Positions 1-64,000 of a stretch of 64,000 nt of DNA are shown one piece after another. Position 1 is the stretch's first letter. Each line of letters begins with the position of its first letter. Source of the stretch: Marivirga arenosa. GTDB lineage: Bacteria > Bacteroidota > Bacteroidia > Cytophagales > Cyclobacteriaceae. The stretch covers positions 1,762,001 through 1,826,000 of the forward strand of contig NZ_CP129968.2 in NCBI RefSeq assembly GCF_030503875.2. The letters are read 5' to 3'. The notes below the pieces were generated by a model. The model was not told the DNA's origin. It saw only the letters and a list, made by a program, of their open reading frames with translations, and did not search any database. Made by a program: the position numbers and the translations under genes.

Positions 1-789
1 TTCCTTTCTTTTATCATAGCCATCTGTATAGCCTAGAGAGGAATTCACCAGTTTGATATCCATTTCGTGAAATAATTCAATTGCTTCAATCCAATAATCT
101 TCTTCTAATCTTCTTTCTCGTATTCCATGATCAGTTCGTGCAAGATAAATACTCGCATTTTTAGCCATTCCGTATCGAATGATGGTATTATCATTTGAGC
201 CGGCAATCATTTTTAAAACTTGCGTTCCGTGGTCATCTTGTGCTAAACGTTTACCGTAAAATGGATTATTATTTCCAGCTAAAAGAAAATCTTTAAAAAA
301 CTTTATTTGGTCGTTTTCAACTAAATGAAGGAGGGATGGTTCTTTATCTGCATCCATAAAACCACCATCTATAATTCCAATATTAACGCCTTTGCCGCTA
401 AGTTTCATACTGTCCATAAGATAATGAGCTTGGATTTGTTCCAAGGCATAGGACAACTCACTACTATTAGTAGATATGAGAGAGGTGGGTACCAATTCTA
501 TTTGTGATGTGATGGAATTAATCCATTCATAATCAGATAATTCGGTGGCAATTTCATGGGTAGTCTCGATGCTAATAACAGGATGCCATTTAGACTCGTA
601 GTGAAAACTAAGATCTTCCTGATATTTATTTTTTAACTCAGCTTTTAATTTTTCTAATTCTATTTCCGGAACATCTTTTAATTCAGCCTTATATTCTAAC
701 CAATATTTCTGTTGTGAGAAAATTTCAATTGAAAACAGAAATAAAGGGATTAATAGGAAGATATTCTTGAAAAAAGCCTGTTTAAGCAT
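1..789 (-). CDS. S8 family subtilisin-like serine peptidase, N-terminal part (cut by window edge)
   Basis: Reading the minus strand from the ATG at 789-787 gives 263 codons without a stop up to base 1, so the gene continues outside the window. Residues 1 to about 24 form a signal peptide (MLKQAFFKNIFLLIPLFLFS then an AxQ-like site at FSQ), so the enzyme is exported. The catalytic Asp is in GVNIGIIDGGF and the catalytic His in DDHGTQV, both classic S8 motifs; VNSSLGY follows near the edge. The catalytic Ser lies beyond base 1. Related Bacteroidota proteins often end in a T9SS sorting domain, which cannot be tested here. It is divergent from the aminopeptidase at 864. Confidence 0.85.
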   Translation of the reverse strand, partial: MLKQAFFKNIFLLIPLFLFSIEIFSQQKYWLEYKAELKDVPEIELEKLKAELKNKYQEDLSFHYESKWHPVISIETTHEIATELSDYEWINSITSQIELVPTSLISTNSSELSYALEQIQAHYLMDSMKLSGKGVNIGIIDGGFMDADKEPSLLHLVENDQIKFFKDFLLAGNNNPFYGKRLAQDDHGTQVLKMIAGSNDNTIIRYGMAKNASIYLARTDHGIRERRLEEDYWIEAIELFHEMDIKLVNSSLGYTDGYDKRKE

Positions 790-790
790 G

Positions 791-818
791 TTGATTGAGA
801 TAATAAACTGTAAATTTG
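791..818 (+). promoter_or_regulatory. Bacteroidota-type promoter of the aminopeptidase gene
   Basis: TAAATTTG at 811-818 matches the -7 consensus TAnnTTTG, and TTG at 791-793 lies 17 bp upstream as a -33 element. The start point would be near 825, which leaves about 40 nt of leader before the ATG at 864. An alternative TTG start at 816 would lie inside the -7 box, which argues against it. Confidence 0.55.
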
Positions 819-863
819 AAATTTACGAAGCATAAACGATTAATTTCAATAAAAAGCAATTTT

Positions 864-2153
864 ATGAGATACAAAACTTTAGACTCGTCTCTTTATATCA
901 AAAACCGCAAGAACTTCATGAAGCAAATGCCAGCACGTTCATTAGCTGTATTCAATGCTAATGATGTGATGCCCTTAAATGCTGATGGTACTATGACCTT
1001 CTGGCAAAATAGTGATTTGTTTTATTTGAGCGGAATTGATCAGGAAGAAACTAAATTGGTTTTATTCCCTGATTTTGATAATGATAGCTGGAGAGAGATA
1101 TTGTTTGTTACCGAAACCAATGAGCATATTGCGGTTTGGGAAGGACATAAATACACCAAAGAAGAAGCTACTGCTGCCTCTGGAATCCAAACCGTAATGT
1201 GGCTTTCACAATTCGAGACTGTTTTTAATACGTTAATGGCGGAAGCTGAGCAAGTTTTTATCAATACGAATGAACATATAAGAAATGCTTCTCCAGTGGA
1301 AACTCGTGATATGAGATTTATAAAGTGGTGTCAGGTAAGATACCCTGCTCATCAATACAGAAAGGCAGCTCCAATATTATACGATCTAAGAGCTATTAAA
1401 GATCCACTCGAGATAACTCAGATGGAACGTGCTTGCAAAATTACGGAGGATGCGTTTAGAAGATCCTTGAAATTTGTAAAGCCTGGAGTGAAAGAATATG
1501 AAGTGGAAGCGGAAGTTTTACATGAGTTTGTAAGGCAAGGATCTAAAGGCTTTGCTTATACGCCAATAGTTGCTTCTGGAGCTAATGCTTGTGTATTACA
1601 CTATATTGAAAATAAAGATGTTTGCAAAGATGGAGAGCTATTATTAATGGATGTAGGAGCCGAATATGGTAATTATAATGCAGATATGACAAGAGCTATT
1701 CCTGTAAATGGCAGATATACGCAAAGACAAAAAGATGTTTATAATGCTGTTTTGAGGGTAATGAAGGAGTGCTATAAGATTCTAAGACCGGGTAATAGAA
1801 TTCCAGAGTATCATAAAGAAGTCGGGAAATTAATGGAGAGCGAATTATTGGGACTTGGTCTGTTAGATAAAACTGATATCAAGAACCAGGATCCAAATAA
1901 TCCTGCTTACAAGAAATACTTCATGCATGGAACTTCACACCATATTGGTTTAGATGTACATGATGTAGGAAATATCTATAGAGAATTTGAACCTGGAATG
2001 GTATTCACGATTGAGCCAGGTATATACATACAAAATGAAGGATTAGGTATTCGTTTGGAAAATGATGTAGTGATTACTAAAGATGGTCATCATGATATGA
2101 TGGCAAACATTCCAATTGAAATTGAGGAGATAGAAGAAATCATGAATAGTTAA
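864..2153 (+). CDS. M24B Xaa-Pro aminopeptidase (aminopeptidase P)
   Basis: The protein removes N-terminal residues ahead of proline using a dinuclear metal centre, in the cytoplasm. It is 429 aa from the ATG at 864. An AMP_N-type N-terminal domain (about 1-150) is followed by a pita-bread catalytic domain. The five metal ligands are visible: D263 (LLMDVG), D274 (YNADMTR), H359 (HGTSHHIG), E384 (FTIEPG) and E399 (IRLEND). The frame is open upstream to a TTG at 816, but the -7 promoter box covers that codon and family members begin with an MRY...-like start, so 864 is chosen. No signal peptide is visible. Single-gene unit ending at a hairpin shared with the convergent cyclase gene. Confidence 0.93.
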   Translation: MRYKTLDSSLYIKNRKNFMKQMPARSLAVFNANDVMPLNADGTMTFWQNSDLFYLSGIDQEETKLVLFPDFDNDSWREILFVTETNEHIAVWEGHKYTKEEATAASGIQTVMWLSQFETVFNTLMAEAEQVFINTNEHIRNASPVETRDMRFIKWCQVRYPAHQYRKAAPILYDLRAIKDPLEITQMERACKITEDAFRRSLKFVKPGVKEYEVEAEVLHEFVRQGSKGFAYTPIVASGANACVLHYIENKDVCKDGELLLMDVGAEYGNYNADMTRAIPVNGRYTQRQKDVYNAVLRVMKECYKILRPGNRIPEYHKEVGKLMESELLGLGLLDKTDIKNQDPNNPAYKKYFMHGTSHHIGLDVHDVGNIYREFEPGMVFTIEPGIYIQNEGLGIRLENDVVITKDGHHDMMANIPIEIEEIEEIMNS

Positions 2154-2162
2154 TAAATAGGA

Positions 2163-2188
2163 AAGCGATGATTTAAAGATCATCGCTT
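2163..2188. terminator. Bidirectional hairpin terminator
   Basis: AAGCGATGAT (2163-2172) and ATCATCGCTT (2179-2188) form a perfect 10-bp stem with a 6-nt loop between two convergent genes. A short T-rich stretch follows on the plus strand. Confidence 0.6.
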
Positions 2189-2212
2189 ATTTATTGCTTC
2201 AATTATTTTAAT

Positions 2213-2905
2213 TTATTCAAATACAGCCACGGCTCTAACAGGAGAACCTGTTCCGCCCCTAATCTTTAAAGGGAAAGCAATAAAACGAAATCTTCCTCTG
2301 CCAATTAATTGGTGAAGATTGACCATATTCTCATAATGTGTAAATCCTAACTCTCCGCAGATTTGATGTACCTCTTTATTAGAGACTTTTCTTACTCCAG
2401 GTGCCATTGTTTCAACACCAAAAGCAGAGATTTTCTGTGCACCTAACCAACGAGCACAATCTGAAGATATACCTGGTCCAAATGGCCAGTCGGATGTATT
2501 AAAATATTTCCTGTAATGGTCTGTGTAAATAAGTACGGTGTCTTTTTCCTTTATTTCAATTTTATCCTTGGTGTAAGCTGCTTTGAAATCTTCAATCTCT
2601 ATTAGTTCATTAAGGTTTTTGTGGGAAAAATCCAGACAAATGCCTTCTGTGTAAAACATGGATAAAGGCATGATGTCAATGGATTGGCCTTCATATTCTT
2701 TTCCCATATGATTAATAGCATCTACATGAGTGCCTGTATGTTCACCTAATTCTAGTTTATGAACTGCAGGGGTTCTTTTCTCAGGGTTTTTAATACCAGC
2801 CCATTCTTCATGAGAATTATGAATTTCCATTTTTACCTGTGGTAAATCCTTAAATACAGGCATTCCTTCGTATATTTCTTGACTTAAGTCAATGATTTCT
2901 GGCAT
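2213..2905 (-). CDS. Cyclase family protein (kynurenine formamidase-like hydrolase)
   Basis: Belongs to the cyclase/kynurenine formamidase family (PF04199), metal-dependent amidohydrolases. The family signature HxGTHxD is present as HTGTHVD at residues 56-62, with H66 following; these are the usual metal ligands. Length 230 aa from MPEIIDLSQE, typical of the family. An in-frame ATG ten codons upstream (2935) would add a hydrophobic stub and leave only 22 bp to the divergent gene, so the start at 2905 is preferred. The substrate is not fixed by sequence. A RidA protein resembling 2-aminomuconate deaminase at 4390 makes a tryptophan/kynurenine link possible, but the genes do not share an operon. 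Confidence 0.82.
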   Translation of the reverse strand: MPEIIDLSQEIYEGMPVFKDLPQVKMEIHNSHEEWAGIKNPEKRTPAVHKLELGEHTGTHVDAINHMGKEYEGQSIDIMPLSMFYTEGICLDFSHKNLNELIEIEDFKAAYTKDKIEIKEKDTVLIYTDHYRKYFNTSDWPFGPGISSDCARWLGAQKISAFGVETMAPGVRKVSNKEVHQICGELGFTHYENMVNLHQLIGRGRFRFIAFPLKIRGGTGSPVRAVAVFE

Positions 2906-2957
2906 TTCCAAATATATGATTAATAAGATATTCATTCATCAGCTAAAATGAAAAAAA

Positions 2958-3776
2958 ATGAAAAAATTCATCCTACTGTTTTTACTACCACTAAATCTAA
3001 TGGCAATTGACCCAGATCCAAAATATATACTCACGCCAGATTCAATTGGCTGGGAGTACGAACAATTAGTGCTTAATACCCCAGATGGCAATGATTTAAA
3101 TACTTGGATTTATGCTCCTAATCCTGAAAATGAAAAAGATGAAGTTTTGATTCTTGCTTATCCGGATGCTGGCAATATGTCCTATTTTGTTTATCATGCT
3201 TCTGTATTGGCTAATTTAGGATATACAGTGATTACATTTGATTACAGAGGATTCGGGAAAAGCTCAGATTTTGAAATAAAGTCTGATCATTTATTTCAAA
3301 CCGAATTTTCAATTGATCTAAAAACTGTTGTTCAGTTTGCTGCTAATAGGTTTGAAAATAAAAATATTGGCATTTGGGCTTGGTCAATGGGCACCATGGT
3401 CACTACCTATTCATGGCCAACTATTAAAGATACAGTAGATTTCTTAATTTTTGATGCTTTTGTTATGAATCCCGAAAATCATATTGAAAGATTGAAATCT
3501 TTAAAAGGGAAGCAAACTTATTCTCCGATAGATGATCAAACCTACCTTGATAGAAGAAATAAAATTGCTATTCCTATCTTACTTTTTGCCGGTAAAAATG
3601 ATGATCTAACTACAGCAGAAGACGCTAGAAAATATGCCGCTAAATTTGGTAAAGATGCTATAATCTCCTTATATGATGGAGGCCATCTGATGGGGTTTCA
3701 GCACAATATTAAAGAAATGGGGTTTGGGGGCTGGTATTCTGATCGTATTCTGAGGTTCTTGGAAAATTTAAACTGA
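2958..3776 (+). CDS. Exported alpha/beta hydrolase
   Basis: 272 aa with a short signal peptide (MKKFILLFLLPLNLMA). The alpha/beta-hydrolase fold is shown by the oxyanion strand region LILAYPDAGN, the DYRGFGKS motif near residue 95, the nucleophile elbow AWSMG with Ser143, an acid at D215/D216 (GKNDD) and His243 (GGHLMG). The first position of the elbow is Ala rather than Gly, which is tolerated. Probably a periplasmic or surface esterase or peptidase-like hydrolase; the substrate cannot be told. It starts 52 bp from the divergent cyclase and is followed after 53 bp by the DinB gene. Confidence 0.8.
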   Translation: MKKFILLFLLPLNLMAIDPDPKYILTPDSIGWEYEQLVLNTPDGNDLNTWIYAPNPENEKDEVLILAYPDAGNMSYFVYHASVLANLGYTVITFDYRGFGKSSDFEIKSDHLFQTEFSIDLKTVVQFAANRFENKNIGIWAWSMGTMVTTYSWPTIKDTVDFLIFDAFVMNPENHIERLKSLKGKQTYSPIDDQTYLDRRNKIAIPILLFAGKNDDLTTAEDARKYAAKFGKDAIISLYDGGHLMGFQHNIKEMGFGGWYSDRILRFLENLN

Positions 3777-3829
3777 CAACTATTTATTAACTACTAAGAA
3801 CCTTTTTAGATTATATCCGAATAGAAAAT

Positions 3830-4390
3830 ATGATTTGGCTAAAAGATGTAATAAAAGACCTGAAAGAAATTGAGACTATTACCACAGAGGAGTTTCAAAA
3901 CTTAAGCGAGGAAGAATTGATATGGAAACCTGCACCAGATAAATGGTCGATAGCGGAATGTTTACAACATATCATAATCGCAAATACAATTTACAATAAG
4001 GATATAAATAAGCGACTTCAAACGGCTGAAGTAAAGACAATAGAGTATCCTATTAAATTTTCAATAACAGGTAAGCTCTTTTTATATGCAGTGGATCCTA
4101 AATACAAATGGAAAGTGCCTGCCCCTAAAATCTTTAAGCCCATAAAAGACAATAAAGTATTAAATGGAACAGAAACCGTTAAATATTTTCTAAAATTGCA
4201 AGAAGAGATAATTGAAACGGCTAAAAAAGGCTGTGCTTATGATCATCAGCACGTCCACACTTATAGTCCTTTGAGTAAATTGCTTAAATTTAATGTTGGT
4301 GAGCAATTGTATATTATGATGCGCCATACAAAAAGACATATCAATCAGGCACTTAATGTTAAAACAAAACTTCATAAAACAGCAGCATAA
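3830..4390 (+). CDS. DinB family protein (putative metal-dependent hydrolase/thiol transferase fold)
   Basis: 186 aa. The DinB/YfiT four-helix bundle is indicated by PDKWSIAECLQHI near residue 40 with the first metal-binding His, and by MRHTKRHINQA near the C-terminus with the paired His ligands. Members of the family bind Ni or Zn; some act in bacillithiol or mycothiol chemistry, most are uncharacterised. The stop codon overlaps the ATG of the following RidA gene by one base (TAATG), so the two are translationally coupled. Confidence 0.85.
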   Translation: MIWLKDVIKDLKEIETITTEEFQNLSEEELIWKPAPDKWSIAECLQHIIIANTIYNKDINKRLQTAEVKTIEYPIKFSITGKLFLYAVDPKYKWKVPAPKIFKPIKDNKVLNGTETVKYFLKLQEEIIETAKKGCAYDHQHVHTYSPLSKLLKFNVGEQLYIMMRHTKRHINQALNVKTKLHKTAA

Positions 4391-4806
4391 TGGATGATAG
4401 TATTAGAAATTCTGACCGTGCACCATTACCGGTAGGCTTATATCCCCATGCTCGAAAAGTGGGTAACTTATTATTTCTTTCAGGTGTAGGGCCTAGAAAG
4501 AAAGATAGTAAGGATATCCCTGGTGTTGAATTAAACCAGCAGGGTGAAATTGTATCTTATGATATTGAAAAGCAATGTCGGTCTGTATTCGAAAATGTGC
4601 GTATGATATTGGAAGACTGCGGAAGTAGTTGGGAAGCTTTGGTGGATGTCCAGGTTTTTCTAACCAATATGAAAGATGATTTTAAAATTTTCAATAAAGT
4701 ATATGCAGAATATTTTAAGGATATTCAACCATGCAGAACTACCATAGAAATTAATGCATTACCAACACCCATAGCCATTGAATTAAAATGCGTGGCTGAG
4801 TTATAA
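4390..4806 (+). CDS. RidA family protein, 2-aminomuconate deaminase-like
   Basis: 138 aa trimeric RidA/YjgF/YER057c/UK114 family enamine/imine deaminase. The conserved active-site Arg is in CRTTIEINALP and the C-terminal IAIELKCVA strand is typical. The segment GLYPHARKVGNLLFLSGVG plus an insertion GPRKKDSKDIPGV is longer than in housekeeping RidA and resembles 2-aminomuconate deaminases of the kynurenine/nitrobenzene routes (family knowledge, not searched). Coupled to the upstream DinB gene by a one-base overlap and directly abutting the convergent membrane-protein gene. The general RidA role of imine detoxification is the alternative. Confidence 0.85.
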   Translation: MDDSIRNSDRAPLPVGLYPHARKVGNLLFLSGVGPRKKDSKDIPGVELNQQGEIVSYDIEKQCRSVFENVRMILEDCGSSWEALVDVQVFLTNMKDDFKIFNKVYAEYFKDIQPCRTTIEINALPTPIAIELKCVAEL

Positions 4807-5721
4807 TTAGGTTTCTTGAGGTAAATTTATTCTTTCATAGAAATTATGAATCCATAGAATTAATACTCCGAAGGTTATAGCAGATACAATCAGTATATTA
4901 TTCATCACGCCTTCAGTACTAAATGATATTTTAATCAGCATTGTTGAAATTACAAAACCAGAATTCCTAATAACCGACCTAAAGCTGGAGGTGTGAGTAT
5001 AGGATATCAATAGTAATAATACATCACTTAAAATTAGAATGGTGAAAAATTCATCAAAGAAGATTTTATTGATGTCTTTTATTGAGCCAACATCATGATT
5101 GGCAGAAACTAATACATCATAAAAGTAGTCACCAAAGCTATAAACCGCTAAACCGAATAAAATGGGGATTAATATTACTGCGAACCTTTTTTTAGTTTGA
5201 ATGAATTTTTGGGTTTGCTCTAGTTCAACAGACTTACTTTTCTGTATACTGGTTCTTTTTCCATTTAGATTGTAAAAAATAAATATTAATGCAAAAATGA
5301 TTAAGGTTGCGGCTATATCATAAGTGAATTGTAAATCTTCTTTATTGCTGAACCAGCTGACATCTAAATCTAGTTGAGCCAAATCTTTAAATAATCTCCT
5401 GATTAATACTAATAAGATAATTTCATATTGCTTTCCAATATATATGGTTATGGATTTTGGTAAAAAATAAACCAATAAATAGACCTCATAGATCAAAATA
5501 AATGAGAAAGGAGTATAGATAGATGCGATTGGGTTTTCCAATAGATTATTGGAGTATGGCGCATTAAATAACTCCAGTTTTGCTAAAATAATAAGTGATA
5601 GGTGAGTAAAGAAACCGAAAATAGCAATGATGATAATAGCTTTTTCGGTACGCTCTTTCATCTTTTCTGATAAAAGTCTGCTGTATAATTTAGTCCAGAA
5701 GGTATTAGAGATATACTTCAT
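4807..5721 (-). CDS. Unknown integral membrane protein
   Basis: 304 aa, not recognised. After a basic N-terminus it has about seven hydrophobic segments, near residues 27-47, 69-90, 102-113, 133-150, 180-197, 222-240 and 255-295, separated by charged loops (for example KRTSIQKSKSVELEQTQK). No catalytic motif is evident. Monocistronic, convergent with the RidA gene with no gap between the two stop codons. It could be a sensor or transporter fragment; no function is assigned. Confidence 0.75.
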   Translation of the reverse strand: MKYISNTFWTKLYSRLLSEKMKERTEKAIIIIAIFGFFTHLSLIILAKLELFNAPYSNNLLENPIASIYTPFSFILIYEVYLLVYFLPKSITIYIGKQYEIILLVLIRRLFKDLAQLDLDVSWFSNKEDLQFTYDIAATLIIFALIFIFYNLNGKRTSIQKSKSVELEQTQKFIQTKKRFAVILIPILFGLAVYSFGDYFYDVLVSANHDVGSIKDINKIFFDEFFTILILSDVLLLLISYTHTSSFRSVIRNSGFVISTMLIKISFSTEGVMNNILIVSAITFGVLILWIHNFYERINLPQET

Positions 5722-5891
5722 TTTTCAATATAAAATGTAAATCATTCTGGGCTTGTAACTGAAGTTGCACTCTAATTCTCTCAAAATGCTAGCAATTCTC
5801 CGTCCATGTAAAAATATGAATTAATTTATATTTATATAAACTAAAGAGTTATCACTCTGTTTATTATGTGTATCTACATTTAAATTATAAA

Positions 5892-8261
5892 ATGAAGTAT
5901 ATAAAATTTATAACTATAATAATCTTAATTACAACAACATTTCAATCTTTTGCAGAGAGTCCTTACGTATCAGGACAAGTTACAGACTCTGAGTCAAATG
6001 AAGTCATACCGTTTGCTCAAGTAGCATTTTATGAAGGGGATTCTAACAGTCCTGTAACTGGTGCTACAACCAATGCAGCCGGTAAATTCAGAATAAATAT
6101 AAAAGCAGGCACTTACAGAATGGTGGTATCCTTTGTTGGTTATCAAGACTATAAAACGAGATTAACTGTTGGGGCAGGTGGTGTAGATGTTGGAACTATA
6201 GGTTTATCTGTTGAGGAAGAAATTATGGATGAGGTTGTTGTAAAAGGAAATGAAGTAAAAAGACCTGTTCTCACAACAATGGAGGGGATGGAGATAAAAC
6301 CAGATCAGACTATAGCTAATATTGGAGGGTCATTATTAGATATATTAAGAAATACCCCATCCGTAAATGTTACGGATGATGGATCTGTAACATTAAGAGG
6401 TAGTGGAAGTACTAATGTATTGATTGATGGTCGAAATTCGGCTTTAGCTTCTGATCTAGAACAGATTCCAGCTAGTGCTATAGAATCAGTAGAAATCATA
6501 AATAATCCAAATGCAAAGTATGATGCCTCTGCTGATGGTGGTGTAATCAACATAAAACTGAAAAAGGGAAAAGATTTAGGAACTACAGCCAGAGCTGAAT
6601 TAACCATGGGGACACGCATGAGAACCAATGCTAATGTTAATTTATCTCGAAGAACAACAAATTATGCCGTATACGGTGGATACAGTTTTAGGAAATGGCC
6701 AAGAGTTGGAAGTAGATTTACTGAAAGAGTAAGTACGTTTAATGATCAAAATGAATTGTTCAGACAAGAACAAGACAGTAGGAATGAGGATACGGAACAT
6801 ACCGTTAATTATGGTGCAGATTACTTTTGGGGACAAAATAAGATAAGCTTAGAAGGGGTATTCAATACTGAAGCTGAAAATGATTTTCAATCAAGTAGAT
6901 CATTTGTTCAGAATTTAGATACAGAGGAGTTTTTAACTTCTTATGTTAGAGATAATACTGAAACTGAGCAGAACTATACGTATGACAATGCAATTGTTTA
7001 TGAAAGAGATTTTAAGGATAAAGAAAAGTCATTAAGAGCTTCAGCTAGTATTTCAATTAGAGATCAGCTTGAAAATCAAAATATAGATATTTACAATAAT
7101 ACTTTATCAGTAGAAGGGAGCCCAAATCGCACTGAGGGTAGTGAAACAGATGAATTCAGAAATACTTCAGTTATCCAGCTAGATTATGCTACACCTGCTT
7201 TTGGTGGATTAGTTGAAACGGGCTACAAATCAATTTTCAGAAGATTTGATAATGATTATTTGTATGGATTAAAAAATCCCTCAACTGGAGAAATAAATTC
7301 ATACGATAGTATTAGTAACCGATTTGTATATCAAGATCAAATTCATGCAGCCTATGCTATTTTCTCTGATAGTCTATCTAATTTCAATTATGCCTTAGGT
7401 TTAAGAGCTGAGCAAACTATTTTAGAAAATGAATTATCAAATGTTAATACCTCTCTAGTGGCTGCAGAAGATTTAGTAAATAGCCAACGCTATTTGAATT
7501 TTTTTCCAAGTGTTCAAATGTCTTATCAATTGAATGAGGGGAATATTGTGAAGGCTACCTATTCAAGAAGAATAGATAGACCTGGAGGATGGAGATTAAA
7601 TCCTTTTCCAGATTTTGCTGATTCATTAAATGTAAGGGTAGGGGAGCCTAACTTACAACCTGAGTACATCAATTCATTTGAATTGGGGCATATGTACCAG
7701 AATGGTATTATTACTTTAACTTCCAATGCTTTTTACAGAAGAATTAATGGTCAGGTGGACTGGATTGTGCGAGTGGAAGACGGAATTTCTTATAGAGGCC
7801 CTCAAAATTTAAATACTGCAGATTTATATGGTTTTGAATTCATCAATACTACACAGCTAACTAATTGGTGGAATTTGAATGCTAGTTACTCTATTTTCGA
7901 ATCTCGTATTGACGGTACAAATCTAGACGATAGTTTTACCAACAGAGGATTATCATGGTATGCTAAAGTTACAACTGATATTAGTTTACCATTAGATATT
8001 AATTTACAGTTTACAGGAAATTATTTTGCTCCTGAGATTGAAGCTCAAGGGAGAGACTTAGCCCGATATTACATAGATGGTAGTTTACAAAGATATTTCT
8101 TTGATAAGCAATTAACCTTAAGCGCTAGTTTCAGAGATTTATTTGATACTCGTAACTTCAGAGGAGAGAATTTTGGTCCTGGATTTGAGCAAAGATTTGA
8201 AAGAAAGAGAGAAACTCAAATCATTTTAATCACTGCATCTTATAATTTTAAAACCGAATAA
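5892..8261 (+). CDS. TonB-dependent receptor-like outer membrane beta-barrel protein
   Basis: 789 aa from the ATG at 5892. Residues 1-21 are a signal peptide (MKYIKFITIIILITTTFQSF, cleavage before ES). Then comes a CarboxypepD_reg-like beta-sandwich (about 28-95, VSGQVTDSESNEVIPFAQV), a plug-like domain (about 120-220, with GGSLLDILRNTPSV and VLIDGR) and an outer-membrane barrel of the OMP_b-brl_3 type to the C-terminus. The barrel is short for a classical TonB receptor and no TonB box is obvious, so the transported compound is unknown. A GTG start 24 bp upstream is open but would precede the signal peptide with polar residues. Followed by a strong hairpin. Confidence 0.88.
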   Translation: MKYIKFITIIILITTTFQSFAESPYVSGQVTDSESNEVIPFAQVAFYEGDSNSPVTGATTNAAGKFRINIKAGTYRMVVSFVGYQDYKTRLTVGAGGVDVGTIGLSVEEEIMDEVVVKGNEVKRPVLTTMEGMEIKPDQTIANIGGSLLDILRNTPSVNVTDDGSVTLRGSGSTNVLIDGRNSALASDLEQIPASAIESVEIINNPNAKYDASADGGVINIKLKKGKDLGTTARAELTMGTRMRTNANVNLSRRTTNYAVYGGYSFRKWPRVGSRFTERVSTFNDQNELFRQEQDSRNEDTEHTVNYGADYFWGQNKISLEGVFNTEAENDFQSSRSFVQNLDTEEFLTSYVRDNTETEQNYTYDNAIVYERDFKDKEKSLRASASISIRDQLENQNIDIYNNTLSVEGSPNRTEGSETDEFRNTSVIQLDYATPAFGGLVETGYKSIFRRFDNDYLYGLKNPSTGEINSYDSISNRFVYQDQIHAAYAIFSDSLSNFNYALGLRAEQTILENELSNVNTSLVAAEDLVNSQRYLNFFPSVQMSYQLNEGNIVKATYSRRIDRPGGWRLNPFPDFADSLNVRVGEPNLQPEYINSFELGHMYQNGIITLTSNAFYRRINGQVDWIVRVEDGISYRGPQNLNTADLYGFEFINTTQLTNWWNLNASYSIFESRIDGTNLDDSFTNRGLSWYAKVTTDISLPLDINLQFTGNYFAPEIEAQGRDLARYYIDGSLQRYFFDKQLTLSASFRDLFDTRNFRGENFGPGFEQRFERKRETQIILITASYNFKTE

Positions 8262-8272
8262 GGCTGATAATG

Positions 8273-8304
8273 GAGGATGTCTTGCTTAAATATAAGACAT
8301 CCTC
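8273..8304. terminator. Bidirectional hairpin terminator
   Basis: GAGGATGTCTT (8273-8283) pairs perfectly with AAGACATCCTC (8294-8304), an 11-bp stem between the barrel gene and the convergent T9SS gene. Confidence 0.65.
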
Positions 8305-8318
8305 TATTCTCTTTAAAT

Positions 8319-11300
8319 CTAATTTTTCAATAATTTATAATTGCTTGAAATTAGGCCCTTTTTCGTTTTAGACCATATCAATAGTTGATAATAACCTACC
8401 GGTAGGTCAGCTATATTCAATTCTAATTGATTAGCCTCTTCAACTGTTTCTTTCTTTACTATCTGTCCTTTTGTATTTACGAATTGAATAGTAGTTGCTC
8501 CCACTGCCTCATCAAAATTAATATATATTAAATTTGAAGCTGGATTGGGATGAATGTTGATATTAAAGAGTTGAGCTGAAAATTGAACCTTAACAACATC
8601 AGAAAACTCAAATTGCCCATCAAAATCTAATTGTTTTAAGCGATAATAACTAACATTGCCATGATTTGAATAATCCATAAACTCATACTCAATAATACTA
8701 GAGGAGTTACCGTTTCCTTGAACGATTCCTAGAGTTTCGAACTCTTTCCCATCATTAGATTTTTGAATTTCAAAATGTGAGTTATTTTTTTCAGAGGCAG
8801 TTGACCATTCAAGTTTTACTCCGTTTTGTTCTTGAACTGCCTCAAAGGAAATTAATTCTACTGGTAAAGGACCTTGGGTTGATGAGCCAATTGCAAAGTC
8901 ACTAAATCCAGTAAGGTTTGAACGGCTAACTGTTATAGGATCTGTAAAACTTCCACCTTCATTTTCGGAAGAATAATCTCCCAATATCTCCCAATCTGCA
9001 GTAGCATCTTCACGTTTTAAAAGAATATGATTTCCAATCTCATTACCATTAGCATGGCCTTGAGAAGTAACAGAAATATTATATACGTAAGTACCGGTCG
9101 TATTAGTAGGAGTTAAAGTCCAGAAGCCATAGTCCAATAGTTGTTCAACCTGATTTCCATCTACAGATAAATTTAAATCACTTATATCTGTAAATGATGG
9201 ATCAGAAGAGCTTTCATTAAAAAATACGTCTAGGCTAGTACTTGAAGACATGGAGTTAAAGAAAATGTTTACTGCTTGTTTAAAATCCATTGAACCCACA
9301 GGTAGAGTGTAGTTTATTCCTGCAGTAACTGCTCTTCGTAATGTTCCGGCAATAAATGAATTTGCAGATGTGCTTAAGCCTTCTTGAGCATTATTAGAAA
9401 CATTAATAAGCCCATTAGTGCTTATCAACTTACCTTCTATAAGCTCCAATTGATTATTGATAATTATGGTATTTTCAATTTCAAACTGACCATTTGTTAC
9501 ATTTATAATCAAGTTAGATAATTGGTTTTGTGTGATGCTATAAATGATCTTACCTGCATCATTTGCTGAGTTAATTCTTAAAATAGCGTTAGGTAAAGAT
9601 GCTAAACGACCGTTTTGAATTTGACTATAGCCATTTAATTCTAATGTATTGTTACCTATGTTAAAAGTACCTGTTGATAAGCTTAAAGTATCAGCAATCT
9701 GAAGATTTCCATTTAATGTTAAGCCACTACCATTATTCAGTTGTAGTTTTCTTAAGTTATTAATAGAAGCGGGAACTGTAATACCCGCAGTAGTTCCTTC
9801 AATATTTAAGGTAGAAGTAGCATCCATAATCAAGCTATTAGCATTTCCAGCAATAGGATTTCGTATAGTGAGGCTATTATTCCCTACATTTAGTTGCCCT
9901 GCTTGAAGATTTAAAGGTCTTTGCGTAGAAAGGTCATTTTCTAAATTAACGCCACTTCCATTATTAATAATTAATCCACTGATCCTTCCCATAATCCATT
10001 GAGTGCTTAAACCTACCATTGTAACACTGCCATTGCCAGTATATTCAGTACCTAAATTAGTTAAGTTTCCATAAACGTCTAGATTCCTTCCTGCATTTAC
10101 GGTGATTTTGGCATTATCATTTATAATTAAATTATTCACTTCAGCAGCATTATTGATTACTGGGAAATTACCTCCTAAAGGGTTGGCAGGTATTACTGCT
10201 GAAATTACATCAGATGGAACTCCTGCTGACCAGTTGTTGACTGCATCCCAAACCGTGGTATTTCCTAACCAAACATTACCTACAAATAATTCGAAACTTT
10301 CCGTAGTGCTACATGTGCCATCATCAACTGTTACACTGATCGTCACTAATCCGAACTGATCATTTTCTGGGGTGATTTGTAAAAATCTATTGGAGCCACC
10401 ACCTATCACATTGATATTTGCATCTTGTACTAAGCTTTGATTTGAACTGCTGGCTACCACATTTACGTTATTAGCACCAACATTGGCGTCATCTACTGTG
10501 AAATTAATATTTGGAGAGGGAGTATTGATATCTAGAATGACATCATCAATTTCGCTAATAATAGGAGCATCATTATCCAAAACTTCAATATCAACACTTC
10601 CAGCGTTGTTACTAAAGTCAGAATCATTTTGATTGTAAGATCGCACACTGGCATATGCTGTGATAATGTTATTGTTTTCTCCTGCATTTACAGTTCCAAG
10701 CATTTCTAAGGTTATCGTTTCACCATCACCTATGAAAGGAATTCTCCAGAAACCGCTTTCTTGATTGTAAGTACCTCTTTGTGCATCGAAACCAGTAGGG
10801 GTGAAGCCAGAAGGCAAGGCAGAAGTTACTACCACATTGGTAGCGTTATTTGGACCATTATTTGTGATTTCAACACTGTAGGTTACCAAACTATTGACGC
10901 AAGGTGTATTTGAATTAGAAGAGAAAGTAATTGATAAATCAGATACTTGAGAAGGAGTTTCCCCGAAAATCATCATTCGGTTCATACCTCTACCGTTTAT
11001 GTATAGACGTTCATTTAAATCGAAATTGATACCGTAAGGTGTATCCATATTCCTATCTGAAGGAGTTCCTGTGTTACCGTTTCCATCATTAAAGGAAACT
11101 CGCTCATTAAAATTTCTTTGACCTAAAACCACATCAGCATCCACTCCGTTTGTTGTTGGTATCTCATTGAAAATTAGAGCTCTGTTATTGCTAAAATCTG
11201 CTACAGCTATAACTCCTGAAGGAGATACTGTTACACCTGGAAATGAAAATCTATTAGCTCCTATGCCAGGGTTGCCAGAATTAAAATCATCCTGTCCAAT

Positions 11301-13463
11301 TACTACATCTGCAGAAGCCCCATTAGTTGTTGGGATAGAATTAAATACTAGCACTCTGTGATTTTCATCGTCAGCAATCAAAAGTTTTCCATCGGGTGAA
11401 ATAGAAGTACTCCAAGGAATTCGGAGTCTATCTGGTGCTGTGCCAGGATTATTATTAGTGAAATTGGTTTGGCCGATCACAACATCAGCATTTTCGTAAT
11501 TTGAAGTAGGAATTTTATTGAAAATTAAAACTCTACTGTTTCCTCTATCCGTAACAATCATTTTACCACTTGGGGTTACTTGAACATCTGAAGGAAAATT
11601 TAAGCCGTTTTGAGTAGCACGCGCATTACGAGAGTTGAAATTATTTTGTCCCACTACAACATCTGCTGGTGCATTATTAGAAGTGGGTATACTGTTCCAG
11701 ATTAATATTCTATTATTTCTAGAATCTGTGACAATTAGCTTGTTACCATCGGGACTAAAAGTAACTCCGTTCGGACTCCATAATCTATTATTTCTTGTCC
11801 CATTTCCTGTATTGGTGAAATTTGTTTGTCCTACTACCACATCAGCAGGTTCTCCATTTGAAGTAGGCACTGAATTCCATATTAAAACACGGTTAGTTGT
11901 TTGAGAACCTACTGCTAAAACACCTTTTACACTCACGGCTGAACTGTTGGAACCAGGAGCTACTATATCAGATGGCGTTGTTGATCCTGAAGTAAAGTCA
12001 GGTTGCCCTACCACAATTTTTGCTGCTTCAAAATTGTTAAAGATCTGGCGAAATACTTCTACCTCAAAAGTTTTAATAATCGGACATGTCCCGTCTGAAA
12101 GCTCAACCGTTACGGTAGTAATTCCAAACTGATTCAATGCAGGTTGTAATGTTAATTCCCTGTTTTCTCCGCTTCCTCCTACTGTTATATTAGCATTAGG
12201 TAAAAGGGTTTGATTAGAGGAACTTACTGAAATAATTAAATCATTAGCAGCAGTTTCAGCATCTGAAACAGTAAAATCAATAGGTGCAGAAACGCCATTA
12301 TAAGGAGCAGTTTGATTAGGAATAGTAGATAATTGCGGACTAGAATTAGAACCAACCGTCAAGTCGACTGAAGCATTGTTGTTAGATAGATTTGGATCAG
12401 AAGCTGTTGCGCTAAGAATTTCAGCAATTGCATTAATCGTACTGCCTTCCATACCAGCATCTACTGATACAATTATATCCAAAACAGCGGTTTCGTTAGC
12501 TCCTAAAATTGGAATACTGTAGATTCCTGTATTTTCATCATAAGTTCCATTTGAGGCACTAGCTGAAATGAAAGAAAGGCCTAAAGGAAGATTGAATTCT
12601 GCTTCAATGTTAGAGTTGTCGGATGCAGAAGAATTTACCACTTCTAAGGAATATATAAATTCCTGTTCTGCACACAATTCAGCTACGTTAGGAAAAAGGT
12701 TGATGCCTAAGTCAGATTCATTTCTGGAATAAGAGAAATTCAGATCAGTACTTGGAACACTATTAAACCATAAGTCTACAACGCTGTTATTATTAACAGC
12801 ATTTTCTGTGTTAGTTGTATTCCAATTTTCTCCTTGGAATAAATTCCAATTTAGTTGTCTGGAATTAAAATCAGTATTTGAATTACCTCTTAAACCTACC
12901 TGAACATCATATCCTAGTGAGAAGTAATCGCCAAATCCATTGTAGTCTATAGAATTATTTCCATAACTGAATTCGATTTTACCGGAACCTTCAAATAATT
13001 TTAATTGGAAGTTCAAGTTTCCGTTTCGATTGTTATGTCTGAAATTTCTCCATTGGATTATTCTAATTCTATTTGGAGAGGATCCTTGCAATTCTGTTCT
13101 TATAGATGAGCCATTTTTAGATCTTAAATCTCCACCTAAAGGACTTATTGCATTATTTAGATCAGCAATTGGAGAATTTGAACTAGTATTAGCGAGTGTT
13201 CCTAGTACAACATAACCATTAGCGCTTACACCAAACTTATTGAATGTATTATTACCATAACTAAAATTGAATCCGATGTTGATGTCATCAAAAAACTGAT
13301 CGTTTAAGTTGGTACTATTTGAAATCAGTTGTCCTCCAGTAATCTCCTGATAGGTTTCAATGCTAACCTCAAACTGATACTCTGTAATGTTTTGAGCTTG
13401 TATGGTTGAATGTTGAAAAAATGCAATTAATGATAATGCTAAAAATAGTAAGATTCCTCTCAT
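8319..13463 (-). CDS. Giant T9SS-secreted repeat protein (DUF11-like, NHL-like repeats, type A sorting domain)
   Basis: 1714 aa surface or secreted protein. Order: signal peptide (1-23, ending IQAQ); a beta-rich N-terminal region with NxFGVSANGYVVLGT (about 50-245); a DUF11-type repeat (about 250-375); a cadherin/Ig-like domain (375-470); six NHL/beta-propeller-like repeats each with DVVxGQ and LIxNxIPTSN (about 470-830); a second DUF11-type and Ig-like pair (860-1065); an adhesin-like region starting WLGNTTVWDAVNNWS (1065-1480); the LPVELISFEA domain common in T9SS cargo (about 1530-1625); and a C-terminal type A sorting domain (IHPNPASN ... GLISSNYKLLKN). Type A tails direct cargo across the outer membrane and are cleaved by PorU. 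It is probably an adhesin or matrix protein; no enzyme motif is visible. A promoter-like element lies at 13490-13516. Confidence 0.88.
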   Translation of the reverse strand: MRGILLFLALSLIAFFQHSTIQAQNITEYQFEVSIETYQEITGGQLISNSTNLNDQFFDDINIGFNFSYGNNTFNKFGVSANGYVVLGTLANTSSNSPIADLNNAISPLGGDLRSKNGSSIRTELQGSSPNRIRIIQWRNFRHNNRNGNLNFQLKLFEGSGKIEFSYGNNSIDYNGFGDYFSLGYDVQVGLRGNSNTDFNSRQLNWNLFQGENWNTTNTENAVNNNSVVDLWFNSVPSTDLNFSYSRNESDLGINLFPNVAELCAEQEFIYSLEVVNSSASDNSNIEAEFNLPLGLSFISASASNGTYDENTGIYSIPILGANETAVLDIIVSVDAGMEGSTINAIAEILSATASDPNLSNNNASVDLTVGSNSSPQLSTIPNQTAPYNGVSAPIDFTVSDAETAANDLIISVSSSNQTLLPNANITVGGSGENRELTLQPALNQFGITTVTVELSDGTCPIIKTFEVEVFRQIFNNFEAAKIVVGQPDFTSGSTTPSDIVAPGSNSSAVSVKGVLAVGSQTTNRVLIWNSVPTSNGEPADVVVGQTNFTNTGNGTRNNRLWSPNGVTFSPDGNKLIVTDSRNNRILIWNSIPTSNNAPADVVVGQNNFNSRNARATQNGLNFPSDVQVTPSGKMIVTDRGNSRVLIFNKIPTSNYENADVVIGQTNFTNNNPGTAPDRLRIPWSTSISPDGKLLIADDENHRVLVFNSIPTTNGASADVVIGQDDFNSGNPGIGANRFSFPGVTVSPSGVIAVADFSNNRALIFNEIPTTNGVDADVVLGQRNFNERVSFNDGNGNTGTPSDRNMDTPYGINFDLNERLYINGRGMNRMMIFGETPSQVSDLSITFSSNSNTPCVNSLVTYSVEITNNGPNNATNVVVTSALPSGFTPTGFDAQRGTYNQESGFWRIPFIGDGETITLEMLGTVNAGENNNIITAYASVRSYNQNDSDFSNNAGSVDIEVLDNDAPIISEIDDVILDINTPSPNINFTVDDANVGANNVNVVASSSNQSLVQDANINVIGGGSNRFLQITPENDQFGLVTISVTVDDGTCSTTESFELFVGNVWLGNTTVWDAVNNWSAGVPSDVISAVIPANPLGGNFPVINNAAEVNNLIINDNAKITVNAGRNLDVYGNLTNLGTEYTGNGSVTMVGLSTQWIMGRISGLIINNGSGVNLENDLSTQRPLNLQAGQLNVGNNSLTIRNPIAGNANSLIMDATSTLNIEGTTAGITVPASINNLRKLQLNNGSGLTLNGNLQIADTLSLSTGTFNIGNNTLELNGYSQIQNGRLASLPNAILRINSANDAGKIIYSITQNQLSNLIINVTNGQFEIENTIIINNQLELIEGKLISTNGLINVSNNAQEGLSTSANSFIAGTLRRAVTAGINYTLPVGSMDFKQAVNIFFNSMSSSTSLDVFFNESSSDPSFTDISDLNLSVDGNQVEQLLDYGFWTLTPTNTTGTYVYNISVTSQGHANGNEIGNHILLKREDATADWEILGDYSSENEGGSFTDPITVSRSNLTGFSDFAIGSSTQGPLPVELISFEAVQEQNGVKLEWSTASEKNNSHFEIQKSNDGKEFETLGIVQGNGNSSSIIEYEFMDYSNHGNVSYYRLKQLDFDGQFEFSDVVKVQFSAQLFNINIHPNPASNLIYINFDEAVGATTIQFVNTKGQIVKKETVEEANQLELNIADLPVGYYQLLIWSKTKKGLISSNYKLLKN
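11100..12050 (-). repeat. Six in-frame NHL-like tandem repeats (about 60 aa, about 178 bp each)
   Basis: Inside the T9SS gene a unit of about 60 residues recurs six times: DVVxGQ-x-F, about 20 variable residues, PxxVxxSPxG, IVTDxxNNR and LIFNxIPTSN. At DNA level the shared words are visible as repeated TGGTAT/ACATCTGC blocks on the plus strand. Six such units would close a six-bladed beta-propeller. Boundaries are approximate. Confidence 0.8.
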
Positions 13464-13489
13464 ACTTAATTTAATTTTTTAACTAAATA

Positions 13490-13516
13490 CAAAATTAGTA
13501 ACACTGATTCATTCAA
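13490..13516 (-). promoter_or_regulatory. Putative promoter of the T9SS protein gene
   Basis: On the minus strand TAATTTTG (13497-13490) fits TAnnTTTG, with TTG (13516-13514) 16 bp upstream, slightly shorter than the usual 17-23 bp. It lies 27 bp ahead of the ATG. Confidence 0.4.
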
Positions 13517-13654
13517 GGGCATTACAATTGACTTAATTTCTAAATAGTTCGATGAGTTTCAGTTTATTATCGGTGAGTAAGAGATGTTGAAATAATTCAA
13601 TAAGAATACTTGATATATTACAATTATTGAATTAATAACCTGATGAGTAGAAAC

Positions 13655-13691
13655 AAAAAAAACCTGTCTCAATCAAATTGAAACAGGTTTT
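13655..13691 (-). terminator. Intrinsic terminator of alanine dehydrogenase
   Basis: On the minus strand AAAACCTGTTTCAAT (13691-13677) pairs with ATTGAGACAGGTTTT (13673-13659) over 15 bp (one G-U) around a 3-nt loop and runs straight into a U tract. This is the cleanest rho-independent terminator in the window. Confidence 0.8.
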
Positions 13692-13714
13692 GTAATTTTA
13701 TATGATTTGAGTTT

Positions 13715-14848
13715 TTATATTTTATCCCAAACGTTTCCTAAATATTTTTCAAAAGGAACATGATCATAACCGTATGCATCTGCAACAGCATCATAAACCA
13801 CATCACCTTTGATGATATTTAAACCTAATGCTAATTCTCTATTGTCCTGACAAGCTTTTACCCATCCTTTTTCAGCTAATTCAATTGCATATGGTAAAGT
13901 GGCATTCGTTAATGCTAAAGTTGAAGTATAAGGAACTGCACCTGGCATATTCGCTACACAATAGTGAACTACATCATCAATGATGTAAGTTGGGTCTTGG
14001 TGAGTAGTAGGTTTACATGTTTCGATACAACCTCCTTGATCAACTGCAACATCTACTAAAACTGTACCTGGACGCATTTCTTTCAACATATCACGAGTAA
14101 CCAAATGAGGTGCTTTTCCACCAGGAATTAAAACTGCACCTACGATTAAGTCCACTCTATGTAACATTTCACGAATGTTATATTCACTAGACATGAAAGT
14201 GTTAACGTTTGCTGGCATTACATCATCTAAATAACGTAATCTCTGAAGATTCACATCCATAATAGTTACGTCAGCTCCCATACCAGCAGCCATTTTTGCA
14301 GCGTTTGTACCTACAACTCCACCCCCTAATATCATTACCTTTGCAGGTCTAACACCTGGAACTCCACCTAATAAAATTCCTCTTCCTTGTAAAGGTTTTT
14401 CTAAGTATTTAGCACCTTCTTGTATTGCCATTCTTCCAGCTACCTCTGACATTGGTACCAAAAGAGGTAAGCTTTTGTCTGGTCTTTCAACTGTTTCGTA
14501 TGCCAAACAAATTGATTTACTCTTGATCATTGCTTTAGTCAAATCCTCGTAGGCAGCAAAGTGGAAGTAAGTGAATACTAATTGATCTTCTTTAATCAAT
14601 TCATATTCTTCTTCAATAGGCTCTTTTACCTTCATTATCATATCAGCCTTAGCATAAGTACTCTGAATGTCTGGTAAAATTTGAGCACCTGATGCTACAT
14701 AATCATCATCAAGAAAACCACTTCCTTCTCCAGCGGTAGTTTGAATGTATACTTCATGGCCTCTTTTCACTAACTCTTGCGTTCCAGCAGGTGTCAACGC
14801 GACACGATTCTCGTTGTTTTTGATTTCTTTTGGTACCCCAATGATCAT
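13715..14848 (-). CDS. ald: Alanine dehydrogenase
   Basis: 377 aa NAD-dependent enzyme interconverting L-alanine with pyruvate and ammonia. The N-terminal catalytic domain begins MIIGVPKEIKNNENRVALTP and contains the active-site His in VFTYFHFAA (near residue 96). The Rossmann domain carries VMILGGGVVGTNAAKMA near residue 170. Length and start agree with the family. Monocistronic, with a -7-like promoter box at 14881-14888 and a strong terminator at 13655-13691. It supplies or removes pyruvate and sits back-to-back with the E1 dehydrogenase gene. Confidence 0.96.
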   Translation of the reverse strand: MIIGVPKEIKNNENRVALTPAGTQELVKRGHEVYIQTTAGEGSGFLDDDYVASGAQILPDIQSTYAKADMIMKVKEPIEEEYELIKEDQLVFTYFHFAAYEDLTKAMIKSKSICLAYETVERPDKSLPLLVPMSEVAGRMAIQEGAKYLEKPLQGRGILLGGVPGVRPAKVMILGGGVVGTNAAKMAAGMGADVTIMDVNLQRLRYLDDVMPANVNTFMSSEYNIREMLHRVDLIVGAVLIPGGKAPHLVTRDMLKEMRPGTVLVDVAVDQGGCIETCKPTTHQDPTYIIDDVVHYCVANMPGAVPYTSTLALTNATLPYAIELAEKGWVKACQDNRELALGLNIIKGDVVYDAVADAYGYDHVPFEKYLGNVWDKI

Positions 14849-14880
14849 ATCACAATATTTTTAATGATTTTTATTGTGGG

Positions 14881-14888
14881 CAAATATA
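14881..14888 (-). promoter_or_regulatory. Putative -7 element of ald
   Basis: CAAATATA on the plus strand reads TATATTTG on the minus strand, an exact TAnnTTTG, 33 bp ahead of the ald ATG. No convincing -33 TTG is visible. The rest of the 330-bp intergenic stretch 14849-15178 is AT-rich, with only the opposite promoter (15096-15126) otherwise recognisable. Confidence 0.4.
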
Positions 14889-15095
14889 AAGCAAACTATA
14901 GAATTTCCATTCGATCCTATTACTTTTTTAATCCACTTTATTTTAGAATTTTAAAATCAAATTAATATTTTATTTTGAATACCTTTCCATGGGTATTGTT
15001 TGGTGGAATAATATTTTGGCAGAATGATAAAAGTCATTAATATAATCTGACTTACTTAATCCAAACAGTTGTTAGGCAATTCTCGTTAATACCAA

Positions 15096-15126
15096 TTTGA
15101 AAGCCTCATCATTTTGGTTATTTTTG
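15096..15126 (+). promoter_or_regulatory. Promoter of the E1 dehydrogenase gene
   Basis: TTTG (15096-15099), 19 bp, then TATTTTTG (15119-15126): an exact match to the Bacteroidota -33/-7 pattern with ideal spacing. Transcription would begin near 15132, about 47 nt before the ATG. Confidence 0.65.
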
Positions 15127-15178
15127 TTGAGCTTACTGAAAAAGTGAGCCTATAATATTTCAATAAAACGATAAGCTG

Positions 15179-17593
15179 ATGACAACCACCAAAAGCAAAA
15201 AGAAGAATAAATTTAGTATTTCGAAAGAAGAAATTTTGAATGATTTCCGATTAGGATGGGAGAGTAGACATGCCAGTTTAATGGGCCGTAAAGAGGTCTT
15301 CATGGGAAAGGCTAAATTCGGAATCTTCGGTGATGGTAAAGAGCTAGCGCAATTAGCCATGGCGAAAGCCTTTAAAAATGGTGATTTTCGCTCTGGTTAT
15401 TATAGAGACCAAACCTTTATGTTTGCTACTGGGGAGTTGAGCATTCAGGCTTATTTTGCTCAGCTTTATGCTCACACAGATGTAAATGCTGACCCAGCTT
15501 CAGCCGGTAGATTAATGAATGGTCATTTCGCTACCAGAATGTTAGATGAAGCAGGTAAATACACTAATCTTACGGATAGTAAAAATAGCTCTTCTGATGT
15601 TTCACCTACAGCTGCTCAAATGCCTAGATTAGTCGGCTTGGCATTTGCTTCTAAATTATTCAGAGAAAATAAAGATTTATACAAAAAGGAATTCGAAAAA
15701 TATTCAATTGAGGGTAATGAAGTAGCTTTTGGTACCATTGGTAATGCTTCTACTTCTGAAGGAATGTTTTATGAATCGATAAATGCTGCTGGTGTTTTAC
15801 AAATTCCGATGTTAATTTCAGTTTGGGATGATCATTATGGTATAAGTGTGCCACAGGAATTCCACACTACAAAAGGAAGCATTTCTGAAGTTTTATCGGG
15901 TTTCCAAAGATCAAAGGATAAAAAGGGCTATGAAATATTAACCGTTAAAGGTTGGGATTACGAAGCCTTAGTTGAAACTTATCAAAAGGCATCCAAGATT
16001 TCTAGAGAAGAGCACGTGCCTTCAATGGTTCATGTTTTGGAACTAACTCAGCCTCAAGGTCACTCTACTTCAGGTTCTCATGAGCGCTATAAATCAAAAG
16101 AAAGATTAGAGTGGGAAGCTGAATATGATTGCTTAAATCAATTCAGAAAGTATATCATTAAAGAGAAATTAGCCACTGCTGAGGAGCTTGATCAAATTGA
16201 AAATGAAGCGAAGCAAACTGCAAAGGATGCAAAAGATGCGGCTTGGAAAGCTTTCATTGGTGAAATTAAAGATCAACAAAAAGAAGCATTAGGCCTACTA
16301 AATGAATTAGCGGAAGAATCAGCTGAAAATAAGATTTCTGAGATTGCGGATGAGCTTAAGTCGGCTATGAACCCGTTGAGGTTAGATAATATTAAAGCTG
16401 TTAAAAAATCTTTAAGATTAGTTATTAATCATGAAGGTGAAGCGAAAAACAAATTGCTTAATTGGCTTAATGCCGTAATGGAGGAGGGTCATGACAGATA
16501 CAGTTCACATTTATATAGTGAATCTGACGAGTCTGCTTTAAAAGTTGAAGTAATTGATGCTGAGTATTCCGATGACCCTAAAAAGGTCGATGGTAGAGAA
16601 GTATTGCAAGCTTGTTTCGATGCTGCATTAGCTCGTGATCCTAGAGTATTTGCTTTTGGAGAAGATGTAGGGAAAATTGGAGATGTAAACCAAGCTTTTG
16701 CTGGCTTGCAAGAAAAGCATGGTGAGCTAAGAGTTATGGATACAGGTATTAGAGAATGTACAATTCTGGGGCAAGGAATAGGTGCTGCTTTAAGAGGATT
16801 AAGACCTATAGCTGAAATTCAGTATCTAGACTATTTATTATATGCAATTCAGATCATGTCTGATGATTTGGCTTCTCTTCAATACAGAACAAAAGGAGGA
16901 CAAAAAGCTCCATTAATCATAAGAACGAGAGGTCATAGACTAGAAGGTGTTTGGCATTCAGGCTCTCCTATGGGCATGATCTTAAATTCTATTAGAGGAA
17001 TTTATGTTTTAGTTCCTCGTAATATGACTCAAGCTGCTGGTTTCTATAATACCATGCTTCAATCTGATGATCCTGCTTTAATCATAGAATGTCTAAACGG
17101 ATACAGGTTAAAAGAAGAATTACCTGAAAACGTTGGAGAATTCACTGTACCTCTTGGTCAGCCGGAAACGATCAGAGAAGGTGAAGATGTTACGATCGTT
17201 ACTTATGGTTCAATGTGCAGAGTAGTAATGGATGCTGCTGAACAATTAGCAGAACAAGGTATATCGTGTGAAGTGATTGATGTTCAAAGCTTATTGCCAT
17301 TTGATATTGATCATAAAATTGTAGAATCAGTAAAGAAAACCAATAGAGTAATTTTTGCTGATGAGGATGTGCCAGGTGGTGCAACTGGATTCATGATGCA
17401 GAAAGTACTTGAAGAGCAAAAAGCTTATAAATATCTAGATGCTCAACCAATGACTATAACTGCTGAAGAACATAGACCAGCTTATGCTTCAGATGGTGAT
17501 TATTTCAGTAAGCCTCAAGTTGAAACTGTATTTGATAGGGTTTATGAAATGATGAATGAATTTGATCCGGAACAATATCCAGCTTTGTATTAA
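15179..17593 (+). CDS. 2-oxoacid dehydrogenase E1, fused alpha and beta subunits
   Basis: 804 aa thiamine-diphosphate enzyme carrying both E1 halves in one chain, a common arrangement in Bacteroidota annotated as alpha-ketoacid (branched-chain 2-oxoisovalerate or pyruvate) dehydrogenase. Alpha part, about 1-460: the ThDP region AFGTIGNASTSEGMFYES and HYGISVPQEF; a coiled lysine/glutamate-rich linker around 315-400. Beta part, about 470-804: REVLQACFDAALARDP, FGEDVG, RECTILGQGIGAALRGLRP and the C-terminal transketolase_C domain ending EQYPALY. The substrate cannot be decided from the sequence. The E2 and E3 genes are not in this window. Own promoter at 15096-15126 and a shared terminator at 17601-17629. 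Confidence 0.93.
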   Translation: MTTTKSKKKNKFSISKEEILNDFRLGWESRHASLMGRKEVFMGKAKFGIFGDGKELAQLAMAKAFKNGDFRSGYYRDQTFMFATGELSIQAYFAQLYAHTDVNADPASAGRLMNGHFATRMLDEAGKYTNLTDSKNSSSDVSPTAAQMPRLVGLAFASKLFRENKDLYKKEFEKYSIEGNEVAFGTIGNASTSEGMFYESINAAGVLQIPMLISVWDDHYGISVPQEFHTTKGSISEVLSGFQRSKDKKGYEILTVKGWDYEALVETYQKASKISREEHVPSMVHVLELTQPQGHSTSGSHERYKSKERLEWEAEYDCLNQFRKYIIKEKLATAEELDQIENEAKQTAKDAKDAAWKAFIGEIKDQQKEALGLLNELAEESAENKISEIADELKSAMNPLRLDNIKAVKKSLRLVINHEGEAKNKLLNWLNAVMEEGHDRYSSHLYSESDESALKVEVIDAEYSDDPKKVDGREVLQACFDAALARDPRVFAFGEDVGKIGDVNQAFAGLQEKHGELRVMDTGIRECTILGQGIGAALRGLRPIAEIQYLDYLLYAIQIMSDDLASLQYRTKGGQKAPLIIRTRGHRLEGVWHSGSPMGMILNSIRGIYVLVPRNMTQAAGFYNTMLQSDDPALIIECLNGYRLKEELPENVGEFTVPLGQPETIREGEDVTIVTYGSMCRVVMDAAEQLAEQGISCEVIDVQSLLPFDIDHKIVESVKKTNRVIFADEDVPGGATGFMMQKVLEEQKAYKYLDAQPMTITAEEHRPAYASDGDYFSKPQVETVFDRVYEMMNEFDPEQYPALY

Positions 17594-17600
17594 TATGTGA

Positions 17601-17629
17601 AAAGGCTTACCGATAGGTAAGCCTTTTTT
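17601..17629. terminator. Bidirectional intrinsic terminator
   Basis: AAAGGCTTACC (17601-17611), GATA tetraloop, GGTAAGCCTTT (17616-17626) followed by T residues. It lies between the convergent E1 and metF genes, almost touching the metF stop codon. Confidence 0.8.
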
Positions 17630-17630
17630 A

Positions 17631-18584
17631 TTAAAACACCTCCTTTGCAATTCTATAGATAGGATCTGATTTTCCCATAGAATAATAATGCAAGCAAGGC
17701 GCACCAAATTCAATCAATTCTTTAGATTGCTGTATGCACCATTTAATACCCACTTCTTTTGCTTCAGCATTATCTTTACAGTTTTCTAGTTGATCTACCA
17801 ACTCATCTGGTAAGTCCAAATAAAAGGATCTAGGTAAAGCAGACATTTGCTTCAGGGAAGTGATGGGTTTCAAACCTGGAATTATAGGTACATTTATTCC
17901 TTCAGCCTTACATAATTTTACAAAATCAAAATATTTCTGATTATCAAAGAACATTTGAGTCACCACATATTCAGCTCCTCCTTCTACCTTTTGTTTCAGT
18001 ATTTTCAAATCAGACTTCATGCTAGGCGCTTCAAAATGTTTTTCCGGATAGCCTGCAACGCCTATGCAGAAATCTGTAGGAGTTGCCGATTGTAATTCTT
18101 CATCTATGTATTTACCATGGTTCATGTCCACGACCTGTCCCATTAATTCAATTGCATAAGCATGACCATTCGGATCAGGAATAAATTTATTCTCTGACTT
18201 AATAGGGTCACCTCTTAATACCAGCAAAGAATCAATTCCAAGGAAATCTAAATCAATTAAGGCATTTTCTGTTTCTTCCTTACTGAAACCACCACAAATG
18301 ATATGAGGGACAGTATCTACATCAAAACGGTTTTTGATAGCAGCACAAATACCTACAGTACCAGGTCTTTTCCGGGTAGTCCTTTTTTCAAGTAATCCAT
18401 TTCCTTTATCTCGATAAACGTATTCTTCCCTGTGATAGGTAACATCAATAAATGGAGGTTTGAACTCCATCAGTGGTTCTATATTCTCAAATAATGACTT
18501 GATATTTTGTCCTTTTAGTGGAGGTAATATTTCAAATGAGAATACGGTTTCTTTTGCGTTATTTATATGTTCGGTTACTTTCAT
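17631..18584 (-). CDS. metF: 5,10-methylenetetrahydrofolate reductase
   Basis: 317 aa FAD-dependent TIM-barrel enzyme reducing methylene-THF to methyl-THF, the methyl donor for MetH. Family motifs: FSFEILPPLKG near residue 16 with the catalytic Glu, the FAD/folate region LVLRGDP near 120, and GGAEYVVTQMFFDN near 180. Typical length. It lies 74 bp downstream of metH in the same direction, so the SAM riboswitch ahead of metH may also set its level. The gap contains a nested hairpin (18602-18650). Confidence 0.95.
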   Translation of the reverse strand: MKVTEHINNAKETVFSFEILPPLKGQNIKSLFENIEPLMEFKPPFIDVTYHREEYVYRDKGNGLLEKRTTRKRPGTVGICAAIKNRFDVDTVPHIICGGFSKEETENALIDLDFLGIDSLLVLRGDPIKSENKFIPDPNGHAYAIELMGQVVDMNHGKYIDEELQSATPTDFCIGVAGYPEKHFEAPSMKSDLKILKQKVEGGAEYVVTQMFFDNQKYFDFVKLCKAEGINVPIIPGLKPITSLKQMSALPRSFYLDLPDELVDQLENCKDNAEAKEVGIKWCIQQSKELIEFGAPCLHYYSMGKSDPIYRIAKEVF

Positions 18585-18601
18585 AATGAGATTTTAGATA
18601 A

Positions 18602-18650
18602 AAGAGTCTAGATTCTAGACAAAAGTCTATATTCTTATATCTAGGCTCTT
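18602..18650 (-). other. Nested inverted repeat between metH and metF
   Basis: AAGAG-T-CTAGAT (18602-18613) pairs with ATCTAG-G-CTCTT (18639-18650) apart from one internal position (U-G on the plus strand, A-C on the minus strand). Inside it TAGAC (18616-18620) and GTCTA (18625-18629) form a second small stem. There is no U tract, so it is more likely an RNA processing or stability element than a full terminator. Confidence 0.4.
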
Positions 18651-18658
18651 GCTTCTTT

Positions 18659-21600
18659 TCAATAATTTAAATTGGGTTTTAGCCATCTTTCGATTTCCTT
18701 GAAATCCTGATTTTTACGTTTGGCGATATCTTCTACCTGGTCTTTTCCTATTTTACCCAATCCAAAGTATCGACTCTCAGGATGAGCAAAATAAAAGCCG
18801 CTGACAGATGCAGTGGGCCACATGGCCAGGTTTTCAGTTAGACTTATTCCCGTTTCTTTTTCTACATTTAATAAATTAAACAAAGTGATTTTTTCAGTAT
18901 GATCAGGACATCCCGGGTATCCTGGGGCAGGTCTTATTCCTTTGTATTCTTCTTTGATGAGTCCTTCGTTGTCAAGACTTTCATTTTGAGCATATCCCCA
19001 ATACTCTCTTCTCACTTTTTTATGCAAAAGTTCAGCAAATGCTTCTGCTAGTCGATCTGCTAAAGCTTTGGCCATAATGCTGCTGTAGTCATCATGATCT
19101 GCTTCATATTTTTCTGTCAATTTCTCCAGGCCAATTCCAGTAGTGACCGCAAAACATCCCATATAATCTGTTATAGGCTGCTCAGCAGGAGCCAGGAAGT
19201 CAGAAAAAGCATAATTGAAATTATTGTCTCCTTTTTTGCTTTGTTGTCTTAAAGTATGGAATTCAGTCAGTTTCTGCGTCTTTTTTTCATCAGCAAAAAC
19301 CTCAATGCTGTCATCATTTTTCGTATGAGCAGGATATAAACCAAATATGGCATTGGCTTGCAAGGATTTTTGTTCTATAATTTCAGCTAGCATTTTTTGA
19401 GCGTCATCAAATAACTTTTGTGCCTCAATTCCTTTTTCAGGATCATTCAATATTTTTGGGTATCTACCCTTCATCTCCCAGGTATGAAAGAATGGAGTCC
19501 AATCTATGTATTGAGATATTTCCTCTAAATCGTAGTTCAAAAGCACTTTATTACCCAGGATATTTGGCTTAGTACTTTCAAAATTAGACCAGTCGAGCTG
19601 AAATTTATTATTTCTGGCTTCTTCAATACTTATGTAATTTTTGGTTTCACCTCTGCGACTGTGTCCTGCCTTTGCTTCAGCATATTCGCTTGCAATTTCT
19701 TGGAAATAATCCTCTTTATCTTTACCCATTAGCTTTCCAGCTACCGTAACAGAGCGTGAGGCATCATTTACATGCACTACGGGTCCACTGTAGTTTGGCT
19801 TAATTTTAACTGCGGTGTGAATTCGAGAGGTGGTAGCACCGCCAATCATAACAGGAGTTTTCAATCCTCTTTTCTCCATTTCTTCCACCACATATATCAT
19901 TTCATCTAAAGAAGGGGTGATTAAACCACTAAGTCCGATAATATCCACTTGCTGCTTTTCAGCTTCTTCAAGAATCTTTTGCAAAGGAACCATAACGCCC
20001 AGATCAATGATTTCATAATTGTTACAGGCCAAGACTACTCCCACTATATTTTTACCGATATCATGAACGTCTCCTTTTACTGTAGCCATCAATATTTTGC
20101 CTTTGCCCCCCTGGGCGGAGGACTTCTCAGCCTCGATGTAGGGTAGGAGGTGTGCTACTGCTTTCTTCATCACCCTGGCACTTTTCACAACCTGAGGCAG
20201 GAACATTTTTCCTGAGCCAAATAGGTCTCCCACTACATTCATCCCATCCATTAAAGGACCTTCTATTACATCAAGAGGACGATCTGCTTGCAGTCTTGCT
20301 TCTTCAGTATCCTCTACTATGAATTCGGTTATTCCTTTAACTAATGCATGTTCCAGCCTTTTATTCACCGGTTCATTTCGCCATTGTTTAGTTTCCTTTT
20401 CTGCTTTTTCTCCGGGCTTCAAGTTTTCAGCATAAGCCATTAACCTTTCTGTAGCATCTACTCTGCGATTGAATAATAAATCCTCAACATATTGCAGTAA
20501 TTCTTTATCTATTTCATCATAAACCTCCAGCATTCCTGGATTGACAATTCCCATATCTAAACCAGCTTTGATAGCGTGGTAAAGGAAAGCAGAATGCATG
20601 GCTTCTCTTACTACATTATTCCCTCTAAATGAAAATGAGATATTACTAACACCACCACTTGTTTTCGCATGGGGTAGGTTTTCTTTGATCCATTTTACAG
20701 CATTAATAAAGTCAACCGCATAATTATCATGCTCCTCCATGCCGGTACCAATTGTAAGAATATTGGGATCGAAGATGATGTCTTCAGCTGGGAAATCAGC
20801 CTCCTTGACCAGTAAATCATAGCATCGCTTACAGACTTCAATTTTGCGATCAAAAGTATCCGCTTGTCCCTTTTCATCGAAGGCCATTACTACAACTGCA
20901 GCTCCGTATTCTTTTATCTTTTTGGCTTTTTTAATAAAATCTTCTTCCCCTTCTTTTAAGCTAATGGAGTTTACAATTCCTTTTCCTTGTAAACACTTTA
21001 GCCCGGCTTCTATTACTTCCCATTTCGATGAATCAATCATGAATGGAAGCCGTGCAATATCCGGTTCTGAAGCAATTAGATTTACGAATTCAGGCAATAC
21101 TTTTTCTGCATCAAGCATACCATCATCCATGTTGATGTCAATAATTTGGGCACCACCTTCCACTTGGTTTAGAGCGATATCAACTGCTTCTTCAAACTTT
21201 TCCTCTCTTATTAATCGGGCAAATTTCTTGGACCCCGATACATTGGTTCGCTCACCAATATTCACAAAGTTTATTTCAGGAGTGACTGAAAGAGGTTCCA
21301 GTCCGCTTAACTTCATTATTTTATCAGAAGTGCTTATTTCATGAGGTTTTGATTTCTGTGCATAATCAGCAATTGCTTTAATATGCTCAGGTTGAGTACC
21401 ACAACAGCCTCCGATAATATTCACCAAACCTTCATCGAAGTAACTTTTTATGATTCCGCTCATTTCAGCTGGACTTTCATCGTATTCCCCAAATTCATTT
21501 GGTAGTCCAGCATTTGGGTGACAAGAAATTGCTACGTCTGATATTCTCGCTAATTGTTGTAGATAAGTTTTTAATTGATCAGCTCCTAAAGCACAATTAA

Positions 21601-22312
21601 AACCAACACTTAAAAGCGGGAAGTGACGGATACTGTTCCAAAATGCTTCCACTGTTTGACCAGATAATGTTCGACCGCTGGCATCTGTAATCGTTCCGGA
21701 AACCATTACTGGAATATCGATACCTTTCTCATCTTTTAATTCTTGTATGGCCATTAAGGCAGCCTTACAATTAAGCGTATCGAATACAGTTTCGACTAAA
21801 AATATATCAACTCCTCCAGCAGCTAGGGCTTCTGCCTGTTCTTTGTAGGCGAGCCTTAATTCATCAAAGGAAGTAGCTCTAAACCCTGGTCGGTTTACGT
21901 CAGGCGATATAGAGGCAGTTCGATTCGTAGGCCCAATTGATCCTGCCACAAAACGAGGCTTATCTGAATATTCTTCTGTTACCTCTCTAGCTAATTTAGC
22001 GGACTGCTCATTTAACTCCCAAACTAGCTCCTGCATGTTATAGTCGGCCATAGCGATGCTTGTCCCACTGAAAGTATTGGTTTCGATTATATCTGCGCCT
22101 GCATCTAAATAAGCTCTATGAATGCCCTTGATGATATCAGGCTGGGTGATAGAGAGGAGGTCATTATTGCCTTTTAAGTCAGAAGGATAATCTTTAAATC
22201 GTTCCCCGCGATAGTCAGCTTCTGTTAATTTATACTGCTGAATCATAGTGCCCATCGCACCATCTAACACTAAAATTCGGTCTTGAAGTATGTCTTTTGA
22301 AAATCTGCTCAT
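18659..22312 (-). CDS. metH: Cobalamin-dependent methionine synthase
   Basis: 1217 aa cytoplasmic enzyme transferring the methyl group of methyl-THF to homocysteine via cobalamin. All modules are present in order: homocysteine-binding barrel with Zn cysteines (FNCALGADQ near 240, [10 protein letters not shown] near 305); pterin-binding barrel (about 340-610, [16 protein letters not shown]); B12 cap; B12-binding Rossmann domain with [10 protein letters not shown] (near 745) carrying the lower-ligand His; and the SAM-dependent activation domain (about 890-1217, [12 protein letters not shown]). Full length. It is preceded by a SAM-I riboswitch, and its start codon lies in the predicted regulatory hairpin. 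Likely an operon with metF. Confidence 0.97.
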
Positions 22313-22342
22313 TCTGAATATTTAAATTTCATATCCAGAAAG
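22312..22342 (-). promoter_or_regulatory. Start-codon sequestering hairpin / anti-sequestor of the metH riboswitch
   Basis: RNA UUCUGGAUAU (22340-22331) pairs over 10 bp (one G-U) with AUAUUCAGAA (22321-22312), which includes the A of the metH AUG. The overlapping segment CUUUCUGGAU (22342-22333) is a perfect complement of AUCCAGAAAG (22467-22458) in the 5' part of the aptamer. The two pairings exclude each other, which is the expected layout of a translational OFF switch. Confidence 0.6.
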
Positions 22343-22361
22343 TGCCTAAAGAGTGGCTGTT

Positions 22362-22470
22362 CTTATCTTTACCAAACTATTTGTTTGGATGGGAAGTAGC
22401 ACCTTTTCCTATTGTAAGGAAGGGTTGCTAAGACTTCAAAGGGCCCAATCCCTCAGTCTTTCTGGATAAG
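22362..22470 (-). ncRNA. SAM-I (S-box) riboswitch
   Basis: Minus-strand RNA with the S-box layout: P1 CUUAUC (22470-22465) with GAUAAG (22367-22362); P2 AAGACU / AGUCUU enclosing GAGGGA, UUGGGCCC and UUUGAAG; the conserved UAGCAACC; P3 near CUUCCUUACAAUAGGAAAAGG; GGUGCUACUUCC; and a P4 hairpin CCAAAC/GUUUGG. About 109 nt, 50 nt ahead of the metH AUG. SAM-I aptamers bind S-adenosylmethionine and normally turn methionine genes off. A TTTATTTG near-match to the -7 box (22484-22477) sits just upstream. Confidence 0.9.
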
Positions 22471-22577
22471 TAATGTCAAATAAAGGTATAATAACCTAAA
22501 TGAAAAAGCGAAAGTTCAGAATTTTTTATCTTTTGAAGTGAAAGAACCTCTTTTTAATATGTTTTTTATAGGTTAAT

Positions 22578-23594
22578 CTATCTGAAGAAAAAGTAGTGTT
22601 TGTGTTCTACCCAATTGTGCTTTTTCATGAATGCCTGGATTTGCTGTTTACTTTTTGCTTCTCCTACAGTGATGATGATTTGTGGTTCTATAAATTCAGC
22701 TAACTGATCCATGCCTAAAGTATAATCAGAATATTTTGAAGCTGTTTTTTCTTGCTTAGATTTAGAAATAGAGTTCACCCAGTAGAATTTTTCTTTTTGA
22801 TCTATTAAAAAATTAGCCATGATTTTTCCTTTAGTTCCTGCACCAAAAATCAGAAATGGTCTATTCCTATCCCGTTCAAACTTAAGGAAATACATAAGCT
22901 TTAGTTTAAAAAATGCAGCTTGATTGCAATAAGCAGCTGTTCTACTTGTTCTTTTTGGATGCTCTCGCCAAAAATGGATACAATCTCTTAAAGCAAAAAT
23001 CTTAAAACCTGCAGCATACCAACGGAAAACCAAGTCATAATCTTCAGGGTAGTAATTTGAGTTAAAGCCACCACATTTTTCGAAATCTTGTTTAAACATC
23101 ATCCAGGCAGGTGAAGCAACTACACATTCCTCGTAAAGATGCTGCCAGTGCGAATTATCTTCACAAAGCGAGTTCAACCAGTATTGGTATTGTAGGTAGC
23201 CTTCAGAAATTGGTTCTTCAGAAAAGTATTCAACTTTTCCTGTAACTACGGTGTTTAGCCCTTCTTTAAGAAGCCCTTCTTTTAATAATTGTAGCTTGTT
23301 TTTGGGCATTATATCATCAGAATCCATTCTGTGAATAATGTCCCCTGTTGCTAAAGCATAGGATGATTGCAGAGCAGAAATGATTCCGTTTCCTGAGGAA
23401 CTTATTAGCTTGATTCGGGTATCTTTTTCTACAAATTTTTCGACTACAGCTCTACTATTATCAGTGGAGTGATCATCTGTCACAATTAATTCCCAATCCT
23501 GTTCCGATTGATTGATGATGCTATCCAAACAGGCTGGAAGAAACTGTTCAGTGTTTTTAACAGGCATAATAATTGAGATAAGAGGAATGGCCAT
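22578..23594 (-). CDS. Family 2 glycosyltransferase with C-terminal Rossmann-like domain
   Basis: 338 aa. GT-A domain (about 1-220): PLISIIMPVKNTEQFLPACL, the nucleotide-binding TDDHSTDNS and the DxD-type MDSDD near residue 92, then PEDYDLVFRW. From about residue 243 a second module begins with FLIFGAGTKGKIMANFL, a GxGxxG dinucleotide-fold signature, and ends with IIITVGEAKSKQQI. Such tails occur in bacterial GT2 proteins that also carry a nucleotide-binding helper domain. Probably cell-surface or exopolysaccharide synthesis; no other glycan gene is nearby. The 265-bp upstream gap is taken up mostly by the metH leader. Confidence 0.85.
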   Translation of the reverse strand: MAIPLISIIMPVKNTEQFLPACLDSIINQSEQDWELIVTDDHSTDNSRAVVEKFVEKDTRIKLISSSGNGIISALQSSYALATGDIIHRMDSDDIMPKNKLQLLKEGLLKEGLNTVVTGKVEYFSEEPISEGYLQYQYWLNSLCEDNSHWQHLYEECVVASPAWMMFKQDFEKCGGFNSNYYPEDYDLVFRWYAAGFKIFALRDCIHFWREHPKRTSRTAAYCNQAAFFKLKLMYFLKFERDRNRPFLIFGAGTKGKIMANFLIDQKEKFYWVNSISKSKQEKTASKYSDYTLGMDQLAEFIEPQIIITVGEAKSKQQIQAFMKKHNWVEHKHYFFFR

Positions 23595-23616
23595 CTTGCT
23601 GCGATATTTTTTGAAA

Positions 23617-24333
23617 TTATAAGTTATCTAACAGGTTTTGATAGAGAAGGCCTATTAAAATTGCAAAACCAAAACTTAATAAAGTGCCTATTAAGATGTA
23701 TTCAGTAAGTTTACGATCTTTTGCTCTTGATAAATCTCCAAATCGAAATACAGATTTAGCTGCTATTAGAAATCCTATGGCTTGCCATTCTTCCATAAGT
23801 ACAAAAGCAAAAACAAAAAGTCGTTCAATAATACCGATGTATTTCCCAGCTTTGGAAAGGGAATCTTGGTCAGAGTCTTCTGGCAGCTCCCATTGAGACA
23901 TAATGATCTTAATAAAAACAGCTATTCCATAGGTAAGTAATAGAATACTTAAAACAAACAGTAATAGAGTTTCTGATAGTTGAAATTCAAAAGAAAGCAT
24001 TTTGGGGTAGTAATAAGCACAAATAGCTAAAATCACTGCTAAATGAGCTAATTGGTCAACTATAAATGATAAACGAGAATTTAAGATTTTTCTAAGATAG
24101 ATTTTGAAGAGGTCAATTACAAAATGACTTATGGGTAAAATGAGGAATGCCAACCAATAGTCTACATTGAATTGCAATAAAATCAGTACTAAAATAGTAT
24201 GAATTATGATATGTATATATAGAAATTTTGATTTTGCTTTCTTTGATTCTTTGTGTTGAACCCATCGGTCCGATTGAAAAACGAAATCACCTAATACATG
24301 AGCAACTAAGATTTTGAGAAGAAATGAAATCAT
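23617..24333 (-). CDS. DUF3307 membrane protein
   Basis: 238 aa with about six hydrophobic segments. The DUF3307 signature is at the N-terminus (LLKILVAHVLGDFVFQSDRW, residues 5-24) followed by KSKFLYIHIIIHT with conserved His. Function unknown. It overlaps the upstream SatD gene by 4 bp (ATGA-type coupling). DUF3307 and SatD genes are found side by side in many Bacteroidota and Firmicutes, so they probably act together. Confidence 0.85.
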   Translation of the reverse strand: MISFLLKILVAHVLGDFVFQSDRWVQHKESKKAKSKFLYIHIIIHTILVLILLQFNVDYWLAFLILPISHFVIDLFKIYLRKILNSRLSFIVDQLAHLAVILAICAYYYPKMLSFEFQLSETLLLFVLSILLLTYGIAVFIKIIMSQWELPEDSDQDSLSKAGKYIGIIERLFVFAFVLMEEWQAIGFLIAAKSVFRFGDLSRAKDRKLTEYILIGTLLSFGFAILIGLLYQNLLDNL

Positions 24334-24929
24334 AACGAATGGGTTTGTTTCTTATAATAGTCAATTATTTTTTGCAGCTTATCAAATCCACTTCGATCGA
24401 GGGATACGCTAATGGTACTTTGAGTTTTTTCTAGTAGTTCTGCAAGTTGGTTTTGGTTTTTATCAGGATTTTCTATACTTGCTTTTATCACCTCGGCTTG
24501 GCTTGCAGTCCATTTATCTGCAGTAAATAGCATTAATTCCAACATGATATTGAGTGGCTCATCCCATTTTGCATCATTTGATCTTATAGCAAGAGTATTT
24601 TTTTTGAGAGTTTCAAAGCATACACCTGAATTTTGATAGGCTATACCATTCGACTCTGATATTTTTTCAGATACATAATCTTCCTTTCCAATTCCAATGG
24701 CAATTCTGACATCTTTGTTTTTAATTTGTTTGATGGTGGCTTTGATATGAAAAGCTGCTAAAATAGCTTCCCCAATGGAGATTTTTAATTGAAAGCTATC
24801 CCCTCTATAGATTTCCCATTTTTCAGGGCTAGTGCCATATTGATTTAAAACTGATTTCAGTTCTTTCAACCAATTTGAAGGAACCTTCTCTGTAGAATTG
24901 ATAATGTCGCCTGTTAATATTGCTATCAT
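24330..24929 (-). CDS. SatD family protein, putative transcription regulator
   Basis: 199 aa SatD family (PF16264) protein, named after a streptococcal acid-tolerance locus. N-terminal MIAILTGDIINSTEKVPS and WEIYRGDSFQLKI are characteristic and resemble a degenerate nucleotide-cyclase-like fold. Residues about 140-195 look like a helix-turn-helix (NQLAELLEKTQSTISVSLDR). It is likely a regulator of the coupled DUF3307 gene. Two TATCGATA palindromes at 24955-24974 lie 25 bp ahead of its start and are candidate self-operators. Confidence 0.85.
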   Translation of the reverse strand: MIAILTGDIINSTEKVPSNWLKELKSVLNQYGTSPEKWEIYRGDSFQLKISIGEAILAAFHIKATIKQIKNKDVRIAIGIGKEDYVSEKISESNGIAYQNSGVCFETLKKNTLAIRSNDAKWDEPLNIMLELMLFTADKWTASQAEVIKASIENPDKNQNQLAELLEKTQSTISVSLDRSGFDKLQKIIDYYKKQTHSL

Positions 24930-24953
24930 TAAAATGCTATATTTCTTTGTTAA

Positions 24954-24976
24954 ATATCGATAAAAATATCGATAAA
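24954..24976 (-). promoter_or_regulatory. Tandem TATCGATA sites upstream of the SatD gene
   Basis: ATATCGATAAA occurs at 24954-24964 and again at 24966-24976, so two 8-bp palindromes TATCGATA are spaced 12 bp apart. A weaker TTTATCAATAA lies about 20 bp further on. A good candidate operator, perhaps for SatD itself. Confidence 0.4.
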
Positions 24977-25070
24977 TAATAATATAGATATATTTATCAA
25001 TAATTATTAATATTGATGCATTTAACGATATATATAGTCAGATTGAAACAATAGTATTACTTCATGAAAA

Positions 25071-26042
25071 TTAATTTCCTTTAACAGTTATTTCATCAAG
25101 TTTTAATATTTCTGATTTAGAGCCCTTTTTTTGCATTAAATCAATAAAATAGAAACAGATATCACCTTCCTCATCCATTTCTCGATAAAAAGCTCTTGAC
25201 TTATTGACACCCAAAATATGTTGGTTTGTGGATGCTATGTATTGGAGTTCATTAGCCTCAAGATTATAGGAATAGACCTCATTGATCTCTTTTTTCCTAT
25301 TTCTTATAAAGAATATATCGCTATTGGAACGATCAACAATAGCATACCATGCTTCTTTATTTTTGTCTTCAATTGCAGGGAATTGCTTTATTGTAGTTTT
25401 TTTATTTTTAAAATCATGTACGATGAATGAGTTGGCTTCCGAATGATTAATAATTAAATTATTGTCAGTAACATAATAGTCAGCTAAATTACTCATGCCT
25501 TGATAGTATCTTGATTCAAGGGGTAGTGGTTCATTTAGGATTAAAAGCTGTGAATCTTTTTTATGTATTAATGCAAATTGATAAATACTGTGCTTTCTAG
25601 GTGCATTTTTATTTGGGGTCATTCCTATTACATAATCTCTAACTGGTATTTTTAGCCCTGTTTCATATTCATCAATTAAGAAATGAGAAGGAATTTCTTC
25701 CTGAATTGAAAACTGATTATTCGATATAAGAACTTTAAGTCCATGCTTCCCTAAAGCTACTGAAAAGGTAGAGTCAGAAGTTGCAATAATACTCATAACA
25801 AATCCCCATTCCTTTTTTAATTCTAGGGTGTCCGATATTAAACCATTAGGTTTAGCTAATACTAAAAAATCTGATTTTTCAGGTCTTATAATAACCTGGT
25901 CATTCATAGGAACTATATTTTTCATGCCTGCATTAGCTCTGCAAAAGAATAAAATACCTTCACTTTCTTCATTTTGAGCTTTTATCGAAAAACTATTCAA
26001 TATCAGTAAGAGAAATAAGAGCAAATTCAAGGAAGTCTTCAT
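25071..26042 (-). CDS. Secreted protein of unknown function
   Basis: 323 aa with a clear signal peptide (MKTSLNLLLFLLLILNSFSI then KAQ). The rest is beta-strand-rich with short repeating blocks (FLVLAKPNGL, FSVALGKHGLKV, LIINHSEANSF) suggesting a beta-propeller, but no family is recognised. Its start lies inside the end of the upstream gene (50-bp overlap in another frame), so the two are co-transcribed and probably coupled. Both encode exported, propeller-like proteins of similar style. Confidence 0.7.
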   Translation of the reverse strand: MKTSLNLLLFLLLILNSFSIKAQNEESEGILFFCRANAGMKNIVPMNDQVIIRPEKSDFLVLAKPNGLISDTLELKKEWGFVMSIIATSDSTFSVALGKHGLKVLISNNQFSIQEEIPSHFLIDEYETGLKIPVRDYVIGMTPNKNAPRKHSIYQFALIHKKDSQLLILNEPLPLESRYYQGMSNLADYYVTDNNLIINHSEANSFIVHDFKNKKTTIKQFPAIEDKNKEAWYAIVDRSNSDIFFIRNRKKEINEVYSYNLEANELQYIASTNQHILGVNKSRAFYREMDEEGDICFYFIDLMQKKGSKSEILKLDEITVKGN

Positions 26043-27141
26043 TGTTATTTTGGTTAAAGGGATTATCAGTATTTATTAATAGGCCTCTCTTTGTAGGGAT
26101 TATAATGGATGGATTAAACTTGTTAGATGGTAGCGATATTGTACCAGATAATTCTCCGTCTGGCTCAAAAAACAATAGTGTAAAGTCGGATCTATAATAT
26201 GCATTGGATCGGTCTTCATTTGCCTCCAGCAATATTGCCTTTTTGTATAGCCTAATCAATTTATTACGATATGGGTCATATACTATTTCTCCTAATTGTG
26301 GACTCTCAATTAAATATAATTGATTTGAAACGAAGTCATTATCATCCATGCTAATAGCTTCTGCAAGCTTTCTTGATCCTATATCCAGTTCGATATTTTT
26401 TTCTTGTTTGTTTTCAATCTTAATTAGTTTTTTACTCATATTAAACCCTACATAAATAGCGCTGCCATAATGATGAAAATAAGGATTTTGACTCCACGGA
26501 TACCACTTATTATTTTGGTGAGCTGCTAAGATTTCGTTTGGGTATTTTAGATTTTTTATTTCTGATATTTTTCCATTTTCAAGCTTGAGATAACTTAAAT
26601 GGTTTACATTAAAGAAAGCTAAATCATCTGGGTAAAAAGATTGAGTAGAAATACTATAGAAGTATAACTTATTATCAATCAGAAATGGGGAGGCATTACT
26701 ATGCCAACCAGCTCCTAAAGTCATATCTGTACTTTCCCATTTTTTAACTAGGTTTTTGGAAGTATCCGTTAAGTAAAAAGTAAGGGGAAATGCTTCATTA
26801 TGAAAAAATATTGAATCGAAATTATGAACATAGAAATTTACAACCTCTTCGAAAGCATTATTTCCATATAAAGGAAACTGTATTACTTTTTCTATTTTTT
26901 GTTCTTCTAAGTTTATAATTTCTAATTGCAAGGGATTATTACTGCTTTGATAATCATTAAATCGAAAAAGATAATTTACGCCATTAATTTTTTTATGCTG
27001 AGTATTAGAGGTCGTTTCCTTAACTCCACTTTGAAGCTCAATTGCTGTTGTATCCAGTATCTCTATTTCTTGACAATAATTTTGTTGTATGGAAAAAAAT
27101 AAAAGGACAGAAGTAAGGGGGGTGATAAATATTTTATTCAT
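25993..27141 (-). CDS. Secreted protein, possibly DUF4221-like
   Basis: 382 aa with a signal peptide (MNKIFITPLTSVLLFFSIQ... ending NYCQ). The pattern LEIINLEEQKIEKVIQFP, NFDSIFFHNE and YDPYRNKLIRLYKKA recalls DUF4221 six-bladed-propeller proteins common in Cytophagales; this is a resemblance by eye only. First gene of a two-gene unit; its 3' end overlaps the following secreted-protein gene by 50 bp. Divergent from the LA_2272-repeat gene. Confidence 0.7.
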   Translation of the reverse strand: MNKIFITPLTSVLLFFSIQQNYCQEIEILDTTAIELQSGVKETTSNTQHKKINGVNYLFRFNDYQSSNNPLQLEIINLEEQKIEKVIQFPLYGNNAFEEVVNFYVHNFDSIFFHNEAFPLTFYLTDTSKNLVKKWESTDMTLGAGWHSNASPFLIDNKLYFYSISTQSFYPDDLAFFNVNHLSYLKLENGKISEIKNLKYPNEILAAHQNNKWYPWSQNPYFHHYGSAIYVGFNMSKKLIKIENKQEKNIELDIGSRKLAEAISMDDNDFVSNQLYLIESPQLGEIVYDPYRNKLIRLYKKAILLEANEDRSNAYYRSDFTLLFFEPDGELSGTISLPSNKFNPSIIIPTKRGLLINTDNPFNQNNNEDFLEFALISLTDIE

Positions 27142-27204
27142 TTACAATAAATTGACGGTTGATTAGTTTTTTTATAAGTTTACTTCCAACTATAACATTA
27201 AAAT

Positions 27205-28413
27205 GTGCAAAATATTATAATCAAAACAGAAAAAAGAGCTATTAGCTACATATTTTTCATGCTTTTAGCGTTTGAACTTATCTTAGCGAATCCATATCAA
27301 TCTTTTTCACAATCCTATTCTAGGCAATCTAAAATCCATATTTCTGCTTTCCCTGGTTTTAGTAATCATCAAATAGATGAAATGGCCAATCATTATAAAT
27401 TATCATTGAACCTGACTTCAGGAATAACGGGCAGTGTCAGCGGTATTGAGTTGGGACTTATTTCAAATTATAATTTTGAAAAATTTCAGGGTATTCAATT
27501 GGCAGGCTTTGTCAATATTTCAGGAGTTAATAATCGTTTAAATCCAAAAGAATCAATTGATGAGACTTTTAAAGGCTTTCAACTCGCTACAATTTCTAAC
27601 AGAACTTACGGAAATGGGGTAGGAGTACAGATATCTTCATTTAATAGCAGCTATTCTGGTTTTATAGGTTTACAATTAGGTGTTTTAACTAATAAAGCAA
27701 GAAATTTACAGGGTGCGCAGATTGCAGGCTTAATCAATTCCTCTAAAATAGGAATGGTAGGTTTCCAGATTGCGCCCTTATTCAATTATTCAGATGGGCA
27801 AACTAACGGTTTACAATTGGGACTTTTAAATTATGCCAGAACAGCTGGTTTTGGTCATGAATTCAGTAGTTTATTTAGTGATACCTGGCAGATTGGATTA
27901 ATCAATTTCAGTAAAGTAAATAATGGAAATCAAATTGGGCTGATCAACATAAGTGGAAAAAATAACGGAGTACCTTTAGGGCTTCTTAATATCGATGCCA
28001 GTGACGGATATGTAGCTTTAAGAGCTACAGATATGTTTTTATCTAATATTGCTTTGTCTACTGGTAGTAGATTCTTTCAAAATCTATTACAATTTGGTTA
28101 TAACTTTTCAATTTCAGGTTTACCATCATGGGGATTAGGCTATGGTTTGGAAAAAGAGTGGACTGACCAGAATAGAAAGAAGTATTTATTACTTAATACA
28201 TCTTTATGGCAACAAAAAGCAGCGGATATCAAGCTTTTTAAAGGTCCAAGAGTAATAAGGTCAGAACTGATTTATGGATTTAAAATAAGCAAATACAGAT
28301 ATCTAGAATTGGGTGCGGCCATTAATTATGAGTTAGCTTCTGTGGATCAACAAGAAACTTCTTTACTGAGTATAGGCCAATTTTTTCCAGGCTTAATAGT
28401 AGGGATACAATGA
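27205..28413 (+). CDS. LA_2272-type surface repeat protein
   Basis: 402 aa. The protein is built of repeated blocks of the form GxQLGxLxNxxxxxxGxQIAGLxN (for example IQLAGFVNISG, LQLGVLTNKA, AQIAGLINSS, LQLGLLNYA), the hallmark of LA_2272 surface-exposed repeats first named in Leptospira. An N-terminal hydrophobic stretch (about 14-30) followed by SFSQ acts as signal peptide. The start is a GTG at 27205; the ATG two bases earlier is in a frame that stops at once, and the next in-frame ATG would remove most of the signal peptide. Function unknown; probably outer-membrane associated. Confidence 0.8.
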   Translation: MQNIIIKTEKRAISYIFFMLLAFELILANPYQSFSQSYSRQSKIHISAFPGFSNHQIDEMANHYKLSLNLTSGITGSVSGIELGLISNYNFEKFQGIQLAGFVNISGVNNRLNPKESIDETFKGFQLATISNRTYGNGVGVQISSFNSSYSGFIGLQLGVLTNKARNLQGAQIAGLINSSKIGMVGFQIAPLFNYSDGQTNGLQLGLLNYARTAGFGHEFSSLFSDTWQIGLINFSKVNNGNQIGLINISGKNNGVPLGLLNIDASDGYVALRATDMFLSNIALSTGSRFFQNLLQFGYNFSISGLPSWGLGYGLEKEWTDQNRKKYLLLNTSLWQQKAADIKLFKGPRVIRSELIYGFKISKYRYLELGAAINYELASVDQQETSLLSIGQFFPGLIVGIQ

Positions 28414-28491
28414 TTTATAAGTCTGTTAGTCACTCATTTTAAAAAAAGACCGTTATAAATTACTAAATAGCAATAATCAAATAATTGAATC

Positions 28492-29175
28492 ATGAGAAAA
28501 CTTAAGTTTTTGAATACCCTAGCGGTATTAATTGGGTTGATATGGTCTTTTTCTTCTGTATCGCAAGTCAAAAATTGTAATCTGTCGTCAATAAATGAGG
28601 AATTAGCAAAAAGAAAAGAAGCAGAACAGAGCATAAGAAAAGAGGTGATCCCTGCTGTTCAGGAACATAACAAAACAGGCAAAGGGATATTAAAAGTAAT
28701 TAGGCTTGCGAATAAAATGAATAAAATAGATGAAGACAATCAGAAATATTTAGATAAACTGATTGGAAAATGTGGTTGGGACGATAATTTAAATGCAGAG
28801 AGTCATCGTACAATTTTTTTAATTATTGATCATGGTGATAAGGATTTTATAAATAGATATATTGATCTAGTAAAAGTTAAAGCCGAAGCTGGCGTTTTAG
28901 AATCAGATGATTATCCTACTGTGCTAGATCGTAAATTAATGTATGATGATAAACCTCAATTGTTTGGAACTCAAACTTTCAGTTATATAGATGATAATGG
29001 CGATAATAATTATGTTTGGCCAATTGCTGACCCAGATAACTTAAAGGCAAGGAGAGATTCTGTCGGTTTACCCACAATGGAAGAATATTTCCGAATTGCC
29101 ATGGAAGAATTTAACATCAAAATGGTCTGGGATAAGTCTCTAACAATAGAGAAGGCCTTGGAAATGAATAATTGA
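28492..29175 (+). CDS. DUF6624 domain protein, exported
   Basis: 227 aa with an N-terminal signal segment (FLNTLAVLIGLIWSFSSVSQ). The DUF6624 pattern is visible: GKCGWDDNLN, AESHRTIFLIIDHGDKDF, the LDRKLMYDDKPQLFGTQTF block and DNLKARRDSVGLPTMEEYF near the C-terminus. Function unknown. It starts 78 bp after the LA_2272-repeat gene in the same direction and may be co-transcribed. Ends at a bidirectional terminator. Confidence 0.8.
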   Translation: MRKLKFLNTLAVLIGLIWSFSSVSQVKNCNLSSINEELAKRKEAEQSIRKEVIPAVQEHNKTGKGILKVIRLANKMNKIDEDNQKYLDKLIGKCGWDDNLNAESHRTIFLIIDHGDKDFINRYIDLVKVKAEAGVLESDDYPTVLDRKLMYDDKPQLFGTQTFSYIDDNGDNNYVWPIADPDNLKARRDSVGLPTMEEYFRIAMEEFNIKMVWDKSLTIEKALEMNN

Positions 29176-29187
29176 ATTGATCAAAAA

Positions 29188-29214
29188 AAAAGCAGTGCTT
29201 TTGACACTGCTTTT
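29188..29214. terminator. Bidirectional intrinsic terminator
   Basis: AAAAGCAGTG (29188-29197) and CACTGCTTTT (29205-29214) form a perfect 10-bp stem with a 7-nt loop. T runs follow on both strands, serving the DUF6624 gene and the sdaAB-tolC-hlyD operon. Confidence 0.8.
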
Positions 29215-29233
29215 ACTTTATGCAAAACTTAAA

Positions 29234-30565
29234 TTAGTCATTTTCTTTTTTCTTTCCTTCTTCTTTAACCTCAATCAGATCTCCATCTTTTAAAGTTTTA
29301 GAAATAGCTAAGAATGGTCCTTTTACGATTTCTTCTCCTTCTTCTAATCCACTTACCTGAATAAATTCAAAATCGCTGATTCCAGTCTTAACCTGAGTCA
29401 TTTTAACCGTATTGTCATCTTGAACCACAAATACAACTTCTTGCTCTTTTTTAACTTCTTTAGTCTGTTCAGTTGTTGTCGAATCTTTCTCAACTTCTGG
29501 AGATCTTAATGTAACTGAAGCTAATGGCACAGTCAAAATATTCTCTTTGGTTTCTGTCATAATTTCAACACTTGCCGTCATCCCTGGTCTGAAAGGAGAA
29601 TCTCCATTTTCCGAAATTAAATCCTCATATGAAGAATTCAATATCTTCACTTTCACTTCAAATTCGGTAACGGCATCTTGTGAAGCTTTGTCATTAGCAG
29701 TATTAGCAATAGCCGTAACGACTCCTTTAAATTCTTTTTCCATATAGGTATAAGAATCTACTTCTATATTAGCAGTGTCTCCAATGTTGATTCTGATGAT
29801 ATCGTTTTCATTTACATCAACACGCACTTCCATGTTGTTTAAGTTTGCAATTCTCATCATTTCAGTACCTGCCATTTGCTGTGTACCTACCACTCTTTCA
29901 CCTAATTCAACACTTAACTTAGAAACTGTACCATCAACTGGAGCGTAAATAGTGGTTCTTCTTAAATTTTCCGCAGCTTCGTTTACAGTCGCCTGACTGC
30001 TTTTAACTGTATATCGAGCAGCTAGTACATTTTTCTCTGCAGCCACTTTATCGTTTTGTGCTACCTGATAGCTAGCCAATGCCGATTCGTAATCAGCAGT
30101 TGAAATTACTTTCTCATCATAAAGTTTTTTCTGTCTGTTGAAAGTTTGCTTGGCTTGCGTTTCCTGCGCTTTTGCTCTTTCCAAAGAAGCTTCTGCTTGC
30201 GCTAAAGATGCTTTTTGTTGGTTTAGATTTGCTTTCGCTCTTTCTAATGCACTTTCAAAATTATCAGGTCTGATCTCTACAAGCAAATCTCCTTCTTTAA
30301 CAGGATCACCTTCTTCAACCGCTAATGCAATAATCTCACCGGCTACATCTGGGCTGAGTTTTACTTCCACGACAGGCTGAACTGTTCCACTGGCATTTAC
30401 TTTTTCAATTATGGTTCTTTTTTCTACTTTAGCTACTTCAACTTTTGTAGAAGGTGGCTGTCCAATTACGCCTGATTTTTTACCAATAATTGCAGCTACT
30501 ATTAATACAACTACCGCTGCAATTAATATATATAATGTCTTTTTAGATGATTTCTTCTTAGCCAT
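29234..30565 (-). CDS. Efflux periplasmic adaptor (HlyD/RND-MFP family)
   Basis: 443 aa membrane-fusion protein. A lysine-rich N-terminus precedes one TM helix (about 9-27). Then come a lipoyl-like half (PVVEVKLSPDVAGEIIAL), a long alpha-hairpin of Ala/Gln/Lys (about 95-200), the second lipoyl half (YAPVDGTVSKL), a beta-barrel and an acidic tail. It is MacA-like in length and anchoring. It lies 2 bp after the TolC gene, giving an adaptor plus outer-membrane channel, but no ABC or RND pump follows, because the operon ends here. The inner-membrane partner must be encoded elsewhere. Confidence 0.9.
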   Translation of the reverse strand: MAKKKSSKKTLYILIAAVVVLIVAAIIGKKSGVIGQPPSTKVEVAKVEKRTIIEKVNASGTVQPVVEVKLSPDVAGEIIALAVEEGDPVKEGDLLVEIRPDNFESALERAKANLNQQKASLAQAEASLERAKAQETQAKQTFNRQKKLYDEKVISTADYESALASYQVAQNDKVAAEKNVLAARYTVKSSQATVNEAAENLRRTTIYAPVDGTVSKLSVELGERVVGTQQMAGTEMMRIANLNNMEVRVDVNENDIIRINIGDTANIEVDSYTYMEKEFKGVVTAIANTANDKASQDAVTEFEVKVKILNSSYEDLISENGDSPFRPGMTASVEIMTETKENILTVPLASVTLRSPEVEKDSTTTEQTKEVKKEQEVVFVVQDDNTVKMTQVKTGISDFEFIQVSGLEEGEEIVKGPFLAISKTLKDGDLIEVKEEGKKKEND

Positions 30566-30567
30566 GG

Positions 30568-31998
30568 TTAAAAGTTTAATGGTTTACCTTGATAAAAGTC
30601 AAGTACTTTAAGTTTGAAAATATAATCGTATTTAGCTCGAATTAAGTCAGATTTAACTCTTTCGAAATCATTTTTAATTTGAGTAAACTGAACTGCATCA
30701 ATTGCGCCTAATTCTAGCCTTTGCTCAGCATTTTTGAAGCTAAGTTCAGAGGCTTCAAAACTATTATTTAAAGCTGAATATGATTTTGCAGCAGCTTTTA
30801 CATCTAAATAAGCTTGTTCAATTGTTTGCTGCAAATCATTTTTAGCAGCCGTTAATTGATAATCGCTTCTTTTTTTAGTTATAATGGCTTGTTGAACACT
30901 ATTTCTTACCTGGAATTGATTGAAAATAGGAATATTCAAGCTTAAGCCAACAAATCTTCTTTGGTTAAAATCTAACTGATTCCAATAGGTATTCTCTCTG
31001 AATTCAGAAGGGATTTCATCTTGCGTTACTACCAGCTGACCAGTATTTTCAACTATCCCAATTGGTCTAGTAATCGTAATGTTTTCTGAACCTAATACCG
31101 GAAATTGTGCTGGAGCGGCATCAGAATAGTTGGTTGAAATTCCAGCATTCAAACTTAGAGAAGGATAATACCTGCTTCGTGCTACACCAATACTTCTAAA
31201 TGCGCTTTCTTTTCTATATTCAGCAGCTTTAATTACAGGCTGATTCTGCAATGCATATTGATAAACATTTGCGGATGATTCCATTAATTCTCCTGTATTG
31301 GGTTCAGGTAATTCAGGAATTTCAATATCGAAATCTTGATTCGCAGGAATTTGTAAGGCTTGTTTAAGTTGTAAGTAAGAAAGGTTAAGATTGTTTTCAG
31401 CTCTCACTACTTCTAATTCATCATTTGCTTTTTGTTGTCTGATTTGAAGTAAATCTGCCTGAGCTAAAGCTCCAATCTCCACTTGCTTTTCAATTCTACT
31501 TTCTTGGCTCTCTGTTGTTTCTAACCTTAATTTGGCAGTTTCCAGAAGCTCTTTATTGAATAAAATGTTCGTATAAAAAGTAACAACGTTAAGCGAAACA
31601 TTATTTTGTATGGTTTTCAAATCACTTTCAGCTGCTAATTGTCCATACTGATCTCTCTTAATGCTGTTATATCTTTGGAAACCATCAAAAAGAGGCACAC
31701 TAGCGCTAATGCCTGCAGTTTGTGAATTAATACCTCTATCGTTAATGGTATTGGTAAATGGATCAATGGTTCTACCAGTAGAGGTATTCAAACCCAAATT
31801 ACCATTCACACTCGGTAAATTACTCATTTTGGAACCAAATAAGCTTATATCTGCACTTTCTACATCCAGATTGGATTGCTTTACTTGCAGGTTGTTCTCT
31901 AAAGCGTAATCAATACATTTCTGTAATGACCATTTATCCTGAGCCTGTACTTGAAAAGTAAAAGCTAAGAATAAGCTAACAATAAATATTCTAAGCAT
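30568..31998 (-). CDS. TolC family outer membrane efflux channel
   Basis: 476 aa from the ATG at 31998. The mature part follows a signal peptide MLRIFIVSLFLAFTFQVQAQ (1-20). Two OEP repeats are seen: WSLQKCIDYALENNLQVKQS at the start, long coiled alpha-helices, and LSLNIPIFNQFQVRN before the second helical half. A longer reading from 32046 would overlap the sdaAB gene and place charged residues ahead of the signal peptide, so 31998 is chosen, 16 bp after the sdaAB stop. Partner of the adjacent HlyD-type adaptor. Confidence 0.9.
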   Translation of the reverse strand: MLRIFIVSLFLAFTFQVQAQDKWSLQKCIDYALENNLQVKQSNLDVESADISLFGSKMSNLPSVNGNLGLNTSTGRTIDPFTNTINDRGINSQTAGISASVPLFDGFQRYNSIKRDQYGQLAAESDLKTIQNNVSLNVVTFYTNILFNKELLETAKLRLETTESQESRIEKQVEIGALAQADLLQIRQQKANDELEVVRAENNLNLSYLQLKQALQIPANQDFDIEIPELPEPNTGELMESSANVYQYALQNQPVIKAAEYRKESAFRSIGVARSRYYPSLSLNAGISTNYSDAAPAQFPVLGSENITITRPIGIVENTGQLVVTQDEIPSEFRENTYWNQLDFNQRRFVGLSLNIPIFNQFQVRNSVQQAIITKKRSDYQLTAAKNDLQQTIEQAYLDVKAAAKSYSALNNSFEASELSFKNAEQRLELGAIDAVQFTQIKNDFERVKSDLIRAKYDYIFKLKVLDFYQGKPLNF

Positions 31999-32014
31999 AA
32001 TTATAATTAATAGT

Positions 32015-32692
32015 TTACATGTCAATGTCTGGAATATAGATAACATCTTGTACCCAATCCAGATTTTTAAGGTATTCCAACGAAATTTCTTTTAAACCAG
32101 TATCCATTTCAATAGCTAAGCAAGCAATATCTTTTTTGCCTTTTCTGGTAACACTCATAGTTGCAATATTGGCTTTATCATGGGTAAGGATACTTGTGAT
32201 AAAGGCAATACTTCCTTCTCTATCATCTGCGGTGATGATTAAAGTGTGTAATGTAGCTGAAATATTAGCGGTAAAGCCATTTACTTTGGAAATGTTTATT
32301 ACACCGCCTCCAAGGCTTTCTCCAATTACTTCAACTGACTTATCTCCCTTTTTTAAGTTTAATTTAATGGTGTTGGGATGATAGGTTCCAGCACTTCCTA
32401 TTGATTTGAATGTATAGGTTAGGCCAGCTTCTTTTGCTAATTCAAATGCTTCTTTTATTCTTTTGTCGTCAGTTTTTAAGTTCAATAAACCGGCAATAAT
32501 GGCTTTATCACTGCCGTGGCCTTCATAAGTTTTAGCAAATGAATTATAAAAAGTTACCGTTGCTTCGTTCGGAATTGCTCCTAAAACTTTAATTGCGGCT
32601 CTAGCAATCCTCACCACTCCTGCGGTATGAGAACTGGATGGTCCGATCATTACAGGGCCAATCATATCAAAAATACTGCTTCTTTCTGCCAT
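32015..32692 (-). CDS. sdaAB: L-serine ammonia-lyase, Fe-S dependent, beta subunit
   Basis: 225 aa. SDH_beta motif MIGPVMIGPSSSHTAGVVRIARA at residues 10-32 (quoted in parts: IGPSSSHTAG) and a C-terminal ACT domain (about 145-225, HTLIITADDREGSIAFI). The two-subunit bacterial form deaminates L-serine to pyruvate together with a 4Fe-4S alpha subunit. The alpha subunit gene is not adjacent, so it must lie elsewhere. First gene of a unit with tolC and hlyD, an unusual pairing. A -7-like box is at 32735-32742. Confidence 0.9.
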   Translation of the reverse strand: MAERSSIFDMIGPVMIGPSSSHTAGVVRIARAAIKVLGAIPNEATVTFYNSFAKTYEGHGSDKAIIAGLLNLKTDDKRIKEAFELAKEAGLTYTFKSIGSAGTYHPNTIKLNLKKGDKSVEVIGESLGGGVINISKVNGFTANISATLHTLIITADDREGSIAFITSILTHDKANIATMSVTRKGKKDIACLAIEMDTGLKEISLEYLKNLDWVQDVIYIPDIDM

Positions 32693-32734
32693 TTTATAAA
32701 ATAAAACCCAATATTAGACAATTAATTGCTCTGG

Positions 32735-32742
32735 CAAAAGTA
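32735..32742 (-). promoter_or_regulatory. Putative -7 element of the sdaAB-tolC-hlyD operon
   Basis: CAAAAGTA on the plus strand is TACTTTTG on the minus strand, an exact TAnnTTTG, 43 bp ahead of the sdaAB start. No clear -33 TTG is seen. Confidence 0.35.
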
Positions 32743-32785
32743 ATATTGATGAATGGATTAAGGAAGTTTTAAAGGTGATATTAGT

Positions 32786-33601
32786 ATGATTAACTACAAT
32801 GGTAGATTAACTTCTTCAGAATCAATCGATTTTAACAATAGAGGATTTCAATATGGGGATGGTATTTTTGAAACTCTGTTATGCGAAAGTGGAAATATAA
32901 GATTCCATGAAGAGCATTGGGAAAGAATTTCAGAGGGACTAAAAATTTTAAAAATTGATTTTTCTATCAGTAAAGAAGTTTTATTCAATCAGGTAAATGA
33001 ATTGCTGCTCCAAAATGAATTGTCGAATAAAACCGCTAGAGTTAAGATTTACTTTTGGCGGAAAAACGGTGGTTTATACACACCCACTAGTTCAGAATGC
33101 AACTATTTAATTTCAGCTGATTCGACTGAGATTAAAGAAATCAAACTTTACAAGAATGTAGCACTTTCAGAAAGTGTAGCCTTACAGTATTCTAAATTCA
33201 GTGCTTTAAAAAGCATTTCTGCTATTGAATATGTATTAGCAGGCATTGAGAAAAAGGAGAGAGCCTTAGATGAGCTTATAATTTTGAACTCAGAAGGACT
33301 ACTAGCCGAGGCATCCGCTGCAAATTTATTTTTCTTTGATTTTGCACATAAAAAGTTATTCACTCCTAGTTTGAAAACAGGATGTATAAATGGTGTTGTT
33401 AGGCGATTTATCATGAAAAATATAAAGCGACATGGGTTTGAAATAGAAGAAATAGAATGGAAATTAAATGAAATCCCTTTAAACTATTCTGTTTTTACTG
33501 TGAATGTAGTGGGAGTAAATCAACTATTGAAAGTTGGAAATCAACATTTTAATGATAGCCATGAAGATTTAAAATCATTTTTGCAGCTTCTGAAAGCTTA
33601 G
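32786..33601 (+). CDS. Class IV aminotransferase, PabC-like (aminodeoxychorismate lyase)
   Basis: 271 aa PLP enzyme of fold type IV. Motifs: RGFQYGDGIFETLL (19-32), the PLP-binding Lys at K142 in SALKSISAIEYVLAG, and the cofactor-binding GLLAEASAANLFF (171-183). Length and the FETLL/ANLF pattern fit 4-amino-4-deoxychorismate lyase (p-aminobenzoate for folate) better than branched-chain aminotransferase, but the family is hard to split by eye. Monocistronic; its 3' end overlaps the convergent nuclease-like gene by 4 bp. Confidence 0.8.
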   Translation: MINYNGRLTSSESIDFNNRGFQYGDGIFETLLCESGNIRFHEEHWERISEGLKILKIDFSISKEVLFNQVNELLLQNELSNKTARVKIYFWRKNGGLYTPTSSECNYLISADSTEIKEIKLYKNVALSESVALQYSKFSALKSISAIEYVLAGIEKKERALDELIILNSEGLLAEASAANLFFFDFAHKKLFTPSLKTGCINGVVRRFIMKNIKRHGFEIEEIEWKLNEIPLNYSVFTVNVVGVNQLLKVGNQHFNDSHEDLKSFLQLLKA

Positions 33602-34047
33602 GAGTTATCGCTTTTAAAAGTTGGGATTTCCTCTTCAAATACAATTTCTTTTTCATTAGGTCTGAAGCAGTAATGATCCAATCCATTGGTTACGATCATA
33701 TATTTCGCTTGAAACTGACTGTAGTAATTCGTGATTTGGGTGAATGTTTTTTTAGTGATTTTAACATCTGGCGCCTTACATTCCACTAAGAGTAATGGCT
33801 CCATATTACGATCAAAGGCAATTAAATCAGTTCTTTTATTTCGTTCATGATATTTTAGCCCTGATTCCATTTTAATTAAGCTAGCAGGATAATTTTTATG
33901 ATGGAGAAGGAATTGTAAAAAATGTTGCCTTACCCATTCTTCCGGTGTTAATACCAAAAACTTCTTCCTGATGGGGTCAAAAATGTGTATCTTGCCGCCC
34001 ATTTTACGCAGGTTCACATCATATGGCGGAAGATTTAATTTTTGCAT
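33598..34047 (-). CDS. Small HsdR N-terminal-like (PD-(D/E)XK) protein
   Basis: 149 aa consisting solely of an HSDR_N_2-type domain. The nuclease core D-x(n)-ExK is intact: D74 (RTDLIAF), E89 and K91 (LLLVECKAP), followed by a Gln/Tyr helix (QITNYYSQFQ). Such stand-alone proteins are common and conserved in Bacteroidota and are not part of a restriction system here, since no hsdM, hsdS or helicase is nearby. The role is unknown; DNA repair is one possibility. The 174-bp upstream region contains an AAACCTG palindrome repeat. Confidence 0.85.
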   Translation of the reverse strand: MQKLNLPPYDVNLRKMGGKIHIFDPIRKKFLVLTPEEWVRQHFLQFLLHHKNYPASLIKMESGLKYHERNKRTDLIAFDRNMEPLLLVECKAPDVKITKKTFTQITNYYSQFQAKYMIVTNGLDHYCFRPNEKEIVFEEEIPTFKSDNS

Positions 34048-34114
34048 AAGTTTTCCCTTAATTTTGTGGCAAGTTAAATTTAATTGTAGATAAAAAAATA
34101 TAGTTTGGTTAAAG

Positions 34115-34196
34115 CTGTCAGGTTTTTCAAATAGAAATATTAGAATATGTTGATAAAAGCTGATTTATTTCAGTTAGAAGTAAACCTGACAGGTTT
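34115..34196. repeat. CTGTCAGGTTT / AAACCTGACAG inverted repeat with palindromic core
   Basis: CTGTCAGGTTT (34115-34125) is repeated inverted as AAACCTGACAG (34182-34192). The second copy extends to AAACCTG-A-CAGGTTT (34182-34196), itself an odd palindrome followed by a T run. It lies between the divergent nuclease-like and AMP nucleosidase genes. It looks like a dispersed intergenic repeat or stem-loop rather than a simple terminator, since no transcript ends here. Confidence 0.45.
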
Positions 34197-34221
34197 TTAA
34201 ATAATAAAATAAAGCTGATTA

Positions 34222-35016
34222 ATGAAAACAAAAAAGGAAATTGTAGACAACTGGTTGCCACGTTACACAGGAACGGGCTTAGATGAATTTGGTGATTATA
34301 TTTTATTGACCAATTTCATCAATTATGTAGAAATGTTTGCTAAACAATACGATGTGGAAATTAAGGGTAGAAATAAGCCCATGCAAACTGCTACAGCCGA
34401 AGGAATTACGATCATTAACTTCGGAATGGGAAGTTCTGTTGCGGCTACAGTAATGGATTTGTTGTCAGCAATTATGCCTAAAGCGGTTTTGTTTTTAGGA
34501 AAATGCGGGGGTATAAAAAAGAAATCTAAAATAGGAGATTTGATATTACCACTTGCTGGAATCAGAGGTGAAGGTACAAGTAACGACTATATGCCACCAG
34601 AAGTGCCCGCTTTACCTTCTTTCCGTTTACAAAGAGCCGTTTCATCCATGATTAAAAAGCATGAGATGGATTATTATACAGGTACCGTATTTACTACAAA
34701 TCGCAGAGTTTGGGAACATGATGATGAGTTTAAAGATTATTTAAGACGAATCAGAGCCATGGCGGTTGATATGGAAACGGCTACGATCTTCTCTGTAGGT
34801 TTTGTGAATAGTATTCCGAGAGGAGCTTTATTATTAGTTTCAGATAATCCAATGACTCCGGAAGGCGTGAAAACTGCTGAAAGTGACCAAAAGGTGACCG
34901 GTAATTATGTGAATTATCATTTGCAAATCGGGATTGATGCCTTAATCGAATTGAAAGATTCTGGTGAATCCGTTAAGCATTTGAAATTTACTGAAACATT
35001 ATTCGATAACGATTGA
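34222..35016 (+). CDS. amn: AMP nucleosidase (short, nucleoside-phosphorylase-like form)
   Basis: 264 aa. The Bacteroidota-type AMP nucleosidase lacks the long N-terminal domain of the E. coli Amn and consists of the phosphorylase-like catalytic fold. Motifs: ITIINFGMGSSVAATVMDLL near 70-90, FLGKCGGIKKK near 93-103, the purine/ribose site MAVDMETATIF near 185-195, and LLLVSDNPMTPEG. It hydrolyses AMP to adenine and ribose 5-phosphate in the cytoplasm. Ends at a hairpin at 35030-35063. Confidence 0.88.
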   Translation: MKTKKEIVDNWLPRYTGTGLDEFGDYILLTNFINYVEMFAKQYDVEIKGRNKPMQTATAEGITIINFGMGSSVAATVMDLLSAIMPKAVLFLGKCGGIKKKSKIGDLILPLAGIRGEGTSNDYMPPEVPALPSFRLQRAVSSMIKKHEMDYYTGTVFTTNRRVWEHDDEFKDYLRRIRAMAVDMETATIFSVGFVNSIPRGALLLVSDNPMTPEGVKTAESDQKVTGNYVNYHLQIGIDALIELKDSGESVKHLKFTETLFDND

Positions 35017-35029
35017 TAGTATAAAAAGT

Positions 35030-35063
35030 GAATCAAGCAGCTTTGATAATGGCTGTTTGATTC
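35030..35063 (+). terminator. Hairpin terminator after AMP nucleosidase
   Basis: GAATCAAGCAGC (35030-35041) pairs with GCTGTTTGATTC (35052-35063), 12 bp with one G-U, followed by a T-rich stretch (CTTATTTATT). Confidence 0.6.
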
Positions 35064-35098
35064 CTTATTTATTAACTTATAATCTGACTTCTGCCCAC

Positions 35099-36745
35099 AT
35101 GAAAAACCTATTTCTTTTCTTTATCTCTCTAATTATTTTCAGCTCTTGTTCTAAAAAAGAAAAAGTAGATTCCATTTATTTTAATGGCAACATTTATACG
35201 GTAAATAGCAATTTTGATAATGCGGAAGCTTTTGCCATAAAGGATGGTAGATTTGTGGCAGTTGGAAGTTCACGTGATATTCAAAATAAGTATACAGCCG
35301 AGGAGGAAATAGATCTTTTGAATTCTCCCGTTTATCCGGGCTTAATTGATGGACATTCTCATTTTATTCGCTATGCCAAAGGATTGAGAGAGGTCGATTT
35401 ATTCGGAACCCAATCATTTAACGAACTGATTCAAAGAATTCAGAAACATGTAGAAGAACATCCAAATGAGACTTCAATTTTAGGATTAGGTTGGGATCAA
35501 AACAATTGGGTAGGAAAGCAATTTCCTACCAAGGATACATTAGATATTCTATTTCCTGAAAAGATTGTGATTCTCAAAAGAGTAGATGCTCATGCCTTAT
35601 TAACCAATCAAAAAGGGCTTGATTTGGCTGGAATTAATGGTCAGACCAAAGTTTCAGGGGGTGAAATCATTACAGAAAATGGGGAACCCACTGGTGTGCT
35701 AATTGATAATGCTATGAAGCTCCTGACGGATAAAATGCCTGAATTGAGCAAACAGCAAAAGAAGAGTTTAATTCAACAAGCTCAGGCCAATTGTTTTGAA
35801 GTGGGTATCACCTCACTTGGCGAGGCAGGTTTAGATAAATCGCAGATTGACTTATTAGATGAAATGCATCAAGATAGTCTGCTAAGCATGCGTATTTATG
35901 CGATGATTAATCCTACTGCTGAGAATTTGAATTACTACTTCAGTAATGGACAGTACAAAACAGATTATTTAAATGTAAGAGCCTTCAAGATTTACGGAGA
36001 TGGCGCTTTAGGTTCCAGAGGGGCTTGTTTAATCCGCCCTTATTCAGATGATGAAGATAATTATGGATTTTTAAGAAGTGAGCCTCAGGTTTTTGACAGC
36101 TTAGCTAGACTTATCTTTGCCAAAAACTTTCAAATGAATACCCATTGTATAGGCGATTCAGCTAATAGAGCCATCACTAATATTTATGCTAAATACCTTA
36201 AAGGCAAAAATGATAGAAGATGGAGAATTGAACACGCACAAGTTTTAGCGGAAAATGATTTTAGCAAATTTGGAGATTATGATATTCTACCTTCTGTGCA
36301 ACCTACCCATGCTACCTCTGATATGGACTGGGCACATGAAAGGCTGGGAGAGGAGCGCGTTAAAAATGCCTATGCATATCAGGAATTATTAGAGCAAACG
36401 GGGAAATTAGTGTTAGGATCTGACTTTCCGGTTGAGGATATCAATCCCATTTACGGTTTTCATGCAGCGGTAGCAAGGCAGGATGATCAAAATATGCCGG
36501 AAGAAGGTTTCCAGATGGAAAACGCTTTAAGTCGAGAAGATGCCTTGAAAGGGATGACGATATGGGCAGCTTTTGGTCAATTTGAGGAAAAGGAAAAAGG
36601 AAGCATTGAAGCGGGTAAATTTGCTGATTTCGTGATTTTGGATCGTGATATTATGGTAGCTCCATATGAAGAATTACGCACCACAAAGGTGTTAGAGACC
36701 TATTCAGCAGGTGCAAAAGTGTTTGATTTAAAGGCAGATCTTTAA
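35099..36745 (+). CDS. Amidohydrolase lipoprotein (Amidohydro_3, YtcJ-like)
   Basis: 548 aa from the ATG at 35099. A lipoprotein signal peptide (MKNLFLFFISLIIFSSC) gives Cys17 as the lipidated residue, so the enzyme is membrane-anchored, probably facing the periplasm. The metal-dependent hydrolase fold is shown by YPGLIDGHSHF (HxH motif, about residue 83), the IYGDGALGSRGACL segment, NTHCIGDSANRA, RIEHAQVL and the C-terminal ADFVILDRD. YtcJ-type enzymes are often annotated as amidohydrolases or N-acyl-amide hydrolases; the substrate is unknown. An upstream ATG at 35057 lies in the preceding terminator and would spoil the signal peptide. One base before the MazG-like gene. Confidence 0.87.
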   Translation: MKNLFLFFISLIIFSSCSKKEKVDSIYFNGNIYTVNSNFDNAEAFAIKDGRFVAVGSSRDIQNKYTAEEEIDLLNSPVYPGLIDGHSHFIRYAKGLREVDLFGTQSFNELIQRIQKHVEEHPNETSILGLGWDQNNWVGKQFPTKDTLDILFPEKIVILKRVDAHALLTNQKGLDLAGINGQTKVSGGEIITENGEPTGVLIDNAMKLLTDKMPELSKQQKKSLIQQAQANCFEVGITSLGEAGLDKSQIDLLDEMHQDSLLSMRIYAMINPTAENLNYYFSNGQYKTDYLNVRAFKIYGDGALGSRGACLIRPYSDDEDNYGFLRSEPQVFDSLARLIFAKNFQMNTHCIGDSANRAITNIYAKYLKGKNDRRWRIEHAQVLAENDFSKFGDYDILPSVQPTHATSDMDWAHERLGEERVKNAYAYQELLEQTGKLVLGSDFPVEDINPIYGFHAAVARQDDQNMPEEGFQMENALSREDALKGMTIWAAFGQFEEKEKGSIEAGKFADFVILDRDIMVAPYEELRTTKVLETYSAGAKVFDLKADL

Positions 36746-36746
36746 G

Positions 36747-37085
36747 ATGAAAGAGGATATTACAATTTCAGAAGCTCAAAAAACCGTAGATGAATGGATT
36801 AAAACGGTGGGTGTAAAATATTTCAGCGAGCTCACTAATATGGCCATTCTTACTGAAGAAGTGGGTGAACTAGCCAGAATTATTTCCAGAAAATACGGTG
36901 AGCAATCCTTTAAAGAAAGCGATAAAAAATACGATCTGGGAGATGAAATGGCGGATGTCTTATGGGTATTGATCTGCTTAGCCAATCAAACCGGAGTAGA
37001 CCTGACTGCTGCTTTAAAGAAAAACCTTGAGAAAAAGAATATTCGTGATGCCGATCGTCATAAGAATAATGAGAAGTTGAAGTGA
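36747..37085 (+). CDS. MazG-like nucleotide pyrophosphohydrolase
   Basis: 112 aa all-alpha NTP-PPase. The Mg-binding signature EExxE ... ExxD is complete: E37, E38, E41 (TEEVGEL) and E67, D70 (GDEMADVLW). The protein hydrolyses nucleotides such as dNTPs or damaged NTPs to the monophosphate. It is separated by one base from the amidohydrolase gene and co-transcribed with it; a functional link between the two is not evident. Ends ahead of a hairpin (37128-37163). Confidence 0.88.
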   Translation: MKEDITISEAQKTVDEWIKTVGVKYFSELTNMAILTEEVGELARIISRKYGEQSFKESDKKYDLGDEMADVLWVLICLANQTGVDLTAALKKNLEKKNIRDADRHKNNEKLK

Positions 37086-37127
37086 TGATAGATTTCTGTA
37101 TCATCTCAAATTAACTTTACTAAGATG

Positions 37128-37163
37128 AATAGCTTTTGTATTATTTTTTTCTAAAAAGCTATT
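37128..37163 (+). terminator. Hairpin after the MazG-like gene
   Basis: AATAGCTTTT (37128-37137) and AAAAGCTATT (37154-37163) form a 10-bp stem around a 16-nt T-rich loop, 43 bp after the stop codon. The 338-bp gap 37086-37423 otherwise contains the direct-repeat copy at 37235-37290 and no convincing gene. Confidence 0.5.
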
Positions 37164-37234
37164 TTAGGATAAGTCAATGTCAGCTTTCTGAAATTCTAAT
37201 ATATTTCGACCAATTCCTGTATTATCCCGATGTA

Positions 37235-37290
37235 TTTTATAATTAATCCCCTATATTTATATATCAAGTTCATCTGTAACCAAAACCTGC
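37235..37290 (+). repeat. Left copy of a 56-bp imperfect direct repeat bracketing the Kiwa-like block
   Basis: Gap-free alignment with 41030-41085 gives 44 of 56 identical bases. Three blocks match perfectly at the same offsets: TTTTATAATTAATC (14 bp), CTATATTTA (9 bp) and ACCAAAACCTGC (12 bp). Weaker similarity extends on both sides (for example CTGTATT/CTTGTATT upstream). It lies 133 bp before kwaA. Confidence 0.65.
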
Positions 37291-37423
37291 AAATACTCTA
37301 CTTTTCTTTTTTGGGTTAGATGATACATAGTTAATATAATTAAGAAGTATCTATTATATCAGGTAGTTTAGAATAGTAACATTATTAAAGGTTTTTATTA
37401 GAGCACAATCAATCAAAAAATAA

Positions 37424-38041
37424 TTGAATAAGACGGTAGCAAATAACTTGAAAAGAAGGGCACAGTTTACTCTGTTCGTTACATCCTATTTACCATTGTT
37501 CGTATTAATAATTTTTAAGCAAGTCTATAATAATTCGGAGTATTTACATTGGGGAGGTTGCGAATTCTCTTCGCTAAATTTATTCATGGAGAAGTTTGGG
37601 TTGTCAATATTGCTTTTAGTTCTTGGTACCTATGGATACCTGGGAGCGATTATAACATTAAGCAATATTCATAAAGCTTCTAAAAATGGTTTTCCGACAA
37701 AGATTTCTAAAATTGAGAATAAGAATAGTGAATCTATTGGATATATAGCTACTTATATTATTCCATTTGCTTTTCAGAGCTTTAATAATTGGCTTGATTT
37801 AGTCTCCATATGTTTTATAATTTTCATAATATATAGAGTTTACATAAACTCATCATTGCTGCTAATAAACCCAGTTTTAAACTTGAGATATTCAATTTTT
37901 GAATTTGAATATATGGAAGGAGAAAAAATCAGAAATGGCATTTTAATTTCAAAAGAAAAGGACTTACAGGAAGATGACTCAATTAAACTCTATTCTATTG
38001 GAAATAAAATGTTCTATTCTATAAAAATAAATGAAAAATGA
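37424..38041 (+). CDS. kwaA: KwaA-like membrane protein of a Kiwa anti-phage system
   Basis: 205 aa with four TM segments (about 14-31, 58-79, 104-118, 125-148) and a soluble C-terminal tail of about 55 residues. The pattern FVTSYLPLFVLIIF at the N-terminus, IGYIATYIIPF in the third helix and LLLINPVLNLRYSIFEFEY after the fourth agrees with KwaA proteins, and the next gene encodes the KwaB family partner, which makes the call strong. The start is a TTG at 37424: the codon directly before it is a stop in frame, and the next ATG would remove the first TM. In known Kiwa, KwaA sits in the inner membrane and works in complex with KwaB during infection. Overlaps kwaB by 4 bp. Confidence 0.75.
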   Translation: MNKTVANNLKRRAQFTLFVTSYLPLFVLIIFKQVYNNSEYLHWGGCEFSSLNLFMEKFGLSILLLVLGTYGYLGAIITLSNIHKASKNGFPTKISKIENKNSESIGYIATYIIPFAFQSFNNWLDLVSICFIIFIIYRVYINSSLLLINPVLNLRYSIFEFEYMEGEKIRNGILISKEKDLQEDDSIKLYSIGNKMFYSIKINEK

Positions 38042-39057
38042 TAGATCAATTTTTAGACAAATTTGAAGATATAAATGATGAAAATCTGCATTTGTATTTT
38101 ATCACTCGTGTGTTAAAGCCAAATCTAAAAAAAAGAGCAAAAGTGCTCGATAAGTATGATTTTGAGATATACCAAGTTGATATTGACAAGGAAATAGCAT
38201 CTCACTTATACGATGTTTCAATAAAACAATTAGAGTATGTAGCTAAAAAGAATTTAGAGATTACAGAATATGAAGCTATTACTGATAGCACTCAGCAAAT
38301 ATTCACATATGATGGTACCAATAAGGCTATGTCATTTCTTGATGTAGTCCAAAATAAACTGAAAAATAAATCGAAAATTGCCAAAATAAAAAACCTTACA
38401 GAAATTGTAAAATCACAGGAATTATGGGCTTACACTGTTGGGTTTTTTGATGATAATCACGATTGGATTTATTCTTTTCGCAAGATATTAAAGGGAAAAG
38501 TAGCCATTGATGAAGAAGCTAACAGTAGCAAAAAATTATTTGGAACATTTAGAACGAAGTTTAATACAGTAAGTAACAAACTTGAAGTACTAAAAGGTGA
38601 AACGATAAATCTAGATGAACGCATTGACTGTATTTATTTTGAAGATATTTTCTATATCTTTCAAAAGACACAGTTCGAACAGATAACAGGTTTAACAGAA
38701 GAATTTAAAGAGCATGCTGAAAAAATAGCAGATGAATTAATTAAAACAGAAATGTTTGATGGATTAGACATTTTAAAAAAGCAAATCAAAGAGACGCCTG
38801 CCATTCATCGAAAGCTGGTTAGACTCAAAAAAATTAACAATTATCAAAACCTAAATGAAAAATCATTAAATAAGATGATAAAGATTGCCAAACGGTATGG
38901 AGGTCAACTTAAGAAGAATAATGGTAAAATTATTATAGAAAATGAAAAAGATGTTGACCTAACGATTAAAGTATTAGTAGATTTTTACAAGACAGGAGAA
39001 TTTTCTGGAAAACCATATGGAACTTTCAGCGGAAAAGAATTAACGACCGAAAAATGA
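38038..39057 (+). CDS. kwaB: KwaB (DUF4868) protein of a Kiwa anti-phage system
   Basis: 339 aa soluble protein with the DUF4868 fold that defines KwaB. The features I recognise are ELWAYTVGFFDDNHDWIYSF near residue 125-145, the RTKFNTVSNKLEVLKGETINL strand region, the CIYFEDIFYIFQKTQFEQI segment near 200-220 and the charged helical C-terminus with MIKIAKRYGGQLKKNNGKI. KwaB is the cytoplasmic effector of Kiwa, reported to act against phage DNA replication or expression together with membrane KwaA. ATGA overlaps at both ends (38038 with kwaA, 39054 with the next gene) show translational coupling of all three genes. Confidence 0.8.
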   Translation: MIDQFLDKFEDINDENLHLYFITRVLKPNLKKRAKVLDKYDFEIYQVDIDKEIASHLYDVSIKQLEYVAKKNLEITEYEAITDSTQQIFTYDGTNKAMSFLDVVQNKLKNKSKIAKIKNLTEIVKSQELWAYTVGFFDDNHDWIYSFRKILKGKVAIDEEANSSKKLFGTFRTKFNTVSNKLEVLKGETINLDERIDCIYFEDIFYIFQKTQFEQITGLTEEFKEHAEKIADELIKTEMFDGLDILKKQIKETPAIHRKLVRLKKINNYQNLNEKSLNKMIKIAKRYGGQLKKNNGKIIIENEKDVDLTIKVLVDFYKTGEFSGKPYGTFSGKELTTEK

Positions 39058-40481
39058 AAGAAAAGCTGACTGATATAGAAATACTCCGGGAAGAGATTGA
39101 ATTATTTACAGTTTACTATTTTGACTCCATTGAGATGTCAGGCTCAGTACAATGTAAGAGCAGAGAAAGCATTAATTATTTAAGAGTTGATCTAACATCA
39201 GAAGAAATAAATTGGGATGACGACTTAGAAAAGCTTCATCAATCTTGCGTAAAACACCTTAAGGAATGGGCGAAAGAGAATGTCTCAAAATTTAGTAATT
39301 ATATTTCGATATCACGTTTAACAGTAGAATACAAACTTCCTAAAGAAGCAGATACAAATCAAAACCGAGTCAGACATGTTAAGCTATTTAATGTCCCTTC
39401 GTATTTTTATCACAACTTCAAAAGAAACAATCACAAAAATAGCTCTAATTTTTCAATGTTTTGGAATAATGTTTTCTTGAGAAATATGGTTCTCTCTGCA
39501 ATCCTTACTTTGGGATTATTAGGAGTCGGGATATACAAAATCCAAACTGATCGAAGCTTCAATGAAAGACTTTTGGAATCATATGATTATATGAATATAG
39601 CAAGCGGGATTATTGCATCTTTTGTGCTTGGTTTTCTAATAACGAAAGTTATAACTATTAGACAAGATAAGTTGAAATACACAGGATCTATCCGCGAACT
39701 TTCTAATAAATTAACTTACTTCAGAAAAATTTGCTTTAGTCTTTCACGGGATCATGTTTTTTGGTCAAAAGAGCAACCTTTCTACGATTCATATCAATAT
39801 GCTATGTCTATAAGAAATGATGTAACATTTAAAGAGTATTTTTATCCGAATTACGATGATGAAATAGAATATGCAAAGGTTAAATCATTTTATAGAGACG
39901 ATATGTCTTATAATGTTGTTTCGTTGATTTTACAACTTCATATGCTGGCTGATGAATCATTTTTGAATTCTGGTTTATTATATACAGAATTTCCACCAGA
40001 CTATATTTATTCTTATGATGAAATGAAGGATTTCATCATATTTACAGATTCAAATCAAATCTGGTACAACTGTTCAGAAATACAGATTTTTCCTGAAACA
40101 TTTTTATCATCCTATGATGTAAAAGAAATTATTAACAATATTAATCGGATTTATCCTGAAAACAATATAGAAAATTTAGCAAGAAATAAGCTTAAAGAAG
40201 TTAGTCTTGATTTTCAGTATCATGTTATACCGAGACTATTTAAATTAACAAGACTTGTAAATTCTAGTTTACCAATGACAATTAAATATTTTATTTCAGC
40301 GGTTATTTTACTACTTTCTTTTGGTCTGATTATTCCGACATTAACCTACGTATTCATCGACCAATCATATGCACTATTAAGCGTTTTTGTTGTTATCGGT
40401 ATTATTGTACATATTTTGCTTACTCTCAAACCAATATTAGAAGCAGAAATTTATTTAGATAGAAAACATGATTACTTATAA
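39054..40481 (+). CDS. Unrecognised four-TM protein, third gene of the Kiwa-like operon
   Basis: 475 aa, no family recognised. Residues 1-140 are soluble and hydrophilic (MKEKLTDIEI, NYLRVDLTSEEINWDDDLEK). A TM pair lies at about 143-161 and 181-203, a large cytosolic domain at about 205-405 (aromatic and acidic, with FWSKEQPFYDSYQYAMSIR and DYIYSYDEMKDFIIF), and a second TM pair at about 410-433 and 438-458. No nuclease, nucleotide-binding or protease motif is visible. Its ATG overlaps the kwaB stop codon (ATGA), so it is translated from the same mRNA in fixed ratio with KwaA/KwaB. Described Kiwa systems have two genes; this could be an added membrane sensor, effector or regulator. Confidence 0.7.
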   Translation: MKEKLTDIEILREEIELFTVYYFDSIEMSGSVQCKSRESINYLRVDLTSEEINWDDDLEKLHQSCVKHLKEWAKENVSKFSNYISISRLTVEYKLPKEADTNQNRVRHVKLFNVPSYFYHNFKRNNHKNSSNFSMFWNNVFLRNMVLSAILTLGLLGVGIYKIQTDRSFNERLLESYDYMNIASGIIASFVLGFLITKVITIRQDKLKYTGSIRELSNKLTYFRKICFSLSRDHVFWSKEQPFYDSYQYAMSIRNDVTFKEYFYPNYDDEIEYAKVKSFYRDDMSYNVVSLILQLHMLADESFLNSGLLYTEFPPDYIYSYDEMKDFIIFTDSNQIWYNCSEIQIFPETFLSSYDVKEIINNINRIYPENNIENLARNKLKEVSLDFQYHVIPRLFKLTRLVNSSLPMTIKYFISAVILLLSFGLIIPTLTYVFIDQSYALLSVFVVIGIIVHILLTLKPILEAEIYLDRKHDYL

Positions 40482-40648
40482 AAAACTTGAGGTTCCCCTC
40501 TACGTTCCCGCCATGCTCTGCGTAATGCTATACCCTTATTCAATATAAACCACATAGAACTTTCATTGGCCATGAAATAACAAGGTATCCAACTGAGAGT
40601 ATTTTTAGTGGTAAAAACTAATACTCAAAGTAGTATTTCAGCAAAAGG

Positions 40649-40819
40649 TGAGAATATGCGCATTGATTTTGCAGCCCGCATATATGCGCACTATGTTTCA
40701 GTCACGCATATATGCGTATCCACTTTGCAACCCGCATATATGCGGACTCTAAAAATTGGATATGCGCGATTGAAATTTTTGACCACGCATAATTATTTCA
40801 TCAAAATAGATATGCGCAT
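40649..40819. repeat. Array of CGCATATATGCG palindromes with 28-bp period
   Basis: The perfect 12-bp palindrome CGCATATATGCG occurs at 40677-40688, 40705-40716 and 40733-40744, exactly 28 bp apart. A half-site ATATGCG at 40654-40660 keeps the same register one period upstream. Degenerate half-sites follow at 40760-40766, 40786-40791 (inverted) and 40810-40816. The intervals are unlike each other, except that TTGCAnCCCGCATATATGCG recurs at a 56-bp double period. About 2.7 helical turns per period. Could be a binding array for a dimeric protein, a REP-like element or a recombination site. Confidence 0.75.
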
Positions 40820-41029
40820 AATTTAAATGTGGCTTAAAACTATTGTTCCCCTACCATTCTGAATGGAGGTAAAAAATGTTCTAATTTTAAAATATTGTAC
40901 TGCCTATAAATAATAAAATTCTCTGCTAAGTAGGCAATGATTATCAGATTAAGCATTGCTCTTCCCAAATTTCATTTTAAATCTAAAAAAATATCTGATC
41001 TCCGATTAATACTTGTATTTTAAGGTGAT

Positions 41030-41085
41030 TTTTATAATTAATCGGCTATATTTACTTATTGATTTCTTCAACGACCAAAACCTGC
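41030..41085 (+). repeat. Right copy of the 56-bp imperfect direct repeat
   Basis: Matches 37235-37290 at 44 of 56 positions without gaps, with the same three perfectly conserved blocks. It lies 362 bp ahead of the next gene (41448). The two copies enclose the Kiwa-like operon and the palindrome array, a segment of 3.8 kb. Confidence 0.65.
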
Positions 41086-41447
41086 TATTCATCAATTTTT
41101 TTGTTTTATCGATAGTATTGGTGCATGTTCTGGTCCAGAAGAATTATAAGCACAATAACAAGAGTTTATATAGTTTCATTAGGATAGTAAGCCCTTTAAC
41201 GCTATTATTTCTTATGCTTGAATAGGCAAAATGAATACTAGCTTTTTTTTTGAGATTTATTTTTCAAAAATAATGAAAAGGGTTTTGGATGTATTGAAAA
41301 TGGTGAAGCTGTTAAATTACAGTAACACTAACGAATTTTGAATGATAAGTAATGTCCTTGTGAAGTTTAAAAGTTGATAAAGAGAAAAATAGTAGATGTA
41401 AACAATTACTTAACTTATATAAATAGCCAAAACCAAATAATAAGATC

Positions 41448-42215
41448 ATGCTTGAAAAAGAAAAATGTATTCTCGCCATCGAAAAGTGGGAAAAGACCAG
41501 AGCGCATTATAATGAAATCAAATCTTTAGTACCTCCAGCCGCTGCCTTCAGCTTTAATCAAAAAGAATGTCAATGGCTTGAAGAGAACAATGATAACGGT
41601 AAGTTCCATACCTATATAGGAGTTCATGAAGATCAGCTAATTTTAATTGTGGTTCCTTTAGATAAAAAGGGGACAGAAAAAGAACTTACTTCCTATTTAT
41701 ATTCAGAATTAAAAAGATTAAATAAAGAAATAGTAATAACTGAAACTGATGTTGTTACGACTAGAAAGAAAACCGTGCTTTCTGAAAATCTAGAGATTAC
41801 AAAATATAGTGAAGAAAAGGATTTTCCCACTTACAATGAACCTAGTATAACGGAAAGAGCTTCTGTAAAAGACATAGAGAAATGGAAAAATGAATGTTTA
41901 GATTGGTTTTATTATCAGTCTAAAAAATCAAATGGGAAGAATATCTTTAGAACCTTTACGGTACCTTTTTCAGATATATCACGAGAAACGGGCCAAGATG
42001 GTGAAGTGGTTGCTTTCTTTGGTTTTAAACATTCTTCCATTTATCAAAAAGCTTTGCCCATATTAATTTTTATTGCTGTAGAAAATCAAACCAAATCTGC
42101 ACAGATTATTAGTTCGCAGGCTGTTGATGAAATAATGCTAACGAACTCGCAAGATTGGGCTCACCCTTGCCCACCCCTTTGCAAAGACGGTGTAGATTTC
42201 GGGCTTTTAGGTTGA
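41448..42215 (+). CDS. Unknown cytosolic protein, first gene of a two-component operon
   Basis: 255 aa, no family recognised. No signal peptide or TM. Conserved-looking blocks: SLVPPAAAFSFNQKECQWLE (26-45), FHTYIGVHEDQLILIVVPLD, EKWKNECLDWFYYQSKKSNG, FRTFTVPFSDISRE, AFFGFKHSSIYQKALPILIF and a C-terminal LTNSQDWAHPCPPLCKDG with three nearby Cys/Pro residues that could bind metal. Its TGA overlaps the ATG of the next gene by one base, so it is coupled to a 7-TM protein, a histidine kinase and a response regulator. It might be the signal input or output of that system; this is inference from position only. Confidence 0.75.
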   Translation: MLEKEKCILAIEKWEKTRAHYNEIKSLVPPAAAFSFNQKECQWLEENNDNGKFHTYIGVHEDQLILIVVPLDKKGTEKELTSYLYSELKRLNKEIVITETDVVTTRKKTVLSENLEITKYSEEKDFPTYNEPSITERASVKDIEKWKNECLDWFYYQSKKSNGKNIFRTFTVPFSDISRETGQDGEVVAFFGFKHSSIYQKALPILIFIAVENQTKSAQIISSQAVDEIMLTNSQDWAHPCPPLCKDGVDFGLLG

Positions 42216-42859
42216 TGAACAATTATATTTTAAGCTCTATCATTCTCTCTTATTCTTTATTGATTACCGCTTTTTTGTATGGTGTAAGCAATGAAGTAAT
42301 ACGGAATAATGAATTTAAAAAATGGCATATAATCTATCTGGGTTTTATTTTAGGAATTGAGAGTATTACGATATTCTCAATTTATATATTGGAGAGTAAG
42401 ACTACACAGTATTTATATCCAATCTACGTCACAGGAGAGTTTTTGATATTAATGAGCTTATGCCTAACAGAATTCAAAGCGACAAAAATGTGGAAACTAG
42501 TAACAGGAATAGTGGCTAGTTTTATCTTTATTGAAACCACTATCTTATGGTTTGTTCATCAAGATGCTTCTACCGGTTATGCAAAGATTATTTCCCATTT
42601 AATTATTATCTGTTTACTGGCTATTCTACTCGTTAAAAACATGAGGGAAGTTGAAAGAAGCAAACAGAGTTGGTTTATTTTCGGAGCCCTATTTCTGTAC
42701 TATAGCGTATCTTTATTTTTATTCTTGTTAATTAATCAATTGACTGAGCACAGCATCAATCTTTGGATTATAAATAATATTCTTTCTTCTATTTTATACG
42801 GTAGTTTCATCTATACATTTTACAGTTTCAAAAAATGGAAGTCAAGATCTTATATATAG
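42215..42859 (+). CDS. Seven-TM membrane protein, putative sensor partner of the adjacent kinase
   Basis: 214 aa from the ATG at 42215 (TGATG overlap with the preceding stop). Seven hydrophobic helices fill the protein: about 5-23, 36-58, 66-84, 92-114, 123-141, 153-173 and 183-204, with very short loops and a basic C-terminus. No known motif. A longer open reading frame from 42155 runs back into the previous gene and is rejected. Its 3' end overlaps the histidine kinase gene by 25 bp. The kinase has almost no sensor domain of its own, so this protein is the likely membrane sensor. Confidence 0.75.
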   Translation: MNNYILSSIILSYSLLITAFLYGVSNEVIRNNEFKKWHIIYLGFILGIESITIFSIYILESKTTQYLYPIYVTGEFLILMSLCLTEFKATKMWKLVTGIVASFIFIETTILWFVHQDASTGYAKIISHLIIICLLAILLVKNMREVERSKQSWFIFGALFLYYSVSLFLFLLINQLTEHSINLWIINNILSSILYGSFIYTFYSFKKWKSRSYI

Positions 42860-43587
42860 TAATTATGATTATCGTACTATCGATAATTATAATTACTTTT
42901 TTTGCGGTATATAGAGCCTTTATTCAAAAGATTTTGAGAGAACAATCCAGGCAACATCAATTAGAGTTAGAGCATCAAAAAGAGATTAGCATGCAATATA
43001 CCATTGTGCAGGAAAATGAAAGGAAACGGATAGCTGAAATGCTGCATGATGATGTGGGGAACAAGCTCAATATTCTCTCACTCTGGATTAATAACGAAGA
43101 TACATGGAATAGCAATCGTTCAAAGGAAGTGGTTAGTCAACAGATACCAACGCTAATTGAAGCGGTTCGGAACATATCGCACACTTTATATCCAGCTAAT
43201 CTGGAGAAATTTGGCTTAATTTTTCAAATTGAAGCTTTAATTGCTTCGGTTAATACATCTCTATCAATTCAATTAATAGCCCAGCATGATTACCAAAAAA
43301 AAGATATTTCAATTGAAGTGAAAATCTATCGTATCATCCAGGAGTTTTTAACTAATGTTATTAAGCATGCTCATGCAAAAAAAATGCTAATCCATTTAAG
43401 AGATACTGAGACCTCTTTTGCAATGATTTTATCGGATAACGGCATAGGGTTTAATCATGACACGCTGCAAAAGGGGATGGGACTTAAAAATATTGATGGT
43501 AGAATTCAATCTATTGATGCATATAGTAAGTGGAAAAGTAAAACAGCTAAGGGGACTAGATTAATTATAGCCTATTTAAAACCGTGA
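42835..43587 (+). CDS. HisKA_3-type sensor histidine kinase
   Basis: 250 aa. One N-terminal TM (about 5-27), a short coiled coil (about 30-60), a HisKA_3 dimerisation helix with the phospho-acceptor H71 in RIAEMLHDDVGNKLN, and a HATPase_c domain with N box QEFLTNVIKHAHA and G box SDNGIGF, then GMGLKNIDGRI. Very small periplasmic exposure, so sensing is probably through the upstream 7-TM protein. Partner of the NarL-type regulator, whose GTG start overlaps its stop codon. Confidence 0.92.
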   Translation: MEVKILYIVIMIIVLSIIIITFFAVYRAFIQKILREQSRQHQLELEHQKEISMQYTIVQENERKRIAEMLHDDVGNKLNILSLWINNEDTWNSNRSKEVVSQQIPTLIEAVRNISHTLYPANLEKFGLIFQIEALIASVNTSLSIQLIAQHDYQKKDISIEVKIYRIIQEFLTNVIKHAHAKKMLIHLRDTETSFAMILSDNGIGFNHDTLQKGMGLKNIDGRIQSIDAYSKWKSKTAKGTRLIIAYLKP

Positions 43588-44252
43588 GTACAATAATAAA
43601 ATTAGCATTAGTAGATGACGAGCCTTTAATTTTAGAAGGACTCTCGCTTTTATTTTCAAATGTAGAAAATATAAAAGTTGTTAAAACAGCCAGTAGTGGT
43701 GAAGATTTTCTATACGAGATGGAAGGAATTCAAAAATCAGATTTTCCTGATATTGCCCTGATCGATGTTCAAATGAAGCCAATGGATGGTTTTGATTTAG
43801 TTGAAGTTTTGAGAGCGAAATATCCTGATTTGAAAATCATTATACTCTCATCTCATTACAAAAGTAATGTGCTCGGGCATATGATTAAGTTAGGAGTTTC
43901 AGCTTTTATCCCTAAAAACTCAAATAAGATTGAGCTTTTGCAAGTTGTAGAATCAGTATATGAAAAGGGGGTATATTTTACGAAGAAGGATCAGGATATG
44001 CTTGTAGATTTTATGATAAGTAAACCAAAACAACCCACTTTAGAGGCTGAACAAGAGTTATCGAGTAGAGAAATTGATGTATTAAAATTAATTTGTCAAG
44101 AATACACCAATCAAGAAATTGCAGATCAATTGTTCATTAGTAAAAGAACGGTTGAAGGTCATCGTCAAAGAATATTAGAAAAAGTTGGAGCGAAGAATAC
44201 CGTTGGACTAGTCGTTTATGCAATAGCCCATAATATTCACCCCATTTCATAA
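43584..44252 (+). CDS. NarL/FixJ-type response regulator (REC-LuxR HTH)
   Basis: 222 aa. Receiver domain (1-125) with acidic pocket D11/D12 (VDDEP), phosphorylated D61 (ALIDVQM), and the conserved Ser/Lys positions in ILSSH and FIPKNS. LuxR-type HTH (about 150-215): LSSREIDVLKLICQE, NQEIADQLFISKRTVEGHRQ. GTG start at 43584 inside the kinase stop (GTGA). Last gene of the coupled four-gene operon. Palindromes in the next intergenic region (44345-44390) are candidate target sites. Confidence 0.93.
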   Translation: MSTIIKLALVDDEPLILEGLSLLFSNVENIKVVKTASSGEDFLYEMEGIQKSDFPDIALIDVQMKPMDGFDLVEVLRAKYPDLKIIILSSHYKSNVLGHMIKLGVSAFIPKNSNKIELLQVVESVYEKGVYFTKKDQDMLVDFMISKPKQPTLEAEQELSSREIDVLKLICQEYTNQEIADQLFISKRTVEGHRQRILEKVGAKNTVGLVVYAIAHNIHPIS

Positions 44253-44287
44253 TTCCATTATCAGGTATAAATACGTGCCAGTCAATT

Positions 44288-44312
44288 AGGTATTTTCTAC
44301 TCTAAAATACCT
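44288..44312 (+). terminator. Hairpin after the response-regulator operon
   Basis: AGGTATTTT (44288-44296) and AAAATACCT (44304-44312) form a perfect 9-bp stem with a 7-nt loop, 35 bp after the stop codon. There is no strong T tract, so an operator role is an alternative. Confidence 0.45.
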
Positions 44313-44344
44313 TGATATAATTCTGTCTATTTGTAATGATCAAC

Positions 44345-44390
44345 CTATTGAATAGTTCAATAGCAATGTGAGCAATTGTGCAGCCACAAT
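44345..44390. promoter_or_regulatory. Two dyads upstream of the Gly-X-Y gene
   Basis: CTATTGAA-TAG-TTCAATAG (44345-44363) is a perfect 8+8 palindrome and ATTGTG-CAGC-CACAAT (44375-44390) a 6+6 palindrome, both between the response regulator and the gene at 44437. Candidate binding sites for the adjacent NarL-type regulator. Confidence 0.4.
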
Positions 44391-44436
44391 AATCACAGAT
44401 CAAAAGAACGACCTATACAGAATTAAAACTTGACCT

Positions 44437-44841
44437 ATGCCTGATACGATGAAAAAAAACTCAAATCAATTGCCTAGAGAGGATATTAAAGCCTATTCTC
44501 AACTTGCTGGTAACCAACAAATCATTCGAAAGATAAAAATAGGAGATTTAGATGTAATTGTATCTGCAGAAGATAATCATACGATAGATCTCAATGCATA
44601 TGCTGGATTGAATTTAGCACTTTTTGCTGAGCAAATCACTTTATCAGGATCTGTAAAAGCAAATAAGCTTGCTGTATCTACAGATATCTTGGTTTTAGGT
44701 ACAGGTGCTGAGCTAGACACTTCGGGAGCAGATGGACTAGTTACTCCCGGAGTAGCAGTTGATTCACCAGGAAAAGAGGGAGATAATGGGCATGATGGAG
44801 GTCATTTATATCTTTATTTAGTACCTCTGTTAATTCAATAA
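44437..44841 (+). pseudogene. Truncated Gly-X-Y protein gene (N-terminal fragment)
   Basis: 134 codons, family not recognised. Beta-strand-rich region (DLDVIVSAEDNHTIDLNAYA, then LALFAEQITLSGSV and ILVLGTGAELDTSG) leading into a collagen-like run GKE-GDN-GHD-GGH, after which the frame ends abruptly with HLYLYLVPLLIQ. No signal peptide. A glycine-triplet run at the very end suggests that a longer C-terminal region has been lost. On the opposite strand just downstream, the sequence encodes GLL-GKA-GKN-GEV triplets, as if the next part of the gene had been inverted. It may still be expressed as a short protein. Confidence 0.45.
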
Positions 44842-44911
44842 CCTCCCCATTTTTACCAGCTTTTCCGAGTAATCCATTATTACATCCTCCTGTAGTCCAG
44901 AGAAATCTTCT
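44815..44911 (-). other. Inverted Gly-X-Y coding fragment
   Basis: Read on the minus strand, this stretch gives TTGGCNNGLLGKAGKNGEV with Gly at every third position, in a frame that opens only after a stop (44914-44912) and has no start. It abuts the end of the plus-strand Gly-X-Y fragment. Best explained as an inverted or rearranged part of the same or a sister gene. The region 44842-45161 holds no other gene; a terminator lies at 45082-45114. Confidence 0.35.
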
Positions 44912-45081
44912 TCAGAAGGACTAAAATCAGCAATGTAGAATCGGCTTTTATTAAATTTGTTTGCACTTAAAGTGTTATCTTATTAATTGCTTCGGAGGGT
45001 TGGGAGATTCAAGTTTCTAGCTTATGAAACTTTTAATTAAAATTTAAATCAAGTGCAAAGAAATAAATTTGTAAAAGATAA

Positions 45082-45114
45082 AGCCCCGAAAATTCCACTG
45101 AAATTTTCGGAGCT
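45082..45114 (-). terminator. Intrinsic terminator of the stefin-like operon
   Basis: On the minus strand AGCTCCGAAAATT pairs with AATTTTCGGGGCT (13 positions, one mismatch) and is followed by UUUAUCUUUU. It lies 48 bp after the stop of the 215-aa protein gene. Confidence 0.7.
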
Positions 45115-45161
45115 CTAATATATAAAGGGTAAGAAATTATATTTCGCTAATTTCGAATCTT

Positions 45162-45809
45162 CTAAAAGAACTGCTTTAAGAAAATCGCTGGCTTTTCTCC
45201 TTTAATGGCAGTATAGCCAGTTTGAGAAAATATATCCCCTTTTTTGGTCTTAGCTGAAATTATAATATTCTTAGATCCTACTAAAATTGAATCTAACCAG
45301 TTACCATCATTAACCTGTACACCCATTTCGTGTGGAGTGCCAAATCTTGTGGCAATAATATTTCCTGTCCCATTAGTGATCAATGTACGTTGACCAATAC
45401 CTGGGGAAGGAAAAACTTGTGAAACAGTAATATCAGTTAATTCGCCAAGTGTTATAAAACCTGACTCATCTGCTAAATTTACACCAATATCATTTGTGTC
45501 TGAAGGCACCATACTAATAGTTCTACCAAAGTCGGGCTTCGATGAATTATTTAGGCAATACATCCAAGGAGTAGTACCTTTATGTCCTGACTCTGTCTCA
45601 AATGTTGCATAGTACTTAGCATGAACATTTAACGGGTTTGTGACTTTGCCCTCATTTTCTAGCGCTAAATTGTAAAAGGAATTGAGCCCTAAAGTGCCAA
45701 TGGAATAAGTACCAGTCGCATTTGTTAATATTACGGCTGACAACGGTTCCAATGGATTGAAATACATATAGACAGTAACGTTTTTAACTTTAATTGGAAT
45801 TGATTGCAT
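45162..45809 (-). CDS. Unknown beta-rich cytosolic protein downstream of a stefin-like gene
   Basis: 215 aa, no recognised family, no signal peptide or TM. Strand-rich with many Asn/Thr/Gly: IPIKVKNVTVYMYFNPLEPL at the start, LGLNSFYNLALENEG, a central MVPSDTNDIGVNLADES, and a C-terminal half IIATRFGTPHEMGVQVNDG and GYTAIKGEKPAIFLKQFF. It follows the stefin-like gene after 11 bp and is surely co-transcribed; the two may form a complex. Possibly a beta-sandwich or lectin-like protein, but no binding site can be pointed out. Confidence 0.7.
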   Translation of the reverse strand: MQSIPIKVKNVTVYMYFNPLEPLSAVILTNATGTYSIGTLGLNSFYNLALENEGKVTNPLNVHAKYYATFETESGHKGTTPWMYCLNNSSKPDFGRTISMVPSDTNDIGVNLADESGFITLGELTDITVSQVFPSPGIGQRTLITNGTGNIIATRFGTPHEMGVQVNDGNWLDSILVGSKNIIISAKTKKGDIFSQTGYTAIKGEKPAIFLKQFF

Positions 45810-45820
45810 AACTTTAAAGT

Positions 45821-46099
45821 TTAGTTGATTTCTTTGATGTTGTTAATAATAGCAGAGCCTTCTAATGGCTTATAAATACTGACAATCGCTGCTCCAATTA
45901 CGGGTTGTCTTGTTGCAGATTCGGTATTACAGAAGAAATGGTAATTAGTACCCGATACAACTTGATGAGACACTGCTACTGGTGCATATCTAACACCTAC
46001 AAGCCCTTTCATGGCTTCATCAAAAGCTGATTTACTTGCTTTACTTATTTCACTTGAATATGGTGAAAATGCGCCTAGTTTATTTGTTTGTTCTGACAT
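45821..46099 (-). CDS. Stefin-like (type 1 cystatin) putative cysteine-protease inhibitor
   Basis: 92 aa without signal peptide. It carries the cystatin papain-binding features in the right order: a Gly near the N-terminus (G9 in NKLGAF), a predicted helix (about 17-31, ISKASKSAFDEAM), the central loop QVVSG (46-50) in HQVVSGTNYHFFCNTE, matching the QVVAGTNY of eukaryotic stefins, and a C-terminal PL turn (78-79) in SIYKPLEG, where stefins have LP/PW-type residues. Length equals that of stefins (about 98 aa). Bacterial cystatins are known but sparse. It could protect the cell from its own or foreign papain-like proteases. First gene of a two-gene operon. Confidence 0.7.
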   Translation of the reverse strand: MSEQTNKLGAFSPYSSEISKASKSAFDEAMKGLVGVRYAPVAVSHQVVSGTNYHFFCNTESATRQPVIGAAIVSIYKPLEGSAIINNIKEIN

Positions 46100-46158
46100 G
46101 TTTTTATTATTAATTTTCCTACTCTATTTAATATGGGCTTTTCGGATTACGCCTTTAT

Positions 46159-46199
46159 ACTTCGATGGTATTAATACTAGCTAGCGGTCTAATCGAAGT
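46159..46199. other. Hairpin in the 400-bp gap 46100-46499
   Basis: ACTTCGAT (46159-46166) and ATCGAAGT (46192-46199) form an 8-bp stem with a 25-nt loop followed by a T run on the plus strand. A second dyad AGGTA-GAAT-TACCT lies near 46280. The gap upstream of the stefin-like gene shows no gene and no exact -7 box. Confidence 0.35.
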
Positions 46200-46499
46200 T
46201 TTTTTACGATTACATTATAAATGTCTGATAATGAGTGGATATTTTTTAGCGTAGAAATACTGGTTTTGCTGAAATAGGTAGAATTACCTACCATATGATT
46301 TGGGATTTTATTGATATAGAGGTAGAGGTCCAGTTTCAGGAATTAATTCTATAAACTATGAATTTATAAACCGATTAAATCTATGAGCCGCAAAGTTGTT
46401 TTAGGACGATACAGTGGCTTAAAACTGTTTTTCACGCGCTGCCTGTATTCAAATGAACCTCATCAGTAGATTTAAATGTTCTGATTGAGAACAATCTTA

Positions 46500-48368
46500 T
46501 TATGTATTTCCGACAAAGGTTTTTCGAAATTCTGCCAAAGCATTCTGATTTCCAATAACCGTTATGAAATCTCCTAATAATAATTTTGTATCACCATGCG
46601 GAATAAAAACTTCTCCATCACGCTTTTGAATCACTAATGAGCCAGTAGGAGGGAGTGCTAATTCTTTTACTTTCTTTTTATGAATTTCCTTTCTTTTAAT
46701 CTGTATTTCCTCCAATCTATAATTTTCAAAGCTCTCGGATAAAGAGGAAATAGAATCAGGGCTTACAATCAAAGATTCCACATGGCTAGCCAATACTTCA
46801 TCGTGATCAATAAATTTAATATTCGAATTGGGTCCTATTAATTTGCGGTTAGCAGATTGCTTTCGTGCAATAATCTTACTGTGGTGAAGTTTCTCTTTTA
46901 TGAAGGTCGTTAACTCTTGGTTTAACAACTTAGATTCAGTTAATACAATCACCAAATCCCCTGTTCTAATATTTAAACCCGAAATTACTTCTTCAGAAAT
47001 TTGCTCTACATAATTGAAATTAAGATGCTTTCTTTCATATTCTGGGATTAAATCCTTTTTCTGTACTATACTTAAAGCAGAAATCCCATGCATTTTGAGT
47101 CGCTCGGCTAAAATGATACTGGCTCTAAGTCCTCCCAATATGTAAATTTCATAGTGTTCTTCAACTTCTGATTTATTTAAAATTTTGTAGAGCAGCGGAG
47201 AAATTAGACTAATCAAAATCGAAGAAATGACAATTCCTGCGTTTTCTGCTGAATTAATCACCCCAAGATTTAAACCAATTTGAGCAGCCGCAATAGTAAG
47301 GCCCATTCTTGCACAAAGTAAAACCCCACCCGCTAGCGCTTTTTTCAGACCAAATACTTTCCACATAATAAGGGCAGGAAGAATTTGGGTAATGGCAAAA
47401 CCTAAAAGCAGGGTGATGATAAAGGGAATAGATTCTTCAAACTGACTTAATGAGGATAAATCGAGATTTACTCCCACCATGATGAAAAAGATGGGAATGA
47501 AAAAGCCATAGCTCATACCGTCTAATTTGAACAGTAAGGAAGAGCGTTTTTTCTCCACAAAAAGACTGAGTAAGGCTCCCGCAAAAAAGGCCCCCATAAT
47601 GAGTTCGGTATTGATGAGATGGGCAATTAATACAAAGAACATGAGCAGGGCTACTGTTCCGCGTATCCGAATTTGGCTTGCAGCATGCTCCAATTTGTAG
47701 AGTATAATCTGAAACCTTCTCTTTCTGCTAATTTGCTTTCCTATGATATAAACTAGGGTAAAAGCAAAAAATATGAGGATGAATAATAAAAGCTCTACTT
47801 CAAATCCGTTTTCTAATACTCCTGAATAAACTGATATAATGATGATACTCATCACTGTGGCAATGGCTCCTTCCATCAGCATGACCTGTCCAAACTTTCT
47901 GCTTAATTCTCCATCTGCTTTTAAGATGGGAACCGTTATACTTAATGCGACAGTGGGTAATAATAAAGCAAAAAAGAAAATGTCTATTTCCATAAATAGG
48001 CTAATGAACCAGGCAAAGGGAAGAGACAAAATCAAGGAGCCAAAATAAATGAATACGGCAAGTAAAAATGAATTTTTGAGTAAATTAGAAAGCGTTACTT
48101 TACCTTTTGGAAAAGAAGAGATGATCTTTTGCATATCTATTTCTAAACCGGAAAGGAAAATCAAGAATAAGAAACCAGTATCAGCTAAAAAGCTTACTAT
48201 AGGGGTATCAGAGATTATATTGAGAACAAAAGGGCCACAGGCTACTCCTACAATGATTTCTACTATAACAGAAGGGACTTTTGAGACTTCAAACCACGAA
48301 AGCAGCATGGGAACTATCCAGGCAATCATGAATACAATAAAGAGTGGCCAATAGTCTAAGTTTTCCAT
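46500..48368 (-). CDS. CPA2-type cation:proton antiporter with TrkA-C-like tail
   Basis: 622 aa. Residues about 1-385 are the membrane domain with roughly twelve TM helices (PLFIVFMIAWIVPMLL; FLFLIFLSGLEIDM; the Na_H_Exchanger core DTGFLFL and FFIPIFFIMVGVNLDL). Residues about 395-530 form a nucleotide-binding-like region (YEIYILGGLRASIILAERL) and the C-terminal about 540-620 resembles TrkA_C (LALPPTGSLVIQKRDGEVFI). This layout is KefB/YbaL-like, exchanging K+ or Na+ for H+. Monocistronic, divergent or unlinked to its neighbours. Confidence 0.88.
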   Translation of the reverse strand: MENLDYWPLFIVFMIAWIVPMLLSWFEVSKVPSVIVEIIVGVACGPFVLNIISDTPIVSFLADTGFLFLIFLSGLEIDMQKIISSFPKGKVTLSNLLKNSFLLAVFIYFGSLILSLPFAWFISLFMEIDIFFFALLLPTVALSITVPILKADGELSRKFGQVMLMEGAIATVMSIIIISVYSGVLENGFEVELLLFILIFFAFTLVYIIGKQISRKRRFQIILYKLEHAASQIRIRGTVALLMFFVLIAHLINTELIMGAFFAGALLSLFVEKKRSSLLFKLDGMSYGFFIPIFFIMVGVNLDLSSLSQFEESIPFIITLLLGFAITQILPALIMWKVFGLKKALAGGVLLCARMGLTIAAAQIGLNLGVINSAENAGIVISSILISLISPLLYKILNKSEVEEHYEIYILGGLRASIILAERLKMHGISALSIVQKKDLIPEYERKHLNFNYVEQISEEVISGLNIRTGDLVIVLTESKLLNQELTTFIKEKLHHSKIIARKQSANRKLIGPNSNIKFIDHDEVLASHVESLIVSPDSISSLSESFENYRLEEIQIKRKEIHKKKVKELALPPTGSLVIQKRDGEVFIPHGDTKLLLGDFITVIGNQNALAEFRKTFVGNT

Positions 48369-48471
48369 AAATATAGTATCAAGGCAAAGCTTTGGTTGTG
48401 AAAAATAATGGAATAAATACTTCCCTCAAAGTTGCAAAATAAGAGAACTTATAATTGCTAATGTTTCTAAA

Positions 48472-49098
48472 TTAATTTGAACTGTTTTTAACTACCTTAT
48501 GAAATCCTTCTTTCCCTTTTTCTGTCAAAGTGGGGCGCACTAAATTAAAGAAAAGCTGCATATAATAATCAACCTTATCCTCCTCTTTACCGCTATAAAA
48601 AGTCTCAGCATCCGATATCCATGAATTGCTAATCATCAATAATGAATGAATCAGCATGTTTTTTTGTCGGCTATCTTTAAAAGGTTTCATATAGCCATTA
48701 GCTATCAGGAAGTCAGAGATCATGTCTAATATTTTCCAGCGCTGTTCAAATTGTTGCTGAGCATGTTTTTTAATATGATCGAAATGACGCATGACTTTGG
48801 TAATTCCCAAGTAGATGAATTTATACTTATAGATTTCTTCGAAAAGTACTTTTAGCCTGCTCAACATAAATTCAAGATTGATCACCTCTTCTTTAATGTT
48901 TTTAAACTGAGCATCAATTCTTTCCTGCATGTTTAAATAAAGCTGAAGAATGATGTCATCCTTCTTAGGGAAATGATAGCATAAATTCCCATAGCTGATT
49001 CCCATTTCTTCCGCTATAGTTTTACTGGATATAGCGGATATGCCATGCTCGTTAAATAATTCTAAAGCTTTATCTAGGATTTTATCTTTGGTTTTCAT
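48472..49098 (-). CDS. TetR/AcrR family transcription regulator
   Basis: 208 aa. N-terminal HTH (1-50): MKTKDKILDKALELFNEHGI, AISSKTIAEEMGISYGNLCYHFPKKDDII, the standard TetR_N pattern. The C-terminal ligand/dimer domain is alpha-helical and belongs to no subfamily I can name. It is divergent from a transglutaminase/acyl-CoA dehydrogenase unit. The shared 120-bp region contains two perfect TTAGGCA-N4-TGCCTAA palindromes, so TetR very likely represses that unit and possibly itself. The inducing ligand may be an acyl-CoA, given the target. Confidence 0.93.
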   Translation of the reverse strand: MKTKDKILDKALELFNEHGISAISSKTIAEEMGISYGNLCYHFPKKDDIILQLYLNMQERIDAQFKNIKEEVINLEFMLSRLKVLFEEIYKYKFIYLGITKVMRHFDHIKKHAQQQFEQRWKILDMISDFLIANGYMKPFKDSRQKNMLIHSLLMISNSWISDAETFYSGKEEDKVDYYMQLFFNLVRPTLTEKGKEGFHKVVKNSSN

Positions 49099-49114
49099 GC
49101 TGATTTATTCAAGG

Positions 49115-49122
49115 CAAATCTA
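49115..49122 (-). promoter_or_regulatory. Putative -7 element of the TetR gene
   Basis: CAAATCTA on the plus strand reads TAGATTTG on the minus strand, an exact TAnnTTTG, 17 bp ahead of the ATG and about 23 bp from the first TetR operator. Confidence 0.4.
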
Positions 49123-49144
49123 TAAAAATAGAACTAATAAAAAT

Positions 49145-49207
49145 AATTAGGCAATCATGCCTAATTGATGGTTTTATTCTCTATATTTGTTAGGCAATAA
49201 TGCCTAA
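49145..49207. promoter_or_regulatory. Pair of perfect TetR operators
   Basis: AATTAGGCA, 4 bp, TGCCTAATT spans 49145-49166 and TTAGGCA, 4 bp, TGCCTAA spans 49190-49207. Centres are 43 bp apart, close to four helical turns. Both share the core TTAGGCA-N4-TGCCTAA. They lie in the divergent region of a TetR gene, as classical operators do, and flank the -7 box at 49182-49189. Confidence 0.8.
49182..49189 (+). promoter_or_regulatory. -7 element of the transglutaminase/acyl-CoA dehydrogenase unit
   Basis: TATATTTG is an exact TAnnTTTG. It sits directly against the second TetR operator, so the transcription start falls inside that operator and TetR binding would block initiation. Confidence 0.55.
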
Positions 49208-49218
49208 TTAATTAATAA

Positions 49219-49875
49219 ATGCAAGAAAAAATAACAGATAGATATCTTAAGCCTGGTTATTTTACAAATTCAGACCATCCAGATGTTCAGGATTTTGTAA
49301 TTGAAAAAACGAAAGGGCATGAACATTTAGAATATAAATTAAATGCGCTTTATTATGCAGTTCGCGATGGCTTCAAATATGATCCATACACTTTAGATTT
49401 TTCAAAAGAAGCAATGCGTGCCAGCCATTTGGTAAATAGAGATTATGGATACTGTGTAGAGAAAAGCTGTTTGTTTGTTGCGGGTGCCCGCATTTTGGGT
49501 GTGCCTGCCCGTTTGGGTTTTGCTAATGTTAGAAATCATATAGGAACGGCTAAGCTGGAAGAAATTTTGCAAACCAACACATTGGTTTTTCATGGTTATG
49601 CCGAAATATTCTGGAACGATCGCTGGCTTAAATTGACTCCTGTTTTTAATGAATCCCTATGTCATATGCTGAATGTTGAGCCTTTAGCTTTTCAGCTAGA
49701 TGATGATTCAATCTTCCAGGAATATGATAAGGGGGGTGGTAAATTCATGGAATATACACATCAATACGGCCACTTTGAAGATATTCCTTATGAATTGTTC
49801 ATGAGCGAATTAGCGGCTCATTACCCACATCTTGCTGAGAATTTTCAATATGGAAAACTTATAAAACTTAAATAG
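49219..49875 (+). CDS. Transglutaminase-like domain protein
   Basis: 218 aa, cytosolic. Transglutaminase/papain-like core: Cys in DYGYCVEKSCLF (about residue 75-85), His in LVFHGYAEIFW (about 130) and the third polar residue in LKLTPVFN. Arthropod-style cross-linking is unlikely; such proteins are usually hydrolases or proteases of unknown substrate. First gene after the TetR operators and 4 bp before the acyl-CoA dehydrogenase gene. Confidence 0.85.
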   Translation: MQEKITDRYLKPGYFTNSDHPDVQDFVIEKTKGHEHLEYKLNALYYAVRDGFKYDPYTLDFSKEAMRASHLVNRDYGYCVEKSCLFVAGARILGVPARLGFANVRNHIGTAKLEEILQTNTLVFHGYAEIFWNDRWLKLTPVFNESLCHMLNVEPLAFQLDDDSIFQEYDKGGGKFMEYTHQYGHFEDIPYELFMSELAAHYPHLAENFQYGKLIKLK

Positions 49876-49879
49876 AACT

Positions 49880-51679
49880 ATGGAAACTCAAGAAAAATTT
49901 CAACCAACTATCACGGGTGGTTCTTTTTTAATCAATCAATCCCCGAAAAGAATTTTTGTGAATACTGATTTTACGGAGGAACAAAATATGATGATTACCT
50001 CTGCTAAAGATTTTGTAGAGCAAGAAGCAATGCCATTGGCTGATGAATTGGAGAAAAAGAAGGACTTAAGCCAGACGATCAATTTATTAGAAAAAGCAGG
50101 TGAATTAGGTCTGCTAAGTTTGGGTGTTCCAGAAAATTATGGTGGTATTGAGGTGAGCTTTAACACTACTTTGAAAGTAATAGAAGAGGTAGCAAAATGC
50201 ACAGAGTTTTCCCCAGCATTCGGTGTACAAACCAGTATCGGAATTGCCCCCATTCTATTGTATGGAAATGAAGATCAAAAAGCTAAATATATTCCCAATT
50301 TGATTTCTGGCAAATGGAAAGGATGTTACTGTTTAACTGAACCAGATGCAGGATCTGATGCTAATTCCGGCAAGACAAAAGCAGTTTATGATTCGAGCAA
50401 AAAAGCGTATGTGCTGAATGGCCAAAAAATGTGGATTACCAATGCGGGTATAGCGGATATATTTATTGTTTTTGCAAAAGTAGAAGATGATAAAGATCTA
50501 TCTGCATTTGTGGTTGAAAAATCATTTGAAGGCTTAAGCTTAGGAGATGAGGAAGATAAGATGGGAATCAGAGCATCATCTACCAGACAGGTATTTTTAA
50601 ATGATGTAGCTGTACCTGAAGATAATATGCTAGGGAAAAGAGGCGAAGGTTTTAAAATTGCATTGAATGTATTAAGCACAGGCAGAATAAAATTAGGTAT
50701 TGGTGGAGTAGGGGTTTCAAAAAAGGCAATTCGTCATGCGGTTGAATACGCGAAGCAAAGAAAACAATTCGGAAAGTCTATTAGTGAATTTGGCGCTATT
50801 AAGCATAAGATTGCCCAGATGGTTACCAAAACCTATGCATTGGAAGCTGCAGCCTATAGAACTGGTGATTATATAGATCAGAAAGAAGCTGAATTAATAT
50901 CAACTGGTGTTTCAAAAGAGCAAGCAAAACCTAAATCAGTTTCTGCTTTTGGAATTGAATGTGCTATCATTAAAGTATTCGGAACAGAAGTTCAAGATTT
51001 TGTAGTAGATGAAGGCCTACAGGTATATGGCGGAATGGGGTTTTCTGAAGAAGCCCCAATGGCTCGATTATACAGAGATGCCAGGATCAGTAGGATATTT
51101 GAGGGAACGAATGAAATTAACAGAATGCTCATAGTGGATATGCTGTTGAAAAAGGCAATGAAAGGCGAGCTTGATCTCATGAGTGCTGCCCAGGAGATAC
51201 AGTCTGAATTAACTTCCGTACCTAGCTTTAGCTCAGATAATGAAACGGATGAATGGGCAAAAGCTTTTTCTACAATCCAAAACTTGAAGAAAGCTATTTT
51301 AGCAATTGCGGGTAGTGCTGCTCAGAAGTTGATGGTGAAATTGAAAGATGAGCAAGAAATATTAATGAATGTAGCTGATATGCTCATTCAATTATATGTT
51401 GTGGAGTCTTGCTGGTTAAGAAGTCAGAATAAAAAAGACTTATTAGGAGAAGAAGCAGCGCTGGTTGAACTAGAGATTTCAAAATTACAATTATACGATG
51501 CTGTAGAAGAAATAAAATCTGCTGGACAAAAAGCTATTTTGTCTTTTGCGGATGGTGATGACGCTAAGATGCTGCTTATGGCACTCAAAAGGTTTACCAA
51601 ATTTAATACTTTCAACCTTAAAGAGTCAGGTAGAATGATAGCTGATAAAGTCATTGAAGAAGGTGAGTTTTGTTTCTAG
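49880..51679 (+). CDS. Acyl-CoA dehydrogenase
   Basis: 599 aa flavoprotein oxidising acyl-CoA to trans-2-enoyl-CoA. The N-terminal, middle and C-terminal ACAD domains cover about 30-430: KGCYCLTEPDAGSDAN (FAD/substrate region), KMWITNAGIADIF, the C-terminal helix domain with the arginine helix and the catalytic-Glu-type segment ISRIFEGTNEINRMLI. A C-terminal extension of about 150 residues is typical of the long ACAD form found in Bacteroidota (VLCAD/ACAD9-like). Under TetR control with the transglutaminase-like gene. Followed by a hairpin. Confidence 0.94.
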   Translation: METQEKFQPTITGGSFLINQSPKRIFVNTDFTEEQNMMITSAKDFVEQEAMPLADELEKKKDLSQTINLLEKAGELGLLSLGVPENYGGIEVSFNTTLKVIEEVAKCTEFSPAFGVQTSIGIAPILLYGNEDQKAKYIPNLISGKWKGCYCLTEPDAGSDANSGKTKAVYDSSKKAYVLNGQKMWITNAGIADIFIVFAKVEDDKDLSAFVVEKSFEGLSLGDEEDKMGIRASSTRQVFLNDVAVPEDNMLGKRGEGFKIALNVLSTGRIKLGIGGVGVSKKAIRHAVEYAKQRKQFGKSISEFGAIKHKIAQMVTKTYALEAAAYRTGDYIDQKEAELISTGVSKEQAKPKSVSAFGIECAIIKVFGTEVQDFVVDEGLQVYGGMGFSEEAPMARLYRDARISRIFEGTNEINRMLIVDMLLKKAMKGELDLMSAAQEIQSELTSVPSFSSDNETDEWAKAFSTIQNLKKAILAIAGSAAQKLMVKLKDEQEILMNVADMLIQLYVVESCWLRSQNKKDLLGEEAALVELEISKLQLYDAVEEIKSAGQKAILSFADGDDAKMLLMALKRFTKFNTFNLKESGRMIADKVIEEGEFCF

Positions 51680-51691
51680 TTGTGATGAAAT

Positions 51692-51717
51692 GCGGAACTG
51701 GTGAAAGCCAGTTCTGC
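51692..51717 (+). terminator. Hairpin terminator after acyl-CoA dehydrogenase
   Basis: GCGGAACTGG (51692-51701) pairs with CCAGTTCTGC (51708-51717), 10 bp including one G-U, followed by TATTTTATG. Confidence 0.6.
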
Positions 51718-51834
51718 TATTTTATGAGTTATTTTTAAACCATTTTGTAAAATTTCTCTTGTATATTAAGCTATCAATCAAATAGGATTAAATTCTTTGA
51801 TTAAAGATTTTTTAATTTTAATCCATTAGTAAAT

Positions 51835-52416
51835 ATGCAGAAAGAAGAAATTATTAGTCATTTCCAATCTAAAGTACCAGTAACCACTGATGACATCAAC
51901 TGCTTTTTTGATCTAGTCGAATTCAAATCTGTTAAAAAGAATGAGCTTATAGTAAGGCAAGGGGATTCGTCTTTATATTTTATTTTAATAAAGTCGGGAT
52001 GTCTCATGACTTATTTTAAAGATAAACATGATCATAAGCATGCTATACAGTTTGGCCAAGACATGTGGTGGACTGGTGATTTAGATGCTATTTTTAATAG
52101 CCATGAATCCAGTTATTCTGTAAAAGCGATAATGCCTTCTGAGGTGTATTTATTGAGTAAAGAAAATTTTGAGCAATTAATTCAAAAGTGCCCTGTTTTT
52201 GAAAAGTATTTTCGAATTCTATATCAAAATGCCTTGATAAGCCATCAAAAAAGAATTATTAGAAATATTTCCTATACCGCTGAAGAAAAGTATCTGGAGT
52301 TTGTGAAAATTCATCCTCGTTTAGAATTGATAGTTCCTCAAAAATACATTGCGTCCTATATGGGCATCACACCTGAGTTTTTAAGTAAGTTGAAACGCAA
52401 ATTGGCTCAATCTTAA
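51835..52416 (+). CDS. Crp/Fnr family transcription regulator
   Basis: 193 aa. Cyclic-nucleotide-binding-type beta-roll (about 25-115: FKSVKKNELIVRQGDSSLYFILIKSG) followed by a dimer helix and a short C-terminal HTH (KYIASYMGITPEFLSKLKRKLA), the compact form usual in Bacteroidota. Typical cAMP-contacting residues are not preserved, so the ligand is unknown. It lies 105 bp before the ring-cleaving dioxygenase/hydrolase pair in the same direction and is a candidate regulator of it. Confidence 0.88.
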   Translation: MQKEEIISHFQSKVPVTTDDINCFFDLVEFKSVKKNELIVRQGDSSLYFILIKSGCLMTYFKDKHDHKHAIQFGQDMWWTGDLDAIFNSHESSYSVKAIMPSEVYLLSKENFEQLIQKCPVFEKYFRILYQNALISHQKRIIRNISYTAEEKYLEFVKIHPRLELIVPQKYIASYMGITPEFLSKLKRKLAQS

Positions 52417-52521
52417 ACTAAATTAAGATTTAAGTTCATATAGTAAACATTTGTTTGAAATACAGAACAACCTCTAACTTCTATGGTTAATTTCACCTAA
52501 ACAAATTAAAATTTTACTACT

Positions 52522-53499
52522 ATGAATCCGAACGAATATATCACGGGACTACACCACTTAACTGTAAGTGTTGGTAGCGCTCAAGAAGACATTGATTTCG
52601 TAACTCAGGTAATGGGGATGCGAATGATTAAGCAAACAGTATTATTTGATGGCTCAGCAAGTGTTTATCATTTATATTATGCAAATGCTGATGCTGAAGT
52701 AGGATCTGTTTGGACTACTTTCCCATTTAAAAAAGCAGGTGTTTACGGTAAAAAAGGTTCTGGTCAAATTGAAGTTTCTGGTTTTTCAGTTCACCCTGAT
52801 GCCCTTCCTTTTTGGAAACAGCATTTAGACAAGCACAATGTAAAAAACTCTGGAATCTTAGAACGCTTTGGTCAAAAAATGATTCATTTTGAAGATCCAT
52901 CTGGCGTTGGTATTGGTGTTTTCGGAGATGCCAACGACAACCGTAATGCGTGGTCAACAGATGAGATTTCTAAAGAGAATGGTATTAAAGGTATCCACAG
53001 TGCAGTACTATCTGTTAGAGAGGTAGAGATGATGGATAAATATTTAACCGAAACCTTAGGTTTCAATAAAGTAGGGCAGGAAGGTGATTATCACCGTTAT
53101 CATATCAAAGACGGTGGAGCAAGAAGAGTAATTGAATTACACCATCAGCCAGATTTACCGCAAGGAAGCTGGACATTCGGTGTTGGAATTCCTCACCACA
53201 TTGCTTTTGCTACTGCAAACGATGAGCAAAGTGCTGAATTAAAAGCATATATTGAAGGTACTGGTTATACGGATGTGACTGAAATTAAGGATAGAAATTA
53301 TTTCCATTCTATCTATACTAGAACTCCAGGTGGTCAACTATTTGAATTTGCTACTTCTGATATAGGATTTGCAGTTGATGAGCCAGAAGATTTATTAGGT
53401 CATGAGTTACTTTTACCTCCATTCTTCGAAGATAGAAGAGAAGAATTGACTAAACCATTGGAGCCAATTCAAGTACCTCATTACTTAAGAGATAAATAA
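52522..53499 (+). CDS. MhqO-like ring-cleaving dioxygenase (VOC superfamily)
   Basis: 325 aa with two tandem VOC modules. Metal ligands are in GLHHLTVSVG (His near 12), IPHHIAFAT (His near 225) and GQLFEFAT (Glu near 275). The family (MhqA/MhqO, PcpA/LinE type) performs Fe(II)-dependent extradiol cleavage of hydroquinones or catechols. The stop overlaps the ATG of the hydrolase gene by one base. Paralogous to the protein at 60871; both end with a similar LLGHELLLPPFFEDRREEL / LGSSLKLPDWQEERRAEI tail. Confidence 0.9.
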   Translation: MNPNEYITGLHHLTVSVGSAQEDIDFVTQVMGMRMIKQTVLFDGSASVYHLYYANADAEVGSVWTTFPFKKAGVYGKKGSGQIEVSGFSVHPDALPFWKQHLDKHNVKNSGILERFGQKMIHFEDPSGVGIGVFGDANDNRNAWSTDEISKENGIKGIHSAVLSVREVEMMDKYLTETLGFNKVGQEGDYHRYHIKDGGARRVIELHHQPDLPQGSWTFGVGIPHHIAFATANDEQSAELKAYIEGTGYTDVTEIKDRNYFHSIYTRTPGGQLFEFATSDIGFAVDEPEDLLGHELLLPPFFEDRREELTKPLEPIQVPHYLRDK

Positions 53500-54122
53500 T
53501 GAATTTCCATTTAGAAGAATCTCCAGTAAAATTAAATATCCCGAAGCAAGACGCTTCGGGATATGCTATTTTATGCCTTCATGGAAGAAATCAAACACCC
53601 GCTTTCATGCAAGATATTTTAAAGAAAATGGGTTGGGAAAATATACCTGTAATTTTACCCACAGCATCTGAAAAAGCCTGGTATCCTAAAGGCTTTATGG
53701 CCGATTTAAATGAAAATCTACCAGATCTTGATTATTCCTTAGAGACGGTTGAACATTACCATAAAGAATTAAATGATTTAGGATATTCAGATGAAAACAT
53801 CATATTGATGGGCTTTTCTCAAGGAGCTTGTTTGATGGCTCAATATGCACTTTTACATCCTAATCGATATAAATCGATCATTATTTTTACAGGAGGTTAT
53901 ATAGGACAGGATGAAATAGATTGGAAATTCAAAGGAGATTTTGAAGAAACTCCGGTATATATTACTACTTCAGAAATAGATGAATGGGTACCTGTTTCAA
54001 GAACTAAAGAAACAGCAAATGAATTCAATAGACTAAATGCTAAGGTTGAATTGAAAATATTTGAAAAAAGACCTCATGAAGTTTCAGAAGAAGAAATTAA
54101 AGCTACTGCTAATTATTTATAA
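53499..54122 (+). CDS. MhqD-like alpha/beta hydrolase (phospholipase/carboxylesterase family)
   Basis: 207 aa. Alpha/beta-hydrolase with the elbow GFSQGACL (Ser near 110), Asp in ITTSEIDEWV and His in KRPHEVSE. Similar to MhqD, which accompanies hydroquinone dioxygenases in Bacillus mhq operons and may open or hydrolyse the cleavage product. Translationally coupled to the upstream dioxygenase. Its last codons form the 5' arm of the terminator hairpin. Paralogue at 60223. Confidence 0.88.
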   Translation: MNFHLEESPVKLNIPKQDASGYAILCLHGRNQTPAFMQDILKKMGWENIPVILPTASEKAWYPKGFMADLNENLPDLDYSLETVEHYHKELNDLGYSDENIILMGFSQGACLMAQYALLHPNRYKSIIIFTGGYIGQDEIDWKFKGDFEETPVYITTSEIDEWVPVSRTKETANEFNRLNAKVELKIFEKRPHEVSEEEIKATANYL

Positions 54123-54139
54123 GCAGTAGCTTTTTTTTT
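54099..54139 (+). terminator. Intrinsic terminator overlapping the end of the hydrolase gene
   Basis: AAAGCTACTGCT (54099-54110, coding) pairs with AGCAGTAGCTTT (54122-54133) over 12 bp, followed by an uninterrupted T run to 54139. The stop codon is in the loop. Confidence 0.85.
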
Positions 54140-55478
54140 ATAAGCTATTTTTAAAAGGAGCTCCAGTACTCTTCTCTATACTTTCTACAGTTTCACCCGG
54201 CATTAATTCAATTAATTCAAATCCTTCATTTCCTATTCTAAAGACAGCCTTATCAGTAATAACAATATCAACTGCTTGCATAGCGGTTACTGGTAAATCA
54301 CATTCTTTAACAAGCTTAGGACTTCCATCTTTATTAAGATGACTCATGGTAATGATTAATTTTTTAGCTCCAGATGCTAAATCCATGGCGCCACCAACTC
54401 CTAGTAAAGGTTTGCCTGGAACAGCCCAGTTAGCTAAGTTCCCTTTTTCATCCACTTCTAAGCCTCCCATTATTGCCACATCAACATGTTTTCCTCTAAT
54501 CATCCCAAAAGAGGTGGAGGTGTCAAAATAGCTAGCACCCTTAATAGCAGTAACCGGAATTTTACCGGCATTTACAGGATTGACCATTGCTCCTGAACCA
54601 TCAGAAGGCTCTGGACCTACACCCAACATTCCATTTTCGGTATGTAGCACAATTTCATCTTCAGCTTTAATAAGATCAGCCACAAGCGTAGGAATTCCGA
54701 TTCCCAAATTCACTATATCTCCTTTGCTGATCTCTTTTAATGCTCTTCGCGCAATATTCATTCTGGTTTCACCTGCTTTTTTGCTTCCAACAGATGCCGA
54801 GGATCCTAAGTTTTCCTCTTTTAGCTTTGATTCAACCAAAAAGTCCACAAAGCAAGCCTGAGTATGAATATGATTAGGGTCAAGTTCACCTACTTCTACA
54901 ATATCTTCTACTTCTGCAATTACCAAATCTGCAGCTGTTGCCATGGCAGGATTAAAATTCTGTTCTGTCATTCTATAAGTCAGATTCCCGGCTTTATCAG
55001 CTTTCCAAGCACGAATAAAAGCAACATTTCCTCTAATGGAATTCACAAATACTTGTTCCACTCCATTCAGGACTTTTGTTTCAAGCTCCTTTGCCAAAAC
55101 AGTTCCAGCCGCGGTAGGAGTGAAAAATCCTCCGATACCCATTCCACCGGCCCTGATAGCTTCTCCTAATGTTCCCTGTGGCAACAATGCATAATCAACC
55201 TTACCATCTTGAGCCCATTTTACTGCATTGGGGTTACTTGTAAAATAAGAACCAATCATTTTTTTGAGCTGACCATTGGTAAGCAATCTATCTCCCCCTA
55301 AACCTGGTTCTCCTACATTATTACCAATATAGGTTAATTGCTTGGTATCCGTTTCTGCCAGAGCATGCAGTAAATTCACCGGTGCTCCTGTCATACCAAA
55401 TCCACCACATAAAATGGTGTCATTTGATTTTACTTTTTTGGCTGCTTCTTGAGCAGTAATAATTGGAACATTTTTCAT
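54138..55478 (-). CDS. Fused 3-oxoacid CoA-transferase (subunits A and B)
   Basis: 446 aa; subunit A (about 1-215, [18 protein letters not shown]) and subunit B (about 235-446, [15 protein letters not shown]) joined in one chain, as in SCOT. The active-site Glu lies in [10 protein letters not shown] (about 281). The enzyme moves CoA from succinyl-CoA to an oxoacid. Given hydroxyquinol 1,2-dioxygenase and maleylacetate reductase next door, 3-oxoadipate is the most likely acceptor; acetoacetate is the alternative. One base after the FAD monooxygenase gene, in the same operon. Confidence 0.92.
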
Positions 55479-55479
55479 C

Positions 55480-57231
55480 TTATTTCCCTAAAATTTTTTC
55501 AAATGCATTTTTTAAATCACTTTCTGCATTTTGACTTACTTCCTTTGCTCTAAATGCTATGTGATAATCTGGCCTAATTAATAAACAGCCAGAATCTTTA
55601 ATATCTCTGACTTCTGCCCATGCGCCATACAAATCAGTATAATCTCTGTCTGGGCCAATCTGAACAGTATTGATATTGATACCAAGAGATTTACTAAGCT
55701 CTTTGGCAGCTTCAATCCATTTTTCACCTCCAATACTTGTAAATAATGTGAATTCTCCTTTTCCTGATACATCTAAGGTAGAAACCTTATGCCCGTTCTT
55801 ACCTAACCAAACATGGGGTAAATGTGCTCCCGGTCTTGTGGAGGCTTGGTAATACAATTCTTTATCTCTTTTAAATTCTTCTTCATGACTACCATCAGCT
55901 ATGGTAGCATTTGAGTTATATCTTTGATTCATTTCTACGCCATGGCAGTTGAATTCATAGGATTTCAATGCAATAGCCTTTCTTAAATCTTCTCTTTGCT
56001 TTTCAGAAGTTGGATTATTATCCTTTAACTTCTCCATATTTGCCCTCATCTGTTCAGGTTTAATATCTTCACCCAAACCTAATGATTGGAATATCGGACC
56101 AAACTCTTCAATACTTTTATTCGCTCTATCTACTATTTGCTTTGCTATTGGCCCTCTTTCATCTTGATAACTTTCTAATAGCGATTCATTAGCCTCACCT
56201 TTGATTACTTTAGCAAGCTTCCAGCTAAGATTAAAAGCATCTTGTATTGAAGTGTTAGAACCTAAACCATTTGAAGGTGGGTGTCTGTGGATAGCATCAC
56301 CCATGCAAAATACTCTTCCTTCAGATATTTTTTTGGCATAACAATGATTTACCGTCCAGGTTGAAGTTTGTGTTATTTCTATAGGAATACTATCATCGCC
56401 AACTAGCTTGAAAGCAATTTCTTTTGCTAAATCATCATTTACTTCTGGTGGACCATCGTTGATGTCATACCCCCATACTATTAGCCATTCGTTCCAAGGT
56501 CTTACCATTCTAACCAATCCCATTCCAATTCCGCCTACATTAGAACCCGGCTGAAGCACCCAGTATAAAACACTTGGACGATGAGCAACATATTTGCTTA
56601 AGTCCATTTTGAAAACAATATTCATGCTTCCACCAACTCCCATTTCACCCTCGTAAGGAAGACCTAAGTTTTCTGCTACTTTACTATTACCTCCATCAGC
56701 ACCTACTAGATATTTAGCTCTTACTGTAAATTCTTCATCTGCTAGCCTATCTCTGCAAGTGACGGTAACTCCATTGTCATCTTGCACATGACTTAGATAT
56801 TCTGTGTCGAATTTAAATTTTGAGCCTGTTCTTGCTGCAGCACCCACTATGATGGGTTCCGCTAAGTTTTGTGGTATATCACATATTTTGGTAGGACTGG
56901 CTAAAGTATAATCTGCCATTCTATTTGGGTGGTTTCCCCAAGAATATAATCTACCTAACTCCTCGCCAGCCAAACTAGTACAAAACACATTATTCCCCAT
57001 TAATTCTTGTGGAACTGCTTTTTCAATTACCTCTTCTTCAATTCCAAGGTCTCGGAATACCTCCATAGTCCTTTGATTTGTAATATGGGCTCTAGGGGAA
57101 TTGGCTAGCCAACCATATTTTGTAACCACCATATTTTTAATCCCATATTTACTTAAAAGAGCTGAAGTGGTAGATCCTGCTGGGCCGCTTCCCACAATAA
57201 GTACATCCGTTTCGTATCTAGCTTTTTCCAT
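55480..57231 (-). CDS. FAD-dependent aromatic monooxygenase (TfdB/phenol hydroxylase-like)
   Basis: 583 aa class A flavoprotein. FAD-binding [17 protein letters not shown] (14-30), the [21 protein letters not shown] block, GADGGNSKV near 170 and the [16 protein letters not shown] motif near 295, with a thioredoxin-like C-terminal domain. Length and motifs place it with 2,4-dichlorophenol 6-monooxygenase (TfdB), phenol 2-monooxygenase and resorcinol hydroxylase. With a hydroxyquinol dioxygenase divergent 91 bp away, a para- or ortho-hydroxylation giving hydroxyquinol (for example from resorcinol) is the best guess. Confidence 0.92.
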
Positions 57232-57322
57232 AGCGTTTTTTCTAAATGTTTATATAAAGAACATAAGTTTAATAATAAAACAAAAGTTTGAAATAATTGT
57301 TTATAAAAAAAATAGACGTCAA
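57232..57322. promoter_or_regulatory. Divergent control region of the hydroxyquinol genes
   Basis: 91 bp between the monooxygenase (minus) and the dioxygenase (plus). Very AT-rich; contains CAAAAGTTTG, a 10-bp palindrome (about 57280-57289), and TTTATA copies on both sides. A likely site for the IclR-family regulator at 58281. No exact TAnnTTTG box. Confidence 0.35.
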
Positions 57323-58186
57323 ATGAGAAACTTAACTGAAGAAAACCTTACCGATATCGTATTGCAGAAGATCAATAGCGATGATCCTAGAAGTCAAGAA
57401 ATCCTAACTAAATTGGTAAAGCACCTACATGCTTTTATCAAAGATTTAGAGCCTACAGAAGAAGAATGGTTTAAAGCAATAGACTTTTTAACTAGAACGG
57501 GTCAAAAATGTGATGATAAACGCCAAGAGTTTATTTTGTTATCTGATGTTTTAGGCGTGTCAATGCTAGTAGATGCTATCAATCACAGAACTCAGCAAGA
57601 CGCCACTGAAACTACAGTAACAGGGCCATTTCATGCACCAGCCATGAATATGGAAATGGGAGATAATATTGCGAGAGGTAAAGAAGTAGAAACAGGTGAA
57701 CCGGCTTTATTTAGAGGTAAAATTTTAGATCCAGAAGGAAAGCCATTGAAAGGGGCTACAATAGATGTTTGGCAATCTAATGATGATGGTTTTTATGATA
57801 TTCAAGATAGTTCTCAACCTGAGATGAATTTAAGAGGGATTTTCACTACAGATGAATCAGGGGAATTTTGGTTTAAATCAATTAAGCCTTCTCCATACCC
57901 AGTTCCAACTGATGGTCCAGTAGGTGAAGTACTGAGAGCTTCAGGCAGACATCCAATGCGTCCTGCTCATATTCATTTCTGGATTGAAGCTGAGGGCTAT
58001 CAAACTTTAATTACTCATATTTTTGTAGAAGGAGATGAATATTTAGATTCTGATGCTGTGTTTGGTGTAAAAGAGTCCTTAATTCTAGATTTTCCTTTAA
58101 ATGAAAGTAAAGAGGATATGGATAAATACGGTTTTAAATCATCTTTCTACGATGTTGAATATGATTTTAAATTGGTGAAGAAATAA
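57323..58186 (+). CDS. Hydroxyquinol 1,2-dioxygenase (intradiol)
   Basis: 287 aa from the ATG at 57323. N-terminal helical dimerisation domain (about 1-100) and C-terminal intradiol barrel. Fe(III) ligands are in place: Tyr in SNDDGFYDIQ, Tyr in KPSPYPVPTDGPVG, and two His in RPAHIHFWI. TVTGPFHAP and the PTDGPVG loop fit hydroxyquinol (1,2,4-trihydroxybenzene) dioxygenases rather than catechol 1,2-dioxygenase. The product is maleylacetate, substrate of the reductase at 59058. An open frame extending upstream to 57101 runs antisense through the monooxygenase and is ignored. Confidence 0.92.
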   Translation: MRNLTEENLTDIVLQKINSDDPRSQEILTKLVKHLHAFIKDLEPTEEEWFKAIDFLTRTGQKCDDKRQEFILLSDVLGVSMLVDAINHRTQQDATETTVTGPFHAPAMNMEMGDNIARGKEVETGEPALFRGKILDPEGKPLKGATIDVWQSNDDGFYDIQDSSQPEMNLRGIFTTDESGEFWFKSIKPSPYPVPTDGPVGEVLRASGRHPMRPAHIHFWIEAEGYQTLITHIFVEGDEYLDSDAVFGVKESLILDFPLNESKEDMDKYGFKSSFYDVEYDFKLVKK

Positions 58187-58280
58187 GTTAAGGTCAAAAT
58201 ACTTATTCAAGATGGTATAGCCAGTATTTTACCGTCAAGTTAATTCGGTCAATTTCACTTTAAATCTGCACATTTGTAAG

Positions 58281-59054
58281 ATGGAATCTATCAAAAAATC
58301 TGATTTTGTTCAGTCTCTGGAAAAGGGATTAAACGTAATTGCATCATTTGATGCAGAGAATCAAAGCATGACCTTAACTGAAGTCGCTAAAAAAGTAGAT
58401 TTAACGCGTGCTAATGCACGTAGAATTTTGTTAACCTTACAGTATTTAGGTTATGTTCAATGTGAAGACGGTAAAAAATTCAGTTTAAGTCCAAAAATTC
58501 TTACCCTTGGTTATTCTTATTTATCTGGCTTGCCATACCATGAAATTGCAAAGCCTTTTTTGAGGCAATTAGCAGATCAGGTAAATGAATCTTGTTCTAT
58601 GTCGGTGCTTGACCAGAATGATATAGTATATGTGGCGAGAGTTCAAACTAATAGAATTATGACCCTAGCTTTAGGAATTGGAACCCGCTTGCCAGTTTAT
58701 GCTACCTCAATGGGAAGAGTACTGTTATCAAGGCTGGAGGATGAGGATTTACTTCAATACCTTCACAGTCTAAAAATTGAAAAGTTAACAGAGAATACGA
58801 TTACAGATCCTGATAAACTTTTTGAAAGAATCAAAGTAGTAAGAAATAGAGGTTGGGCAATTGCAGATCAGGAATTAGAAATTGGCGTGCGGTCGATAGC
58901 TTGTCCGATTAATGATAAAAGTGGAAAAACCATTGCCGCATTAAACATAAGTGGACATGCCAGCAGAGTAAGTAAAGACGAAATGCAGGAGAAGTTTTTA
59001 CCACATTTGAAAAGTACAGTAGTTCAAATAGAAAACGCAATACATAAATTATAG
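58281..59054 (+). CDS. IclR family transcription regulator (PcaR/PobR-like)
   Basis: 257 aa. N-terminal winged HTH (about 10-75: LTEVAKKVDLTRANARRILLTLQYLGYV) and a C-terminal effector-binding GAF-like domain (about 85-255). The IclR subgroup with FVQSLEKGLNVI at the start includes PcaR, PcaU and PobR, regulators of protocatechuate and 3-oxoadipate routes, which suits its position between hydroxyquinol dioxygenase and maleylacetate reductase. 3 bp before the reductase gene. Confidence 0.92.
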   Translation: MESIKKSDFVQSLEKGLNVIASFDAENQSMTLTEVAKKVDLTRANARRILLTLQYLGYVQCEDGKKFSLSPKILTLGYSYLSGLPYHEIAKPFLRQLADQVNESCSMSVLDQNDIVYVARVQTNRIMTLALGIGTRLPVYATSMGRVLLSRLEDEDLLQYLHSLKIEKLTENTITDPDKLFERIKVVRNRGWAIADQELEIGVRSIACPINDKSGKTIAALNISGHASRVSKDEMQEKFLPHLKSTVVQIENAIHKL

Positions 59055-59057
59055 ATT

Positions 59058-60110
59058 ATGAATTTTACGTATACATCATATCCTAATCAAGTTTATTTTG
59101 GAAAAGGTAAAACCGATGAATTACCTAATATCTTAAAAGATTACTCCAAAGTAATGGCGATGGGAGAGGAACGTTGGGAACCTCATATTAAGAAAGTAGC
59201 AAAAGAGATTGGTGAAGAAAACCTATATTATTTTCCAGAGATCATTCAGCATGTACCCCAGTCATTAGTGGATAAGGCGATGATTAAGCTAAAGGGAGAA
59301 AAACCAGATGTACTATTGGCCTTTGGGGGAGGTTCTGCTGTTGGGCTTGCTAAAGCTTTAGCCTTAGAAACTGATATTCCTATTATTGCAGTACCTACAA
59401 CTTATTCCGGTTCAGAGCAAACTAATATTTGGGGCATTAGTACAGAGGAGGGCAAAACAACCGGAAAATCTATGAAAGTTATGCCGAAAGTAGTCGTGTA
59501 TGATCCTGATCTGACATCCAGTTTACCCTTGAGTTTAGCTGTCACTAGTGGTATGAATGCTATGGCTCATTTAATGGAGGCTATTTACGCTCCAAATGGA
59601 AATCCTGTAACTCGTCATCATGCATTATTAGGAGTTGAATATATAAAAAAGGGATTAGAGATATTAGCAAAAGAAAAGCAACTAACGGAAGAAGCTAATA
59701 CCGATATTCAATTTGGAGCTTATCTAGCCGGTAAGTGCTTATGTGAAGTGAGTATGTCATTACACCATAAAATGGCTCATGTTTTAGGGGGTAGCTTTAA
59801 ATTAGAACATTCTTATGTTCATACAGTACTTCAGTCTTTTGTACTTAAATATCAGTGGGATTCCTTATCCGATGAAATTAAAACTGATTTTAGACAAGTA
59901 TTGGGTCATAACCCAGCCCATAAATTACAAGAATTGTCAGGTAATGCAGGCGGACCAACAGATTTAAAAAGTATTGGGTTTAAAATTGATGATATCGAAA
60001 AAGCAGTAGAAACTGTTTTGGCGAAACCTTACGAAAATGTAGCGCCATTAGAGAAATCAAAATTAGTTGATATGCTGCACCATGCATATGAAGGGAGTCT
60101 TGAAGGCTAA
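59058..60110 (+). CDS. Maleylacetate reductase (iron-type alcohol dehydrogenase family)
   Basis: 350 aa. Nucleotide-binding GGGSAVGLAKALAL near 91 and VPTTYSGSEQTNIWGI near 113, and the metal/substrate His region LHHKMAHVLGGSFKLEHSYVH near 233. TYSGSEQT and the LHHK...LPH-like pattern are hallmarks of maleylacetate reductases among Fe-ADHs. Reduces maleylacetate to 3-oxoadipate with NADH. Coupled to the IclR gene. Followed by a perfect 13-bp terminator hairpin. Confidence 0.93.
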   Translation: MNFTYTSYPNQVYFGKGKTDELPNILKDYSKVMAMGEERWEPHIKKVAKEIGEENLYYFPEIIQHVPQSLVDKAMIKLKGEKPDVLLAFGGGSAVGLAKALALETDIPIIAVPTTYSGSEQTNIWGISTEEGKTTGKSMKVMPKVVVYDPDLTSSLPLSLAVTSGMNAMAHLMEAIYAPNGNPVTRHHALLGVEYIKKGLEILAKEKQLTEEANTDIQFGAYLAGKCLCEVSMSLHHKMAHVLGGSFKLEHSYVHTVLQSFVLKYQWDSLSDEIKTDFRQVLGHNPAHKLQELSGNAGGPTDLKSIGFKIDDIEKAVETVLAKPYENVAPLEKSKLVDMLHHAYEGSLEG

Positions 60111-60137
60111 TTATTTTCCACTATAATTTTCTGATTT

Positions 60138-60168
60138 GAAGGTTTAGTTTGATAAAAACTAAACCTTC
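60138..60168 (+). terminator. Intrinsic terminator after maleylacetate reductase
   Basis: GAAGGTTTAGTTT (60138-60150), GATAA loop, AAACTAAACCTTC (60156-60168): perfect 13-bp stem followed by ATCTTTT. Confidence 0.8.
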
Positions 60169-60222
60169 ATCTTTTAAATTAGTTGTATATACATATATTG
60201 TTGTTGTATTAATTAATTTAGA

Positions 60223-60864
60223 ATGTCAAATACATTACATTTATTTGAAAACACCATTTTTGAAGGTACAGCTGTAAATGAAGCAAAACATGCGATCATT
60301 ATGACTCATGGCAGAGGAGATGATGCTTCCAAAATGCAGCAATTAGTAAAGAGCTTAAATTTAGCAGATCAAACTGCCATAGTTTACCCTATTGCTACTA
60401 ATAACACATGGTATCCTACAGGCTTTATGAAGGATTGGGAAGAGAACCAACCATGGCTTGATTCCGCTCTTGAAAATTACGGTACTATAATCAAGTATTT
60501 AAATGAGCAAGGTATTGATACTGAAAATATTTTTCTTTTAGGTTTCTCGCAAGGTGCATGTTTAACATTGGAATATGCTACCCGAAACGCAGAAAAATAT
60601 GCAGGTATAGCCATTCTTAGTGGAGGGTTAATCGGTCCACAAATTCAAATGAATCATTATAAAGGTGATTTTAAGGGTACGGAAGTTTTGATAGGATGTA
60701 GCGATATAGATCATCATATTCCGGAATCAAGACTTCACGAATCAGATGAGGTGCTAAGCTCTATGGGTGCTAATGTTGATAAAAGAATATACCCAGGAAT
60801 GGATCATATCATAAATGATGATGAAATTAAGAAAGTAAATGAAATGTTGGCATCATTAAAATAA
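60223..60864 (+). CDS. MhqD-like alpha/beta hydrolase, second copy
   Basis: 213 aa carboxylesterase-type hydrolase with GFSQGACL (Ser near 110), Asp in GCSDIDHHIP and His in GMDHIIND. Clearly paralogous to the protein at 53499: both have WYPxGFM, LLGFSQGACL/LMGFSQGACL and GGLIGP/GGYIGQ segments. Precedes the second ring-cleaving dioxygenase by 6 bp, the reverse of the gene order in the first pair. Confidence 0.88.
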   Translation: MSNTLHLFENTIFEGTAVNEAKHAIIMTHGRGDDASKMQQLVKSLNLADQTAIVYPIATNNTWYPTGFMKDWEENQPWLDSALENYGTIIKYLNEQGIDTENIFLLGFSQGACLTLEYATRNAEKYAGIAILSGGLIGPQIQMNHYKGDFKGTEVLIGCSDIDHHIPESRLHESDEVLSSMGANVDKRIYPGMDHIINDDEIKKVNEMLASLK

Positions 60865-60870
60865 ATCAGA

Positions 60871-61818
60871 ATGAACTTTAAAGGAATAATAAAAGGATTA
60901 CATCATATTACCGCTACGGTTAATGATGCTCAAGAAGATTACGATTTTTATACAAAATTATTGGGTCAAAGATTAGTGAAGGAAACTGTAAACTTTGATA
61001 ATGAGAAGGTTTACCATTTTTATTATGGTAATGAAATCGGTTCACCTTCTACTATTTTTACAACTTTTCCTTATAAAGATCAGGGCGTAAGAGATGGAAT
61101 TATTGGATCAGGACAAGTATTTGAAACCGTTTTTTCTGCACCTGCTAATAGTTTACAATATTGGGAAGATAGGTTAAAGAAACATAATGTAGACGTTTCA
61201 AAGGCCAATTTATTCGGAAAAAAGAAATTAACCTTTAAAGACCCATCAGGATTGAATTTAGCAATTATTGAAGATGGAGAAGATGAAAGAAGCCCCGTTT
61301 GGAAATCGGATGAAGTACCTACTGGCCAAAATATTATAGGAATTCATCATGTTGTATTAGCTATTGAGAATGTAGAGGAGACTTTAAAGTTTTTAGAAGT
61401 ATTTGGATATGAATCTACCCAAAAGGAAGGTGATTTTACTTTGTTGAATTCTTCAATTGGAGGTGCCGGTAATTCTTTGGTTGTTATGGATGCTAAAGGC
61501 TTACCAGAAGGTAAAAATGGTTTAGGAACTGTGCATCATGTGGCTCATAGAGTAGAGAGTATTGATGAATCGCTCAAAATCAAAGATTATCTTGAAAATG
61601 AACTTAACTTAAAAGTTACTGAAGTAAAAGACAGAAAATATTTCCAATCTATTTATTTCAGAATACCAGGAGGAGTATTATTCGAAATTGCTACCGAAGG
61701 ACCTGGTTTTATGGTGGATGAATCGAATAAGGAATTAGGAAGCTCACTAAAATTACCAGACTGGCAGGAGGAAAGAAGAGCAGAGATTGAAGCAGGTTTA
61801 CTGGATTATGAAAGATAA
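60871..61818 (+). CDS. MhqO-like ring-cleaving dioxygenase (VOC), second copy
   Basis: 315 aa. Metal ligands in GLHHITATVN (His near 10), TVHHVAHRV (His) and GVLFEIAT (Glu). Two VOC halves, same family as 52522. It could act on a hydroquinone produced from the aromatic pathway or on quinones from oxidative stress. Overlaps the SnoaL-like gene by 11 bp. Confidence 0.9.
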   Translation: MNFKGIIKGLHHITATVNDAQEDYDFYTKLLGQRLVKETVNFDNEKVYHFYYGNEIGSPSTIFTTFPYKDQGVRDGIIGSGQVFETVFSAPANSLQYWEDRLKKHNVDVSKANLFGKKKLTFKDPSGLNLAIIEDGEDERSPVWKSDEVPTGQNIIGIHHVVLAIENVEETLKFLEVFGYESTQKEGDFTLLNSSIGGAGNSLVVMDAKGLPEGKNGLGTVHHVAHRVESIDESLKIKDYLENELNLKVTEVKDRKYFQSIYFRIPGGVLFEIATEGPGFMVDESNKELGSSLKLPDWQEERRAEIEAGLLDYER

Positions 61819-62200
61819 TATAGCAAGACTTGCAGCTATTAAGAACAATGCCATTGCATTTTATGAAATGGCATTTACAGGAAAACCAGCAAAAGCTGTA
61901 GAATTATACGTGGGGGATCAATATATTCAACATAATCCTTTGGTAGAAAATGGTACTGATGGGTTTATTAGATATTTTGAAAAAATGCAAGTGAAGTTTC
62001 CTAATAAACAAATTGATTTTGCTAGAGCCGTAGCGGAAGATGATTTGGTGGCACTTCACACCCATCAAGTTTGGGCTGGAGATGGAGAATATATTACTAT
62101 GGACTTTTTCAGATTTGATGAAAAAGAGAAAATAGTTGAACACTGGGATAGTATTCAAAAGATACCATCAGAGTCAGCCAATCCTAATACCATGTATTGA
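61808..62200 (+). CDS. SnoaL/NTF2-like fold protein
   Basis: 130 aa from the ATG at 61808 (an ATG seven codons earlier is also open but lies deeper in the dioxygenase gene). Cone-shaped alpha+beta fold indicated by FYEMAFTGKPAKAVELYVGDQYIQHNP, HTHQVWAGDGEYITMDFFRFDEKEKIVEHWD, the usual SnoaL-like arrangement with His/Asp lining the pocket. Probably an isomerase or cyclase acting on the ring-cleavage product, or a non-enzymatic binder. Last gene but one of the second dioxygenase unit. Confidence 0.85.
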   Translation: MKDNIARLAAIKNNAIAFYEMAFTGKPAKAVELYVGDQYIQHNPLVENGTDGFIRYFEKMQVKFPNKQIDFARAVAEDDLVALHTHQVWAGDGEYITMDFFRFDEKEKIVEHWDSIQKIPSESANPNTMY

Positions 62201-62225
62201 TTTAAAATCCTCAGATTACAATCAG

Positions 62226-62678
62226 ATGCAAAAATCAAATTTAATATTAATGATGTTGGTGTTTTTAGCGGGCGCTATTTTACCTATACAGGCTGGTTTT
62301 AATATACAAATAGGTAAAGCAGTACAACAGCCTGTTTTTGCAGCATTTGCTTCCTTTTTAATAGGGACAACAGCTTTATTTTTATATTTATTAGCCGTTC
62401 GTTTTAATTTCTCGAGCATTAGTGCTACTCAAACCGTTTCTCCATTATTTTGGACAGCAGGGATTTTAGGAGCTTTCTATGTGGCTTCCGTAATTATTAT
62501 TGCACCACGCCTAGGGACAGCCCTAACATTCTCATTAATAGTTGGAGGTCAAATGATTATATCATTAATTTTAGACCACTTTGGCTTATTAGGTTTTTCA
62601 ATAAAAGAAATTAATTGGCAAAGAATACTTGGCGTTATATTCCTGGTTTTAGGCGTTTTATTAATTAGAAAGTATTAA
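62226..62678 (+). CDS. DMT superfamily membrane protein (DUF606/YdcZ-like)
   Basis: 150 aa from the ATG at 62226, with five hydrophobic helices (about 5-25, 33-57, 70-92, 95-118, 130-148). LAGAILPIQAGFNIQIGK and the APRLGTALTFSLIVGGQ block are typical of the DUF606/YdcZ half-size transporter family. Some members export small molecules. 26 bp after the SnoaL-like gene and convergent with the M1 peptidase gene one base away. An upstream in-frame ATG (62136) lies inside the SnoaL-like gene and is rejected. Confidence 0.85.
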   Translation: MQKSNLILMMLVFLAGAILPIQAGFNIQIGKAVQQPVFAAFASFLIGTTALFLYLLAVRFNFSSISATQTVSPLFWTAGILGAFYVASVIIIAPRLGTALTFSLIVGGQMIISLILDHFGLLGFSIKEINWQRILGVIFLVLGVLLIRKY

Positions 62679-62679
62679 G

Positions 62680-64000
62680 CTATTCCGTTAGATTAAAAGT
62701 TGAAATGTAGAAATTTGGATCAACCATAATATCTGTGTTTTCAGGGAGATTTTCTAATGTTTCATAGCTTTTGGAATTAGGAACCAGCCATTCTTCTTCT
62801 CCATTGATAAAAATGCGAAGAGGCATTTTAAAATCTTCAACTGTATTTTCCCATTTATAAAGGAGCTTGTTGTCCAGTATTCTGTAGGTAAAAGTAGGAA
62901 TTAGTGTAGTTCTTAAATATTGGTCAAATACAAAGCTCAAAGTATCGCCATAAGCCTTTTCGATATAGTCTTCAATTTGCTGTGTGCTTACCGTTTGATG
63001 GTAGAATACCTCATTTAAACCTCTTAATGTATTACGCCATTTCTTATCGTCATCAAACAATTGGCGGATGGTATGAAGCATATTGGCTCCTTTATAATAC
63101 ATATCTCCAGAACCTTCATGAGACACACCATATTGCCCTATTATGGGTCTATCATTAGATATGGAAGATCTTACCCCTTGCACATAAGCATTGGCAGCTA
63201 ATGAATCGAAATGATAGTCTAAAAATAAATTTTCTGAATAATGGGTAAACCCTTCATGAATCCACATATCCGCTACATCATTATGGGTTATGTTATTAGC
63301 AAACCACTCATGTCCCGATTCATGAATGATAATAAAATCAAATTTTAATCCCCAGCCCGTTTGGCTTAAATCTCTTCCTCTGTAGCCATTTTTAAATTCA
63401 TTCCCATAGGTTACTGAACTCTGATGCTCCATTCCTAAATAAGGAGCTTCAACTAGTTTGTAGCTATCTTCATAAAAGGGATAAGGCCCGAACCAATATT
63501 CAAAGGCCTCAAGCATTCGAGGCACCTCTTTAAACTGCTTTTTGGCTTTTGCCAGATTATAGCTTAATACCCAGTAGCTGCAGTCCAAAACACCTTTTTC
63601 GCCATTGTACTCTTCTTCAAAATTTACATAATCACCAATATTTAAATTTACCCCATAGTTATTGATAGGATTATTCACAAACCAATGGTAAGTTCTACTA
63701 TTACCTAAATCTTCAACTTCTCTCAGACGACCATTTGAAACATCTATTAAAGGTTTTGGAACATTTACACTAATCAGCATGCTATCGGGTTCATCATAGG
63801 GATGCTCTTTGCATGGCCACCAAATACTAGCACCTATTCCTTGATTTGAGGTAGCAATAAAATGTTGATTATTTTTATCCTTTTTCCAGGAAAATCCGCC
63901 ATCCCAAGGTGCATTTTTTGCTTTCCTTGGTTTACCTGAAAAATATACAACTAAATCTTGATAGCTATCTTTTGGTTGTGGGTCATGTAATTCAATAAAA
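62680..64000 (-). CDS. M1 family zinc aminopeptidase, C-terminal part (cut by window edge)
   Basis: Minus-strand frame open from base 64000 down to the stop at 62680, 440 codons visible; an internal ATG at 63780 is not the true start, because the upstream codons encode conserved M1 sequence (SNQGIGASIWWPCKEHP). Substrate-binding GMEHQ (GAMEN equivalent) in PYLGMEHQSSVTYGNEF, and the zinc site HESGHEWFANN with the third ligand Glu in WIHEGFTHYSE. Bacteroidota relatives are exported peptidases anchored or secreted in the envelope. N-terminus outside the window. Confidence 0.92.
   Translation of the reverse strand, partial: FIELHDPQPKDSYQDLVVYFSGKPRKAKNAPWDGGFSWKKDKNNQHFIATSNQGIGASIWWPCKEHPYDEPDSMLISVNVPKPLIDVSNGRLREVEDLGNSRTYHWFVNNPINNYGVNLNIGDYVNFEEEYNGEKGVLDCSYWVLSYNLAKAKKQFKEVPRMLEAFEYWFGPYPFYEDSYKLVEAPYLGMEHQSSVTYGNEFKNGYRGRDLSQTGWGLKFDFIIIHESGHEWFANNITHNDVADMWIHEGFTHYSENLFLDYHFDSLAANAYVQGVRSSISNDRPIIGQYGVSHEGSGDMYYKGANMLHTIRQLFDDDKKWRNTLRGLNEVFYHQTVSTQQIEDYIEKAYGDTLSFVFDQYLRTTLIPTFTYRILDNKLLYKWENTVEDFKMPLRIFINGEEEWLVPNSKSYETLENLPENTDIMVDPNFYISTFNLTE

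Follow-up and report, generated by a model that had tools for sequence, protein, structure and literature searches.

A Kiwa gene pair in Marivirga arenosa followed by an overlapping gene for a predicted four-helix membrane protein, a likely local accessory

We found that a Kiwa gene pair in Marivirga arenosa is directly followed by a third gene, which overlaps kwaB by four bases and encodes a predicted four-helix membrane protein of an unnamed family (called P3 here, gene and protein alike). The genes lie in a 64,000-nucleotide stretch of contig NZ_CP129968.2, which is referred to as the window. With middling confidence, we read the locus as a standard Kiwa pair together with a captured accessory, P3, that is most likely a separate membrane-acting module. 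Judged by sequence comparison, P3 is likely a locally added accessory and not an overlooked part of Kiwa, because the seven relatives found lie away from Kiwa genes and the 29 other Kiwa loci examined lack it. Passages on Kiwa in PMC12904381 and PMC11514479 treat it as a two-gene system and mention no such third gene; in those of PMC12904381, KwaA is the inner-membrane sensor of phage infection, and KwaB binds phage DNA as it enters, with a KwaA tetramer and KwaB dimers at the membrane protecting against phage. No third Kiwa gene is described in the titles and opening lines of abstracts of the papers listed, which are a weak test of absence from print, and a search for KwaC as a name returned, among the matches listed and at the same depth of text, only unrelated papers.

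Table 1. Features of the kwaA-kwaB-P3 region, with positions in the window
Feature	Position	Strand	Description and basis
kwaA	37424..38041	+	205 aa, TTG start, membrane component of Kiwa; PADLOC and NCBIfam profiles, hydropathy
kwaB	38038..39057	+	339 aa, DUF4868/KwaB component of Kiwa; PADLOC, Pfam
P3 (third gene)	39054..40481	+	475 aa, unnamed family; two helix pairs flank a middle domain
ATGA shared by the kwaA stop and the kwaB start	38038..38041	+	Sequence
ATGA shared by the kwaB stop and the P3 start	39054..39057	+	Sequence
P3 N-terminal extension, ~135 residues	39054..39458	+	Absent from 7 relatives (alignment)
P3 region common to relatives, residues ~145-465	39486..40448	+	Alignment, profile comparison
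Strain-variable block with kwaA-kwaB-P3	37083..40711	.	Flank alignment to a same-species genome

The three open reading frames are chained by two 4-bp ATGA overlaps on the + strand (Table 1), just as they had been laid out in a sequence-only reading of this DNA, which had proposed a Kiwa operon with P3 as a possible new subunit. The order of the frames and the first overlap place kwaA directly before kwaB, which is the Kiwa order. A scan of positions 37000-41500 gave 28 promoter-like sites against a mean of 27.3 in shuffled sequence, which is no excess, and found no forward terminator 3' of P3. Translation of P3 is likely coupled to that of KwaB.

Both Kiwa proteins were identified by profile searches. 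The first protein matched PADLOC model PDLC00212 over nearly its full length (E = 1.6e-71) but fell short of the NCBIfam equivalog NF041622 (84.3 bits; cut-off, 100); in Pfam, no family reached its cut-off. The second protein matched PDLC00223, also over nearly its full length (E = 6.9e-108), and scored 52.9 bits against Pfam PF16162 (KwaB), for which the cut-off is 26.3. The sequence-only reading had taken the first gene as KwaA-like and the second as DUF4868/KwaB and had suggested profile searches for both; these matches bear out the two assignments and, with them, the identity of the operon as Kiwa. It had also counted four transmembrane helices in KwaA, where the hydropathy scan gave three clear membrane peaks. 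The locus resembles Kiwa in the order kwaA-kwaB, in its PADLOC matches, and in combining a membrane component with a soluble one, but it differs from it in the third gene, which here overlaps kwaB by four bases and is absent from the other kwaB loci.

Hydropathy placed the P3 helix pairs at residues 145-163/182-200 and 417-435/440-458, in agreement with the earlier description of a 475-residue protein with two transmembrane pairs enclosing a middle domain. The 30 residues after helix 2 contain 7 K/R and 2 D/E, and 4 K/R and 0 D/E precede helix 3. Because positive charges flank helices 2 and 3, both ends of P3 and its middle domain are predicted to be cytosolic, in a protein of the inner membrane. 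None of 20,000 base shuffles kept the first 140 codons free of stops, so the P3 frame, extension included, is very likely coding. P3 found no convincing match in Pfam, PADLOC, PHROGs, NCBIfam, or PDB sequences, which fits the earlier remark that it carries no known motif, and the PADLOC-DB 2.0.0 models gave no family for it at E values up to 1. AlphaFold models were poor both for P3, aligned with 31 members of a large branch of its family described below (mean pLDDT, 58.0), and for a member of that branch, aligned with 30 others (mean pLDDT, 59.6); thus, no fold supports a channel for P3. In fold comparisons from these poor models, TTYH entries led for P3, at a Z that the tool rates as common for helical proteins, and a bestrophin appeared once among the 50 rows listed (E = 2.3); we assign neither fold.

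Relatives of P3 were found in seven other genomes (loci L020, L021, L052, L053, L060, L099, and L100). As mechanical open reading frames, they are 332-379 aa long, and both helix pairs were detected in 6 of the 7 at the threshold used, with three of the four peaks in L021. A profile built from the seven relatives, with P3 left out, recovered P3 at E = 1.2e-29 in a match that spans the two helix pairs and the domain between them, which places it in an unnamed four-helix family; L291, G424, and P428 of P3 are invariant across the 8 aligned proteins. The relatives are sparse in the genomes sampled, with 2 in 196 genomes of the family, 2 in 241 of the order, 2 in 395 of the class, and 1 in 395 of the phylum (the sets overlap, and all scans together covered 1,890 genomes with repeats counted; the window's own genome and dropped rows are excluded from the counts of relatives). 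Searches of viral contigs, plasmids, and phages returned none. Two further candidates, a 51-residue match in genome G158 (L004; E = 4e-4) and a match in G676 (L054; E = 3.1e-4), had no profile hit and were set aside as chance.

The neighborhoods of the seven relatives vary, and none contains kwaA or kwaB in the 7.9-17 kb read around each. In L052, the relative lies in a defense island, between AbiEi/AbiEii and DarT/DarG with other genes intervening; it belongs to the same four-helix family as P3 (tblastn, E = 2.4e-14 to P3) but is 332 aa long, lacks the extension, and sits in a 12-kb stretch, as far as read, that is free of Kiwa genes. The relative in L020 is beside a phage-type integrase gene, that in L100 is beside a Bro-N gene, and that in L099 is near an IS91-type transposase gene, on a contig that ends ~190 bases before the P3-like gene and so displays one side of it. 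By eye, L021, L053, and L060 are other chromosomal settings, outside visible defense or mobile genes. Of the seven relatives, one thus lies among defense genes, and it is by such context that P3 is a putative defense module.

One of the relatives, L060, belongs to a large branch of the family. A search of a protein database with a P3 relative as the query gave 422 proteins for the branch that includes L060 and P0001 (the 337-aa family). The 120 listed of the 422 are all 328-346 aa long and therefore lack the extension of P3, and in the minority of rows of the set that name an organism, it is mostly Flavobacteriaceae. The branch is tied to the P3 family by profile comparison (probability 99.5%, 303 columns). 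Like P3, the 337-aa proteins have two helix pairs flanking a middle domain, as seen in L060; unlike P3, they have no N-terminal extension, and identity to P3 is 18-22% for the 31 members aligned. At the one locus read (L060), the gene adjoins what by eye is a uvrA-like gene, with neither kwaA nor kwaB, and from this locus the branch looks chromosomal and may be housekeeping.

Known families gave little purchase on this group. Against Pfam, the best match of the eight aligned members had an E value of 0.0069, and against PADLOC, the sole match was PglZ, for one member (E = 0.047). For 31 of the large branch's 120 listed proteins, the best Pfam match was EI24/CysZ, in 17 members (best E = 1e-05), followed by SpoIISA_toxin and Yip1 (0.0018). 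P3 itself did not match CysZ/EI24 (PF07264). The highest scores for that model, 26.2 bits for P0052 and 21.9 bits for P0043, are below its curated cut-off of 32 and cover the first helix pair only, although P0052 carries a precomputed PF07264 label in the protein database. We did not accept membership in EI24/CysZ and read these scores as membrane-helix composition; a remote link to CysZ may nevertheless exist.

The extension of ~135 residues at the N terminus of P3 was present in P3 alone of the 8 aligned proteins. A search of 59 genomes with it gave a best nonself match at E = 0.018. Besides P3, 5 of the 59 genomes gave matches, at E values of 0.018-0.091; we regard these five as chance, the frames being unrelated in kind at the three loci looked at. 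Viral contigs contained no homologue of the extension, and among the 46 sequences compared the best nonself match had an E value of 0.13. That this extension occurs solely in the Kiwa-linked member is an observation that sits uneasily with P3 as an accessory.

We then turned the comparison around and asked whether P3 recurs at other kwaB loci. Two short patterns from a KwaB alignment, scanned against 84,980 species genomes in a nonexhaustive search, gave 25 loci; a phylum sample of 395 genomes had 8 with a KwaB match, the window's own genome included; and two kwaB records came from plasmids. The comparison set of 29 other kwaB loci comprises 24 from the pattern scan, three from the phylum sample (L013, L017, and L018, the last of them distant), and L101 and L102 from plasmids. 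L051, where the contig ends inside kwaB, was left out, and L014, L015, and L016 were dropped because their contigs are those of L034, L050, and L049. A weak KwaB match in G556 (L019) was discarded, with neither kwaA nor kwaB found there by tblastn. Within the set, the contig of L029 ends 857 bases after kwaB, that of L033 starts just before kwaB, so that kwaA is out of view, and L040 and L044 are near-identical and therefore hardly independent. A search of viral contigs gave no KwaB relative of this kind.

None of the 29 loci had a relative of P3 (27 by tblastn and profile, the two plasmid loci by profile). At all 29, the P3-family profile made without P3 gave nothing below E = 0.1; after P3 and the profile's own seven members, the next best match had an E value of 0.11 and lay in L033, far from kwaB. 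Closer relatives of P3 beside Kiwa may have been missed. At the most similar locus, L027 from Croceitalea (KwaB 85% and KwaA 75% identical), kwaB is followed by a ParD/ParE pair and not by P3. Other kwaB genes are also closely followed by unrelated genes, such as an AAA_13 ATPase gene 3 bases after kwaB in L030. An ATGA overlap 3' of kwaB was looked for at 22 kwaB loci, one of them the window, and occurred in the window only; in L050, a mechanical 71-codon open reading frame shares 19 bases with kwaB. Such coupling is as expected of proteins acting together, and its occurrence at none of the 21 others is an observation that counts against the accessory reading. The linkage tests went against the proposal of a new Kiwa subunit in its general form: had P3 been a regular part of Kiwa, its homologues should sit after kwaB, and they did so at 0 of 29 kwaB loci, while 0 of 7 loci of relatives were Kiwa linked. 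We therefore rejected P3 as a general third subunit, and what survives of that proposal is the possibility of a lineage-specific partnership.

The three genes also differ from their surroundings. A genome of the same species (G191) aligns with the window on both sides of the block; identity is 97% on the left, ending at position 37082, and 99% on the right, starting at 40712. In place of the window's 3.6 kb with kwaA-kwaB-P3, it has ~2.7 kb of other genes, including an IS200-like transposase gene. G+C content is 0.285 in kwaA, 0.291 in kwaB, and 0.287-0.314 in P3, compared with 0.34-0.38 in three flanking genes, and the right border of the block lies within a dispersed repeat. The replacement in G191, the low G+C content, and the border in a repeat suggest that kwaA-kwaB-P3 is one strain-variable block, probably acquired.

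In the reading that we prefer, a gene from a separate four-helix membrane family would have been captured behind kwaB with a four-base overlap, so that P3 would be made together with KwaA and KwaB. It would act in the inner membrane as a second, independent module, for example by changing membrane permeability once infection disturbs the membrane, and the Kiwa pair itself would function in its absence. The KwaA and KwaB profile matches, the lack of P3 at 29 other kwaB loci, the seven relatives in stretches free of Kiwa genes, the large branch without the extension, the low G+C content, the strain-variable block, and the one relative in a defense island are consistent with such an accessory; terms such as "membrane effector" or "defense module" would describe P3 by its genomic context, as a membrane protein in a defense block. 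The same overlap, peculiar to the window among the 22 kwaB loci inspected, would also suit a lineage-specific third component of Kiwa, in which P3 would dock through its N-terminal domain on KwaB or KwaA, with the four helices adding a sensor or membrane effector. The extension in the Kiwa-linked member alone of eight points the same way, as do the base composition and strain-variable block common to P3 and kwaAB. However, P3 is missing from all 29 other kwaB loci, including the one whose KwaB is 85% identical, and kwaB recurs without P3; we consider such a component unlikely. Doubtful, too, is a three-component Kiwa in which the extension would tie a membrane protein of a separate family to KwaA-KwaB, and a DNA-binding defense would also act on the membrane.

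P3 could instead be a passenger, a housekeeping or mobile-element membrane protein that sits behind kwaB and is expressed with Kiwa but has no role in defense. The hundreds of members in one branch of its family, with an ordinary chromosomal setting at the single locus read, would suit a protein of this kind, as would the 3 of 7 relatives (L021, L053, and L060) outside visible defense or mobile genes and the PADLOC comparison of the eight aligned members, in which no match fell below E = 0.047. Yet P3 is intact, its frame is far longer than chance would give, it overlaps kwaB exactly, and its relative in L052 lies among defense genes, and we find a passenger rather improbable. The overlap with kwaB might also befit a regulator or protector, an immunity-type membrane partner that would restrain KwaAB in uninfected cells and would not be an effector; since the other kwaB loci examined manage without such a gene, this seems very improbable to us.

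The meaning of the captured gene depends on which of these relationships holds. If P3 works with KwaAB, a compact two-gene defense would have gained a membrane part by capture, and P3 would offer a handle on how KwaA senses infection. If P3 works alone, an uncharacterized four-helix membrane family would be a source of defense genes. If P3 is a passenger, the locus would be a caution against reading each overlapping gene as a subunit.

Other genes of kwaB neighborhoods were also noted. In L030, one of the compared kwaB loci, the kwaB gene is followed three bases on by the start of a gene for a 742-aa AAA_13 ATPase (Pfam E value = 5.7e-169), which may be related to anticodon nucleases of the PrrC/RloC kind. 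Several kwaB loci lie among or next to restriction-modification genes (L013, L028, L031, L017, and L102). On the Vibrio europaeus plasmid that carries L101, a gene annotated as the anti-phage protein Hhe adjoins the KwaB gene.

Genes noted beside kwaA or kwaB in the compared loci
Locus	Gene(s)	Position	Source of label
L013	Type I specificity gene	Immediately upstream of kwaA	
L017	Cytosine-methylase-like and Vsr-like genes	Upstream of kwaA	By eye
L028	Gene resembling the DNA methylase gene of L031		By eye
L031	DNA methylase gene	Downstream of kwaB	
L101 (Vibrio europaeus plasmid)	Hypothetical protein gene	Upstream of KwaB gene	
L102 (Hymenobacter plasmid)	Type I system	Upstream of kwaB	Annotation

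The product encoded at L060 and the 120 listed proteins (P0001 to P0120) belong to an unnamed family of 337-aa membrane proteins with at least 422 members, some of which match the Pfam family EI24/CysZ at scores under the Pfam cut-off.

A dispersed repeat at 40648 to 40824 of the window, further copies of which are present in the same genome and in genomes of the same genus, spans the right-hand border (position 40712) of the variable block that holds the operon. Genome G191, of the same species, has other content in the slot of this block (L085), including a gene for an IS200-like transposase (Y1_Tnp, E value = 1.3e-09). Because of this gene, the slot, which lies downstream of a mazG-like gene (labeled by eye), appears to be a site of integration.
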